DNA of 64,000 bases, from NCBI GenBank assembly GCA_001606155.1, contig LODT01000034.1, forward strand, positions 597,665-661,664, written 5' to 3'. The stretch is from Tieghemostelium lacteum. Its lineage: Eukaryota > Evosea > Eumycetozoa > Dictyosteliales > Raperosteliaceae. The position numbers and the translations under genes are program-made. The notes beneath the pieces are model-generated. The model saw nothing but the letters and a program-made list of their open reading frames with translations. It was not told where the DNA came from and searched no databases. Of the stretch, positions 1 to 64,000 are shown piece after piece (the stretch's first letter is position 1; the number at the start of each line of letters is the position of its first letter).

Positions 1-66
1 TTTTTTTTTTGTGTTGGAGTATCATTGATTGTTGTTATTGTTGTTGTTGTTATTAGTTGGATTATC

Positions 67-2368
67 TTAATTTAAATTTGTCCATGACCAAACTTTAAGA
101 TTGCTTGCCAGTGAACCAGTAAACAATTGATTTTGTCTTCTCCACAAACATAGAATGGAGGATTTAGTATTGATAGTTGCAAGATTTTCGTAATTTTCGG
201 TATTGAATATCTGTAAAAAGTCACCAGAACCAGCAAATATACCCTGATTGGTAACATGTAAGGCTTCTACTCTATCTTTACATTTGATGGTATTTATACA
301 TTTGGTAGTCTTAAGATCCCAAACACGAATAGTCTCATCGTGTGAACCTGAATACAAGTAGTTATTGTGAGAATACAATGTCTTTACCCAACCCTCATGA
401 CCTTGGAAATTAGTGAGAATTTTGCCAGTTTGCAAATTCCAAACATAGATTTGTTGATCGTTTGAACCTGAAAAAATAAGGTTACCAGTGGAACATACCG
501 ATTTGATGGCTCTACTGTGGCCATTCAGTGTCTTTACACATTCATAGGATCTCATATCCCATACTTTAACAGTTTTATCATTGCAACCAGTATATAGTAG
601 ATTATCTTGGATAAAGATGGTATTGACATCAGATGCCTCTTTAATCTCTTTGACAACTTGTTGAGTATTCAAATCCCACTCTTTTACAAAGCAATCAGCA
701 CCTGCTGTCATTAACAAGTTCTCACTCTTTTTGGAGATGGAACGTATAGTTTTAATATGTGCACGAATATTGGAAATGTGCTTCAGTTCTTTGGCGTCCC
801 AAATACCAATTTGACCATCATTTGAACCAGTGTATAATCTCAAGTCATCACCAGTTATACATTCTGATTGTAGACCTCTGAGAGTATCTACATTGGTAGT
901 ATTCTTCAAATCCCATTTCTCCAAACTGGATCTGTCAGGTAGTTCTTGTTGTTCTGGTTGTACTGCTTGTGGTTGTTGTGGAGGTGGTGAAGTTCTAACT
1001 TGTATGGAAATTGGTTGTTGTTGGACTGGTTGTTGAACAGGTTGTGGTTGAGTTGTAACAGGTGTCTCCTTTGGTTTTTCTTGTTGAACTGCCTGTTGGA
1101 CAGGTTGAGCTTGTGTTGGTTGTGCTTGTTGTGGAGTTTCAACTTTAACAGGTACCTGTTGTTGTGGTTGTTGTGGTGTAGGTTGTGGTTTAGCAATTGG
1201 TTGTGTTACATTATTGGCAGTTGGCTGTTGATTTGCCTGTGGTTTTGGCGCATTTTTCATTGAATTTAAGTTGGAATTGGATGGTTGTTTTTGCATTGGT
1301 TGTTGGGGTGGTTGAGATTTGAGTTTTTGTTGAGCTCTGATTCTCTCAAGTTGTTCTTGAAGAAGTTTTTCTTCGTCATCCAAAGAGATTGGTTGTTGAG
1401 CTCCTTGTCCATTTCTAAAGTAGTTCATATCGTATTGTTTATTTGGCCCACCTGCTTGTTGAGGGTTGCTTCCGATTCCAATAGCATCGTGGAATTCCAT
1501 CAATTGAACTACTGGTAATGTACCTCTTAACAGTGCTTTCTTTGAGACACCAATGGGTTTCAATTTCAAAAAGTCACAAACTGGATTACATTTGTGAGTT
1601 TGTAAAAACTTGTGAAAACCAGTTTCACCAAGATTACCCTCACCAAAACCCTGTGCATTCTTGGTGTGAATCTGTGGATCAGTATAGAAATCATTTACAC
1701 CTTGAATATCAACAATCAACAATTCATGATTTGAATGCTCATAACTGAAATGACTGAATGCCTGTGGTGTATTTCTTGCATCTGAACTTACATAACCACT
1801 ATTATTGTTATGTTTTCTAATATTTAAACAAAATAATTATTAATATCTCCCTATTCAACGATATCATGCATTGTTTTTTTACATACTTGTAATCACCTTC
1901 AATAAATGGTTCACCACCACATACTGGGTATGGGGGTGGATGATCAATCAATTCATAAACATAGGAAGGTAAGAAAGTAATTGGTTTTGGTGGTTTGGCT
2001 TCATTAAATGTCTCAGCCCATTTTGAACAAAAAGTTTGCATGAGTACATCTGTAAAGTAAGAATCTCTTGTAGTTTTTTTGTTGGTACTAAATTTTCCAA
2101 CCAATTTCGAGTCTGGTTGTGACCAATCTTTTAGTTTATGAGCAGTTCTACAACTACCTTTGGCAAATGGTGCCTTTTCAATACTGACACACACAATGCT
2201 GTGATTCCATTTTGGTGTCAAATCATCATCAATTTGCAATTCCCATTTAATTGCTCTCTCGCATTTGATTCCCAATATAATATCTGCAACTGGGAACTTT
2301 TGATTTAATAATGCCAATGCAGATGCTGCATTTTTTGTAGGAACTGATGTTACAACTGGTTCTGTCAT
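67..2368 (-). CDS. mhkB: Myosin heavy chain kinase, MHCK-B type (alpha-kinase + WD40)
   Basis: Two exons (2368..1887, 1816..67; intron 1817..1886) give about 743 residues, close to the 732 of D. discoideum MHCK-B. The alpha-kinase domain fills residues 1 to about 250. The splice restores a continuous HNNNSGYV..RNTPQAFSHF..DIQGVNDFYTDPQIHT stretch, then the GEGNLGETG loop and the THKCNPVC zinc-binding end. A Gln/Pro-rich linker (about 265-455) leads to about seven WD40 repeats ending at the C-terminus. MHCKs phosphorylate the myosin II tail and drive filament disassembly; the WD40 part recruits myosin. There is no N-terminal coiled coil as in MHCK-A, hence the B-type call. It is transcribed away from the deacetylase gene at 3935 across a 1.6 kb AT-rich spacer. 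The family is certain; the B versus C/D assignment is inferred from length and layout. Confidence 0.88.
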
Positions 2369-3934
2369 GTCCTTTTCGCTATATATCTAATCTATCTGTC
2401 TGTTTGTTGTTGATGATTTGATTATATAATTTTATATATTTAATGATACAATTGTATGTTTTTGTCCTGAGTGTATAAATAAATTATGATTCTACTATTA
2501 CAAATAAAAAAAAATCTATATGAGCTGTTGTAGTTCCTCTATAGTATTTTGGTGACAATTATTATCTATATATATATTTTGTTTTATATATTTTCTATAA
2601 ATAGATGTAAAAAATTATAATTAGATTAACCTTGTTATAAATTGATGTGTTGGTTTTTTTTTTTTTTTTTTTTTTGATAAATAAACAAAATGTAAAACAA
2701 TTATATTTAAAAATGTGGTTTCTACTCCAACCAACAATAAAATCTTTACCTCTAGATAATAATAATAGTTAAACAAAAATGAAAAAAAAATAAAAAAAAA
2801 AAAAAAATTAATTTGCAGCAATTTTCAAATAATTTTTGGTTTTGGTCAATCAGTAACTGTCTGTTTTTTATTAATAAATGAAAGAAATGAATTTTAAAGA
2901 AATAGAAAGTTATCAATTAATTTATATTTTTATAATTTTTATGAAATTCAATTAGATTGAATGAGAATGCTGTTTTTATTTGGATTGGTCTAACCATTTT
3001 CATAAAACCTAAAAAAAAATATTCAAATAAAATCAATGTGCTTTTAGAATAACAATAAATGACAAAAAAGAAATTTGGATTACTTTAAATTAAAGAATCC
3101 AATTTACAAACCATTTATCCAATTTTAGATCTAAAATTTCAATAAATTGAATTAAAATTTAATCATAATTACGAAGATATTCTATGTATCTTAAAATTAA
3201 TTAATGATTGACTTAAAAGTAAAAAAATGTCATGTATACGGAAATTGAGTGTGTAATGATAGTGTGTGATTTAAGCATCGACATGAAATTATTTGATGAC
3301 GATCAAGCACATCAATCAGAAAATCTTGATTTCTTTTAGATATGAAAGAAAAAAAAAAAAAAATAAAAAAAATTAAACGAAAAAAAATTACTCCTCAGAG
3401 TTATAAATATAACTGCTCATATAACTTCTTCAGAAAACCCAAGAGTGTACCTTAAGACAGAATTAGAACCAATATAATATAGTATTAAAAGATACAATCT
3501 TTAAGATTTATTAAAAAATTAATTTTTTCATTACATTAATTTTTTTATAGATGTGTAATAATAAAATTAATTATTCATAATACCAAACGTTATACAAAAA
3601 AGTAATTATTTATCATAATAATAATAAGATAAAATCATTTACAAGCTTGATATTAATATTAAGAGTATTAAAACCAATTCATTTAACAACTTTAAAAAAA
3701 AAAACAGATCTGAAAAAAGAAAGAAGATATTTTAAAATAAGTTTCAAAGAGTTTGTGATTTTCTTTTTTTTTTTTTTTTTTTAAAAACAGACTATTTTGA
3801 AAATATATAAAGTTATTTATATATACACACCGACTACTCTCTCACCCCTAACAGAGATTGAGAGAGTGAACTAAAAGCACACCACATAAAAAAAAAAAAG
3901 AAACCAAGTTTGGGAAACTTTGGAAAAAAAAAAT
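2369..3934. other. Divergent intergenic region, AT-rich, no gene seen
   Basis: This 1.6 kb spacer lies between the divergent MHCK and deacetylase start codons. It holds long homopolymers (T tract near 2653-2675, A tracts near 2780-2805 and 3350-3390), TATA-like stretches, and an imperfect hairpin near 3075-3110. Stretches at 3240-3330 and 3395-3475 are less AT-biased but show no convincing snoRNA C/D boxes, class I RNA motif or tRNA arms. It probably carries both promoters. I see no supported coding exon. Confidence 0.5.
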
Positions 3935-5350
3935 ATGGGAATCAAAAGTGGTCTGTCGCAATATAAAGGGTTATTAATGGTTTTGATTAGTAGCTTAATA
4001 GCACTAATTCTAGTAATTCTATTTATTGTCTATTTCCAACCAAATATTATTATAAAAGTAATTGCATATCAATTTAAAGACGAACCAATAATATTTTATC
4101 CCGATGCATATTATAGTAGTAATAATGCATTTCAAATAATAGACCAAAAATCAAATAATAATAATAACAATAATAATAATAATAATTTTTACACTAGTAT
4201 TCCATTTAGACATCGAAAAATAAATTCATTGACCGACGAATTTGAAGGTAAATTCTACGAAGAAAATGAAAAAGTAGTTGCACTGACCATTGATGATGGT
4301 CCATCTTCTGACACATCAGAAATTCTAAATATATTGGAGAAATATAATTCACAAGCCACCTTTTTCCTCATTGGAAGACATATAGAAAGAACTCATGGGA
4401 GTCAGTCCATTATCGACCGTATGATTGAACAAGGACACGAGTTGGGTAACCACATGTGGAGAGACGAACCATCCATTCAATTGGATTTTGATGAATTTGA
4501 AAAACAGTTGCTGCACGTTGATCAGATTATCAATCAATCCTATAACCGTTACTATAATAAAAAGGCAAAGGAACTGTTAATTGCATCACCTTCTTCACAG
4601 AGTGCAAGTGAACAATCTGTTAACAGTGATGATGAACAACCATCTGATATTGATTCATCTCATAGTAATGATGAAATTGACAAGTATCTAAATTATTGTA
4701 AAAACTCTTCGCTAGAGTATCAGTTACAACAACACTTGGTCTATGAAATCCAACTGGAAGAAGAAGAGGAAAGAATTCACCAACAACAACTACAACAACA
4801 ATTATTACATTTGACACCTAAAAATCAACAACCATCACAACAACAACAACAACAACAACAATCACAACAATCACAACAATCACAACAAAGTGGAAGTAGA
4901 CAACAATACCAACAGTTATTTAAAAAGAGTAATAGTAATAGTATAATGATTCAAACTTCTAGTAGTAGTGATATTGTGAATAAAAATGGTGACAGTAGTA
5001 GTTCAGTTATAACCGATAATAATATTCTATCCAAATGTAATACCAGAAAGAGAAAGTTATTTAGACCTGGTAGTGGATTTTTCAATAGAGATATGCTAAA
5101 GATTATAAAGAGACATGAATATATATTGTGTCTTGGTAATGTATATCCACACGATCCATTTATAACTATACCTAGTGTAAATTCTTGGCATGTCATTACA
5201 AATATCTCTCCAAATTCTGTAATAATTTTACATGATAGAGAACATACCATAGAGACTTTAAATACAATATTACCTAAGCTAATAGCTGATGGATATAAAA
5301 TAACGACTCTATCCAACTTATTGGATAAAGAAAATTTATTTATAAAATAG
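3935..5350 (+). CDS. Membrane-anchored polysaccharide deacetylase (NodB domain)
   Basis: Single exon of 471 residues. The frame stays open slightly upstream, but the first ATG is at 3935, after an A-run typical of dictyostelid starts. A single membrane segment (about residues 10-32) suggests a type II membrane or secreted enzyme. NodB motifs are visible: ALTIDDGP (about 115-122), GHELGNHMWRD (about 165-176), FRPGSGFF (about 375-382) and VIILHD (about 429-434). A 150-residue low-complexity insert rich in Ser, Gln and Asn, including a (CAA)n run near 4838-4885, splits motifs 2 and 3. The family removes N-acetyl groups from chitin-like or peptidoglycan sugars. The usual second histidine of the H-x3-H metal motif is Asp here, so activity or metal use may differ. 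A short Asn run lies near residues 75-85. Confidence 0.82.
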   Translation: MGIKSGLSQYKGLLMVLISSLIALILVILFIVYFQPNIIIKVIAYQFKDEPIIFYPDAYYSSNNAFQIIDQKSNNNNNNNNNNNFYTSIPFRHRKINSLTDEFEGKFYEENEKVVALTIDDGPSSDTSEILNILEKYNSQATFFLIGRHIERTHGSQSIIDRMIEQGHELGNHMWRDEPSIQLDFDEFEKQLLHVDQIINQSYNRYYNKKAKELLIASPSSQSASEQSVNSDDEQPSDIDSSHSNDEIDKYLNYCKNSSLEYQLQQHLVYEIQLEEEEERIHQQQLQQQLLHLTPKNQQPSQQQQQQQQSQQSQQSQQSGSRQQYQQLFKKSNSNSIMIQTSSSSDIVNKNGDSSSSVITDNNILSKCNTRKRKLFRPGSGFFNRDMLKIIKRHEYILCLGNVYPHDPFITIPSVNSWHVITNISPNSVIILHDREHTIETLNTILPKLIADGYKITTLSNLLDKENLFIK

Positions 5351-5777
5351 AGAGAAATTTCTGTAGTAATCAATTGTTATAACAACAACAACAATCTTTC
5401 AACTAGTAATCAATTAACAATAACAACAAAAAAAAATTAATTTAAAAATAACTATACCTTTTCAAAATTCGAAAAAAAAGGTATTGACAATTGTAAATAA
5501 ACAACATTTGATAACCAAAAGAGATCACTGACAGATAGATTGAACAATGTTATGGCACACATCAAAAAATTAAAAATATCAAAAAAATCAACAAAAGCCT
5601 CAACAATAAAAATTAAAAATAGAATTCCAGTAATTCTATTATTCTATTACTATTAAATACAATTGTTGTTTTATAGCCTATCTATTAGATGTCTAAATTT
5701 GTATCTGAATATTAGTATGAAAATAAAATTTATTATTAAATTTTTTTTTAATTTTCTAAACTCTTTTACAGACGAAA
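5351..5777. other. Intergenic region with possible 5' UTR intron
   Basis: AT-rich spacer between the deacetylase and the cytochrome b5 gene. A pyrimidine tract ending in ACAG just before 5771, seven bases ahead of the ATG at 5778, looks like a 3' splice site, so the b5 transcript may carry an intron in its 5' UTR. No coding exon is visible. Confidence 0.35.
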
Positions 5778-6128
5778 ATGGTAACAAAAGAAGAAGTTGC
5801 TAAACATAGTACTCGTGACGATTGTTGGATTATAATACACGGAAAAGTAGGGATGAAAATGCTTTGTTTGAGTTCAATTTTTGAATATTAACCAAAATCA
5901 ATATTACTACGACTAACAACAAAAAAGGTATTCGATGTTAGTAAATTTCATTCACTGCATCCAGGTGAAGGTATAAACGATCAATATATAGCTGACCATG
6001 CTGGTAAAGACTGTTCAGATTTATTTGAAAAGTTTCATTCTTCAGATGAACCATTTGAAATGTTAGAAAAATCTGAAGATGGAAAACAAGAGGGTATTAA
6101 ATATATAGGTGAATTAGATGACGAATAG
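5778..6128 (+). CDS. Small soluble cytochrome b5
   Basis: Two short exons (5778..5846 and 5928..6128; intron 5847..5927) give about 89 residues. It is too small for simple ORF detection because of the intron. The product is a complete cytochrome b5 heme-binding fold: TKEEVAKH..DDCWIIIHGKVFDVSKF, then HPGEG with the first heme-ligand histidine and FHSSDEPF with the second. There is no C-terminal membrane tail, so it should be soluble, unlike microsomal b5. It would carry one electron for desaturases or reductases; the partner cannot be told from this locus. The splice is supported by the uninterrupted b5 core (HGK|VFDV) across the junction. Confidence 0.82.
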
Positions 6129-6219
6129 TCAAAATAACGAATAAATATATATACTACAGAAATTTTATCCTAAAAACTAACAATCATGAATAGTTTGGTA
6201 CGATTTGATATAGTAATAT

Positions 6220-7789
6220 TTAAATGCAGTTGGTGCATGAAGAGACAAATCCATCTCGATGTTTAGTCTCTACTGAACAATGACAACGTCTCTTTAGATC
6301 CAAAGCAGCAATATCCATATTATTATGTATTATCAATATCTGTGTCTGATCAATTACTCGCTTAGTAATATGTGATTTTGATTTATCAGTTAGATAATCA
6401 AATATATTAGGTATTGTTACTCCTGGTATATTACAATTCTTTAGAATCTATAGATTAAAGCAACCTAGGTTAATGTCATATCATTAATGATAAAGAAGAT
6501 TGAGTTTAAAAGTGTACCTACAGATTTAATCTTTAAACCGTTGAAAAATCCAATTTTCTCTTCGATACTTGGTAGAATTGGTAAGAGTTCTTTGTAGAGT
6601 TTGGTAATGTTAAATAATCTATTAATAGGTACTGATTTTAGTGATTCGGTATTCAGTAAACATGTTGCAAATGCACAATAGGGTGATGGTCTTATATTAT
6701 AAAGACCATATCCCATTAAATTAAACATTGGTTCCAATACTGATGCAGTAGACAGTGGATAAAAATCCTCATCTTTAATTTGACCTTCTGTAGCCACCTG
6801 TATCTCTTGTATTAGTTCATAAGGATCACTGAAATTGATAATCTTATCATCATCTTCATTGTCATTGTTATTTCCTTGTTGTTGATCTACTGTATTATTA
6901 TTATATTTTGCTTGTAAAGAGGATACTAATTCTTTTGGAGGTCTTTCAATTGAAAGTATTATAAATCTAATTACATCATTGTTTTGACGTAATAGTGAGA
7001 GAATAGAAGAGAGGTTTGCAAATTTTCTTTCGACCACAATGGTTACCGCAGATTGAATATCAGAGAACTGACGTAACAGTGTCAATAGTCTTTGAATGTC
7101 TTTTATAAATAGTTCTTCATCACCCCTTTTTAAATAGTATTTTAGAGCTGGGTATATTTTACCCATAAGAAATGCAGAATCGTTAAGTTTAGCAATCTCA
7201 TTGAGTCTCTCTACTGTAACTTCCAATAGAATGGGATATCCTTTCAATTGATTACTAATCATCTTTGCTTTTTCATTTATAGTTTCAATATCATTTGACC
7301 CTTTTGCTGAAACTTTTAATACAAACTAATGTGCCATGAAAGTTAGTACTCTACATCAAAACTACCTAAAAATTAAATGAGTATACTATTTACTTTTTTA
7401 TTCTTTGGGTAGTAGGATTGGAATTGTAAGAGATTATCTTTGATTTCCTGATCCGATAGAAATGTGGAATTTGGTAAATGAATATTCAATTCTATTGTGA
7501 AATTTGAAGGTGTAGGTTTAGTTGGTATATTAGTTGTCAGATCTTCAATATCCTTGAGAGTTTTCATATAAGTTCCATCAAAATTCATCATTCTTTGAAA
7601 GAATGACAAAGAGGAACAATATAGTGTCTCATTTGTTCTGTTGTCTGTATGTTGATCACAAAGTGTCTTTAAATATACCTTATCATCTCTACTAACTACA
7701 ACAGCATCTCTCAACAATAACCCCTTTCTTTCTAAAATCGTACACCTTGGACAAAATGTTTTAGTATTATATAATATTGTCTCTGTCAT
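6220..7789 (-). CDS. Tetraether-synthase-like radical-SAM homologue lacking the cluster cysteines
   Basis: Three exons (7789..7394, 7325..6522, 6447..6220; introns 7326..7393 and 6448..6521), about 475 residues. The start is the first ATG at 7789. The N-terminus has a zinc-finger-like CPRC pair at about 13-16 and a later DxxC-DQH, as in the archaeal Tes/MoaA-like radical-SAM family. The middle follows the family's barrel spacing, and the C-terminus ends in a Cys cluster (RCHC..SSCTNC). Where CxxxCxxC should bind the 4Fe-4S cluster (after FTIELN, about residue 100) there is no cysteine at all. It may be a catalytically dead or repurposed homologue. Family assignment rests on motif order, not on a search. 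An acidic Asn/Asp-rich insert lies near residues 255-270. Confidence 0.6.
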
Positions 7790-7969
7790 AACTTTTGAAA
7801 ACAAATGTGGTTTGGATTTTTTTTAAATATTATAATTATCATAATTATCAGATTTTTATTTATTAATATTTAAGTACTATAATTATTATAACCATTTTTC
7901 GGGGGGTATATATATTATTTATTCATAATGTACAATCTTTATATTTATATATTTTTACCTGGTGGAATA

Positions 7970-8539
7970 TTATTTTTTGAAATTTAAAGATATTGAATTG
8001 ACACAATGACGTTCATCAGTTGGTGTTGGGAAACCTTCACCTTTAAATACATGACCTAGATGTCCACCACAATTTTTACAACATATTTCAATTCTCTTCA
8101 TTCCATGTGTAGTATCTTCGTGAATTGTTAATGCACCTGGTATAGAGTCAAAGAAACTTGGCCAACCACAACCACTTTTGAATTTCTGTTGAGATTTATA
8201 TAGAGGTGCATCACAACCTGCACAATGATAGAGACCAGCTTCATAATGTTTATCATATTGACCTGTACCTGCACGTTCAGTTCCCTTCTCTCTGAGAACT
8301 CTAAATTGTTCTGGTGATAATCTTACTCTCCATTCTGCATCTGATAAATTCATTCTATCAATCTTATTTATACTACAATAACTCTTTACTGATACTATTG
8401 AACTAAAACTATATTTATTATTATTTCGAATTAAAAAACTGTTACTCTGAATTAAATTATTTGAAAAATCTTTGAAGAAACTAACTTTACAATTGTAATT
8501 TTTCAACTTTGCACCTAATTTTGTCAGTGTAATTAACAT
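7970..8539 (-). CDS. msrB: Peptide-methionine (R)-S-oxide reductase MsrB
   Basis: Single exon, 189 residues. MsrB reduces methionine-R-sulfoxide in oxidised proteins. The domain runs from about residue 65 (DAEWRVRLSPEQFRVLREKG) to the end. It has two zinc CxxC pairs (CAGC and CKNC), the GCGWPSF signature and the catalytic cysteine in RHCVNSISL at about 179. The first 60 residues are rich in Ser, Asn and Lys, with Phe and Leu and few acids, like a mitochondrial targeting peptide, so import is likely. It is a complete family member with no missing key residue. Confidence 0.95.
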   Translation of the reverse strand: MLITLTKLGAKLKNYNCKVSFFKDFSNNLIQSNSFLIRNNNKYSFSSIVSVKSYCSINKIDRMNLSDAEWRVRLSPEQFRVLREKGTERAGTGQYDKHYEAGLYHCAGCDAPLYKSQQKFKSGCGWPSFFDSIPGALTIHEDTTHGMKRIEICCKNCGGHLGHVFKGEGFPTPTDERHCVNSISLNFKK

Positions 8540-8623
8540 TGAAAATGAAAAATTAAAAAAAAAACTTTAGAACACATTGCTTGCACAAATGGTGATCTTT
8601 TAAAATATAATATTATAATTCTA

Positions 8624-11600
8624 TCAATAGATAAAATGATTTATGATATTCTTGTCAATGAATTCAAGATCTTTAGGTTTGAATATTTGGTCGGGTACTT
8701 GAGGTACTGGTCTAGTAGTTGCAAGATATTTACTGACAATAGGGTCATTTACAGTTTCATTGGCTTTTGTAAAGATATCATAAAACTCTTTTCGAGGGAG
8801 ACAATGAGATTTCTTTGCAATCAAGTCTCTGCAGATTTTGATGATATCTTTTGGAGATGATAGACTTTTAAGTGAGGTTATTAGTAACTCTGGAGATGCA
8901 TTTTTAACAAAATCTTTTATATCCAGGAATCTAGCTATACGATCTTCTCTTCCAACTTCAATGAGACACTTGAACACTTGGGTTAGAATAGACTTATCAC
9001 GGACTTTAAATGGAAGATGCTCTTTCAATGATAACCATACTTGAAGGTTACTGATAGGTGGAATAGGAAACTGTTTAGCATAGATTTTAATACCAATATC
9101 AATCTGATATTGTGTAATCTTTTGAGTGTTACTCAAGATATCTCGTTGGTACTGGTGATAGGCTTCCTCTATTCTATTTTCAAGATAGAGATTGGATATC
9201 AATGCTGCTTTAAATGTAGTGGGATGATCAATATTCTGTTGTTGATGATAGGTCAATAAACTATTTAAAACAGCTGAATGATAGCCATTCTCCACAATCA
9301 TCTTATAGAACATCTCTAATGACAGGTAATGTATTTGCATCTTACTATCAATCATGTGCTGAATGATCTTCTCAGCTCTCTCCAATTGATGATATCTCGA
9401 TAGTGAATATACAAAGTTATTGAGGATCAATGGTGATTTACAGAGATACAAAAGCGATGGTTTCTCCATTAGATCTTTCAAAGCTCTTTTTATATCCCAA
9501 CGAAGTAGCACAGAGTAAGTCGACTCCTCAAAATCTTTAGGTAGTAAATGATTAGGTAGCGAATTCTCTAAAAAGTCATTGAATACTTTTTTACCTTGCA
9601 CAAATGCCAAATCAATGACCTGAGTTGTAATTGCCTGGTTTGGAAGAAAACCCTTCTCCAGAGCTTTAACAAAAAATAATTTTGTGTGCATCCAATTTTT
9701 TTTGTGAAGACATGTGTTAATCATGTGGAAATAGGTGTTGGCGTCCATTGGGAAGTTCTTTTGCTCATTGAGAATCATTTCATCGATAGCCTGTTGAATT
9801 GAACCTTCATGGGTCAGAGTTATAATTCTATTTCTAAATAACGATGAAGCTGCATTCTTTAACTGAGGATTCGATTGTCTATACTCCCCTATAACTCTAT
9901 CCATATCATCCACATCCAATTTATCAGAGACTTGGTAGAATTGACCATTCTCCATTGGGTACAATTGAGAATTGTCATCTAATAAAATTTCAGTCTCTGG
10001 GAGACCTCTATAGAATTTTCTAAAATGCAGCAAAACTCTATTTTGAACTTCAATATCATTTTGAATTCCAGCCGATTTCATACGATTTGACCAATAAGAC
10101 CACTGCTGATACTCGTGTCTTACTGTATGGTAACTCATGAATATCTGGTAGCTAAAAAGTGTTGGATTCAAATCCCATTTTTTCTGCTTGAGTTCAAACC
10201 ATTCTTGAGCTTTAGCGTAGTTGTCCATCATTAGGAAAGTCTGACATACCAGATCTGTAGTTGTTGATACAAACTCTGCATCACTACTATCCTTTCTTAG
10301 ACACTCACGTAACAGTTGATCCAACTCCTTTGTTTGGTTTCTAGTGACAGCCGAACAAATCGCTGAAGATATAATCCATGGGTTGAAATATCGAAGTTGT
10401 TTAGCTTCTGCAATATACTGATCAAATAGATCATAGTGTTTGAATCTTAGGAAGTATCTAAGAATGTAACTATAGATTTTAATGGATGGTTCGATATCGA
10501 GTTTCTTCATACACTCCAACCAGTATAGACACTCTTCCAGGTTATTCGAGTGTATAGAAAGGTATATAAGAGTCTTAAAAGTCACAGCATCAGGTGTGTA
10601 GTATCTAATCATTCTATTGTACAAATGAATGACCATTTCTCTCTTTTTGTTTCTGCTAAAGGTAGATATGGAGAGATTAAAGAATGCACGTGTATCAGTG
10701 ACAGTTTCACAGATGTAGTCCACCAATGCCATGTACTCTTGCTGGAAATTAGAAAGGATTCCAACACATGATACCAAACATTCATGTGACAAAGTGATTT
10801 TTGGATGGTTTTCCAAACAGTATCTAAAGAACTGAAATGTAGTTGCAGGTGTACTGTTTCTTGAATGGTATTCAAGAAAAGAGATAATAGTAGCACGATG
10901 TATCTCCACCCCTTTTTTCTCAGTTTCTGTAAAATGTTTATAAGCCTCATTGAAATTCATGTGTGTTTCCAAATAGATTTGAATTACGAGGTTACATATC
11001 ATATCGTTAGTGTGTGTTGGTGAATCTTCAGGTTCCTGTGCAATCTTTTCCATTATTGAGGTCATTAGTGCATTGTCATGTCGAAGTGATTTCAACATTG
11101 CTATATAGACTTTTGGAGGAATGGTAGTGTGCATAGATAACATGAGTTTAGCCAACTCTTTAGCCTCCGATAACATATGATTCTCAGTGTAGAAATACAA
11201 AGTCACATTGAAAGCCCATATATTCTGAGGTATATTATTTTGATTAATGTAATTGAGTACATGTAAAAACTGTTTAGATTTCACTTTTCTATAGTAATTG
11301 AGAAACTGTGTCAAAATATTTAAATCTTTACATTTCATAACCACAGTACACCAACTAAAAAGTAGATTTACCAATCTAATATCATCATTAAAGTCCTCAG
11401 CTCTTAAAAATGTTATAATGCTATAAAATTTGTTTGTTTTTAGATGTCAATATTCTTTCTATCCAATCTCTGAATCTATAGGTATATTAGATGATAATTA
11501 CTCTACATAGGATATTTCACCAGTTATTGAATCAATACAATTACTATTAAAATGACTATAAATCTCAGTATCATTGCACGATTTTAATCTTGAAAAATTA

Positions 11601-11851
11601 CCATATCGATACTGAAATGAATTTGATGAATTATATATAAATCTTTTTTGATATTGGTTATTAATTAATAATATATTATTATTATTATTGTTATTAGTGT
11701 GTAGTAGAGTGTGTGAATTTGTGGTTATTCCTGTATTTATTTTATTCAATTGACTATAATTTAACAATAATGATTGATTGCTCCTTATAAATAAAGATTT
11801 TGATTGATTTAATATATTATAAACATTTTTAAACTTTGTCAATGATATCAT
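8624..11851 (-). CDS. Pentatricopeptide repeat protein, probably mitochondrial
   Basis: Two exons (11851..11502 and 11420..8624; intron 11421..11501), about 1048 residues. The first ATG of exon 1 is at 11851. The N-terminal about 100 residues are basic, Ser/Asn-rich and end in an RFIYNSSNSFQ-like cleavage region, suggesting mitochondrial import. The rest is a helical-repeat protein with degenerate 35-residue PPR units, for example YSYILRYFLRFKHYDLFDQY and FKTLIYLSIHSNNLEECLYW. PPR proteins bind organellar RNA to guide processing or translation. The junction GEISYVD|IITFLRAEDF keeps the frame. No catalytic domain such as SMR or DYW is visible. The RNA target is unknown. Confidence 0.72.
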
Positions 11852-11947
11852 TGTTTTATGACAAACAACGACTTTCGATCGATTATTTGACAAATTTTAA
11901 TTAAAAAAAAAAAAAAATAAATATAAATCTTCACTAAACCAACCACA

Positions 11948-12854
11948 ATGAAATTAATTTCAAAATCATTTTTATTTGTTGCAGATGGAATATTGGAATC
12001 ATATAGTAAAGATCAATCTATAAAAACAGATCAACTATCAGAACTAAACTCATTTGTAGATGATGGTTGTGTTGGTGAATTACTAGTTAAATTAGATGAA
12101 AAACACAATGAATTCAATCAACTTTTAGGTTTTGATCCTGATATTAAATTAACAAATAATCTATTTAAAGAAAAGTACATTTAATACATATATGATATAG
12201 AATACTATCTAAATGTTGTTAATATTAATAATCATTGTAAATATGAAATATTTATTTAGATATAATGGTTTAAAAGTTCAGTTTTTAAGTAATTTTAAAG
12301 TAAATGAAATTGATGATGGAAGTGGTTTTAGTCATTATCAAATTAAAAATGATACAGAGATTGTAGATAGAGTATTAGAGTTATCAGTTAATAGTGACTT
12401 ATTGATTATATTGTATAAGAGTGGAAATGATGTTTTATCAGTACTAGAAGTAATGAATAATTTCATTAGAGATTTAAAGTCTAGAAAACCACAAGATTTT
12501 GAAAAATATTATGTAAATTTACTATTGAATTTTGGAACTCATTACACTTATGAATTATCACCAAATACAAATCAACAATTCAATTCTAAACTATTGGAAC
12601 AATCACAATTTACATTACCTTTACAATCCTATACATTATTGGATGGAAAGAGATTAGATGACAGTCTAATTAGAAAGACTTCACCTTGGATTGCTATATA
12701 CGATCACAATATTCTCTCGAGAAAAGATAATGTCACTTCCTTTACTTTTGAAAATTTAACAACTTCTCAAGGTAGTAATGGAAGAATTCTCTTGATTCAT
12801 TATATAAAAGAAATCATCTTCAAATTAGGTAAATTACCAAAATATGGTGCTTAA
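11948..12854 (+). CDS. Unrecognised dictyostelid protein
   Basis: Two exons (11948..12174 and 12260..12854; intron 12175..12259) give 273 residues; the splice joins FKEK to YNGLKVQF in frame. I do not recognise the family. The protein looks soluble and mixed alpha/beta. Its only striking motif is LLNFGTHYTYEL near residue 185, which resembles the YGTHY core of MACPF domains, but the rest of that fold is not evident and the match may be chance. It lies divergently from the PPR gene, with 96 bp between start codons, so the two may share a promoter. Confidence 0.6.
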
Positions 12855-12950
12855 AATAAAATAAAAATAAGTTTCAGAGAAAAGAAGAAAGGTGTGTTAG
12901 TGTGTGGTTTGTAGTAGTATACATAAAATAAATAAAACTAATTTAAATTT

Positions 12951-14054
12951 TTATTGTTGTAATTGTAATTGTTGTAATTGTGGTGTATCAGCATTTGATG
13001 GTATTTTTTGTTCATTTTCAGTGATTGGTTCATAACCATTTGGATTCTGTGATTGCCATCTCCAGGCATCTCTACACATGTCGTCTTGATTTAATGTGGC
13101 TTTCCAGCCTAGTTCTCTAAAGGCTTTTGATGGATCTGCATAGCAACTGCCAACATCACCTTTTCTACGAGCAACAATTTGGTAAGGAATTTTCTTTCCA
13201 CTTGCCTTCTCGAGAGCATGCAACATCTCCAAAACCGAGTAACCACGACCTGTACCAAGATTGTAATAGTGACAACCCTTGTTACGTTTCAACATAGATT
13301 TCAGTGCTGCAATATGACCTTTAGCCAAATCTACAACATGTATGAAATCTCTGACACCTGTACCATCAATTGTATTATAATCATTACCAAAGATATTGAG
13401 AATTGGTCTCTTTCCAATTGCTGTTTGTGTTATATATGGCATGAGATTATTTGGAATATCTTTTGGATCTTCACCAATCTTTCCAGATGGATGTGCACCA
13501 GCTGGATTGAAGTATCTCAAAAGAATGCAATTCCACTCCGAGTCTGAACTGCTAACATCTTCAATTATACCTTCAATATACAGTTTAGTACGACCGTATG
13601 GATTGGTGGTTGATAGAGGAAAGTCTTCAGTAATTGGTACTTTATGTGGATCACCATAAACAGTGGCACTGGACGAGAAAACCAAGTTCTTTACACGATA
13701 TTTATCCATACATTTCAATAGATTTACTGTACCTGTAATATTATTGTCAAAGTATTTCAATGGAAATTTATTTGATTCACCAACTGCTTTCAAACCTGCA
13801 AAATGGATGACACTACTGATACTTCCATTCTCAAAAACCTCTTCTAATTTATTCATATCCAGTAGATCTACATTGTGAAATTCAATTTGTTTTCCTGTGA
13901 TTTCTTCTACTCTTCTGAGAGACTCCATTGAACTATTACATAGATTATCTAAAATAATCGGAGTGAAACCTGCTTCTACCATCTCAACAACTGTATGACT
14001 TCCAATGTATCCAGTACCACCTGTAACTAAAACTCTATCATCAATTGGTTCCAT
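12951..14054 (-). CDS. galE: UDP-glucose 4-epimerase
   Basis: Single exon, 367 residues, full family length. It interconverts UDP-glucose and UDP-galactose in the Leloir pathway and supplies galactose for glycoconjugates. The NAD-binding [10 protein letters not shown] lies at about 11-20, the catalytic SSSATVYG near 127-134 and NPYGRTK with the catalytic Tyr/Lys near 152-158. [18 protein letters not shown] is the sugar-binding signature. The last 15 residues are Gln/Leu-rich (CAA repeats), a dictyostelid-style extension outside the conserved fold. The cytosolic location is inferred from the absence of targeting signals. Confidence 0.97.
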
Positions 14055-14929
14055 TTTTTTTTATAATTTCTTATATTATAGTAAAATATTAATTATATTG
14101 ATATAATCGTTTATATTAATTATTGTTATATTATTATAATAACAAAGAAAAGAGAAAAATACTAAATTAAAAATATCTATCTATTTATACTTTGCTATCA
14201 ATGCTACTTTAGTTGTGGGGGTTGCATTTGGAAAATAGTTGACTTGGTTTCCAAAATAATTGTGGAATTTTGTAAACTAGAACATTTTAAAGAATCCTCT
14301 TTCTTTAAACACTATTATACACTTTCATTGCCATGTTCATAAAGAAAAATTGAAATAATTCTAAAATGAAAAATATCCCCACACACTGTTTAATTGTAAG
14401 TGTAGTGAGGGGGTTAAAAGATATTTTTTTGTTTTTCACTATCAAACACAGCAAAATCACCACTACCCCAACCCACAACTAAAAATAATATTTTCTAATT
14501 TATCTGCAGAGTGCGTGCATATGCAACACAGTCACTCAGAATGTTCATATAAAGTAATAACTGAACTTTTGATATTTTCCTATTCTTATTTTAAAAGAAG
14601 TTTTTTAAATTAACTAAATATTCATACCTTAAAATTTTATATAATTATTTTTATAAAGAGTATTTGTACAATTAAATAAATAACAATCAGAATAAATCTG
14701 ATATCTTTGGGAAATATAAAAAAATAAAAAAAATTTTTTATAAAATTGTCCTATTGCAATGTTTATAAATATCAAATAACTGATCATATTTTGAAAAATT
14801 GAAATAATAGGAATTGTTTAATTCAATTGTAAATTTGGTGTGTGTGTGTTATTTTAAATGAAATCTGCCAATGATTATTAGAATACTATATTTATTGTAA
14901 TTCTAATAAAATAGAGTCAAAGGAGGAGT
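14055..14929. other. Intergenic region with possible foldback element
   Basis: 875 bp between galE and the SDR gene, no ORF of note. Inside it 14208..14219 and 14472..14483 form a 12-bp perfect inverted repeat (TTTAGTTGTGGG and its complement), bounding a 276-bp segment less AT-biased than its surroundings. Beyond 14500 there is only AT-rich sequence, including a GTGTGTGT run near 14838. Confidence 0.4.
14208..14483. repeat. Possible small MITE-like or foldback element
   Basis: Bounded by the 12-bp inverted repeat TTTAGTTGTGGG / CCCACAACTAAA. Just inside, both ends continue G-rich/C-rich (GGTTG and CCCCAA) but out of register. No clear target-site duplication is seen, so origin as a transposon remnant is a guess; it could also be a regulatory region with paired sites. 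Confidence 0.25.
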
Positions 14930-16033
14930 TTATGAAGATTTCTTTTTAGCGAGGGCTCTTGATCTTTGACCTAGATGCATACTGAACATGTACTTGTCAA
15001 CAATAAATGCTGGAAGATAGTGGAGAGCAAAGTTTTGAATTTCGTGAGTCCAATAACCAGTTGTCAATTTATCATAACCAATAGTTTTGACAGCAGATCT
15101 GGCAAATGTGGATGGCATTGGTTGGAAGAGATTTGCTCTACGAACTTTTGATAATTTACTGCAAACAATAGCTGGAGTAACACATTGAACAAAGATACCT
15201 TTGCTACCATACTCCAAATTCAAACCCAATGAGAATTTTTCAATAAAGGCTTTAGTAGCACTGTAGACTGTTAACAATGGTACTGTATTAACACCAGAGA
15301 TTGAACTTATATTAATAATAGCACCTGATTTCTTTTTAATCAAACTTTAATGAATTTAATTAAAATATTAGTTTTTTTTCCATTTTTGACTTTACAAGTG
15401 AGGGTATGTTTTTTTTTGAGGGATATTTATACATACTTTGGTAATACTAATTTAGTTAGAATAGAAGCAGATCTAATATTTAAATTGATTAAGTTTTCAA
15501 TGGCATTGATTGGTAATTCATCTAGATACATTGGGTGATCATAAGAGACACCTACGTTGTTTACTAGTATACCAATATCAAGGTCGGCAATTTGAGAGTA
15601 TAAACCATCATATTTAGCATTGTCATCAGTACTGAAATCGAATTGAACTACTCTAGTTTGAACTTTGAATTTAGATTCAATAGCTTGTGCTTCTGTTTTT
15701 AATTTATCCAATGATCTACTGACTAAACAGATATTCAATCCTTTTTTGGCAAATTCCTCGCAATATGCCTTTCCAATACCATCAGTGGCACCAGTTACAA
15801 CTAAATATTTAATAAATCACACAGTGTGAGTGTCTTTCTCTATAGACTTCTAATGATATTAACATACCTGCCCAAGATCCATATTTCTTTAAGTTTTTAC
15901 CTGATCTGATAAAACTTCTGTAGATGAATGCAATAAATTTAAAGATAAAATAACCAATAATCTTTAAACCTACACTATATGGAAAGAAAGCAATAATTGA
16001 TTTCAAATCGAGATGTTCAGGTATTTCTAACAT
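14930..16033 (-). CDS. Very-long-chain 3-oxoacyl-CoA reductase (HSD17B12/KAR-type SDR)
   Basis: Three exons (16033..15868, 15800..15437, 15344..14930; introns 15801..15867 and 15345..15436), 314 residues. An N-terminal membrane region (about 12-40) precedes the Rossmann motif VVTGATDGIGKAYCEEF near 55-70, NNVGVSYDHP near 135, and the catalytic SSISG..VYSATKAF Ser/Tyr/Lys set near 188-206. The C-terminus is KKSS, a KKXX endoplasmic reticulum retrieval signal. This enzyme family performs the second step of fatty acid elongation in the ER. Exon joins restore AVVTGATDGIG and LPNLIKKKSGAIINISS. A steroid reductase role is an alternative in animals but less likely here. Confidence 0.85.
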
Positions 16034-16218
16034 TTTTGAGTCATCAAAAAAAAAAAAAAAAAAAAAAAATAATCAAAAACACAATTGTTTTGTGTGTTGG
16101 TGTATAAATAAGGAAAATATCTATTCTTACAAAATGTATATAATGGATACATTAACTTTTACTAATTTTTTTAGAAATTTCTAATACCAAAGCAATTTAC
16201 AAAGAGATTAATCATATA

Positions 16219-19200
16219 TTAATTGGAATAGAAATGTATATAGTCAGATGTTGTAAATCTACCAAGATTGATTTGTGACCAATTATTGAGTATAGGTTGT
16301 CCTGTTAAAGTCTCAATCTTAAGTGATTTAATGTGGGATTTACTTTGAATTTTTTCAAAGAGATTTTTCATGTGGGTTTGGGTGATCTTGAAATTCCGAC
16401 ATGCTATCATGCTTGGGGTGATATTGTGTGATGAAAACGAATCAAATCCATAGTTTTCAATGACCACATTTTCTATTGAGTTGTTAATTTCTAGAATTTT
16501 GATGAGATTTGACATATGACAATCACTTGAATCTGCTATAGTCAGTGTCTTTAGATTCTTGGTAGTTTGGAAATACTGAGGATTAAAATCTGAATTACAA
16601 TTAAGCAATTTAAGTTTTTTAATGTTTTTTAAAATGCTGTAAGCTTGGAGGTGGGAGGTGTTGAGTGAGAATTGTTTACAATATTGCAGTGAGTTATTGA
16701 AGGTATCATTTGTAGTAGGTATATTAGATGACGTAGCTACATAATGAATTTTCAATTGAATTGGTTGAATAGGAAGTACGCTGATTGCTAGATGTTCCAG
16801 TATTTTAAATCCAGTAGCTGGATGCATATTGGTGTCCATGGTGAGATGGAGTTTTCTAAGTTTAGGACATTGGAGTATCAGTGACAAAACGTCATCTGCA
16901 AATGATTCATTTTGATAATAACCATGGTACCCATGGTAGCTGTAATGGGAGTCCATATTATTCATATCAACCTTCAGATAAGTGAGATCACTAAAGAAAG
17001 AATTTTGGAGTTTCTTTGAATTTTCCAAAAATTGTCTTAACCCGTTCTGACTAGTAACAACTATACTGGTGGGTTTCATTGACTTTATATCTGCTTTGTA
17101 AACACTGTCAATGTGTAGTTGTGTAATATCTGCAATCTCGCCTTTTGGTATCATAAACAAGTTACTGGTTCTAGTACGTTGTGTTGAAATGTTTCTGATG
17201 GCTGAATAGGGTAGTTTATATCTTACATTTTGAAGTGGGATTTGGTAGCATAGATAATATCCAGCAAGAATACTTGTGTAATTATAATACTTTTTCGAGA
17301 GGAATAGTAAATTATTTTTAGTTCTCAAGAGTTTTTCATCAGAAACTGCATACACCATCTTGAATATATCTTTAATGATATAATCAGGTAGAGTTGGAGT
17401 ATCTTTACTGACTGTTTCCTGAGTCTTTGTACATCCTAAATTATTAAAATACCCATCAAGAGTGTGGTTCTTGTTGAGTTTGACTAGAATGTCTTTATAC
17501 ATTGGGATAAATCTCTCATTTAGATTGAAACTCTTACGATACTTGTCCATTGTGAATAGACAGTGTAGAATATATACTGATTCTTCTTGATAGTCGTTAG
17601 TTGAGGCCAAATGGAATAAGAGTGAATAGGCATAGAAGTTTTTGTGGTTGGGTTCAATGAGATTACTTATGAGATTCTGGAGTTTAAATTGACCTTTAAA
17701 TTCATGTTTCCCAATAATCTTGAGAATGGTTGATAAATTGTTGACTAAACTGTCCAAGAGATTATTATGTTCTTGGTAGACTGCTATAGATGCCATTGTT
17801 AACTTTTTCGTGAATTGGACTAACAAGTTCATAACAGGACTCTTTGAGAACTCATTGAATTTACTAAGAGTTGTAATGACATAGACTGTATGTTCTATAT
17901 TTTCTAGTGAAGTTTCATTGAGATGTACATCACAATTCTCAATAAGACCATTAGCCAACTGTGAAAAATTAACAGGGCTATTTTTAATCTCTGGAAGATA
18001 ATTGGTAAAAAATATCAAAACCAGAGGATAGAATTTTGTAAATAGGGAACCTTGACATTTAGATAGAGATATCATTATATTAAAGAGTAATTCCTCATTC
18101 TGGTGATTACCAAGATACCAATCATTGTGTTCTTTAATTAGATATTCCAGAGTTGAATACACCCTTGACATGTTATTGCTACTCTTAAAATAAGAGTCTA
18201 GAGTAGAGTTTACCAAGGTGAATAGAGAAACTACTCTTGATTTGGTACCTACATATTCCATTACTTTCAATAGAGACTTGATAATCTCCATCGGTTGTTG
18301 ACTTTGGTAGATTGTATCTACAATGATTTTGTTGAAATTTAACTGACCAAAAAACGATTTGATATTAGATAACACCTGTGGCTTTGTCTCTTTGGCTTGG
18401 TTATCGCTATACATAATTTCAAATATATGTACTAATGAGATATACAATGGTAGAAACTTTACTTTCATATCAGCTACTCTATCTAGAATAGGTTTTATAT
18501 AGCATTGTAGGTTATCTTTATACTTTGATGGAACGGAAGTCAATAACCAATTGAATGCAACAACTCTATTTTTTTCTAAAAGATTGTCTAAAAGATTTGG
18601 AATATACTGAGCCATTTCCTTAGGATACTTTATCAATTGAGCCAATACTCTACAAAGTGCCTCATCATTATCATATTCCAAAATATCAGAAAACAAAAAC
18701 TCTTTAAGTTTTTGGTGATGTTGAATAAAGCCTTCTAAATTTGAATTTATAAAAACCAAGAATTCCATAGTTAGATATTCATCATAGGAAAACTTTAAAA
18801 ATAAACTAGATAATAATAAGTTAATCCATGTTAGTATATACAATATTAACTATAATTGGAATTGAAATTTTAAAATACATACTCTAATAATACATCATAA
18901 ATGTCAGGTTGATCAGGTGTTTTGGAGGATTGGTAAATGTCTACTATTCTAAGACTTGAAAATGCATTTAATAGTCTACAGAGTTTAATAGCGTCTTGGT
19001 AACGTGGAGATTTAGCCCATGTGTTGAAATAGTTTAGAATGATGGAAGACATTTGTTCACGACCAAAATAGTCAATGATGTGGTCGAGTGGATTAGGATT
19101 TACATTCCATGAATTTTTGATAACCAATGGAATGAGGGTAGAATAACTAGGTAATAAAGTATCTCGAAGTGATTCGTCTCTGAATTTCAGAGATTCTGTT

Positions 19201-19586
19201 AGAAATTTAATGTTTCTGTGAACAAAGTATTCAGTAGTAGCCTCTTCTTGTATACTTGAATTATTCTTCCCCAGTATACCAATGAGTGCCTGAATTTCTT
19301 CATTTTTTATATAGCATTTAGAGTCACGTTTATTGTAATTTACATCTATCCATTTATTAACTATCCTATAGAGAGTATACAATGTCTTTTCATCCAATTT
19401 ATCATAGGATTTATATAAATGTGGAAAAAATATGGAGAATTCCAACCAATTATTTTGATTTACAGTTTCAATAGTAGACTTTACCACTGAAATACTATCA
19501 AATGATAACTGATTCAGTAGAGTCTCTCTAATATCTTTTTGTTTTTTAGATAATTTATCTAGAAATTCATTGGATTGTTGGTTCAT
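16219..19586 (-). CDS. Large helical-repeat / F-box-like / LRR protein
   Basis: Two exons (19586..18883 and 18805..16219; intron 18806..18882), about 1096 residues. The first about 700 residues are Leu-rich amphipathic helices resembling HEAT/ARM repeats, without a recognised signature. Near residue 725 comes an F-box-like stretch (TLPDYIIKDIFKMVYAVSD..FLSKKYYNYTS), followed by degenerate leucine-rich repeats (LRKLHLTMD, LKKLKLLNCN, LKTLTIADSS) to the end. The second half resembles the genes at 38777 and 60496, so this is the same module fused behind a helical region. A substrate-recruiting role in SCF ubiquitin ligases is a family-level inference only. The splice choice is the acceptor that gives a 77-bp intron; a nearer AG would leave only 29 bp. 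Confidence 0.6.
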
Positions 19587-19813
19587 TATAACTACACAAC
19601 ACTCCCCCTTTCTTTAGAATAAAAATAAATATGATCAAATTATAAATTTATAGTAAAATTTAAGAAACTTTCTTTTGGTTGAAAAGTGATCAAAATTTCG
19701 TTTATAATATGTTATGATTTCTTACAAAAATAACTTAGATTTTTTTTTTTTTCAATTTAAATTTCCAACTCCATTCTGCACACTGTTTTCAAGTGGTGTT
19801 GTTGGTGTATGCA

Positions 19814-21973
19814 ATGTCTAGGAAATATGGAAATATAAATTTTATATGTGTTGTAATATCCATCATTTGTTTTTATACTGCCACTGTTTTATATCAATAT
19901 CTTTACGAAAAGAATTTTGATTTTTCCATTCAACACTTTGGATTGGTACTCTTTAGTCTATTTCTATCCTCACTTTTATATTTTATTGGCATACTATTAC
20001 TTTTTTATATATCATTTCATTCCTCTGTACAATATAAATTTAAATTCGAAAAACGTTTCTATATACTGTTATTACTCTATTCTCTAATATCAACAAGTTT
20101 CACAGTTTTCTACACTAATAATCAAAATAGTAGTAACAGTAATAGTAGCAGTAATGAAGGTAAAAAATCAAAAGACGATATCAATTTCTATGAAAACCAT
20201 TATGTTTTCAATCAATTGAATTACTATTTAATGGTGATATTTGAAATTGTTTATGGAACATTGACTCTATTGTACTTTACAAGTTTTAAGAGAAATCTTA
20301 AACAATTTTCAATATTTTTATTGGGATTGGCAGTGGCACATGCTTTGATTGTGAATAGTATGTTAAATTATGCAAAGTATGATTGGAGATATGGAATTGC
20401 AGGTAATGACAAACAAATGAAGATTAAAGGTGAATCGAATGATTTCAATCAGACATCATGTTCAATAGAGTCACAGAGAATAACTGTACCTTGGATTGAC
20501 TTTGTACCTAATGGATTAAGTAATTATCTATTAGAGAGTAACCAGAAATGTCAGAGTGAGCTTACAGATTACTCCCGTCTAACTGATAATGGGTATCTAA
20601 TGGTCTTTGATAATGCATGTTTGAAATCCAATCAAACAAACTATACATTAACACCTGACTTTTTCAGAGCTCAGAGAGATCATAATGTATTCGAACCAAA
20701 TCTACAGTTTTTAGAAAATGAATTGGCACCATTTCATAGAACTTACCATTACAATGATGCACCAGTTCATGTGAAATATGATGAAACTGTGCTGGTTCAG
20801 TGTCCTGGTAAACCAGATCAAGTTCATTTTCAAAATTTAAAAAATTTGAAATCACTACAACGAGCGGGGTACTTTATAAATAGTAGTTTTGCAAATCATC
20901 CTGATATACACATTGACAGGAACCTAACGCATTATGGGCAGAATAAGAGTATGAATTTACTAATTATCAATTTTGATAGTTTGTCAAGAGCCCATGCAAA
21001 GAGATCTCTTACTAGAACCTATAAAGTTCTAGAACAGATTCAAAATGGTGAGGTATCTGAAATATTTCAGTTCTTTAGATACCATGCTTTGAAACCTTTT
21101 TCCGATGCCAACAGTGCTGCAATGTATTGTGGATATAATGCTTTACATTACAGTCAAGAAGATAGAGATTTGGATAAATTTGTAACATTACTTGCACATT
21201 CTTGGACTAGAAACCCAATGTTTTATCAGTCCTATAGAAATGACAGTTATGTAAAGGCATGGGTGAATGGTAACTGTGCAGACTGGTTTACCAATCAGTT
21301 TGGAAAACCACATGATGGAACACTAGATCATGAAATAATCTTACCATTTTGTTCACCTGAAATGTTCCCTCTAAAGAATCCCAATGGAATACAAAGTGGA
21401 CCATACTCCTACAAAAGACGGTGTATGGGAACAGAAGATTCCAGCACTAAAGTTATCAAATACATTAAACAGTATTGGAGAAACTATAAATCAGTTGGAA
21501 AGATTCTCACATGGAATCTAATGGATTCCAATGACCCTACTATGGATGTCCTGCATTATAGCGACAGGGCATTTTCCTTGTATTTCCAATCAGAGGAATT
21601 TCAAAAATTGTTAAATGACACTGTTGTAGTTCTAACAGGTACACATGGATCTGCTGCCAACTGGTACTACGACTACACTGATATTGGTAAATTAGAAGCA
21701 TCATTCCCTCTATTAACAATAATGTTTCCAAAATGGTTTTTAGAAGCACATCCAGAGGTTAAAAACAATCTAAAAACCAATGAAAATAGACTTGCAACTC
21801 CTCTTCAGTTGTATTATACTCTCAGATACCTATCAAAGTATCCGGAATTTGGTGGTGTTGATATGATGGATCTCAAAAATACAAGTGATATCAATGGTCT
21901 CTTATCTGAAATTCCATTTAATGTCACATGTAAAGATCTAGCTATACCACATGACTTTTGTTCTTGTAAATAA
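19814..21973 (+). CDS. Five-TM DUF229 protein (sulfatase/alkaline phosphatase-like)
   Basis: Single exon. The frame is open from 19793, but the first ATG is at 19814, giving 719 residues. Five hydrophobic segments occupy roughly the first 195 residues. A large luminal or extracellular domain follows with DUF229 features: SMNLLIINFDSLSRAHAKRSL near 383-402, then FRYHALKPFSDANSAAMYCGYN, NCADWF and VVLTGTHGSAANWYYD near 612-628. DUF229 belongs to the alkaline phosphatase superfamily, and the family's substrate is not established. Membrane topology and DUF229 assignment rest on visible motifs. It is likely an ecto-enzyme or secretory-pathway enzyme. Confidence 0.8.
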   Translation: MSRKYGNINFICVVISIICFYTATVLYQYLYEKNFDFSIQHFGLVLFSLFLSSLLYFIGILLLFYISFHSSVQYKFKFEKRFYILLLLYSLISTSFTVFYTNNQNSSNSNSSSNEGKKSKDDINFYENHYVFNQLNYYLMVIFEIVYGTLTLLYFTSFKRNLKQFSIFLLGLAVAHALIVNSMLNYAKYDWRYGIAGNDKQMKIKGESNDFNQTSCSIESQRITVPWIDFVPNGLSNYLLESNQKCQSELTDYSRLTDNGYLMVFDNACLKSNQTNYTLTPDFFRAQRDHNVFEPNLQFLENELAPFHRTYHYNDAPVHVKYDETVLVQCPGKPDQVHFQNLKNLKSLQRAGYFINSSFANHPDIHIDRNLTHYGQNKSMNLLIINFDSLSRAHAKRSLTRTYKVLEQIQNGEVSEIFQFFRYHALKPFSDANSAAMYCGYNALHYSQEDRDLDKFVTLLAHSWTRNPMFYQSYRNDSYVKAWVNGNCADWFTNQFGKPHDGTLDHEIILPFCSPEMFPLKNPNGIQSGPYSYKRRCMGTEDSSTKVIKYIKQYWRNYKSVGKILTWNLMDSNDPTMDVLHYSDRAFSLYFQSEEFQKLLNDTVVVLTGTHGSAANWYYDYTDIGKLEASFPLLTIMFPKWFLEAHPEVKNNLKTNENRLATPLQLYYTLRYLSKYPEFGGVDMMDLKNTSDINGLLSEIPFNVTCKDLAIPHDFCSCK

Positions 21974-22158
21974 AAATATATAATTTTATTTCATTTACTT
22001 TAAATAATCTAAATAACCATATAATCATAGGTACCCCTAATTTTTCACTTAAGTTTATCAGGTTTACTTTTTACACTACCTATATAATGTATATTTAAAC
22101 TGACCTGTCATCTTTCATAGTCAATATTGAATTATTAACTCCTGTAATAAGATACTGA

Positions 22159-22608
22159 TTATTCTTGATTTTTAGATTCCTCTGCTATAATTCTAATTGC
22201 ATCTTTTACACTATTTAACATATCAACTGAGTATAAATACACTAATTAGTAAATATAACAATCGGTTAATAGAATACAATGTTGATATTTACTAGCTTCT
22301 AATTTTGTTAGATTTAATTGGTTTGTTGAATCTTTAGATTCAATATCTAGCTGTTTGAGATTTTCATATTGTTCAGTTTCAGTTCTATCAAAACCTGGTA
22401 GGGATTCAATATAAGATTCAATGAGTTTTGATGAATCAATAACTTGTTTAGCCATATCTTTAACTTGTGTTCCCCATTCTGGTGGTAGTTTAGATGACTC
22501 TACAAATGATGATTGTGGTGCATCTCTTTGTAAAACACCAATACAAGTTCCAAATACTAAAAATAATTGATCTAATTGATTTTGAAGTTGTGTTAACCTA
22601 TCTGCCAT
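22159..22608 (-). CDS. med21: Mediator complex subunit 21
   Basis: Two exons (22608..22293 and 22226..22159; intron 22227..22292), 127 residues. The N-terminus MADRLTQLQNQLDQLFLVF followed by GTCIGVLQRDAP matches the highly conserved MED21 start. The rest is a coiled coil with SLIESLP-like SYIESLPGF, as expected for the MED7-MED21 hinge of the Mediator middle module, which links transcription factors to RNA polymerase II. Splicing to the last exon gives the terminal IDMLNSVKDAIRIIAEE helix. Length is near that of animal MED21 (about 144). Confidence 0.9.
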
Positions 22609-23102
22609 TTTCTAAAAATAATTTAAAAAATAAAATTAAATTATTTATATTTACAATTCTTTAGAACTGTAAGACTAATAAATGAGAGACAATAAATAAA
22701 TGTGATTAGATAGGGTTAAATTGGTTGAGTGTGAATACTTGATGTCACAGTAATGAAAGAATCAGGAAAACTTTCTTTTGTCCCAAAAAAAAAATCAGAT
22801 ATCATATATATGATATATAGATTGGACCCAAATTATTATTAATCATGAAATATGAAATATTTTATATATCATCATTAATAATAATTGGGTTTCCGTTCTA
22901 TTTAGAAAATACACTGAATTTGCAGATTTAGAAGACGTTAATGACGTAAATGGTTTTAATTTAACTTTAGCACGTTTTCTAAATAATTGTAAGATGGATA
23001 TGGTATTAATAACATTTTTGGTATTATGAAAATTTTCAAAAGACAATAGTGTTGGTCATTTTATAACATTATTTCACTGCAAATTACCTCTTAGTTGATC
23101 TT

Positions 23103-23212
23103 ATAAAATTTAAAAAAAAACAGTGTCATATCGCCCAATGTGAAGTACTATGTATAATAGATAAATAATTATCTATTATACACTGTTTCTTTATAAAATT
23201 TAAAAAAAAAGT
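23103..23212. repeat. Nested palindrome flanked by direct repeats
   Basis: An inner inverted repeat (GTATAATAGATAA / TTATCTATTATAC, 4-nt ATAA loop) lies at about 23153-23182. Around it AAACAGTGT (near 23118) and ACACTGTTT (near 23182) form an outer inverted repeat. Copies of TTATAAAATTTAAAAAAAA sit on both flanks (near 23101 and 23192). The arrangement sits just upstream of the NSE2 gene. It may be a small foldback element or a regulatory hairpin. Confidence 0.5.
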
Positions 23213-23240
23213 TTTTAAAAAGGCGGTTTATTTTTTAAAA

Positions 23241-24046
23241 ATGAATATAGCAGCAGATGGTTTACCTCAAGTTAGTGATATAGAAAGACTTCAAAGAAAT
23301 TATCAAAAATTAAAACAATTATTAGACTCACAGATATTTAATATAAAACAAACTGCCTTGCAATTGGCTAGCGAAGATGAAAAATCTAAAATGGTATGGA
23401 CAGGGTGATAGAGTTGCATAACAAGAATACCTATAACTAATATGGAGTCAATTTATAGTTTGGAGATTTAGATAACTCAATGTTAACTTGTTTAGCAGTT
23501 CAGGATTTTATTCAAAAGTATGATAGAGAATTACAGACAATGAAAGAACACATTGACCGTACAACTAGAAACTCAATGAATAATCAAACAAGTTCACAAC
23601 TACCAGTTGGAACTCAAGATATAACAGAACTTCTTAAAAGTAAAGATTTAATTAATCACCTTAAACTGGCGACATTTAAAAGTACACCAAAGTTCAAGGA
23701 ATATCAAAAGAGTATTAAAGACGTAAATCATCAAGGTGACAATGACGAGGATGATGACTTATCACTTGCATCACAATCTGTAAATATCAAATGTCCAATC
23801 TCTCAACAAATCTTTGTGGAACCAGTTAAAAATCGTGAATGTGGACATTTGTATTCGAAAGCTTCTATAGAGAGCTATTTGAAGAATAAGAATCAAGTAG
23901 CTTGTCCTGTAGCAGGTTGCAATAAAAAAATTACACATGGATCCTATGAAAGATCAGCAGAAGCTGATATCATGATTGCAAAAGAAATCAGAAAACAAAA
24001 AAGAGAAATCAATCAACCAACTCAAGATATCACAGAAGTTAATTAA
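23241..24046 (+). CDS. nse2: NSE2/MMS21-type SUMO E3 ligase of the SMC5/6 complex
   Basis: Two exons (23241..23393 and 23459..24046; intron 23394..23458), 246 residues. The N-terminal half is helical and would bind SMC5. The C-terminal SP-RING is intact: IKCPISQQIFVEPVKNRECGHLYSKASI near 165-192, then ACPVAGCNKKITHG. One Cys and a CxH/C pair match the NSE2/PIAS zinc pattern, where SP-RINGs lack the first zinc site of classic RINGs. NSE2 attaches SUMO during homologous recombination repair. A long acidic linker (DNDEDDDLSLAS) precedes the ring. Nuclear location is inferred. Confidence 0.88.
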
Positions 24047-24282
24047 AATTACGAAATTACGAAATACCTAAATAACACCTCTAACATGTAAATAAAAGTA
24101 AAATAAAATCTATATTCCCAGGGGATAAAGTTGGTAATGTACATAACAAATTATTTTTAAATTTAGATATTTTTGTAGTGGGAAACCATTAGATCCTTTG
24201 AATAAAATGCTTGACTCTTGATTTTTTTTTTAAATTTTTATTTTAGATTGATTGCCAGGACCTTTGACATATAGAAAAGAAG

Positions 24283-24855
24283 ATGAAAGTTACTATTGTA
24301 TTGTTTTTCATTGCAGTTGTAACTATTGCTAGTTGTTACCCTGTAATTCCATATACTTATCCATTGTACAAACAATGTGATCCAGAATGGGCTAATCAAA
24401 TTATGGAAACCACCACTATTTGTGAAGTTGGTTGTTTAATGTCAAGTACCAGTATGGCAATGGGTGGTAAAGGTATTACAATTGACACTAATACCAGTAA
24501 CCCAAGTACCTTTAATTACTGGTTGAGAAACAATAATGGATATACAAGTAACGATGAATTGATTGAATCTGTAGTACCAGATATCAACAATCAGCTCATT
24601 GAATGGGATGGTTCTAAATTGAACGGAACTGCTCTCTCTATGACCGACATTCAAAATATCCTCGACGAAACCAACAATATCCTCATCCTTAATGTTCGTA
24701 ATGGCACCCATTTTGTATTGGCAACTGGTTATGATACCACCTTACAAGATGTCATCTATGTCAATGATCCTGGTTTTGATCAAGATTTCTATTATTACGA
24801 CACTGTTGTAGGTTACAGATTCTTTACAATGTATCCAGCTAATAGTAGCCAATAG
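24283..24855 (+). CDS. Secreted C39-like cysteine peptidase family protein
   Basis: Single exon, 190 residues. A signal peptide (MKVTIVLFFIAVVTIASCYP) precedes the Peptidase_C39_2-type fold: QCDPEWANQIM near 31-41, CEVGCLMSSTSMAMGG with the presumed nucleophile cysteine near 48-63, THFVLATGYD with the histidine near 142-151, and VNDPGFDQD. The layout matches bacterial C39-like and papain-fold proteins. In the standard family the motif reads GCGPTSLAM; here the residue before the catalytic helix is Leu-Met-Ser, so the exact nucleophile is uncertain. Substrate unknown. There is no propeptide region. Confidence 0.75.
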   Translation: MKVTIVLFFIAVVTIASCYPVIPYTYPLYKQCDPEWANQIMETTTICEVGCLMSSTSMAMGGKGITIDTNTSNPSTFNYWLRNNNGYTSNDELIESVVPDINNQLIEWDGSKLNGTALSMTDIQNILDETNNILILNVRNGTHFVLATGYDTTLQDVIYVNDPGFDQDFYYYDTVVGYRFFTMYPANSSQ

Positions 24856-25038
24856 ATCTAAGAATAAAAACAAAATACAAAGTGTATTATTTCTATGTTA
24901 TAATATTACCTATTTTTATCGTTTTAGGTAATTATTACCTTCTTTATCTATATGAAGATCAATGTTTAGAATTGTGTAAATTGAAATTTCCAAATCAACT
25001 TCACACTTTAAATTTTTTTTAATTTTTTTATTATTTGC

Positions 25039-26919
25039 ATGTTTGGTTCAATATTGAAGAGAATGGTAAATTTAAAAGTTCCTATTAAAACAAAAGTGAA
25101 TGCATTGAGAGGTTTAATGCAAAAACAAAACTTGGATGCCTATATTGTTCCAAGCGAAGACCAACATCAATCAGAATACATTTCATTAAAAGATAAGAGA
25201 AGAGAGTATATCAGTGGATTTACAGGTAGTTCTGGCTGTGCTTTGATAACTTTAGATAAAGCACTGTTGTGGACTGATGGTAGATACTGGCTACAAGCTG
25301 ACCATCAATTGGATAAAGATATTTGGGTTGTAATGAAAGATCGTGTTGCGGGTGAACCTACTATAAGCGATTGGTTATGTTCAAATATCAAACCACAAGG
25401 TAGAATAGGCATTGACTCAAAGCTCATTAGTAATGCATCTTTTGAGGATATGTCTAATCAGTTACAGGTATCTGGTAAAGGGTTCCAATTAGTGACACCA
25501 AGTGACAATAATCTAGTTGATGAAGTTCGTGAGCAATTTAAAGATCAAGAAGAGGTTCCACAGTATCCTTTAACTGAAGTCTTCTATTTAGATACCAAAT
25601 ACTCTGGTAAATCATCAGAAGACAAAATCTCAGCAATCAGAGAGGATTTGAAAAAGAGTCAAGCTGATTACATTGTTGTCAGTGCTCTAGATGAAATTGC
25701 ATGGTTATTCAATCTCAGAGGATCAGATATCAGCTTCAATCCAGTATTTTTGTCTTATGCTATAGTAAGCCAACAAGGTACCGCTCAATTGTTTATCAAT
25801 GAAAAGAAATTGAATAGCAATGTCAGACAACATTTACCAAAAGGAACTGAGATTCTAGATTATTCACATATTTTTGAAACCATAAGACAACTAGATAAAA
25901 GTGGAAAGAAAATATGGTTGGATCCTAAATCATCATTGGCACTTTATGAATGTGTCTCTAAAGAGAATCTACATGAACAGTCAAGTCCAATCACAATGGC
26001 AAAATCACTAAAGAACCCAGTGGAAATGGAAGGGTTTAGACAATGCCACATTCGTGATGGAGCTGCATTGGTTCAGTTTTTGGCATGGCTGGAAGATGAA
26101 ATTATGGTACAGAATATAACTTCACATACCGAATGTTCAGTTGCTGATAAATTGGAAGAGTTTCGTAGAAAACAGGATCTATTTGTTTCTTTGAGTTTTG
26201 ATACCATTTCAGGTATGGGTTCGAATGGTGCTATCATTCACTATAAACCTGACCCTGAGACATGTAAGAATATCTCCAAGGGAATGTATTTGGTAGATTC
26301 AGGAGCACAGTATTTTGATGGTACTACTGATGTCACTAGAACTGTTTACTTTGGTAACCCAACTCAACATGAGATTGATTGTTATACTCGTGTTCTTAAA
26401 GGACATCTTGGAATCAGTCTTTTGAAATTCCCAGCCCGTGTCACTGGAAGAGATATAGATTCAGTTGCCAGAATGGTCTTATGGGAGCAAGGTTTAGATT
26501 ATGCTCATGGAACTGGACATGGTGTTGGATCATTCTTGAATGTACATGAAGGTCCACAATCTCTAAGTCAGAGACAAAACATTAATGTTGCTCTCAAACC
26601 AGGTATGACTCTAACAAATGAACCTGGATACTATGAAACTGGTAAATTTGGAATTCGTATTGAAAATGTAATGTTAACAGTACCAGCAACTACAGCATTC
26701 AATAATGGCACATTTAATACTTTTGAAAATATTACCCTCTGTCCATATGAAAGAAAACTAATGAACATGCAAATGTTAAACAACCAAGAAATCACATTTA
26801 TCAACAACTACTATAAAGAAATACGTCAAAAACTTTCGCCACTTTTGCAATCTGATCCTTTGGCTACCAAATGGTTACAAGAAAATACTACACCACTATC
26901 ATTGCATTTAATCAATTAG
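25039..26919 (+). CDS. xpnpep1: Xaa-Pro aminopeptidase (APP1/XPNPEP1, family M24B)
   Basis: Single exon, 626 residues, the usual length of the cytosolic APP1 enzyme that removes N-terminal residues before proline. There are two creatinase-like N-terminal domains (about 10-310) and a C-terminal pita-bread catalytic domain. Metal ligands are all visible: VDSGAQYFDGTTDVTRT near 420-436 (two Asp), GTGHGVGSFLNVHEGPQ near 493-509 (His), NEPGYYE near 527 and FGIRIENVML near 538-547 (two Glu). The C-terminal ITLCPYERKLM block is also conserved. A second in-frame ATG nine codons in is an alternative start. No secretion signal. Confidence 0.96.
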   Translation: MFGSILKRMVNLKVPIKTKVNALRGLMQKQNLDAYIVPSEDQHQSEYISLKDKRREYISGFTGSSGCALITLDKALLWTDGRYWLQADHQLDKDIWVVMKDRVAGEPTISDWLCSNIKPQGRIGIDSKLISNASFEDMSNQLQVSGKGFQLVTPSDNNLVDEVREQFKDQEEVPQYPLTEVFYLDTKYSGKSSEDKISAIREDLKKSQADYIVVSALDEIAWLFNLRGSDISFNPVFLSYAIVSQQGTAQLFINEKKLNSNVRQHLPKGTEILDYSHIFETIRQLDKSGKKIWLDPKSSLALYECVSKENLHEQSSPITMAKSLKNPVEMEGFRQCHIRDGAALVQFLAWLEDEIMVQNITSHTECSVADKLEEFRRKQDLFVSLSFDTISGMGSNGAIIHYKPDPETCKNISKGMYLVDSGAQYFDGTTDVTRTVYFGNPTQHEIDCYTRVLKGHLGISLLKFPARVTGRDIDSVARMVLWEQGLDYAHGTGHGVGSFLNVHEGPQSLSQRQNINVALKPGMTLTNEPGYYETGKFGIRIENVMLTVPATTAFNNGTFNTFENITLCPYERKLMNMQMLNNQEITFINNYYKEIRQKLSPLLQSDPLATKWLQENTTPLSLHLIN

Positions 26920-27298
26920 ATCTACAAAATAGTTGTATATGTGTACTAAAATAAATATTCAAAATTGAAAATTCAATTTAATAAAAATAGATATCCATTA
27001 TTAAAGATTTTCTGAAAGTTAGGTCATTTACAAATAAAATTATTGTGATCTTTAGTTCCAACAAACGAAATTTCATCTAAAAAAGATTTTTATTTTTTTT
27101 TCATTCATTACATAATCATTGTTCTAATCATTTTTTATTTTGTAATTCCGTAGCACTGACAACCTAGAACATATAGCATTTTTAAATGTATAATATACAC
27201 TCAATTTTCAATATATAATTAAATTTCAATATATAGAACAAATAGATAATCTATTTTAAAAATACTGTAAACCGCTTTTAAATATATACAGATAGAAT
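26920..27298. other. AT-rich intergenic region, nothing seen
   Basis: 379 bp between the aminopeptidase and Mpv17-family genes, both on the plus strand. Homopolymers and TATA-like runs only. I see no ORF, RNA gene or repeat of note. Confidence 0.4.
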
Positions 27299-27944
27299 AT
27301 GAGTTATTACGGGAGATTGGGTAAATCTTTAAAATTTGCACAAGCTAAATATATATCATTATTACACACACGACCTGTTATAACAAAGGTAATACACTGA
27401 AATGATTGATTAATATTTAATCTGTATATGTACTAACATTATATACCATAATTGATAGGCTGCAACATCAGGTGTACTATATTTTATATCAGATAGTATT
27501 TCACAATATATAGAAAACCTACAGCATGAAAAGGAAAAGAGGAAACCATTTCAATTGGACAGAGCCTTAAGAATGGCTACATTTGGATTCTGCATGACAG
27601 GACCAGTTTTTCACTATTGGTATCTGATATTGGATACAAAATTCCCAAAGAAAAAGACAAGTCATGTATTGATGAAATCTGCATTAGATCAAATTATATG
27701 TGCCCCTATTTTCGATGCCATATTTTTTATAGGTATGGGGGTTTTAGAGAGAAAGAGTTGGGAGCAAATCAAAGAGAAACTGAAAAAAGATTGGTTGTAT
27801 ACTTATTTAGTTGATTGTTCAGTTTGGCCTTTCTTTAATATTTTCTCATTTAAATATATTCCAAATAATCAAAGAGTTACAGTAATGAATCTCTTTAATA
27901 TATCTTGGACTGCATTTTTAGCCTATACCAATAATAGTCATTAA
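27299..27944 (+). CDS. Mpv17/PMP22 family membrane protein
   Basis: Two exons (27299..27388 and 27459..27944; intron 27389..27458) give 191 residues, typical of the family. Hallmarks are visible: the opening YLSLL..PVITKA-like stretch (residues about 18-31), DRALRMATFGFCMTGPVFHYWY near 65-86, and the C-terminal WPFFNIFSFKYIPNNQRV..SWTAFLAY. About four membrane helices are predicted. Family members sit in the mitochondrial inner membrane or peroxisomes and affect nucleotide or metabolite balance; the transported species is unsettled. The first exon is short and would be missed without splicing. Confidence 0.88.
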
Positions 27945-28100
27945 AAAAGTAAACAGAATATGTATAAATAAATCAAAAAACCAAACTAAAATCAAAATTA
28001 AATCCAACAATCACCTTCTTCTTCTCTCCTTTAATCCTTCCTCTTTCCTCCTAATTTCATTGTGATGATTTAAGTATTAATATACAATGATTATGGTAGT

Positions 28101-28653
28101 TTATTTTGAGTCCCATTCATCTTTTGATCCTGGATAGGAAACTGAATTTTCATATCCTTGTTGTCTAGCATAGGTACTTGCTTGATCTGATCTTATACCT
28201 TTTTGGCAATAGAATACAATATTATCTTAATTGGTATATCAAGTATGCTGTTAGTTGAATGAATCAAAGTGATATTTATCAAATATATAATTACCATTTT
28301 TATTAAACTTTTTAAAATTGAAGGTTTCTTCAAAGTCCTCTGGTTTCAATTCAAGTGCTGCAGGTATTACTCCAACTAACTTGAATGTTAGTGTCAATTT
28401 AAAATATACAATCTTTTTAGAATTATTATAACTTACGAGGTAGATTAATTGCTGATTCAATTAAACCACTGTTTTGTACCTCAGATGGATTTCTGACATC
28501 AATCAGATAAAATGATTTTGATGATTTTCCTCTATTTTCTGTTATAAGTTGTTTTAAAGTATCTTTATTAATTGTTTTATTTTCTCTGAAATTAAAGGTT
28601 GAATAAAATCTCTGATAGGTAATATTGCTTGTTTTAATTAAATTTTTAATCAT
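28101..28653 (-). CDS. Mitochondrial rhodanese-domain sulfurtransferase
   Basis: Three exons (28653..28437, 28375..28295, 28225..28101; introns 28376..28436 and 28226..28294), about 140 residues. The first ATG is at 28653 and is followed by a basic, Ser/Thr-rich targeting peptide (RFYSTFNF). The rhodanese domain reads FYLIDVRNPSEVQNSGLI near 54-71, then INLPLGVIPAALE, and ends in the active-site loop FYCQKGIRSDQAS with the persulfide-carrying cysteine near 105. The end (GYENSVSYPGSKDEW) matches single-domain rhodaneses of the GlpE/PspE type. It likely moves sulfur in the mitochondrion. It is transcribed away from the frataxin gene; start codons are 72 bp apart. Confidence 0.85.
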
Positions 28654-28725
28654 TGTGGAGGTGCAAAGTGTGAACAAAATAAAAAAAATTCTAAACACTT
28701 TTTCATATGCGACAGACAACACTAA
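28654..28725. promoter_or_regulatory. Candidate bidirectional promoter for rhodanese and frataxin
   Basis: Only 72 bp separate the two start codons on opposite strands. The span contains AAAAAAAAT near 28680-28690, and any promoter and both 5' leaders must overlap here. Function as a shared promoter is inferred from geometry alone. Confidence 0.45.
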
Positions 28726-29372
28726 ATGAATAAAATCAAAAATCTGAATATAATATCTTCGAACTACTTCAATAATTTTTTTTTACAGAGGGCCAACGCT
28801 AACAATATTCTTCATTTCAATCATAAAGTTGTTGGTTATTTGTATACTCCTATCATTGCATCACAAAATAAAAATATACTCCAAAACAATAATACATATA
28901 TAACAGTCAATCAAAAATATAATGAAATTTTGTCAATATCAAGATTTTATTCAACTAAAATAGAGTAAATAGATGATTTTAAATATTAGATGTTTAAATG
29001 ATGTATAAATGCTGACATTAATTAAATCTTAGGAAATTGGATAACAATTCCTATCACAAGATTGCCAATGATGAATTGGACTTATACAATGAAAAGCTAG
29101 AGGCATTAGGTCAGAGTTTAGATATTGATGGTTTTGATCTAGAGTCTTCAGATGGTGTTCTTACATTAAAACTTGGTAAGATGGGTACCTATGTTATAAA
29201 TAAACAGTCACCTAATATGCAAATATGGTGGAGTTCTCCGATTAGTGGTCCAAAAAGATTTGATTATAGTATTTCAAAGAGTCTGTGGGTAGACAATAGA
29301 GATTCTACCCCAATGAGAGACCTTTTGAAAAAGGAAATACACCATCTCTGTAAATATAATTTAGAAATTTAA
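28726..29372 (+). CDS. fxn: Frataxin
   Basis: Two exons (28726..28964 and 29033..29372; intron 28965..29032), 192 residues. The first 75 or so residues are a mitochondrial presequence (ISRFYSTKIE near its end), cleaved before the conserved domain. The frataxin fold follows: YHKIANDELDLYNEKLEAL with its acidic helix, DGFDLESSDGVLTLKLGKMGTYVINKQ, PNMQIWWSSPISGPKRFDY and a final LLKKEI helix. Frataxin activates the NFS1-ISCU complex in iron-sulfur cluster assembly. The acidic iron-binding ridge (DELDLYNEKLE) and the WSSPISGPKR surface are intact. Divergent from the rhodanese gene. Confidence 0.95.
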
Positions 29373-29433
29373 ATACTATTATAGGTTTTATTCAATGATA
29401 ATAAAGATTCAATCTCCTGTAAATGCTATATTC

Positions 29434-30330
29434 TTATAATGCTACATTTGTAAAACTTTGTTGATCTTGTGGTTGCTTTGGTAATGGTGGTGGTTCTAAA
29501 TAGTCTTCACCTTCCATTATAAGGTTATTGTTTACATTATTGTTTGATTGAGGAGGTTTAGTTACTTCATCACTTGGTAATTCAAATGGAATTGCTGTTT
29601 GTTCTGTGCTATTATTGTTATTGGTTAATTGTACTTGTGGTTGTTGTGGTGATCTAATTTGGTCAATAGATGGTGTTTGTGATGTAAGATTATTCTTTTT
29701 AGTTGGTATTCTATGTAAAAGACCATATCCTATATCACAACCTAGTGAACCTGAACCACCCCAATTCTTATTAGGTGTAATTGTAACTAATCTAACATGT
29801 TCAGTCAGAGAAGAGTATACATATAATTGTACAGGTCTATACATATTGTTATTTATCAGTGTAAAGAAGTCTTCTTGTTCATTTAAAATGATATCAGGTG
29901 TTCCTACAATGTAGTCTGTTCTAGTTTGTAGATCAGCTTCATTGGCAGGAGATGCCAAATAGACATCTAACACATGCCATACATTCTCTAAAATCTTTGA
30001 CCATGAACAATAACGTATACTGATACCTGCAAGACCTTGTCCACCCCAACTGTCTGATGGTGTTATAGTAACTGCACGAGTACTATTGCTTTTGATATTA
30101 TATACCAAGAGTTCAACTGGTTTTCCAATATTGTGTCTAAATGTATCTGCAAATCTGTTATCTTCTTTTTCAAACTGTACACCATTTGCTGAAACTATAA
30201 AATCAAAAAATGATTGCAATAGGCCACTAGATGGTGAATTTTGGTAAACCTGTAAAACATGATAGCCAGTCTTATTGTATCTATCTTCTTGATCATTTAA
30301 ATTTGTTGGTTGAGATTGGTTTACACCCAT
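29434..30330 (-). CDS. grasp: GRASP (Golgi reassembly and stacking protein)
   Basis: Single exon, 298 residues. MGVNQSQP gives the N-terminal glycine used for myristoylation. Two PDZ-like GRASP domains follow, about 18-110 and 111-205: GYHVLQVYQNSPSSGLL, ELLVYNIKS, ITPSDSWGGQGLAGISIRYCS, then VWHVLDVYLASPANEADL and ITPNKNWGGSGSLGCDIGYG. The remaining 95 residues are Gln/Asn/Pro-rich and likely the phosphoregulated tail. GRASPs tether Golgi cisternae and support unconventional secretion. It ends 61 bp from the convergent frataxin gene. Shorter than human GRASP55/65, as in other protists. Confidence 0.93.
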   Translation of the reverse strand: MGVNQSQPTNLNDQEDRYNKTGYHVLQVYQNSPSSGLLQSFFDFIVSANGVQFEKEDNRFADTFRHNIGKPVELLVYNIKSNSTRAVTITPSDSWGGQGLAGISIRYCSWSKILENVWHVLDVYLASPANEADLQTRTDYIVGTPDIILNEQEDFFTLINNNMYRPVQLYVYSSLTEHVRLVTITPNKNWGGSGSLGCDIGYGLLHRIPTKKNNLTSQTPSIDQIRSPQQPQVQLTNNNNSTEQTAIPFELPSDEVTKPPQSNNNVNNNLIMEGEDYLEPPPLPKQPQDQQSFTNVAL

Positions 30331-30655
30331 TTTTTAATTAATTATAAAAAAAATAAATTAAAATTCCAATTTTACACTACAATGATAAAATTAATTTTAT
30401 TAGAGTTTGGGAACCTAAAACAATTATATAATAGAGTTTTATAAAAAAATTATTAATTTTTATTTTTTAATATGAATAACTAGAGTTGTCATTGACGATT
30501 TATGATCAAAGTATTGGAAGATTGTGATTGTTCTAATTTTAAGATGGTTTAATAATTGGAGAAATAAATATCTGAATAGCTCGTCGCAGCATTTACAAAA
30601 ATTGAAAATATCCGTTGCGATTTTTTTTCAAAGTTATTATATCTGTTGTTATCCA
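30331..30655. other. Divergent intergenic region
   Basis: 325 bp between the GRASP start and the small Cys-rich gene. AT-rich with a possible upstream open stretch on the plus strand from about 30524 that has no ATG before 30656. No RNA gene or repeat seen; presumably two promoters. Confidence 0.4.
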
Positions 30656-31131
30656 ATGTCTAAATACCAATTTGTATTTGTATTCATTTTAATTGTTCTT
30701 GTTAGCAATACATTTGCTGCTAATGAAACATTAGTAGAATATTGCACTTACTGTAACAATGCTACTACAGAGTGTAGTGGTGAAACTAAATGTAACTCAT
30801 ATGTACCAGGTCAATGCACCGAATATCAAAACCCTTGTAATGGTAAAATATTGGGAGGAACTGTAATGTCTCAAGAAGGTTCAAGATATTATGCACTCTT
30901 TTATGAAGATGTTAATTGCTCTACTGGTGCTTTGATTCGTTTGAATTACACGTATGTAAACAAATATATTTCCTTTTATTTAAATACTAATGGTAAAGCT
31001 ATAATATTAGTTGTAATGCATGTTATGTTGATGATGGAGCCTATTTCCCATGCCCTCCTAGTGAAGCTCAAATTTTACTCGTCTCTCTTCCTGTATTGCT
31101 ATTGATATTGTTAGTATCACTACTTTTATAA
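30656..31131 (+). CDS. Cys-rich surface protein with C-terminal GPI/TM signal (copy A)
   Basis: Two exons (30656..30951 and 31011..31131; intron 30952..31010), 138 residues. The first ATG (30656) opens a signal peptide (YQFVFVFILIVLVSNTFA). The mature part has paired cysteines (YCTYCNN, CSGETKC, QCTEY..CNGK, CNACYVDDG..PCPP) and N-glycosylation sites. Splicing yields a hydrophobic C-terminus (ILLVSLPVLLLILLVSLLL), as in GPI-anchored or tail-anchored proteins. The gene at 37951 is a relative with the same Cys order and the same phase-2 intron before the last Cys block. Cell-surface or adhesion role is inferred. Function unknown. Confidence 0.68.
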
Positions 31132-31511
31132 ATTTAAAATAAAAAACTCAAAAAACATTTCATATTTTTAAAAAAAAAAAACATCTTGGAGAAAGAAATT
31201 TTTATTAATTAAATATAATTGTCAATTGAATTAAATATAATTGTAAAATGCATAATCTCAGGCTTAGATAATATTGTATAAACAATGAAAATACAGTTAT
31301 GAGATTTTGAAAGTGTTTATTCACTGCTTCATACATCAAGTTAAAACCCACCAACACCAATATACTTTGTTATTTTTTAGATGTTGGTGGTAATTGTTTT
31401 AATGATTATTAACAAATAAGAATACTGACCAATTTACATGCATTGAAAAGTTAAATTATAAATACAAAATAATTGAGACATAGTATTTATTTTTTTATAA
31501 TATTAATTTAA
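31132..31511. other. Intergenic region with hairpin and short duplication
   Basis: 380 bp. AATTAAATATAATTGT occurs twice, 22 bp apart (31207 and 31229). At 31341..31402 the arms TTAAAACCCACCAACA and TGTTGGTGG..GTTTTAA can pair with a loop of about 25 nt. No ORF. The hairpin could be a transcript feature or a small foldback remnant. Confidence 0.4.
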
Positions 31512-32383
31512 ATGAAAAGATTTAATATATTCATTATAGCTTTTTGTATACTTTTTGTTATTGATTTAGGTGATTCTACTATAACAGTAAAGAAAACTTT
31601 GTTGTATGTAAATTATGAAAGTGGAAGATTAGATGATCGTATTCCAAATTTAGAATCCACAAATTCAAATGGTATGTAAGACCTGTATAACTTTTGAATT
31701 AAATTATAAAAATATAAACATTTATTTCAATTTTAGCTAGTGATGCTGCATATATAGTATCTCCTGGAAGAAATGGAATGTATGCAATTGGTCATAAAGT
31801 GACTTTAGGTGACCCTGGATATTATTCGGATGGTAGCTATAGAAGTGAAAGTGCAACTCATAGAATTCGACCAGGAGGAAGATTTGTAAGAGGTGACAAT
31901 AGAAGATATGAAGTTTCATTGTTATTAAAAGATTGGCAAGAATGGAAACCTGGTATGAGTAGTTCTGGTGATATTATATTTCAGGGAGGTAAATTAGCAG
32001 GTGGAGGTAACCCTGCATATTTTATCGCTACAAAAAGAAATTCATTGATTTTCAGAATGCCTAATAATAATGAAACATTGTTGCTATTGGATGATTTTAG
32101 ACCCTATAGTAACCAATGGTTTGATTTTAGAATTGATGTTGCTTGGAGAGACTCTCCAACTGGTTTATATATAATCTACATGAGAATCCCTTCCATTGAA
32201 AAAGATTATAAACTAATTAAAGAGTATAAAAACTATCATACTTATTTACCTGATAACCCAAAATCTGTCATGGGTTATAGTAAATGGGGTTTATATCGTC
32301 CTGGTCAATCATTAGAAAATGGTGATATACCAACTCGAATCATTTATCATGATGATATCTGTATTTTTGATATTGATATATAA
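31512..32383 (+). CDS. Secreted polysaccharide lyase (PL20/heparinase I-like fold)
   Basis: Two exons (31512..31671 and 31737..32383; intron 31672..31736), 268 residues. A signal peptide (FNIFIIAFCILFVIDLG) precedes a beta-jelly-roll typical of the Pfam Polysacc_lyase family: GHKVTLGDPGYYSDGSYRSE near 74-93, YEVSLLLKDWQEW, IIFQGGKLAGGGNPAYFIATK, WFDFRIDVAWRDSPTGLYIIY and SKWGLYRP. Such enzymes cleave uronic-acid polysaccharides by beta-elimination. Substrate is not evident; glucuronan or another uronate polymer is a guess. Catalytic residues could not be fixed by eye. Confidence 0.7.
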
Positions 32384-32865
32384 TAAATAAAAATCAAAAA
32401 CCCATTCAATTTTATTGAATGATATTTTAAAAAGTACTAAAATTATTAATACAGTTAATATAATTTGTAAATTTGATTCATTACACTATACTTTTTTTTT
32501 TAATATATGATTTCTCAAAATCATTATCAATAGTCATTTCGCCATAATAAAATAAACATATGGCTTAGCAAATCTCACTAGAAAAAAAATTTTAATGATT
32601 TCCAACCAAACATTGAATACTTTTTAAACTGTTTGGTAAGTTGTAACTCTAAATTCCTTTTAGCCCCAAATCCATCAAAGAATTTAATCTAGTGGAAAAA
32701 AAATAGCAGTTTTAAATATAGGTTACCAATATCCAAATTAAATTAAAGAGACACAATTATTTATTATTTAGGTTACTTAAACTATGTACTTTTAATTTAT
32801 TAAATACAATATATAGTTCTTAGATTGATTTAAACAAAAAATAAATAAAATTTATTTAAAAAGTT
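32384..32865. other. Convergent intergenic region
   Basis: 482 bp between the lyase and the ABC transporter 3' ends. A short hairpin ATTCAATTTTATTGAAT near 32404 sits just after the lyase stop and may mark transcript ends. No ORF. Confidence 0.4.
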
Positions 32866-35800
32866 TTATCTTCTTGGTTTTCTAGTCAAGTAAACAAATA
32901 TAATAATTAAGGCAATATTGAAACCCCAATATGCACAAAGGATACCGAAATTTCTCCATCTGTTTTCGTAACGGAAGTTTAAGACATTTTCATAATATTG
33001 TTCAGCATTGGTGTAGATACAATATCCACAATCAGTTTGAGAGTCACCAATGGTAGTTACATAACCTGAAACACCTTGAGCCAAGAAATCTTGAGTGTAT
33101 TCAAAACATGTAGAATTAGATGGAGCAGTGAATTTAACCAAATCTTCATAGTTACAGGTAACATCAATTGGTTTCAAAACGGTGGTTAATACACCTTCAA
33201 TAAAGTAACGAGGAGGGTTCAAATGGTATGCCCATTCTCTCCAGAATGTTGGAATTTGAGCTTCTGGTACTTGTACACCACAGAATAAGAACAAATAGAT
33301 TAACATGATTGGTAACATTGCTAAGGAAATTGGAAGATTTACACACATTGCTCCTAAGGCTTGACCAAATGAAACAGTGTACAAGGAGAAGAGTGTCAAG
33401 AAGAACCAGTAGTAGAAATTGGCGCTATTAGTTGACTCTAGACCTACAGTCCAGTATGAACAACAAAAGAAGATTGTAGAGGATACAATAACATAGGGAA
33501 TTTCAACAGCTACAATAGCCAATGAGAATGAATGCCAACTGTAGTATTTACTTGCAAAGTCTCTCTTGAAATACTCCTTTTGTATAAAGAATTGTGGTAG
33601 AGCTAGATAGATTAAAAGTACACCTAAAATCATAGATTCCCAAATAAAGAAGATTCTAAGATTGAGATCAGTTGAACTTGTGTAATCTTTTAGATTCCAA
33701 AATGTGAAACCAACAATAAGACCACTGATTGCCATTTGGAACCAACCACCAATAGTATAGAATGGATCTCTCCACCAAATAATATTAAGTCTCTTATAGA
33801 CCTCCAAGAATTGAGTAGAGAATGGGGTTGCAAATTCTCTTGGAGTCTGATCAGAATGTGGTTTACTTTGATTCTCCAAATTGATTTGTTGTAACTCATC
33901 AGCATTGGACTTGAACTCTGGTGATGATTTCCAAACTTCAGACCAATCAATGTCAGTTGAACCGTGAACACCAGCACCGATAACATCAAGAATATATTCA
34001 GCTGGATTTTCAGAGTTAATGGCTGTACGACCACCGTTTCTTTCAAAGTAGTTAATTAGAGTACGAGAGTTCTTTCCAACGTCACCAAAGTAGACAGTTT
34101 TACCACCTTTAGCTAACAATAGAATTCTATCAAAATGTTCAAAGAGAATACTGCTAGGTTGATGAATGGTACATACAAGAGCCATACCAGCATCTGCAAG
34201 TTTTCTAATGAATCTAATGATATTGTAAGATGATTGAGCGTCTAGACCTGAGGTTGGTTCATCAAGGAAGAGAATATGTGGACGTGCAACTAACTCTAAA
34301 CCAATAGTAAGACGTTTACGTTCTTCAACAGAGATACCAACACCAGTTTCCAAACTACCAATGAGAGCGTCACCAAGATGTTTCATTTCCATCATTTCAA
34401 GTACATGTTCTACATAATCGTATTTTTCTTTTAGAGATACTTCAGGTTCTTGACGAAGTTTAGCTGAGAATCTTAAAGCCTCTCTAACAGTCATACCTGG
34501 GTTGTGAACATCCATTTGCTCAACATATCCTGTAATTCTTTCAAAATCAATTGCCAATTCTTTACCATTGAGATAGGAGAAACCTTCAACTTTACCCATA
34601 GTCTTTCTCTTGGCGAGTACATCGAGAAGAGTGGTTTTACCAGCACCGGAACTACCCATAAGTGCTGTCATTTCACCTGGTTTAATCCACCCATTTACGT
34701 TATCTAAAAGTAGTCTTTGACCTCCTTCAACTGGTACAGTGTATTTAATATCCTTCCATGTAAATGTACCACCATTGATCTTTAGCGATTCCTTCATTTT
34801 AGAAGTAGCTTCCTTTACGACTAGATTGATATTCTTTTCCTCTTCAACATCATTGAGTTTTGGAGCTTTACCCTTCTTGTATACCTTGTGAGTGTAACCT
34901 CCAGATGTCCAATCAAAGTACTCGATAGCAAAGAGATTGAGTAGAATATAGAATCCCCAAAGTGCAAATACAATACCAACATTAAATGCTCTGTCATTGA
35001 CATCAAAGTCAAAAGCGGCTTTAATGTAATTGTCACCTGATACAGAGAGTTGACCAGCGACTGAACCTTCAACTGGACAGACTCTGTGAGCAACATCATT
35101 ATAATTCAAACCAAATGGAATTGCAGATTTTTCACAATCGAATACCAAGCCTTTGAATTCGTTCTCCATTAGAGCTTTGAAAGCGTAACCCAATGGATTG
35201 ACCCAAATAAACCATTGGAACCATTTATGCATCTTCTGATATGGAATAGTGTAACCAAAGTAATTTACCATAAAAATGAATACAACATTCATAACATTCT
35301 GACCAACATAGATGGATGGAGTAAAGTTACCAAATGTTCTAAATAGTGAACCACTTGCCAATGCAACACCAATAAGAGTGAAAACAAAGATGAAGAACTT
35401 TCCAGCATCATAATCCAATCCATACATAAAGTAGGTGATTACAGAATGCAATAGTACTTGGAAAACAGCAAATGGAATATCAACCAAAACCTGACTAACA
35501 TAGAAAGCCGATGGTCGATACAATGCATAAGACTTATGCTTTTGTAATATTCTTCTACCTACAAAAGTCTGATGCAATTCACCTTGAGTTAGAATACACA
35601 TGAAAATAATTGAACTGAAAATAGCACCACCACGAACAAACAAACCATCAGTTGTAGTGTCCATTTTGAAATAAATAGAACCATAGATCCAAGACTGAAC
35701 AAAAACAGTAAGGAATCTAGAGGTAATAGTAAACTTGTCGCCCCAAACCAACTGGAATTGTCTATAAGTCAAAGCAATACATTGAGAGATAAAAGAACTA

Positions 35801-37278
35801 CTATATGGAGATCTCTTGCTAGCAGTACGAGACTTTTCATTGAGAACTTCATGACGGAATTGTCTGGAAGGTTGCTCTAATTCAACTTGAGCCTCATACT
35901 GTTCCTGCTCTTTTAAAGCTTGATGATAGAGTTTAGACTGTTTCCAAGCCTCCTCAAAATCAGCACTAGTTTCAGGGACTCTTCCATCAGCACCATCAGC
36001 AACGATTCTCTCTTGTGGATTTGTAACACCAGTCAAAAAATCTGGAATTGATTTTCTATCTTCGCATTTGAATCCCATGTTGATAAAATATTGTTTAGCA
36101 AGTTCAGTTGGACCAAAATATATACAACGACCTTTATCAAGTACCATAACTTTATCAAAGAGATTATAGATGCTATCGGATGCCTGATAGAATGAGGCAA
36201 TAGTTGTCTTATGCAAAGCATCGGACATTATTCTAAGACTTTTAGCGTAATCATAGGCAGAAGCTGAATCCAAACCTCTAGTTGAGGAATCCCACATAAA
36301 AATACTAGCAGCTGAAACCATAGCTTCGGAAATGGTAGCTCTCTTTCTTTCACCACCAGATAAACCTCTGACAAATTCGTTACCAACCATGGTATCTCTT
36401 TGGTGTACTAACCCAAACATTCCAACTAAGAGATCATAGATTTTCTGACGGAAATTTCTTTTTGTTTCTTCAGGTAGACGGTTTCCTGGAGTCTTTAATT
36501 TCAATGCAAAATCAAGAGTTTCATGCAATGTAAGCGTTGGATGATGCGTATCTTCTTCACCAACATAAATTGCTTCACCTCTGAATCTTCCCCATTCCTC
36601 ACTTGGAATATTACCGTATTTTACTTCACCACTAACATCTACATAAGAATCTCTTTGATTTGAAAGGACTCTCAGTAGAGTACTACAACCAGAACCAGGT
36701 CTACCAAGTACCAACAACATCTTACCATCTTCAATATAACCATTAATATCACTTAAAATATTAAATGTTGAAGATTTCTTTTTCCTAGAAAATTAATAAA
36801 AAAAACCCAATAAAATATTAATATGGAAATTCGTAAAACGAAGTCTAGGAAATCAAAATCAAAAAATTCAACATACCAATTACTTGGATTAAAAATAGAT
36901 ATTAAAGATCTTAGTGGTGTTAAATTATCCATAATTACAGAACTGTCAGCACCTTGACCGACAACAGTAAGATTTTTAATAGAAACACCCATTCTCTTAA
37001 CTCTATGACCATTATCCAGAAGATTTCTCTGGGAGACTTCAAAATAATTCCTCAATTTAAAATCTTCTGGACTGTCAACATTTCTCTCACCCAACTCTAT
37101 ATCTTTATCATTAGTTTTTTCATATTCCAATCTATATTTATGTGATTGACCCTCGAGTTCCTTAGATAACTGATTAAATGACTGTACACTCTTTTCTAAG
37201 TCTGGAACATATTGGTTGGCACCTGATTGATGGTTACCAGAAATCCTAAGATTTTCAAAATATTCTCCAGAGGAATCA

Positions 37279-37310
<32 letters not shown>

Positions 37311-37322
37311 GGAATCTGCCAT
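32866..37322 (-). CDS. Full-length ABCG (PDR-type) ABC transporter
   Basis: Two exons (37322..36877 and 36784..32866; intron 36785..36876), 1454 residues in the reverse order NBD-TMD-NBD-TMD. An Asn-run opens the protein. NBD1 has Walker [10 protein letters not shown] (about 180), signature [14 protein letters not shown] and the degenerate Walker [14 protein letters not shown] typical of PDR pumps. NBD2 has Walker [10 protein letters not shown] (about 850), degenerate signature [15 protein letters not shown] and Walker [15 protein letters not shown]. Each NBD is followed by about six membrane helices. These transporters export lipids or hydrophobic toxins across the plasma membrane. Dictyostelids carry many ABCG genes; which numbered member this is cannot be told here. 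Confidence 0.95.
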
Positions 37323-37950
37323 TTTTAAATTATATTATGTTCAACTGTTTTTTTTTTTGGTTGTTTGTTTTTTTTTTTTAGTTTAAGGTTATTTAAATTA
37401 ATTTAAATTAAATAATTAATATATATTATTTAATTGTTTGTAAAATATGAAAATGAAATGAAGAATACGATTCTTTTTATACCATTTTTTTTTGTACTGA
37501 CATAATGTTAATGTTTGATAACAATTATACGAGCTTCCTGAAGCATAGCTACAAAGTCCAAGTTTTGTCATGACAAAATTAGAAAAGATCGTTCCATATT
37601 TCAAAGTACTTCTTTGTGATGGCGTCATTTCTGTAATTCATTTTATTCTTAGAAGCAGATTTGATCAAAAATTGAGAAAAACACTTGAAAAATTAGATTA
37701 AATGTGTTTCATTAGTATAAATTCTTTTTAGTTCTATACATTGACCAATAAACATGTTGCGATTCTAACCCGCTTCTTTTTGAAAAAAGAAGCAAAATAA
37801 TTTAAAAACATGTTCTTATTAAAAAAACGTCGATTTATTTTTAATTTTTACAAAAACACTAACAGTGTGGTCATAAATGTTGTAAGGCCCGAAATTAATT
37901 AATCATAATTCTTATATTTTTACCAACTATTATTAGTTATAATTTTGTTA
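37323..37950. other. Intergenic region with perfect 10-bp hairpin
   Basis: 628 bp upstream of the ABCG gene and downstream of the Cys-rich gene copy B. The segment 37772..37793 is a perfect hairpin, GCTTCTTTTT then its complement with a 2-nt GA loop. ACATGTT occurs on both sides of it (near 37752 and 37808). A 70-residue minus-strand frame at 37416..37628 starts with ATG but has no recognisable features and is not annotated as a gene. Confidence 0.4.
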
Positions 37951-38489
37951 TTACAATAGATATGATAATAATGTGAGAATAATTAATGAAAATGAAATTA
38001 TAATTGTGGATCCACTTGATGGAATATCACATGAAAAAAAGTATCCACCTGTATCATCATTACAATTATTAGCACCACAACTATACATTTTTAAAAAATT
38101 TATAATATGATCAAAATAGGGGTTAGATTTATTTGCTTTTTAAATTTTATCTCTTTTTTTTAAATAATTAAAATGAATACATACTTTGAACTAAATTCGT
38201 TATTAAGACTTGTCATACAACCAGAGTCATTATAACGTGTGGCTGTATATAGATTATTTTCTACAGTATCAGCTTCTTGAACATTAATGACTATATATGT
38301 TGAAGTTGATACACCAGTACACATGTTGTTTAATGGTAAACATCTACCAAGACCAAATATTTCACATTTTTGGCTGTCACCTACACAACCATTTATACCA
38401 TTACAAAATGTGCATACGCTTACTTCTTCTCCAAAGGATAGTTGGCAAAAAATTAAAACAATTAAACAACAAACAAATAATTTATTCAT
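37951..38489 (-). CDS. Cys-rich surface protein with C-terminal GPI/TM signal (copy B)
   Basis: Two exons (38489..38185 and 38080..37951; intron 38081..38184), 144 residues. A signal peptide (MNKLFVCCLIVLIFCQLSFG) precedes VCTFCNGINGCVGDSQKC and GRCLPLNNMC, matching the CTYCNN..CSGETKC..QCTEY..C layout of the gene at 30656. After the intron comes NCGANNCNDDTGGYFFSC and a hydrophobic end (IIISFSLIILTLLSYLL) that would direct GPI attachment or membrane anchoring. The intron is in the same phase and place as in copy A. The two lie on opposite strands 6.8 kb apart, separated by the lyase and ABCG genes. Function unknown. Confidence 0.65.
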
Positions 38490-38776
38490 ACTATAGTCTA
38501 CTTCTTATTTCTCTTTTAAAAAAGTGTATTATTTACAATTGTATGAAAAAAAAAGTATTTATAGAATTGATGTTGAGGATTAAATTTTTTAATAAATCAA
38601 TCCATTGGAGTGGTTTTTTTTTTCGTTGTCATGATACAAAAATAGATAGATATTTTTTTGTTGTGGTTGAAATTTACATTTATTATAATAAAAAGTAACC
38701 ACCAGATCATGTGCCAACATTTTCAAAGTTTATTTATTTATTTTTTTATTTTTGGGTTAATATTTACAATGATAAA

Positions 38777-40717
38777 TTATTTTAAATTAAATAAATAATT
38801 ATTGTTTAGTTTGGAGTCAAATGAGGAGAGTTTGGAACTTTTTACATAGGCATCTGGTATCAATTCATAGATTTGGTCAGAGAGAAATGTGAGGATTGAG
38901 GTATTGTTTTGAAGTGTTTTAGAGAGAATGTTAGCTTCCTCTGCTGTGAGTGTCATTGAAATTGGATTATCATTGAAATTTAAGTGTTGGATTGTTTGAT
39001 TCTTTTGAAGAACTTGTAGGATAAAGTCATAGTTCTCCATTACAGTGTCAGTTGGAAGAATAGATGCAATGTTTAGACCTGATAGACGGTTATTACTACA
39101 GATTGCATTGATAAGTCTCTCACTCGGATACATTTTATCTACAAGTAATTCCACTGAGAAATAGGTGATGACTGGATGATTAGATTCGATAAACTCTACA
39201 ACACATTCTGGAGGAATATCGAATTTATAGAGAGACAATGTTGTTAGATTTCTATTGTTTTTCACCAACTTGAAGAAATCAACCCAATCTTGAACACCTT
39301 GCTCAGTCTTGGTGTGTTTAATGTAGTATTCGTTGGATGCTAAATTGAGGGTTTTTAAAGAAGAGAATCTATCCGGCTGCACAAACGATGACATGAGATA
39401 ATGGAATGGTAGATCCTTGTTAAAGTATCGAATATTGGTGATTATAAGTGTCTCTAAACTCTGTGAATGAATCTCGCATACAGCTTTACTAATCATAGGA
39501 TTCATGTTAGTTATAGAAATCTCTTTTAGAGATGAAGGTGCAGTCCAGAATTGCAGAATATGGTTTTTAAGGAACAAATTACATCCTGTAATTCTTTTTA
39601 GTGTGGTGTTGGAAATTCTATATTTTTCAGTGTCACTTAAAATGGTGTGGTGTGATTTCAATTTGAATTCATTCATTAACACTGACGAATGAAATTCCTG
39701 TAGATTCTGATTGAGGTTTAGTAACTTGCAAACCCTGCTAATACTGACTTTACCAACACTTGTAATGACATAGGGATCAAAATAAAAGGTTTTCAACTGA
39801 GGTAGATAATTGGTTATACTTTTGAATAGTTGATCAAATTGTGTACATTCTTGTATTTGTGTAGGACCTAGTTGAAACTTTATATTCCTCAGTGACAGAT
39901 TTACAAGTGATGATTGAAATTGGCTGACCATTGTGAGAATAGTTGACATTTCTATAGTGAAATTTAAAATAGACAATGAAGTTATACTGGAAATTAGTGA
40001 TATTTCATCACATTGTACCAGTGCTCTTCCAATAGATGTATCTCGAATTGTTAATCTTCTGCATTTGGTTAACTTTATAAATGGTAAAAGTTTGGTAAAT
40101 GTGACATTTTCATATTTAAAAGACAGGTTCATTTCTTCCAGTGACCATTCCGCTAGAGGTTTGGAACCTGATCTACTAGATACAACATTTCCAAGTTGTT
40201 CAATAAAAAGATCGTATTTATCTTTAGTCTCCATCTGTAGGTCTATAATCTTAACATTGGTGCCTATATTCTGTCGATATTTTTCTGGAATGGGACCATA
40301 GTAGCATCCAAGTTGCGAACTGGCGAGAACTTGATAGAAAAGTCCACCGCCTTCTTCGTGACAATAGTATTTGGTAATGTAAGGTGATATATCATAGAAC
40401 TGTGGATGCATAAGTGTTGTACTGTTACTCATAAACAAGAGTCTTCTCGGTTTATACCCTCTTTTTATAGCTGCGCTGACTGTGGTGATATCATTTCCTG
40501 TACATATTAAAAAGTAAGGGTTTGCTAATCTAGGTAGAATATTTTCGTTCCACTGTTTAGAGACCATACTGATCAATCGAATATTTCTTTCAATCACTTT
40601 TACATTTCTTGAAACATATCCACTAATCTCTGTCAATGATAAATAGAAATTTAAAATTCTCTTTATCAAATAGTATGGTAAAGGTATTATAATCTTTTGA
40701 TTTTCTAATATTTGCAT
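38777..40717 (-). CDS. F-box-like / leucine-rich repeat protein
   Basis: Single exon, 646 residues. An F-box-like start (IIPLPYYLIKRILNFYLSLTEIS..ISMVSKQWNENILPRLA, about 8-62) precedes scattered leucine-rich repeat units, such as CRRLTIRDTS, LTTLSLYKFDIP and IQHLNFNDNPI, that fill the rest. Related to the second half of the gene at 16219 and to the gene at 60496. Such proteins may select substrates for SCF ubiquitin ligases, but the F-box is divergent and binding to SKP1 cannot be confirmed from sequence. Large dictyostelid families of this kind are common. Confidence 0.65.
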   Translation of the reverse strand: MQILENQKIIIPLPYYLIKRILNFYLSLTEISGYVSRNVKVIERNIRLISMVSKQWNENILPRLANPYFLICTGNDITTVSAAIKRGYKPRRLLFMSNSTTLMHPQFYDISPYITKYYCHEEGGGLFYQVLASSQLGCYYGPIPEKYRQNIGTNVKIIDLQMETKDKYDLFIEQLGNVVSSRSGSKPLAEWSLEEMNLSFKYENVTFTKLLPFIKLTKCRRLTIRDTSIGRALVQCDEISLISSITSLSILNFTIEMSTILTMVSQFQSSLVNLSLRNIKFQLGPTQIQECTQFDQLFKSITNYLPQLKTFYFDPYVITSVGKVSISRVCKLLNLNQNLQEFHSSVLMNEFKLKSHHTILSDTEKYRISNTTLKRITGCNLFLKNHILQFWTAPSSLKEISITNMNPMISKAVCEIHSQSLETLIITNIRYFNKDLPFHYLMSSFVQPDRFSSLKTLNLASNEYYIKHTKTEQGVQDWVDFFKLVKNNRNLTTLSLYKFDIPPECVVEFIESNHPVITYFSVELLVDKMYPSERLINAICSNNRLSGLNIASILPTDTVMENYDFILQVLQKNQTIQHLNFNDNPISMTLTAEEANILSKTLQNNTSILTFLSDQIYELIPDAYVKSSKLSSFDSKLNNNYLFNLK

Positions 40718-40926
40718 ATCTGAGATATGGATAAAAAGTAATTTTCAAATAAATAAATCCTTCTTTTTTTTTTTAAATTTACAAATCAACACAAAAATAA
40801 GTAGGATTTTCATTCAATGAATCTTTCAATTTATATTTTTAAAACCCCCTAGATTTTTTTTTTTTTATTATTATTTTTTCTATTTTCTTAATTGTAATTA
40901 ATTATTATTATTATTTTTAATATCTT

Positions 40927-42222
40927 ATGGGTAACCAAACTTTAACTGACCAAGAAAAAGGTCAAGTAGCATTTGTACATGGTTCTTCCTGTACTGTGCT
41001 AAGTACTACTGTAGCTAGACTTTATGATGGTAAATCAGGTAGATGGGAATTTACTGGTGCAATTGGAGCTGTTTCAATTATTACTGACCGTGTTGGTAAA
41101 GTTAACCACATTAAAATTGTTGACTTAAAAGTATGTTTAACTATTATCTTGATATTGTTATTTTCGCAATAAGCACTAATATTCATGATTTTTACAATAT
41201 TGCAGTCAACTAGATGTATTTTTGAACAAGAACTCTATGATGGATTTGATTATCAAAAACCAAGAGACTTCTTCCACACTTTTGAAGGTGATTCACAAGT
41301 TTTTGGTTTATCTTTTGCTGATGTTGCAGAAGCTGCAGAATTTTATGCACATGTATTAAACTGCAAGAGCGGTAACAAATCCAATGCTGTTAACCCAAAT
41401 ACCAGTAGTGGAAAGGTAACCAATGGTTCTTCTTTGAATCTCAAAAAAGAAGAAAAGAAAAAGAAGAGTGGTGGTTTCATGAGCAAACTCTTTGGTGGTA
41501 ATGAAACTCAAGAGTTGGAAATCTCTGCTCCTTCATCTTTCCAACACAAATCTCATATTGGTTGGGATCCTGAAAAAGGTTTTGATATCAGAGATATTCC
41601 AGCTGATTGGAGAAAACTCTTCCAAAGTGCTGGTATTAAGAAATCTGAAATCAAAGATCTTGAAACTGCCAAATTCCTTGTTAACGTTGTTTCTGAACAA
41701 TTGGCTACTCAAGGAGGACAACCTCCCACCTCTGGTGCTGTTCAACAGCCTTCAAGACCTGGTCCACCACCACCTCCACCAACTCAACGTTCTAACCCAC
41801 CACCACCTCCAACCAAAAGCAATAACCCACCACCTCCTCCACCTGTAACTAGAGGAAATGCCCCGCCACCCCCACCACCAACAGGGGGAGGTCCACCTCC
41901 TCCACCACCTCCTCCACCCTCTGGAGGTCCACCCCCACCACCACCTCCCTCATTTGGAGCCACTGCCACCTCAGGTGGAGGCGGAGGCGGAGGCGGAGGA
42001 GGTCGAACTGATCTATTGGCCTCTATCAGAGAAGGTAAATCCCTCAAAGCAGTTGACAAAACTGCTCCACCACCAAGTAGTTTGCCTGATATTTCTGGTG
42101 ATGTTGGAAATAGAACTTTAATTTCAACTCTTCAATCTGCTATGGCAAACAGAAGACAAAATATGGGTGAAGATGAAGACCAAGAAGAAGATGATGATGA
42201 TGATGACTGGAGTGACTATTAA
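40927..42222 (+). CDS. wasA: WASP (Wiskott-Aldrich syndrome protein)
   Basis: Two exons (40927..41130 and 41206..42222; intron 41131..41205), 406 residues, like D. discoideum WASP (about 400). The order is: WH1 domain (about 8-115; YDGKSGRWEFTGAIGAVSII), basic stretch (KKEEKKKKS), CRIB/GBD (ISAPSSFQHKSHIGWDPEKG near 174), a proline-rich stretch (about 250-320), a WH2 motif (RTDLLASIREGKSLKAV near 333), a central helix (RTLISTLQSAMANRR near 369) and an acidic tail ending DDDDDDWSDY with the conserved tryptophan. It binds Rac/Cdc42-type GTPases, then the Arp2/3 complex. Only one clear WH2 is seen. The nearby formin (49022..53057) is also an actin nucleator, but I see no sign of co-regulation. 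Confidence 0.95.
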
Positions 42223-42733
42223 ACTGATTATCACAATCACATTACTCTCTATCAAGTCTCCCTACCACAAAATTAATAATAAACTAAAAAATTTTGTCGC
42301 AATTATTTAAAGGTTTAATTCTTTTTATAAAAAGCATTTCTATTACTCTCTCTTTCATGAGTTAACTTATTTAGTCAATGTTTAGCAGATTCACTAAAAA
42401 CAACCTAAAAATACCATAACTCTATTTTAAATACTAATTCTTAGTTGAGCTTTTACCCAATAAATATAATTAACAAAAAAAACACCATTAATTAATCTTC
42501 CAAATGGACATACAATACTACACCAAGGTCCTAAACACCATAATATGAAAAATTCTGATAAATTAGTAACATATTCAAGAAATTGGGTACCATTTTAAAG
42601 AATTCTGATGAAGGTGTTCTAAAACAGGTTTATGTAGTCAATTGTAAACCAAAATCCAAAGATATGTACCACATAACCCATTTTGATTTAATTTTTTTTT
42701 TCATTTGAGCAACAATCTATAACCACAGAGGAA
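42223..42733. other. Intergenic region, nothing seen
   Basis: 511 bp between wasA and the nucleoside hydrolase fusion gene, both plus strand. Moderately AT-rich with poly-A and poly-T tracts. I found no ORF, RNA gene or clear repeat. Confidence 0.4.
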
Positions 42734-44500
42734 ATGCAAAATATTTATAACCAAGAATTAAGATATATATGGTTGGATTGTGATCCAGGACATGATGATG
42801 CATTTATGATAATGTTGGCAACACACACACCTGGATTTAAGGTTTTGGGTATTTCGACAGTTGCAGGCAACCAGACTGTGGATAAGACTACTGATAATGC
42901 ATTGAGAGTATTAGAGAGTATAGGATTGGGTGGGAAGATTGATGTAGTGAAAGGAGCTGCAGTTCCATTGGTTAGAGCATCTATGATATGTCCAGAGATT
43001 CATGGTGAATCTGGATTAGATTGTATCACACCTCTACCCCATAGCAAACATTCAGCAATAACTGATAAACCTGCTGTACAGGTAATGTACGAGAGAATTA
43101 AATCATGTTATCATGAACAGACCAAACAACAAAAAGTAACTATAGTCGCAACTGGGTGTCTTACAAATATTGCTTTACTGTTTTCAGTGTATCCTCAAGT
43201 TAAATCTATGGTTGATATATCCATTCTAGGAGGGGCTATTAATATGGGAAATATGACTCCAGCTGCAGAGTTTAATATTCTCATTGACCCTGAAGCTGCA
43301 CATATTGTCTTTGAAAGTGGGGTACAGTTGACTATGGTACCTTTAGATGTTAGTCATAAGGCACTGGTTACAGACCAGGTTGTTGAACAGATTAGATATA
43401 TTGATAAAGAGTCTCGGTTTATTGAAACTTGTGTGAATTTACTGCAGTTCTTTAAGAGTACTTATAGAGATTTATTTAATATGCCTGATGCACCATTACA
43501 TGATCCTTTGGCAATGGCATACCTTATCAATCCAAATATATTCACAGTACAACAAATGAGAGTGGACATTGAAACTCAAGGACATTGTGTTGGTAGAACT
43601 GTTTGTGATGTTTATAATTTTGAAAAGAAAAAACCAAAGAACATTCATGTAGCAACTGATGTATTTGTTCCAGCATTTTGGAATCTTCTAGTAAGTGCTT
43701 TAACTAGATGTAATAAATCTAGTTGTTTCAATCCATCATCATCATCATCATCATCAGTAGGTGATATCCAAACACCACCAACCAATTCACCTATAAATAG
43801 CAGTAGTAATGGCACCAACACTCAACGAGATGTTGTATTGGAACCAGTTGTATTGGAACCTGAATTAACAAGTCAAGAAATACAAGAGTTAAAGACAAAA
43901 ATAATTAGAACCTCATTAATTATAGGTGAGAGATGGTGTCCTGTCAATGCTATTTGGTATTATAAGTGGGCACAGACTTACTACACTCGTGACGACTTGG
44001 GTCCCATTGACAATAGCATGCTATTGCAAGCAGATGGTGAAACAATGAAAGCAGATCTCATGAGTTCCAAACACTATATATTAGTTCCAGAGATTATCTA
44101 CAAGAAACTAAAAGCTGTTTATGGCGGTGGTCCTGATATCTACAGAAAGGTCATCAAGGGTAGATTTGAATCAAATTTTGTTGATTTGAAAATCCCTTTC
44201 CCATTGCAATTTGTAAGATCAACAGATCTCACCAAAGTCATTGACGGTTACGCTTTGTCATCCGAGACTATTGCCTCTCTAAAGGACAGATACTGTAATG
44301 TCTTTGGATTGGTACCATCCGAAGTCAAGATTTGGGACTTTTACAAAAACAACAAATATCATGAACTCAAACCACTTGAATACGTAGGCAACTCAAATCT
44401 TCTCGATAACCAATTGATCTTACTCGAGGAAAAGAATGCAGATGGAACCTGGCCTGTTATACAAAGACAAAACTATGCAACAAGCTCCAAGCTCAAATAA
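42734..44500 (+). CDS. Nucleoside hydrolase fused to a DUSP-UBL module
   Basis: Single uninterrupted exon, 588 residues. Residues 1 to about 325 are a complete inosine/uridine-preferring nucleoside hydrolase: WLDCDPGHDDAFMIML near the start binds Ca2+ and ribose, and GGAINMGNMTPAAEFNILIDPEAA is the second signature. A Ser/Pro/Asn linker (about 326-375) leads to a DUSP domain (ERWCPVNAIWYYKW near 400) and GPIDNSMLL near 423. A ubiquitin-like part follows and ends KNADGTWPVIQR, the block that in USP4/11/15 precedes the peptidase. No C19 catalytic domain follows. The first half hydrolyses nucleosides to base and ribose; why it carries a deubiquitinase recruitment module is unknown. The fusion has no internal intron or break. 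Confidence 0.85.
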   Translation: MQNIYNQELRYIWLDCDPGHDDAFMIMLATHTPGFKVLGISTVAGNQTVDKTTDNALRVLESIGLGGKIDVVKGAAVPLVRASMICPEIHGESGLDCITPLPHSKHSAITDKPAVQVMYERIKSCYHEQTKQQKVTIVATGCLTNIALLFSVYPQVKSMVDISILGGAINMGNMTPAAEFNILIDPEAAHIVFESGVQLTMVPLDVSHKALVTDQVVEQIRYIDKESRFIETCVNLLQFFKSTYRDLFNMPDAPLHDPLAMAYLINPNIFTVQQMRVDIETQGHCVGRTVCDVYNFEKKKPKNIHVATDVFVPAFWNLLVSALTRCNKSSCFNPSSSSSSSVGDIQTPPTNSPINSSSNGTNTQRDVVLEPVVLEPELTSQEIQELKTKIIRTSLIIGERWCPVNAIWYYKWAQTYYTRDDLGPIDNSMLLQADGETMKADLMSSKHYILVPEIIYKKLKAVYGGGPDIYRKVIKGRFESNFVDLKIPFPLQFVRSTDLTKVIDGYALSSETIASLKDRYCNVFGLVPSEVKIWDFYKNNKYHELKPLEYVGNSNLLDNQLILLEEKNADGTWPVIQRQNYATSSKLK

Positions 44501-44691
44501 TTTCCGGTTTAGATAGGATTTGTTAAAGAGTTTATTGAAACCAACTAACCCAAAATATTTAATAACTAATATTAATAATATTTTCTAACAATATTAACCC
44601 TCTAACTAAACAACAATAAATTTTTGATGTATTGATTTGATTTCACTGAAATATTACAAAAAATTTTTTTTTTATTTTAATTTACCTTGAA

Positions 44692-45358
44692 ATGAGTGGA
44701 AACAATAGTAACGATTACAACAGTGCATCTTTAACTGCAACTGAAAGCAAACCAGCTACAGGTCACGAATTGAATAAATACATTGACGAAATTATGTCAA
44801 AAATGCCAAAGGTATTTGATAATGATGACACAAAGAATTTATACGAAAGAGAAGATGAAACTATTTGGACACCATTAGCTAGAAGATTAATTTCATTTAA
44901 AAACCACTCTACTGAAATTGCACCAGTATGTATTTCATTACTTCCAACACTTATAGATAACTTCAAGAATTATCATTGACATTAAATGATATTTGATGAC
45001 ATATGTATCATTACAGAAAGTATGTGAAAATGTTGATAAATCATTTACAACAGTTTCAAAATCATTAGTTGAGGCAGTTGATGTTGTAGAACTCCGTGAA
45101 AATTATAGAAAAGGTAAAGAAATGGTTAAAAAGACACCACCAGCAGCAATTGTAGCAACAGCAACTATTCTTCCCATTTTATTTTTATTCAAAACTCCAA
45201 CAACACTCTCTAAACTCAAATACCCAATTTTAGCAACTATTGGTTTTGGTGTATCTTCACACTATTATTACCCAGAACTAATGTCAGAGGTCAGTAAAAA
45301 AACTATTGATTTATATAAAAAATATGCATCTCCTTCCTCATCCAACACATCACAGTAA
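44692..45358 (+). CDS. Probable mitochondrial membrane protein, MIC26/27-like
   Basis: Two exons (44692..44925 and 45017..45358; intron 44926..45016), 191 residues. The N-terminal half is polar and acidic. The second half has LVEAVDVVELRENYRKGKEMVKKTPPAAIV, two hydrophobic stretches (AAIVATATILPILFLF and YPILATIGFGVSSHYYY) and a final amphipathic YPELMSEVSKKTIDLYKKY. That order resembles the apolipoprotein-O-like MICOS subunits MIC26/MIC27, which shape cristae, but no targeting peptide is clear and the match is weak. Small size and a two-TM layout could equally fit another organelle membrane protein. Confidence 0.4.
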
Positions 45359-45466
45359 AATGAGGTATAGAGAATGTACAAACGAGATAATTACAATATA
45401 AACAATATAGTATATAGCAATAGTTATAATAATGGATAGATTTATTAGTATATACACATTTTTGTT

Positions 45467-46474
45467 TTAAAAATTAAAACTCTTTATAACCACTTTTCCT
45501 TTGTTGGCATTGGATTCTAGGTATTTGTGAGCTTCTTGAATCTCAGTATAATCAAATACCTTATCAATAATTGGTTTTAATTGACCAGATTGGAAAAGCT
45601 CTAGACATTTGGATTCAAATTGTTTAATGAGACCAGTTTTGTATTCATTAGTACGATTTCTCAGTGTGGAACCTTTGATTGTCAGACGTTTGGACAAGAT
45701 ACTTCCTATATCAGCTCCATGTTCATCTTTTACAGAGGCACCTGATAGGAGACCTTGAATGACCATAGTTCCATCCATTTCCAGTGATTTCATATTCTGA
45801 TTCCAATATTTTGAACCTACATAATCAAAGATTACAGAGACACCTTTTTTATCAGTGATATCACTGACTACAGGTACAAATGATTCTGTTGTTTTATAAT
45901 TAATAGTATGTGTGCATCCTAGTGATTTAATAAAGTCTTCTTTTTCTTTACTTCCACAGGTACCTATAATCTTTGTGGATTCAGATACTTTGGCTAATTG
46001 AATGAGTGCTGTACCTACACCGCTGGCAGCTGCATGTATCATTATAGAGTGGTGAGGTTGAACTTGTGCCAACAGATGAAATGCTTGAAATGCTGTTAAC
46101 CAAGCTTCTGGAATTGCAGCACCTTGCTCAAATGTCATATGAGAAGGTAGGGGCATTAAATGCTGTTGTTGAATAATACAATATTCACCATAGGCTCCAC
46201 CACCTACTAATCCAAAAACTCTATCACCTTTTTTAAATAGGTCATTGTTATGACATTCTTCTACTATACCTGACATTTCTAAACCTAGAATATCAGAGTC
46301 ACCTGGTGGTGGAGGGTATCTACCAAGTCTCTGTAAGATATCAGCTCTGTTTAATGCAAAGCTTTTTACTTTTACCAATACCTCATTGGCTTTAGGTACA
46401 GGTTTTGGACAAGTTCCAATAAATAAATTTTCAACACCTCCAAAGGATTTTAATAGAATTGATTTCATTGACAT
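45467..46474 (-). CDS. NADPH:quinone oxidoreductase, PIG3-like
   Basis: Single exon, 335 residues, a zinc-free medium-chain reductase. The PIG3/TP53I3 signature LNRADILQRLGRYPPPPG..SDILGLEMSG lies at about 43-70. AASGVGTALIQLAK near 150-163 is the NADPH-binding glycine-rich turn, and GKVVIKS closes the domain. PIG3-type enzymes reduce quinones by one electron using NADPH. Cytosolic or mitochondrial location is not evident; no presequence is seen. Complete with no broken motif. Confidence 0.93.
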   Translation of the reverse strand: MSMKSILLKSFGGVENLFIGTCPKPVPKANEVLVKVKSFALNRADILQRLGRYPPPPGDSDILGLEMSGIVEECHNNDLFKKGDRVFGLVGGGAYGEYCIIQQQHLMPLPSHMTFEQGAAIPEAWLTAFQAFHLLAQVQPHHSIMIHAAASGVGTALIQLAKVSESTKIIGTCGSKEKEDFIKSLGCTHTINYKTTESFVPVVSDITDKKGVSVIFDYVGSKYWNQNMKSLEMDGTMVIQGLLSGASVKDEHGADIGSILSKRLTIKGSTLRNRTNEYKTGLIKQFESKCLELFQSGQLKPIIDKVFDYTEIQEAHKYLESNANKGKVVIKSFNF

Positions 46475-46771
46475 TTTCTAAATGTAATAAAAATTAAAAA
46501 AAAATAATGTAAAGGGTGAACTTGTAAAATGAAAGTCACAAAAATTTAAAAAATAATTATTATTCTAGAATATCGCTTCAGTTTATGATGCTATTACTTA
46601 AAAACTATTACGTATTTTCGATACTATTTATATAATTGCCGACTTTTCCGGTCCATTCTTTGTATTAAAAAAAAATATAATTACTATTGCTATTTGTTAT
46701 GAGTTTGGGGTTATTGGTATTGTTGTTGTTGTTTAGTTTTAAAACCTAAAGTTTGTTATGTGATTATTATA

Positions 46772-47257
46772 TTATTTTAGAGCAGGGAGGCCCTGCATTC
46801 GATCATCATCATCTTCATTTTCTGTATATATTATCAATATTAGTATAGTTGTAATATCCCTGGTTAAGATTTGACATATATCATAATTTCATACCCTCTG
46901 TCATTTTAATTAATTCAAATAATGAACCTCCGTTCATTATATTACCTGTAGTATTATTTCCTGCTGGTTTTTGAGCTGATAACCTAAGGTTATTTTACAA
47001 TTAATATTCTGTATTCCTATTAATTCCAACAATACATTGAACCTTATTCCAATATAAACCTACATATTATTCATTTTATTATTAAAATTTGATAATGGGG
47101 TAGTTGTTGATTGTTCACCAACTTTCAAAAAAGTGTTTGAAGCAACAACCAATTGGTTTGATTTTAGTGATGAAAAGTTTGATGTTTTACTGAATACATT
47201 TGAGGTTTTATTGGTTAATTTAAGACCTCTTTGAATAACTCGACAAGTTTGGTTCAT
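46772..47257 (-). CDS. Small three-exon gene, probable mitochondrial protein of unknown function
   Basis: Exons 47257..47064, 46983..46895 and 46821..46772 (introns 46984..47063, 46822..46894) give 110 residues. The N-terminus is basic and Ser/Thr/Asn-rich (VIQRGLKLTNKTSNVFSKTS), like a mitochondrial presequence. The middle has GSLFELIKMTE and the acidic C-terminus reads ENEDDDDRMQGLPALK. Both splice junctions keep frame and use consensus sites, which supports a real gene despite the short length. I do not recognise the family. It lies between two unrelated genes and shares no motif with them. Confidence 0.55.
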
Positions 47258-47421
47258 GATCAGGTGCTGTGGCTTTGAAAAAAACTATTGTGAAAAAATG
47301 AATCAATCGATTTTTTTTTTCATAAAATAAAATTACAAAAATAGATAAATCATTAAAATTTCTACAATTTAATAGAATTAAAATATAAACATTTATATTT
47401 TATTTAACATCAAAAGTAATA

Positions 47422-48541
47422 TTACACCCCTTGGGTTGAATTATTATTACTATTGTTTTCTGGTGTATTATCTGACACGTGAATACTATTTTCCAAAACT
47501 ACTTTTTGTTCAATAGGTGGTTCTATATCTCTAGATTCCATATCATATGATCTCATTCCAGATTTTGTAGAAGAGGACATATCAAAATTTCTCTTTGAAC
47601 CACCAGATGAAGCACCACTACTTTGAGAGGAATCCTTAGAATTCAAATTTCTAACTCTTCTAAAGAACACATATTTCTTATAGTTTCCATTGGAGAGAAC
47701 CAACATGACTATAATCATTTGAGCAATCTCCACAAACCCAGTTATCATCAATGAAATTGGGAAATGGTTATATTCATTATCCAAAGCAAAATTAAATACA
47801 ATATCATGTGCTAGAATGATAACAACCATTCCAATACATGTTCCTAACAGTATCTTAGTTTTAAGAATCATTGCATCGTATTGAGTGAAATTTGCCTTTC
47901 TTTTATGCTTTTTCAGATTGTTTAAGAGTCTTTTACCATTAGTGAAAATTTGAATGAAAAATAGAATTAAAAATACAATGTAACCAATGGATTCCACTAA
48001 ACTTAGGTCCCTTTGAAGACATAAAATAGTTATAGGAACTTGGTAGCATAAAAATGCAAATGCCAATCCATAAGCTGTCAATAACAGTCTCTTTACAGGT
48101 ATAGTTCTAATTTCTTCAGTAATGAAAAATGAATATAATAATTGCATCCAAAATCCACCCACAAAACACCACGCTATCATTCCAAAAAATACACCCCAAC
48201 TATAGAAAAAGTAATATAAACTTCCTACTAAATATTCTGAAGGGTTATTATAAAATACACACATACTAACTATAGTTCCAAAATAGTTGTTTAAAGTTAG
48301 TATTTCAAGGTAAGGTTTAAAAATTTAAATCAAATTACATACCAACAGTTAGAAAACAAAATAGAGAATATGATAAAAATACAAAAAATCTAATATTGAT
48401 GTTCTTTTGTTGATAGATTATATTAGCTTCAAAAGTAGATTGTACTAAATTTAAAATACCAAAATAGAAAAATATAAATATTCTGATTCCCATCAGAGCA
48501 AATAATAATTGGTCTGTGGTATCATTTGTTGTATATGACAT
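47422..48541 (-). CDS. Seven-transmembrane protein (TOM1/TOM3/THH1-like)
   Basis: Two exons (48541..48343 and 48269..47422; intron 48270..48342), 348 residues with about seven hydrophobic segments (first near 11-36, last near 235-255), an extracellular or luminal N-terminus (MSYTTNDTTDQ) and a Ser/Asn-rich C-terminal tail of about 75 residues. The pattern resembles plant TOM1/THH1-type receptors and small 7TM families of amoebae. A ligand or G-protein link cannot be shown. The tail contains many Ser/Thr that could be phosphorylated. Family call is tentative. Confidence 0.5.
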
Positions 48542-49021
48542 TGTTTATAGTCAATGTATCTATAAATATATATATATATAAATTATTTGAAATAAAAGGT
48601 TGGAGGAAAAAGTAGTCGATAGATAGAACCTTTTAGTTTGATAAGTGGAGTATAATAGTATGTGTCAATAAAAAAATGATTTCATTTTATGAAAATATCT
48701 TATGTAATTTTCAACGTATTTTTTGGTGGTCTTGTTCTCATCCGACAATTGTGTTTTTATTTTAAAATAGTTTGGTAAAATATCCCCAAAGTTAATTTTT
48801 TTCAAATAAATACAGAGTGCAAAAGGTGGAATAAGGATCATCGGGAAAAATAATCAAAAAAAAAAAACTCAAAACCCTTCGTGAAAAGATAGATTTACAA
48901 AATTAAATAAAACTATAGTTTTTATATCACTTATAATTTAATTACAATACAAATGGGTGTTTTATTTTTTTTTAAGATTTTAAATATTTACTTGAGATTT
49001 AAATTGACAAGAGAGAAATGT
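48542..49021. other. Intergenic region, nothing seen
   Basis: 480 bp between the 7TM gene start and the formin stop. AT-rich with poly-A tracts near 48857-48867. No ORF, RNA gene or clear repeat. Confidence 0.4.
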
Positions 49022-52000
49022 TTAAATCTCAATTGAGTCAAGATCAACATCCACTTTTTTAGTTTGTCTTGGACCAGCACGTCTTCTGTTTTTGAAGGCA
49101 TCACCACTTGCGATGGTATTTAGGAGATCATCAACAACAGCCTCTGGAATAGCTTCTTCACCTTTTTGTTTTCTTTCTTCGGCCAATTTCTTCTTTTTAG
49201 CATCTTCCTCTTCTTTGAGTTTTTTGGCAGCTTCTCTTTTAGCAATTTTTTCAGCTTGGAGAGATGAGGCTTCATTGTCTTTTGCGGCTTTGTCATAGTG
49301 GTCAATGAATTTCAAAAACATTTGGAAGAATTCAGTTGGATCAATCTTTGGATCCTCACCAAAGAGGGTAGCCAAAGCTTTAAATTCAGCGTCGATTTGG
49401 TCAGCAGATTGTGAGATATGTTCAATATCAACAGAGGCATTGGAAACAAATTCAGAGAATTTCACTTTGAATGTGTCTTGGTCGTCTGTTTGTTGAATGC
49501 TTTCGACTGAGCTTTGAACTTGAGTGAAGTCTTTCTTGAGGGTAGCAACTTCACTTTGAAGTGTTGGTAATGAGACCTTGGATGCAGCTTCAACATGAGA
49601 GAGATCTTTGGCAAAATCAGCTAATTGAGGGAAATCCTTTTGTAAGACTCTGACTAGATAGTTGACAAGAGATTGTTTGTTATCAGTAGTCTTGGTATCA
49701 CTGAGTTTAGTAATAGTGTTGAGTTTGAAACCATAGGCACCACCTCTTGGTGTACCACCATTGATAAAGTTACCCAAAATCAAAACAACCTCGAGAATTT
49801 TAATAATTTTATCGGAGCTTGCTAATTCCTTGGTACCTTGTTTAAAGTTTTCAATGTCTAATTTGATATCGGCTTTCTTTGGATCATAGGCATACTTGAA
49901 TTTCATTGCTTGTAGACGTTGTTTAACTTGTGGGACGGAATGAATTTTCATGGAGAATTGTTCTGGTGGTCCGAGTTTTTGAGCATTGTCTTTATCTTGG
50001 TTGAGGAATTCATTAATGTTGGTAATATCATCATCAGATGGTAAGAAAGTGATCAATGATTGAATGTGGTTACCTTGGAATTGAGTTTCATCACCACGGA
50101 TAATGGCTTTACAAATTTCGTCAAATGATTTACCCTTGAATTGAGATAAAAAGATGGAAAGATTTTGACCAATCTTTGGATCCAAAATAGTAACTGGACC
50201 TGATCTCTTTGGTGCATTGGATTCTTTCTTTTCTACAACTTTAGCAGCAAATTGACTTTCAATATCTTTGTAATCCAAATTGATGTCTTTAGAGGTATCA
50301 ATTGTGAATTTACTGAAAACAGTACCTGCAATCTTTTTATCGTTCAAAGATACCCATTGTAGACCCTTCATCTTGGCTCCTGGTAATGGAATCTCTTTAC
50401 GTGGTGGAGCAGAGGCTTTCTTTGCACCAAACATTGGTGGTGGAGGTGGTCCTCCTCCTTTACCAAATGGTGGAGGTGGTGGGGGTGGTCCTCCGCCCAT
50501 CATTGGAGGTGGAGGTGGTGGAGGTGGTCCTCCTCCCATCATTGGGGGTGGAGGTGGTGGGGGTGGTCCTCCGCCCATCATAGGTGGAGGTGGGGGTGGT
50601 GGAGGTCCTCCTCCCATCATAGGTGGAGGTGGAGGTGGTGGTGGTCCTCCTCCAATTGGTGGGGGTGGTGGAGGTGGTGGTCCTCCAGTTGGGGTTTCAA
50701 CTGTAACATTTGAACCACTGCTAGCAGTTACACCATTAGCTTTCATTGATGCAATTTGTTCTTTGAGGTTTTTGATTTCGTCATCTTGTTTCTTAATAGC
50801 CTCTACCTTCTCTTCAAGTAGTTTTTGAGAGATTTCTTCATTCTTTTTGATCAAATCATTCTTTTCTTTAATTTCAATCTCTTGGATAGAAATCTTTTTG
50901 GTGAGATCTTGAGACTCCTTTTTAAGAGTTTCAATTTGAGCTTTCAATGGTAGTTCTTTAGCTTCTTGTTCACAAGTCAACAATAGATTTTCCAAAGGAA
51001 TATATTCATCACCATCTACACCAATTGATTTCTCATTCAATGAGATTTGTTTAATGATTCTTGATGCCAAAACCCAAGTTTTCAAACCATGATTATCGTC
51101 AATTGGCAACAATAAGAGATCCTTAACAATCTCTCTAAAAGTATCAATAAGACCAATGGTACGAATCTTGTCCAAAAGAGCCTTTAGTACATCGTCTACA
51201 GAATTGAGATTTAATCCTTTATACTCTACAAATCTCTCTGACATTTCTTTGTTATCTTTCTCTTCTTCATCCTCAAACACAGTAATTTGAGTATCTAAAG
51301 CTGGAGACTCATCATAAGAGTATTTAGAGAGATTTTCAATGAGATCCTTGATACCCAACCAATAGAACTCCTGTCTGAGTGCCAAACGAAGATCAATCTC
51401 AGATGGAGAATTGATAATTACATTGATAAATGACAAATATATAGACTTGGTTTTCAAAGATTCTTTGTTTTCCAAAATTCCTGGTTTGGATCTTAGAGCA
51501 TCTACCAAGGTTAAGAATCTTCTCTTTTCACCTCTGAAATTCTTGTAATTGTTCATGTACTCTATGATATCTCTGTGACCGATATACTGAACTTTTGGAG
51601 TATCTTTTAATGGTACAGCAGGTGGTTGATACAAACAAATAGTACTGAGCAATGCAATTGCCAATTCATTGACTCTTTCCTGTTTAGTAATTAATAAAAA
51701 AAAAAGAAAAAAGTGTTAAAAATGATGATTGATTTGTAGAAAAATCCTATAGTAGTTTATACATACATTGGAAGAACCCAAGCAAAGTGAAATGATTTTA
51801 AATGATTCTCTAATACTTAACATAAAGGAGATACCAATAGCATTGTTCATGAGATTTTTAATACAATTTAAGAATTCCAATTGTTGATTGAGTTGTTCAT
51901 CGTTTGGACTAAATTGAGCATCTTTGGTGAAATATTGTAAGAGTTCAACAATTTGAGAGACACCACCCTTTTTGAAGAATTCTCTGATCCAGTCCATACC

Positions 52001-53057
52001 ACGTGAACGTAAGGCTACAGAAAGATCTTTGAGAATATTGGATAGAGGTGGTTCCTCTTTTTGTGAGGAACTCATGGAAGGTGATTTTGAAAGGTTACTT
52101 GATGACAATGAATTTGGTGATGTGCTTTCAATTGGAGGTGTTCCACTGGTACTAGTAGCTGCACTACCAGCCAATGGTGATTGACTGCCAGTTACCAATA
52201 CATTTGGTGGCGGAGTACCAGGTGTTTGAGAGGTACCCAATTGACCTACGCTTCCACCTAATGATTTCTGACTGGTTGTCTTTACAATCTTTTTACCAAC
52301 CAATTCCTTCACCAGAATTAATGTGAAATGGTCTGGTGACTTTTCATTATTCAATTTACCCTTATGTTGTTCAATCAACTGAATCTTGTTTTGATAGGGT
52401 AGTTTTAACATCATCTCTTTGGCCTTTGGTTCAGTAGCCAATTGATCTACAAGTAAAAGGAACTGTTTCTCAACTTCTGCAATCTTCTTTTGTTCTTCCA
52501 TTTGTTTTTGTTTTTCAAATTCAGCTTTATCTCTACCAAAATCAATAGGTAACAGATTATATGTGATATCACCTTTACAATCTCCTTTAGAAATTGGGTA
52601 ACTTACAGGTAATGTATAATTACTACCTTCACCCAATATTAAATTCTGATTATCACTAATGGAAACCAGAGTTGCATATAATAATTTATCTCCTGAAAAT
52701 TTATTATGTTCATACAATTCAATTTCTAATTCTGGTTTTTTCTAAAATTAATTAAATAATAATAATAAATCATGTTAATAGACTAAATCTTTGAACAATA
52801 AAAATGGTTCTCTATATATATATATTTACATCAGGATATTTGTCACGTTTAATTTCAAATAGGCAAGTTTGATTCCATTCTGGTTCTTGTGATTTAGCTA
52901 CAACTTTAGTTTTAATGTATTTCTTTTTGTTACCCCAGGTCAGTTTGAGATAGGGACTACAAACAGCACCATCAGAACCAAGGATATTTTTACCCTTGTG
53001 GATAATGACCCTTAGATGAAAGAGTTTATCTTTATCTTTATTTTCTTTATCTGCCAT
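49022..53057 (-). CDS. C2-domain formin, ForA-like
   Basis: Three exons (53057..52830, 52741..51767, 51679..49022; introns 52742..52829, 51680..51766), about 1286 residues. An N-terminal C2 domain (about 8-120; SPYLKLTWGNKKKYIKTKVV) precedes a GBD/FH3 region (about 150-560), a coiled coil (about 650-710), FH1 with five GGPPPPPPPP-type repeats (about 735-820), an FH2 domain from KMKGLQWVSL (about 838) to about 1210, and a basic DAD end (RRRAGPR near 1274). Formins nucleate and elongate straight actin filaments with profilin. In D. discoideum the C2-bearing ForA acts at the cell rear and binds phosphoinositides; this gene has that layout, but orthology is inferred. Confidence 0.93.
50440..50690. 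repeat. Coding tandem repeat, formin FH1 polyproline array
   Basis: Five near-identical units of about 42 bp on the minus strand encode GGPPPPPPPPMMG-like blocks within the formin FH1 domain. Unit edges differ at synonymous positions, and the array is of a kind prone to slippage between strains. FH1 length governs how many profilin-actin complexes bind. Confidence 0.8.
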
Positions 53058-53330
53058 CTTTTTTGTGAATTCAAAAAATGATTGATATCAGAGAAATAAA
53101 CTGATCAGATAAAGACTTATAAGGATAAAAAGTGATTAAATATACAACAAAAATCTAGAAATAATAATTAAAAAAAAAAAAAAAAAAAAATTCACACCAC
53201 CCAAATGGGTTTTTTGCAATTCAAATAAAATTTACATTCATGAAAAATGTATTTTCTGTGATTAGTTTTTTTAATTAATTAAAATAATACAGTTTTATAT
53301 ACATTATTGTTACTTTAGTGATTTTTTTTT

Positions 53331-54920
53331 TTAAAATGGAGGACATTTATCAAGGTCTTTGTTATACTTGATTTGAGCTCTCTTACCTGGTTCCATAATT
53401 ACAAATGACAATGATTTTTTTAGAGCTTGGAATTCAGTTACTGTACAGATGCCAATTGAATCTACGTTATTGACATAATTGAATATTGGTTGTGTCATGT
53501 CTTTGTAAAAAAACTGAGAGAATTCGTTCTTTTTATCTAACCAAAACAGTTCAAAGTACTGTCCTGGATGGAGATTGGGTAGAGTGAATGGAATGTAATA
53601 TTGAATGATATCACATACAGTGTGTTTGTATTGTATAGTTAGATTGGAAATATGTTGATTAGTGAGTACTGAAACGATTTTAATGACTCTTGGTTGTTGT
53701 TGACATTCAACCTCTTTGAATAGTTTGATAAACATTGCTTTTAGTTCTTCATAGTCCATGGATTTTTGAATTTCCTTGTCAGCGTTAAAGGTGTGGGTGT
53801 GAGTGTGGTTGCTTTGTGAAGATGAAGAAACAGTTGAGGAACAATTGGAGGTGTATGGTGATGTCTCTGTAGATGGTTGAAATTGGGATTGGCTGATGGA
53901 CTGCTGCATCAGTTGATGTTGTTTCTCTAGAATTCTCTTCTTTGCCATGCTAGACCATACTTGAAAGAAGTCTTTATTAGATTGAATAACTGTCTTTTCA
54001 ATGATATTGGTCAGACCCCAAATGGATTTTGTGAATTTTACAGCTGTTGATACTCTTAGAACTGATTTATCTTGACCTTCTGGTTCTAGAGATATATAAT
54101 TTTCAACAGAAAAGTTGTCTCCATAAGGTACATCCCTGGAGACTGAACTAGTTTCCATAAAGTACCCATTGGTTTGAGTTCTTCTAATCTTTTGAACTTG
54201 AGTAACTGTTGCTACTTTAGGTCCAATTTTAAATGAAATTGGAGTTTTAAATGATAATACTCTCTCTTGATGGCATTCCAATGGACTTGTCTGCCATTGA
54301 CCTTCATTCATCTCCATGAAACCCATTTCCTTACTTACAAGCCCCCAGAAATCAGAGTCTATAATCAGTGTATAAAATCTAACACAACTAACATCAAACA
54401 CCTCGTTAACATAGGGTTGTAATTGTGAGATTTTAGATTGAGAGTTCATATCTTTACATTCTACAATATCTTTAGGTGTCAATTGTTGTTTATGGTTCAT
54501 GTCAATTGATAAGCTAGCTGGTGGTAATGGTGAAGATGGTGAAGTAGATGAAGGTGGAGGTGTTGTAGTAGTTTGTACATTTATTTCTATTTTATTATTA
54601 TTCTGTTGCTGTGGGTCAATATTTAATGTTGAGAAATTGGTAGTTGGTGGTACAATACTATTAATACAAGGTGATTGAAATCTAAAACGATTATTATCTA
54701 ATTCATGAACTGATTTCTCTAGTTTTGCATTAACAGAACTATCCCAACGTATAGAGGTATCATATCTAGGTGCTGTATTATCACAACTGATAATATTACC
54801 AGTTGTGATATCAAACATATCAAAATCATCTAAATTCTCAAAACCTAAATCGGCATCATTCTTATTTGTGTATATATTCTTATCAATAAAGTTACTACTA
54901 ATACTTGACTGTCTATTCAT
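53331..54920 (-). CDS. VASt-domain (StAR-like lipid transfer) protein
   Basis: Single exon, 529 residues. Residues about 175-330 form a VASt domain: FDVSCVRFYTLIIDSDFWG, PLECHQERVLSFKTPISFKIGPK, RTQTNGYFMETSSVSRDVPYGDNFSVENYI and AVKFTKSIWGLTNIIEKTV. VASt domains bind sterol and move it at ER-plasma membrane contacts. Unlike Lam/GRAMD proteins there is no GRAM domain before it and no membrane segment after it, so it looks soluble. N- and C-terminal regions are low-complexity or unrecognised, with a possible ubiquitin-like tail (about 405-505). No targeting signal. Confidence 0.72.
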   Translation of the reverse strand: MNRQSSISSNFIDKNIYTNKNDADLGFENLDDFDMFDITTGNIISCDNTAPRYDTSIRWDSSVNAKLEKSVHELDNNRFRFQSPCINSIVPPTTNFSTLNIDPQQQNNNKIEINVQTTTTPPPSSTSPSSPLPPASLSIDMNHKQQLTPKDIVECKDMNSQSKISQLQPYVNEVFDVSCVRFYTLIIDSDFWGLVSKEMGFMEMNEGQWQTSPLECHQERVLSFKTPISFKIGPKVATVTQVQKIRRTQTNGYFMETSSVSRDVPYGDNFSVENYISLEPEGQDKSVLRVSTAVKFTKSIWGLTNIIEKTVIQSNKDFFQVWSSMAKKRILEKQHQLMQQSISQSQFQPSTETSPYTSNCSSTVSSSSQSNHTHTHTFNADKEIQKSMDYEELKAMFIKLFKEVECQQQPRVIKIVSVLTNQHISNLTIQYKHTVCDIIQYYIPFTLPNLHPGQYFELFWLDKKNEFSQFFYKDMTQPIFNYVNNVDSIGICTVTEFQALKKSLSFVIMEPGKRAQIKYNKDLDKCPPF

Positions 54921-55150
54921 TTACCTGGTTTTTATAAATTAAATGAAAATTTTAATTTCTTTTAGTTTGGAGAAATGAGGGGTGAGTTAAATAATAATTT
55001 TATTTATAAAAAAATAATTTAATATATTCACAATAACCACCCACATTTTTATTATTATAACCAAATCGAATTTAGTTTAATATTATATAATCTAAAAATG
55101 AAAAATAGGGTGAGGTAGTATTAATAATATTTTTAATGCTAACATTTGTT

Positions 55151-57651
55151 TTATTGTCTTGCAAGATTGAATAATAAGGTAATGGAATCTTTTTGATTAT
55201 TGTCAAATAAAGATGGTGATAATTTCTTTTCTAAATCAGAATAATTTGATAGTTTTTCATCTCTAAATGTTATTAAAAGAGTACCAAGGGCACAAGCACC
55301 TCTAAATAACAAATCCTTCTCAGTTTCAGTCATTATAACTGATTCTAAATGTTTAATCAATTGTTTAATAATTTGACCATGTGGTTTCTGATATTGTGCT
55401 AATATTGAGAAACTATAGATTAAAGGTAATTGATGTTAATAATAAAGGTGTTAAAGGGAATAAGAGGTGGTTAGGTTACTTACTTTAATAGTAATGTAAT
55501 ATAGGACAATGAGAATGTTTTGTTGGTTGAGTTTTGTGAATATAAACTAGAGAATCTCTCAGTGAGTGTTGGCATATGGTTATAAATTACATTACGAAGT
55601 GAGTCATGTCTCATCATATTTGAAAAGATTTTACAGAGAAGTTGTTGATTAGTTTGAATGGTGGCGACATTGGATGGAATCTGAAGAAGAGATTGAATGA
55701 GATTTGTGTGAACATTAGTGGAGTTTTGTTGAATAAACTGCTCAAATGTTTTTGAGGCACTTGGGTGTAAAACCAACAGTCTAACAATTTCAAGAATTGC
55801 AAATACCTTGTCTTCAGGCCACTTTAGCATCTTGAATACTACTTTATATTGCTCGTCACTGAAGGAACTGGAATGGTATCTACTGGTATCTTTAAGTTTT
55901 GATAAAATACCTTTAACCAACTCAATTTCTCTCTCATCATCGTCTAATGCAAACTTGGAATACTGTTCATTTGTTTTCAATTGACTATTGAATTCTATAA
56001 CCTTTGTGATTACAGCGTCACTATGGGGTGTCTCAAAATAGGAATAGGTGCCCTGTGGAATGAATTTTGTAGGTTCAGTAGACCCACTTGGCTTCTGTGC
56101 TGTATGTGTAGTAATCAATGGTGGAACACTACCAGAGCCACCTCCAGGTATATATCTATTAGCACCTGTAAATGGGTCACCACTATTGACAATAGGTGTA
56201 GCTGGGAACACCATATTCTGCTGATTAGTGTTTTTGATAATGAATTGAGCAACCTGATCGAGAAACTCTTGATTTAGGTCATTGGAGAGTAAAAAGTTTT
56301 GAGCAACTTCATAAGGATTCTCACCAATATTGTAACCTAGTTTAAATGGTGTTCCATCATTTACATCGATATCGAAGATGTAGTCGTATTCTTTACCTTG
56401 CAGTACACCACGATTGGATGATTTACTGGCGTTGGAGTCTACGACTTCACCAATCTTAACCCATTTCAATTCGGTACTAGACCATTGATGTGCTTCAGCT
56501 GTCTTACCGTTTTTGACAACTTTCAATTCACCATCTTTTTTACCGGGTTGTTCTAGTGCTGTTAGATCAGGGAGTTCATTGAGTTTAATGTCACCTACAT
56601 TATCTGATTGAATGGTTTGTGCTCCGAGTTGATCTTCAAATGCTTGTACAGTGTCAGGATCTGCAAATCTTGATGGAGCTCTAGTCCATACACGTGCAAC
56701 ACCATCTGCACAACCGGTGACTAAGTCACCATTAGGATGCACAGCAACACACCATACACCACTTGGATGTGTAATAGTTTGAATACATTCGGAATCCTTC
56801 CAGATTCTAAGTGTACGATCTTCACCGACACTTGCAAAACCCACACCTGGTACGACTGCAACTTGATAGACAAATGAACTCTGTCCTGTTTGATCACGAA
56901 GTTCGTGAATGAGTTCACCTTCAAATGTCCATACCATTAACAAGCCATCATTAGCACATGACAAGAACCCAAGTTCAGGTACTAATGCAAGGCCTCTAAC
57001 GCAATCTTTATGTTCTGTTAATGTTTTATAAACCTTCCATACCTTTGCATTATTTGCATCTTTTCTCCAGATTTTAATAGTCTTATCTGCACTGGCACTT
57101 ACAATATCCCCATTGGGAAGTGATAGCACAGACCATACAGCAGCTTCATGACCTGTAAGTGTAGAAACACATTCATTACCCTCCCATATCTTTATAGTCT
57201 TATCCCAACTACCACTTAGTATCTGGCCCTCTTGTGTAGATCCCAATGTTGAAATAGAATCTGAGTGACCTATTAATGTCAAAGATGGTGAACCACCCTC
57301 AATAACTTCTTGTTCAGATACTGTTGAATTATTATTATTGTTATTATTGTTACTTGTAGTACTTTTAGGTGCTTTTGGAACAGCAGATTTCTCCCATACA
57401 CATATAATCTTATCATTACCACCAGATGCAAATATACGTTCAGGTAAAAGCATGTTACTAGATAAAGCAGTTACAGCACCTACAAAATGTGAGTGTCCAT
57501 GTAGAATCACTTTAGAGTAGTTATTTAATGAATCCCATGCAATTATAGAGTGATCTCTAGATCCAGTTATAATTCTACCATCTGGTAATATACAAATACT
57601 TCTAACATCTTTACTGTGACCTAATAATTGTTTTGAAAGTTTAAAATTCAT
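55151..57651 (-). CDS. plaa: PLAA/Ufd3/Doa1, Cdc48 adaptor
   Basis: Two exons (57651..55484 and 55412..55151; intron 55413..55483), 809 residues. Seven WD40 repeats (about 1-330; e.g. IITGSRDHSIIAWDS, SASADKTIKIW) form the ubiquitin-binding propeller. A PFU domain (about 385-475; LQGKEYDYIFDIDVNDGTPFKLGYNIGENP) binds ubiquitin. A PUL domain (about 540-809) binds the p97/Cdc48 C-terminus. The protein helps Cdc48 sort and recycle ubiquitin in degradation and endolysosomal repair. A short Asn run interrupts the propeller near residue 105. All three domains are present. Confidence 0.95.
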
Positions 57652-57807
57652 TTCTACCTTTCAAATTTTTATATATATATATTTTCAAAAATAAAAAAAT
57701 AAGAAATTAGATTGATGATCAAAAAATAAATTAAAAAAAAAATTTTTCATTCTTTGAAATTTCATTCAAAAATATGAATACTCAATAACAGTCATTATAG
57801 TTTTCTT

Positions 57808-58932
57808 TTATTTTTGTTGCATAAAAAATGTTAAACAATCGAATAAATAGAAATCAGGGTTATTAGGTATGGTAACAAAGGAATCAGAACCAGTGTTGAG
57901 ATTATAATTTACAAATTGATAATCAGAGGCATTGTTGTATCCAAAGAATAGAAGGGTTTGTTGATCTTGCGATAAAACAGCAGGTGTACCACCGTGATAC
58001 ACTATAATTGGAACAGTGTAGATTAGTTTAAGATTTACTTGTGGTGATTGTTGATTTAGTTGAACTGAATATAGGTACATGGTATTGGTATTATAGTAGT
58101 CTCCAGCAATGAGATACAATTGACCATCATTAGCATAGAATGGGTACACTTCATCATGTTTATAGTCAATGGCTGTACTTTGGAATGTGTATACTGATGA
58201 TGTATGATTTGATGAACTTTCAAACCCAATAAAAACAGGTTTACTTCCAAGTCCATCTGAATTCTCCAATTGGAAATAAGCAGCAATTTGATTTTTTTGA
58301 TTATTAATTGCAAATGAAGGTGGACCTCCATTACCATCAACTTGATAAGATGGAAATGCAAAATGTCCAAAATCAGCAATCTCACTATCCAAATTCCAAT
58401 TTGCAACAGACAATCTACCATCCATTCCAAACCCAATAATGGTAACATTATTATCATTACTATTATAAAATTCATTTACAGAGTTACTAAGAAACACAAA
58501 CAAATCCATTGAAGCTGCCTCCATTTGGTATAAGGTTTCTATTGAGTTATTCTATAATCATTTTAATTAGTTTTTACTTCTAATTTGAGAGAGTGAGAAA
58601 TTTTAAATTTAAAATATACAAACTTGAAAGAAATATCTGGTATAGTAATAGGAATCTGTTGTTTCACTTGATGTCAATAGATCCACATAGTCATTGGAAA
58701 CTTGTAAGGTGTCAGTGACAGTTTCTAAATATGGATCAGTTTCAGTAAAGGTCATTTCCAAGGTTTCAAAATTAAATTCTAATATATAGGTACTAGAATT
58801 ACCAGTTTGATATAAACTAGTGAATATAATATTTGATGTGGATGATGATGTTGATGAATCTCCTTTTACATATCTAGGACTTTGTGGTGTACATAAAACC
58901 AACAAACATAATACCATTAAATATTTATTCAT
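57808..58932 (-). CDS. Secreted dictyostelid protein, possible beta-propeller
   Basis: Two exons (58932..58624 and 58551..57808; intron 58552..58623), 350 residues. ATG 58932 is preferred because it opens a signal peptide (MNKYLMVLCLLVLCTPQSP); an ATG 13 codons upstream would extend it. The mature part has N-glycosylation sites and repeated beta-rich lines (TIIGFGMDGRLSVANWNLD, AIDYKHDEVYPFY, QLYLIAGDYYNTNTMYLYSV, LLFFGYNN) suggesting a beta-propeller. I do not recognise the family. A broken copy of its 3' part lies just upstream at 59119..59400, so this gene has been locally duplicated. Confidence 0.62.
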
Positions 58933-59118
58933 TTTTAATATAGGCTTACAATTGACAGAATGAAAATTCATATCTATTTTAGTTTGTTTAATACGTGGTT
59001 TCTTGAATATCAAAGTGAAGTGATGAAATATAAAAACTTTTCATTGCAAAAGTAATGGGTTTAGGGGGTTCTAAATTCAAAAATATCAGATATTTATTTA
59101 TTTCGCGAATTTAAATTT

Positions 59119-59400
59119 TTATTCGTTTTGAACAAAGAATACGGATGAATACCAAATAGATGGGAATAAATCATTATTGGAGGGAATACTTGCAAATGAT
59201 ACATAACCACTATTAAAATTATAAGTTACAAATTCATAAAAAGACTGATCATTATTGTAACCAAAGAATATAATGTTTCTTGATCTTTTGATAGTGTTGC
59301 TGGTATACCACCAATGTATGATAAAAAGTAAAAATAATCTACATACCTTTCTCTACTAGTGTAGTTGAATGTCAACTGCAGGTGTTTGAATTGTATTGAG
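59119..59400 (-). pseudogene. Decayed 3' copy of the secreted-protein gene at 57808
   Basis: Translated in pieces, the minus strand reads QTPAVDIQLH, then IGGIPATLSKDQETLY, then FFGYNNDQSFYEFVTYNFNSG and FASIPSNNDLF. These parallel SPQVNLKLI, GGTPAVLSQDQQTLL, FFGYNNASDYQFVNYNLNTG and VTIPNNPDFYLF of the intact gene in order. At least one frameshift and in-frame stops break it, and the 5' two thirds are absent. It is a host-gene tandem duplicate that has decayed. Confidence 0.75.
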
Positions 59401-59406
59401 GTTATG

Positions 59407-59432
59407 TTACAAAATATATTAGTATAAATGAA
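59407..59432 (+). repeat. 26-bp direct repeat, copy 1
   Basis: The sequence beginning TTACAAAATATATT and ending GTATAAATGAA is identical to 60247..60272 in the same orientation. The copies flank about 815 bp of disordered sequence. Confidence 0.85.
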
Positions 59433-59445
59433 TCAAGAAGAAATT

Positions 59446-59960
59446 AAAATAATAATAATAATAATAACAATAACAATAAGAATAATATCTATTAATAAAA
59501 ATTAACAATTGTAACAATATTAAAATGTGTATATTAATAATAAACCAAAATATTAAATTATTTTTATTTTGGCTTGGTTTGTATTTGTGGATGATTCTCT
59601 TTTGGATGACCGCATTGACATGTAGAAAATACTTTTTTTTGTATCCTTGGCACCCCTTGCCGTGGTTATATGAACAAGATGTACCATCTTTTTTACCAAG
59701 ACAGTGTATTGTTGGGCTAGACAGGTTGTTTGGATTTGGTGAAATATTGATTGGTGTGGTTGGGTTACTTTCCATGGGTTGAATGAAAGATTTTTCAGAA
59801 GTGGGTATAGTTGGACCAGACTGGAGGTTGTTATTGTTTGGATTTTGTGAAATATTGATTGGTGTGGTTGGGTTACTTTTAATGGGTTGAATGAAAGATT
59901 TTTCAGAAGTGGGTATTGAGATTTTGTAAAAGTGAACTAAAGGGTCTAAATTTTGGTGAG
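59446..59960 (-). pseudogene. Cys/His-rich coding frame with poly-A frameshift
   Basis: An open minus-strand frame (open to 60018, no ATG at its start) has a duplicated Pro/Ser/Thr segment (PTSEKSFIQPxxSNPTTPINIS, twice, nucleotides about 59728-59807 and 59836-59916), then HCLGKKDGTSCSYNHGKGCQGYKK. An 8-A run near 59625-59632 follows. In the neighbouring frame the Cys/His pattern continues as VFSTCQCGHPKENHPQIQTKPK and stops near 59562, so a change of one or two bases in the A-run splits a zinc-binding-like domain. It could be a real mutation, a sequencing slip, or a missed intron. The current frame instead runs into a hydrophobic tail ending at 59419. I do not know the family. Confidence 0.5.
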
Positions 59961-60034
59961 GAAAATTGAGATTGTGTGATTCTATTAAACGCAAAATAAA
60001 TTCGTTTAATAGAATCACACAAACTCAATTTTCC
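59960..60034. repeat. 32-bp near-perfect inverted repeat (hairpin)
   Basis: Arms 59960..59991 and 60003..60034 are complementary with one mismatch; the loop is 11 nt (CAAAATAAATT). The core arm is GATTCTATTAAACG and its complement. Such a long stem is very unlikely by chance and would be a strong RNA or DNA hairpin. Confidence 0.92.
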
Positions 60035-60290
60035 CACCTAGATATAAGTATTTTCTAAAATTTTAGTAATAATTACATTATCCTTAATTTCATTATCTTT
60101 CATTGCTTCTATATATTTTTCTTGTAAATCTTTATAATGTTTGTAGGGTACACATATAAGTCCTTCTTCTTCTACATTAAAGTCAGGTGTTGATCTTTTA
60201 CCAAGAACTAAGGTTTTGGTATTAGTATCAAAGTATAAAAGGTGTTTTACAAAATATATTAGTATAAATGAACAAAAGATGTTTGGATTA
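60034..60290 (-). other. Open reading stretch, possible gene remnant
   Basis: The minus strand stays open from about 60290 to a TAG near 60048: PNIFCSFILIYFVKHLLYFD, then TNTKTLVLGKRSTPDFNVEE, then EGLICVPYKHYKDLQEKYIE and NVIITKILENTYI. No ATG at its start and no recognised family. It sits next to the hairpin and direct repeat, so it may be the remnant of a disrupted gene. Confidence 0.3.
60247..60272 (+). repeat. 26-bp direct repeat, copy 2
   Basis: Identical to 59407..59432 in the same orientation. Confidence 0.85.
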
Positions 60291-60521
60291 GTGATGAGTG
60301 TTTACGTACTATTTGTGGTAGTAATTGGTTGTATCTTTAGTAATATAATACCAGTAAAGTTTGATAAAGGAGTAGAACTAACGAGAGGATTTGAATCATC
60401 ATTCTGTAAAACTAGATTAAATGACGAAAAATCAGGAATGATGTTTTTTAAAATTTATCTCTTCAATTTTTACAAATTTTTTTTAATACCTAAAAATGGG
60501 GGTAAAAGGGTCCAAGATTGA
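60279..60521 (+). other. Small open frame with signal-like N-terminus, possible remnant
   Basis: From ATG 60279 the frame encodes 80 residues. A hydrophobic start (MFGLVMSVYVLFVVVIGCIF) precedes NIIPVKFDKGVELTRGFESS and a Lys/Phe-rich end, and it overlaps the start of the next gene (60496) in another frame. It could be a truncated secreted-protein gene. No family recognised. Confidence 0.3.
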
Positions 60522-62505
60522 CCCTACAAAAACTAGAAATAGTAATGATAGTAATGATAGCAATAGTACAATTGTTAGTCATAGTTTAGTATGGCCACAT
60601 AGTTTGATAAGATATATATTATCATATATATTTCAACAAAGTAATAACAATGCTTATAATTATACCAAAAGATTTTATGAATCTTATAGAGTTGCAATGG
60701 ATATAAAGTCACTTTATCATGTTAGTAAAGAATTTAAATTGTTTTTTCCACCTATTGAATTGGTAGTTACATCAGTTGAGTTACTTAAATATGCCTATAC
60801 ATTCACAGTAAAATGGTCAATAGATTTAAAATTAACAGTAGACTATCACTATATCAAAGATTATAAAGAGTTTAAAATCATTAAAAAAATGAAATTTCAT
60901 AATATTTCAATGAGATGTAATGTAATGAAACCTATTGGACTTACATTGCAACGACATCTTCATAAACAATCTAAACTGTTACTCTCTGCTGATCAAATTG
61001 AAAATCTAACAGTAAACTACCATCTTAAATATAAGAAACGTAGTGTAAAGCAGGCTGATGCCATCAATGCTATTCCTAACAGTTACAGTGGAATTCCAAT
61101 TGGTAATCTTAAGGAATTGAAATTAGGTATAGAGGCTGTTAATCAACCTAGGTTCAGTTTAAATGTTTTCTTTGGTGATGATGTACCGCCACAACTAACA
61201 TCATTGTCCATGTCGAGTAATATGATTGTTACATATTGCATTGATACAAAGACTGTAGACACCATTTACAAATTGTTAACTATTAAAAAGATACAATTTG
61301 ATAGAATTTCAATACATGAAAATGATCTCTTTAGATTGGTTTCATTGCCTACACTTCTCAATTTCACAATTACAATTTCCAAGATACTTCAGAGTGATAA
61401 ACATGAAGATCCTATGGAATTAAATGAAAATCAAATGGTTCCTATGGAATTGAATGAAAATCAAATGGTAAAGAAACTATTCGAGTGTGTAAATAGTAGT
61501 TCAAAAATCAAGCGTTTAACTGTAAAGAAGCTAGTTAATAGTGACATAAAATATGAGGATTTATGTACATTTCTAAATGCCAACATAACCCTGAAATCAT
61601 TGGTTGTTGAAAATTCTATGAAATTTGATAATGAAACACACTATATAAATAATAATACTTTAAAATTATTAGTTATAGATTCATTAGGTAAATATAAATC
61701 TAATGAGATATGGAATGGTGGTAAAGGTTCTGATGTACTAAAGATATGCTTAATATCCCATTTAGTACCAATAGTTAGAAAAGATTATTATATGGATATA
61801 ATTAATCAATTCTCAAGAGTCACTAGAATAAGTCTACCTGAGATCTCTCATAAGACTATCAGTAATCTAATAATTCCCTTGATTTCAAGCCCCACTTCAG
61901 TCATTCAAAATATCTCATTTTCATTAAAAAGTTTTACTCTAAATGAAAAAGTGAGTCTAGGTACTTGGAATACATTACTAGATTCCTATATCTCCAATAG
62001 ATCACTTCAAACATTTAAAATCACTAACACTACCATTCCATTAGAAATCATCACTGGATTCATGTCATTTTCACATCCAACTTCTTTTCATCTATCATTT
62101 CCATTTTGTGAACCTAAATTCGCAATACCAAGAGAACAAGTTTTTAAACAAGTTTTTAGTGCACTTCAAAGTAACAGTACCATTAGAATACTCAATCTCA
62201 GAGGATTCATGTACTTTGGTAACCTTGATAAATTTGACTACCTTTGTGAACTCTTACAACTTCCCATTGAATTACATCATTTGGATTTTAGTAACAACAG
62301 ATGTACAAACATTGATAAACCTAAAAATCCTAAATCTCCATTAATGAAAAAATTTGAAACTCTTTTAATCCAACATCCTAGCCTGCAGTCCATTGGTTTC
62401 CAAAGTACTGGATTGGATTACGATTGCATTTATATAAATGTATATAAACATTTTAAAACTCCTTTTTTCAATCCACCAAACATTATAAAATTTAAAACGA
62501 AATGA
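60496..62505 (+). CDS. F-box-like / leucine-rich repeat protein with internal 10-residue duplication
   Basis: Single exon, 669 residues; the ATG at 60496 is the first in frame. An Asn/Asp/Ser-rich head precedes an F-box-like region (SLVWPHSLIRYILSYIFQQS..SLYHVSKEFKLFFP, about 30-95) and degenerate leucine-rich repeats (LKELKLGIE, LTSLSMSSN, IRILNLRGFMYF, LHHLDFSNN). A tandem copy of PMELNENQMV occurs at about residues 306-325 (a 30-bp duplication). It belongs with the genes at 38777 and 16219. A role in ubiquitin ligase targeting is inference. Confidence 0.65.
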   Translation: MGVKGSKIDPTKTRNSNDSNDSNSTIVSHSLVWPHSLIRYILSYIFQQSNNNAYNYTKRFYESYRVAMDIKSLYHVSKEFKLFFPPIELVVTSVELLKYAYTFTVKWSIDLKLTVDYHYIKDYKEFKIIKKMKFHNISMRCNVMKPIGLTLQRHLHKQSKLLLSADQIENLTVNYHLKYKKRSVKQADAINAIPNSYSGIPIGNLKELKLGIEAVNQPRFSLNVFFGDDVPPQLTSLSMSSNMIVTYCIDTKTVDTIYKLLTIKKIQFDRISIHENDLFRLVSLPTLLNFTITISKILQSDKHEDPMELNENQMVPMELNENQMVKKLFECVNSSSKIKRLTVKKLVNSDIKYEDLCTFLNANITLKSLVVENSMKFDNETHYINNNTLKLLVIDSLGKYKSNEIWNGGKGSDVLKICLISHLVPIVRKDYYMDIINQFSRVTRISLPEISHKTISNLIIPLISSPTSVIQNISFSLKSFTLNEKVSLGTWNTLLDSYISNRSLQTFKITNTTIPLEIITGFMSFSHPTSFHLSFPFCEPKFAIPREQVFKQVFSALQSNSTIRILNLRGFMYFGNLDKFDYLCELLQLPIELHHLDFSNNRCTNIDKPKNPKSPLMKKFETLLIQHPSLQSIGFQSTGLDYDCIYINVYKHFKTPFFNPPNIIKFKTK

Positions 62506-62698
62506 AATCTCTGTATATAATATATCTCTGTATAAATAAATATCTATTCTTGTTCCTATTAAAAAGAAACTTCATATGAAAATTGATTAAAAAAAATCTA
62601 GTAGTTTTGATCAAAATAGCGTGAGATAAAGGGATTTTCATAAAAACTTTTTTTTCATTTCGATAACTCTCTATATTTCATATTTCTTTGTCCAAAAT

Positions 62699-63787
62699 AT
62701 GAATTCTAGTGATGTAGCATTGCTATCATCAGAGCCCTATATTCTATTTAAAAGTTGGGTACCACAACAGAAAATCAGTATAGGAACAGTAAATGAAAAG
62801 TTATGGAAATACTATGATTTTGGACCTAAAAAAGATACAATCCCACTAGTATTTATATCACCAGGAACAGCTGAGATATTTTATAAACAATTTGTATCAC
62901 TGTGTCCTAAAGGCTACAGATTTATAAGTGTTCAATTTTCACCATATGACAGTCTTTTAGGTTGGTGTAAAGGTTTCGAAAGATTCCTTGATAGATTAGG
63001 ACTAGAAAAAATTCATTTATTCGGTACTTCACTTGGAGGTTATTTGGCACAATGTTTCTATCAGACTAGACCTAGTAGAGTCATATCAATGATTCTTAAT
63101 AACACTTTTTGTGATACCCAATATTATCATGATAATTCTTCATGTGCTGCAATGTAAGACATAGTACACACAACTAAAGAGAGTAGATATAGATGTCTAA
63201 CACATTAACATGCAACACACATTCATAGGTTTTCAATATTACCAGAGTTTATGTTAAAAAAAATTATTTTATCTAATTTCCCATCTGGTAAATTGGATAA
63301 GGAAATGTGTGATACTGTTGATTTTATGGTATATCAGATAGAGTCACTTCAACAACAGGAGTTGGCATCTAGATTGACACTCAACTGTTCAATTGGATTA
63401 TTGAATCCTAGTGGTGGTTTAATGGAGAATATCACCATTATAGATTCACTAGATACTGTATCAGTACCCGAAAAACTAAGAGAGGAATGTTATAAATACT
63501 ACCCAAATGCAAAGATTGCTTTAATTAAAGAAGGTGGTGATTTTGTTTATATATCTAGATCTGATGAAGTTAATATTCACATACAAGTTCACCTTCGTAA
63601 TTTTGGTTTGGATCCAGTAAACAATCCAAAATCTGATGAAACAACTAATAACAACAACATTAATAACAATAATAATAATAATAATAATACTACCCAAATT
63701 AAAAAAGAAAAATTAAACAAACCTTTAAAAACTAAAGATACCAATCAATTTAATAAGTCTTCAATATTTGAAGATGAACATGAATAA
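62699..63787 (+). CDS. spg21: Maspardin (SPG21 homologue)
   Basis: Two exons (62699..63153 and 63229..63787; intron 63154..63228), 337 residues. An alpha/beta-hydrolase fold: FKSWVPQQKISIGT near the start, FISPGTAEIFYKQFVSL near 56-72, LFGTSLGGYLAQCFYQTRPSRV with the nucleophile-elbow serine near 112, and SILPEFMLKKIILSNFPSG, the maspardin-specific stretch across the splice. ELASRLTLNC and EVNIHIQVHL are also shared with human SPG21, mutated in mast syndrome. In maspardin the catalytic triad is thought non-functional; it binds CD4 and trafficking partners in animals. The C-terminal 60 residues are an Asn-rich, Lys/Asp tail not found in animals. Confidence 0.93.
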
Positions 63788-63859
63788 ATAAATATACTTT
63801 TAAGTTTTATATTATATGGATTTATAAATAGGTAAGGTTAATTTAAAATTATGTTTATT

Positions 63860-64000
63860 TTAGAGTAGTAATAAAACTAATAAGGTAGATATTATACAGG
63901 TTGATATGGATATCAGTAATGTTTTAGTTGCAGAGGATCTATTGGGTCTCTGTAAGAAATCTCTATCTACTGTTTGATAAAATATTGGTACACCACGATC
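63860..64000 (-). CDS. 3' end of a gene with C-terminal membrane anchor (partial)
   Basis: The window ends inside this minus-strand frame. The last 46 residues read DRGVPIFYQTVDRDFLQRPN, then a hydrophobic end TLLISISTCIISTLLVLLLL followed by a stop near 63860. This looks like a GPI-attachment or tail-anchor signal of a surface protein. Too little is present to name the family. Confidence 0.5.
   Translation of the reverse strand, partial: DRGVPIFYQTVDRDFLQRPNRSSATKTLLISISTCIISTLLVLLLL

Follow-up and report, generated by a model that had tools for sequence, protein, structure and literature searches.

The described proteins closest to the gene reported here are the IU-type nucleoside hydrolases (PF01156), such as RihA/RihC, URH1 and IUnH, and the deubiquitinases USP4, USP11 and USP15. 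With the hydrolases it has in common the complete domain, its motifs and the predicted fold, but it carries about 258 extra C-terminal residues that hold a DUSP domain followed by a ubiquitin-like (UBL) domain. Because it falls below the equivalog cut-offs of all four NCBIfam hydrolase models listed, no substrate was assigned. The DUSP-UBL double domain is common to USP4, USP11 and USP15, and the DNA of linker, DUSP and UBL is 90-92% identical to that of the member of this group found in the same genome, but the UCH peptidase of these enzymes is absent. Young chimeric genes that arose by partial duplication are reported to occur in Drosophila (PMC5460883) and Oryza (PMC9199173), and there, too, part of one gene was joined to another; in the present case, however, the recipient keeps its whole domain, no unfused copy was found in a six-frame search of the genome, and the fusion itself has been duplicated. 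The mode of origin is ordinary and the pair of domains is unusual, and we consider the fusion to be real, recent and well traced.

The gene lies in a stretch of 64,000 nucleotides (hereafter the window) from contig LODT01000034.1 (C29) of Tieghemostelium lacteum, a social amoeba formerly named Dictyostelium lacteum. A first-pass annotation, made from the letters alone, had described one unbroken frame of 588 residues in which a complete nucleoside hydrolase with the motif DCDPGHDDA is joined to a DUSP domain and a ubiquitin-like part of the USP4/11/15 type, with GPIDNS and NADGTWP as hallmarks and no peptidase after them. This description held in every part. The single open frame needs no intron, and the domain searches that had been named as a check matched nucleoside hydrolase, DUSP and ubiquitin-like domains above their curated cut-offs, the hydrolase profile over its full length (Table 1); DUSP followed by Ubiquitin_3 is the double domain of the USP4/11/15 type. 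Both GPIDNS and NADGTWP occur and align with 5ctr_C, a DUSP-UBL chain of USP4 (E 7e-18), and a sequence search of the PDB assigned residues 12-325 to RihA (4wr2, E 1.3e-64) and residues 389-574 to the USP4 DUSP-UBL (5ctr, E 1.1e-17). In an alignment of 37 rows, 3 of them deubiquitinases and 5 covering the module, the columns of the catalytic motifs (D17, D22, N181, H256 and D257) are nearly invariant (at least 90%), and we take DxDPGxDD, EFN and HDP to have the residue roles that they have as IU-type nucleoside hydrolase motifs. No UCH peptidase (PF00443) was found by Pfam in the window protein (5 families at E up to 1) or in the second copy described below, and the window protein is therefore not a deubiquitinase.

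Table 1. Features of the fusion gene and its flanks, in window coordinates.
Feature	Position	Strand	Evidence
Fragment (relic of a duplicated segment) of the upstream neighbour of the C9 copy, a THUMP/UPF0020 methyltransferase-like gene	42488..42662	+	152/176 identical, 1 gap; Pfam of the neighbour
Whole fusion ORF, 588 aa	42734..44500	+	open frame
IU-type nucleoside hydrolase (NH) domain, residues 12-317	42767..43684	+	Pfam PF01156 IU_nuc_hydro, profile 1-297/297, 314.6 bits (cut-off 34.2); DCDPGHDDA, TN, EFN and HDP motifs; model pLDDT mostly >90
NH C-terminal helix, residues 312-329, just before the end point of unfused relatives	43667..43720	+	model and alignment
Candidate intron of 67 nt, from GTAAGT to the CAG acceptor inherited with the donor segment	43691..43757	+	sequence
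Part derived from the deubiquitinase gene on C23 (L017:1920-2872)	43731..44476	+	blastn 89.5% (105 columns), 92.2% (654 columns)
Tail of donor intron 1 (TCA repeat and CAG), read as serines in the fusion	43731..43757	+	DNA match, protein comparison
DUSP domain, residues 398-474	43925..44155	+	Pfam 53.6 bits (cut-off 29.3); module model pLDDT 89.9; first PDB match USP4 3jyu
Ubiquitin-like (UBL) domain, residues 497-574	44222..44455	+	Pfam Ubiquitin_3 31.1 bits (cut-off 24); structure model
Fragment of about 30 bases of the DNA-alkylation-repair gene that lies downstream of the C9 copy	44511..44540	+	29/31 identical, E 4e-7

Structure models agreed with these assignments. The hydrolase half of the full-length model is confident, and its TM to target against solved hydrolases is 0.82-0.94 among the best 50 matches. 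The module had low confidence in that model, probably because only 5 of the 37 alignment rows cover it; modelled alone, from 8 sequences, it reached a mean pLDDT of 89.9. Ranks 1-19 of its PDB matches are all USP4, USP15 or USP11 chains (TM to query 0.40-0.76; best match USP4 3jyu, E 5.5e-17), and besides these chains the list turns to ubiquitin-like proteins.

The donor of the module was identified as a deubiquitinase gene of the USP4/15 type on contig C23 of T. lacteum, which carries DUSP, UBL and UCH (UCH 251.3 bits). Its product has 1081 aa if the first ATG in the long frame is taken as the start, and 1101 aa in the public protein P0121, which is annotated as a peptidase C19 family protein and is 100% identical to the donor gene product. 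In the donor, 194 nt separate the two matched pieces, and in the window these pieces share 10 nt; about 204 nt of linker are therefore missing from the fusion or were gained by the donor. P0121 opens with MTESPG...EIGSFS and continues with VGDIQ, and its beginning is common to the P. violaceum orthologue P0122. Because this extra start maps upstream of the long frame of the donor, the TCA tract before VGDIQ is intron by our comparison; in our reading donor intron 1 covers L017 1643-1946 and ends with a TCA repeat and CAG.

It is this intron that places the event at the level of DNA. The copy begins inside donor intron 1, and the serine run of the fusion protein is therefore an intron tail that is now part of the open frame; the C9 copy retains TCAACAG letter for letter at the same place. 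The DNA match shows that the copied piece starts in the tail of intron 1, takes in the DUSP and UBL codons and stops before the peptidase; it was attached in frame at the 3' end of the hydrolase gene. The join follows the hydrolase's own end, which reads ...CNKSSCFN in the window and CNKSSCLNK in the C9 copy, where the 328-residue Heterostelium protein ends with SNKQSCLNKK. A DNA-level copy that landed at the hydrolase stop codon would explain this junction. With the donor identified and non-coding donor sequence present at the join, the gene is a chimera made by partial duplication. Retroposition of the donor mRNA was ruled out, since the copied piece includes the intron tail.

A second full fusion was found on contig C9. 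It has an open frame of 585 codons and the same junction. Its protein shares 88% identity with that of the window copy, and the two already differ at their C-terminal ends. The C9 copy lies between a THUMP/UPF0020 methyltransferase-like gene upstream and a DNA-alkylation-repair gene downstream, and because fragments of both neighbours flank the window copy (Table 1), C9 is the source and C29 the daughter. The spacer between the methyltransferase-like gene and the fusion is about 1.1 kb longer in C9 than in the window copy. The genome gave 2 IU_nuc_hydro matches, both in the fused genes, in the six-frame search mentioned above, which could miss a hydrolase gene cut up by introns. The first-pass reading was sound as to the architecture, the USP4/11/15 origin of the module and the missing peptidase; it could not see that part of a gene had been duplicated recently and that the genome has the resulting fusion in two places.

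We asked how far the architecture extends beyond T. lacteum. The first-pass annotation had proposed looking for the same domain order in other dictyostelids, and this order was not found in the four named relatives: a whole-protein search (120 of 1330 matches listed) gave for P. violaceum (353 aa), Heterostelium album (328), D. purpureum (338) and D. discoideum (341) nucleoside hydrolases with PF01156 only and no module, 55-58% identical to the window protein. Among the best 120 of the 1330 matches, the protein of the window is the only one that bears a DUSP. A query with residues 335-588, against proteins with lengths of about 323-1029 residues, returned nothing but the protein of the window itself; because P. 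violaceum P0122, which has a fitting length, was missed as well, this search overlooks diverged relatives. The C9 protein, which may have another gene model in the public set, is likewise absent from the matches of both searches. The fusion appears to be confined to T. lacteum or its kin. The architecture had been called new, and neither the 120 matches listed nor the module search held another protein with a nucleoside hydrolase and a DUSP-UBL; in the open-licence PMC literature we found no description of this architecture and none of a gene fusion in T. lacteum.

Both partners also occur in other combinations. Four of the matches listed (P0050, P0055, P0077 and P0099) are nucleoside hydrolases joined to PF13673 or PF16804, which makes the hydrolase a repeated fusion partner. 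In the T. lacteum genome all 4 of the DUSP ORFs scanned (L020 on C13, L024 at C23:190000-196000, L019 on C2 and L021 on C19) have a DUSP above cut-off and no UCH within the ORF, where a peptidase beyond an intron is possible; like the fusion they have a DUSP without UCH, but they have no hydrolase. One of the four carries a BTB_2 (54.0 bits) and another a B-box just under cut-off (24.0 vs 24.1), and a second DUSP ORF adjoins the latter. Sequence identity to the window protein is 33-41% for the ORFs on C2, C13 and C19. Repeated shuffling of the module within this genome is possible. A plasmid search gave no match, nor did Rfam over window positions 40000-47000.

We believe that the most probable account of the locus, and one in which we have fairly good confidence, is a young chimeric gene whose working nucleoside hydrolase is tethered to a DUSP-UBL module that serves as a docking tag, if as anything. 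Its main rival holds that selection keeps the hydrolase only, and that the DUSP-UBL tail is a recent, nearly neutral passenger, folded because it is young and bound to decay. The two share an origin, and the odds that we give them overlap; we regard the passenger as possible but short of probable. The comparison of the two halves bears directly on this question. The hydrolase half is strongly constrained, with a dS of 0.10, a dN of 0.018 and a ratio of 0.18 between C29 and C9. For the module (191 codons) the ratio is 0.68 between the two copies, and the values of 0.63 (C29) and 0.98 (C9) against the donor are what a passenger would give. Counted by branch over 205 codons, with 6 three-state sites dropped, synonymous and nonsynonymous changes stand at 10:22 (C29), 9:27 (C9) and 1:6 (donor). 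The fused branches pooled therefore have 49 nonsynonymous to 19 synonymous changes in the module, as against 14:20 in the hydrolase pair (Fisher p 0.0045), and neither of their ratios, 0.58 and 0.79, departs from 1 (site-only binomial p 0.19 for C29 and 0.54 for C9). A passenger would likewise account for the amino-acid changes of the C9 module, which number 29 against 29.8 in a neutral simulation (p 0.44), and for the C-terminal ends that have already diverged.

Against a pure passenger stands the state of the reading frame and of the fold. Neither copy has a stop, or an indel relative to the donor, over 196 codons (588 nt); the neutral chance of no stop is 0.116 for C29 and 0.085 for C9 under the observed spectrum (3000 runs), and 0.168 and 0.124 under a flat one. 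In the stop-free runs the observed similarity to P. violaceum was reached in 0.9% of about 348 (C29) and 0% of about 254 (C9), and that to fish USP4 in 0.3% and 3.9%. The Pfam scores are not below those of the donor (C29, C9 and donor: DUSP 53.6, 54.4 and 53.3 bits; UBL 31.1, 31.7 and 27.3 bits). The C29 module has 19 amino-acid changes, fewer than the 25.3 of the neutral simulation (p 0.009). Of the 91 positions common to donor and P. violaceum, 8 have changed in each copy, compared with 16 of the 99 other positions in C29 (p 0.19, not significant) and 26 of 99 in C9 (p 0.002); for positions common also to fish the sparing has a p of 0.03 (C29) and 0.018 (C9). Similarity of the module to P. 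violaceum has nonetheless been lost: the donor scores 479, the fused copies 448 and 450. Taking these codon comparisons together, we read the constraint on the module as relaxed but not absent, weaker than that on the hydrolase half and probably weak at best.

We note that the donor DUSP-UBL (L017:2255-2842) has changed far less than the fused copies, synonymous sites included (1 change vs 10 and 9). A single fusion followed by clock-like divergence is a poor fit to these counts. The changes unique to either copy (65 in all) are clustered, in 24 runs against a shuffled mean of 33.2 (p 0.014). This suggests patchy gene conversion, but neighbouring changes that arise in clusters would leave the same sign.

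A less favoured account separates the two halves by splicing. If the GTAAGT at 43691 were used with the acceptor kept at 43757, much of the mRNA would encode a hydrolase of 319 residues that ends with WNLL and a stop, and the DUSP-UBL would go mostly untranslated. The site lies 67 nt before the donor-derived acceptor in both copies. GTAAGT has a density of 0.117 per strand-kb across the window, which makes its occurrence within 100 nt an event of about 1%; the RNA-seq annotation of D. lacteum reported 1,088 new alternative splice isoforms (PMC5282741). Yet the shortened hydrolase would have only half of its C-terminal helix (312-329), the frame is still open in both copies, and the site was sought after the sequence had been seen, where 6 other donor-like sites are present in C29 and 7 in C9, some of which would give shorter fused products. 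We consider this account improbable. Finally, an artefact, in which an assembly error or a missed stop makes two separate genes look fused, is scarcely credible even though the evidence is genomic sequence only, because the identical join is found on two contigs, 884 and 701 kb long, among different neighbours, in copies that differ in frame, which rules out misassembly and shows that the fusion is not a one-off assembly error.

Under the preferred reading of a tethered enzyme, the protein would act as an ordinary nucleoside hydrolase, cleaving ribonucleosides for base salvage, with a folded DUSP-UBL attached. This tail, if active at all, would most likely serve as a docking tag for proteins bound by the parent deubiquitinase, or else associate in trans with the catalytic part of the parent itself, which is what isolated USP4 DUSP-Ubl does in vitro. 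According to PMC4243247, the USP4 catalytic domain can be activated when DUSP-Ubl is supplied in trans (at up to 150 uM in the tests), and DUSP-Ubl interacts with the insert; the titles of PDB 5ctr and 5jjw state that the DUSP-UBL of USP4 and USP15 bind SART3. Given this trans-activation and SART3 binding, docking to the parent's partners would be the simplest function. The same paper describes mutations of USP4 R40, E134 and Y136 that lower activity, and a Y136A piece that still bound USP4. In an alignment whose chain offset of 3 fits M24, R40, E134 and Y136, the window protein has I, L and I as counterparts of the latter three, with M instead of L in donor and C9. The mammalian mechanism of activation cannot be assumed, since these residues are kept in neither the fusion nor the parent; binding to a USP4-type partner could still occur, since the Y136A piece still bound USP4.

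The first-pass annotation had suggested that the fusion would tie nucleoside salvage to a partner in the ubiquitin pathway, and we regard this tie as a testable guess. A bolder form of it, which we think very unlikely, has the fusion act as a trans partner of the parent deubiquitinase or of its substrates, so that nucleoside breakdown, as in starvation, which triggers aggregation, would be linked to deubiquitination, with the kept acceptor as a switch between fused and enzyme-only forms.

The locus has caught a fusion soon after its birth, when donor, recipient, junction, and source and daughter loci can still be read, and at its junction intron sequence has been turned into coding sequence. 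RNA-seq of T. lacteum exists (PMC5282741), and CRISPR knock-in works in this species (PMC13046832). Whether a new domain is of use as soon as it is acquired, or begins as a passenger, can be tested directly on this fusion.
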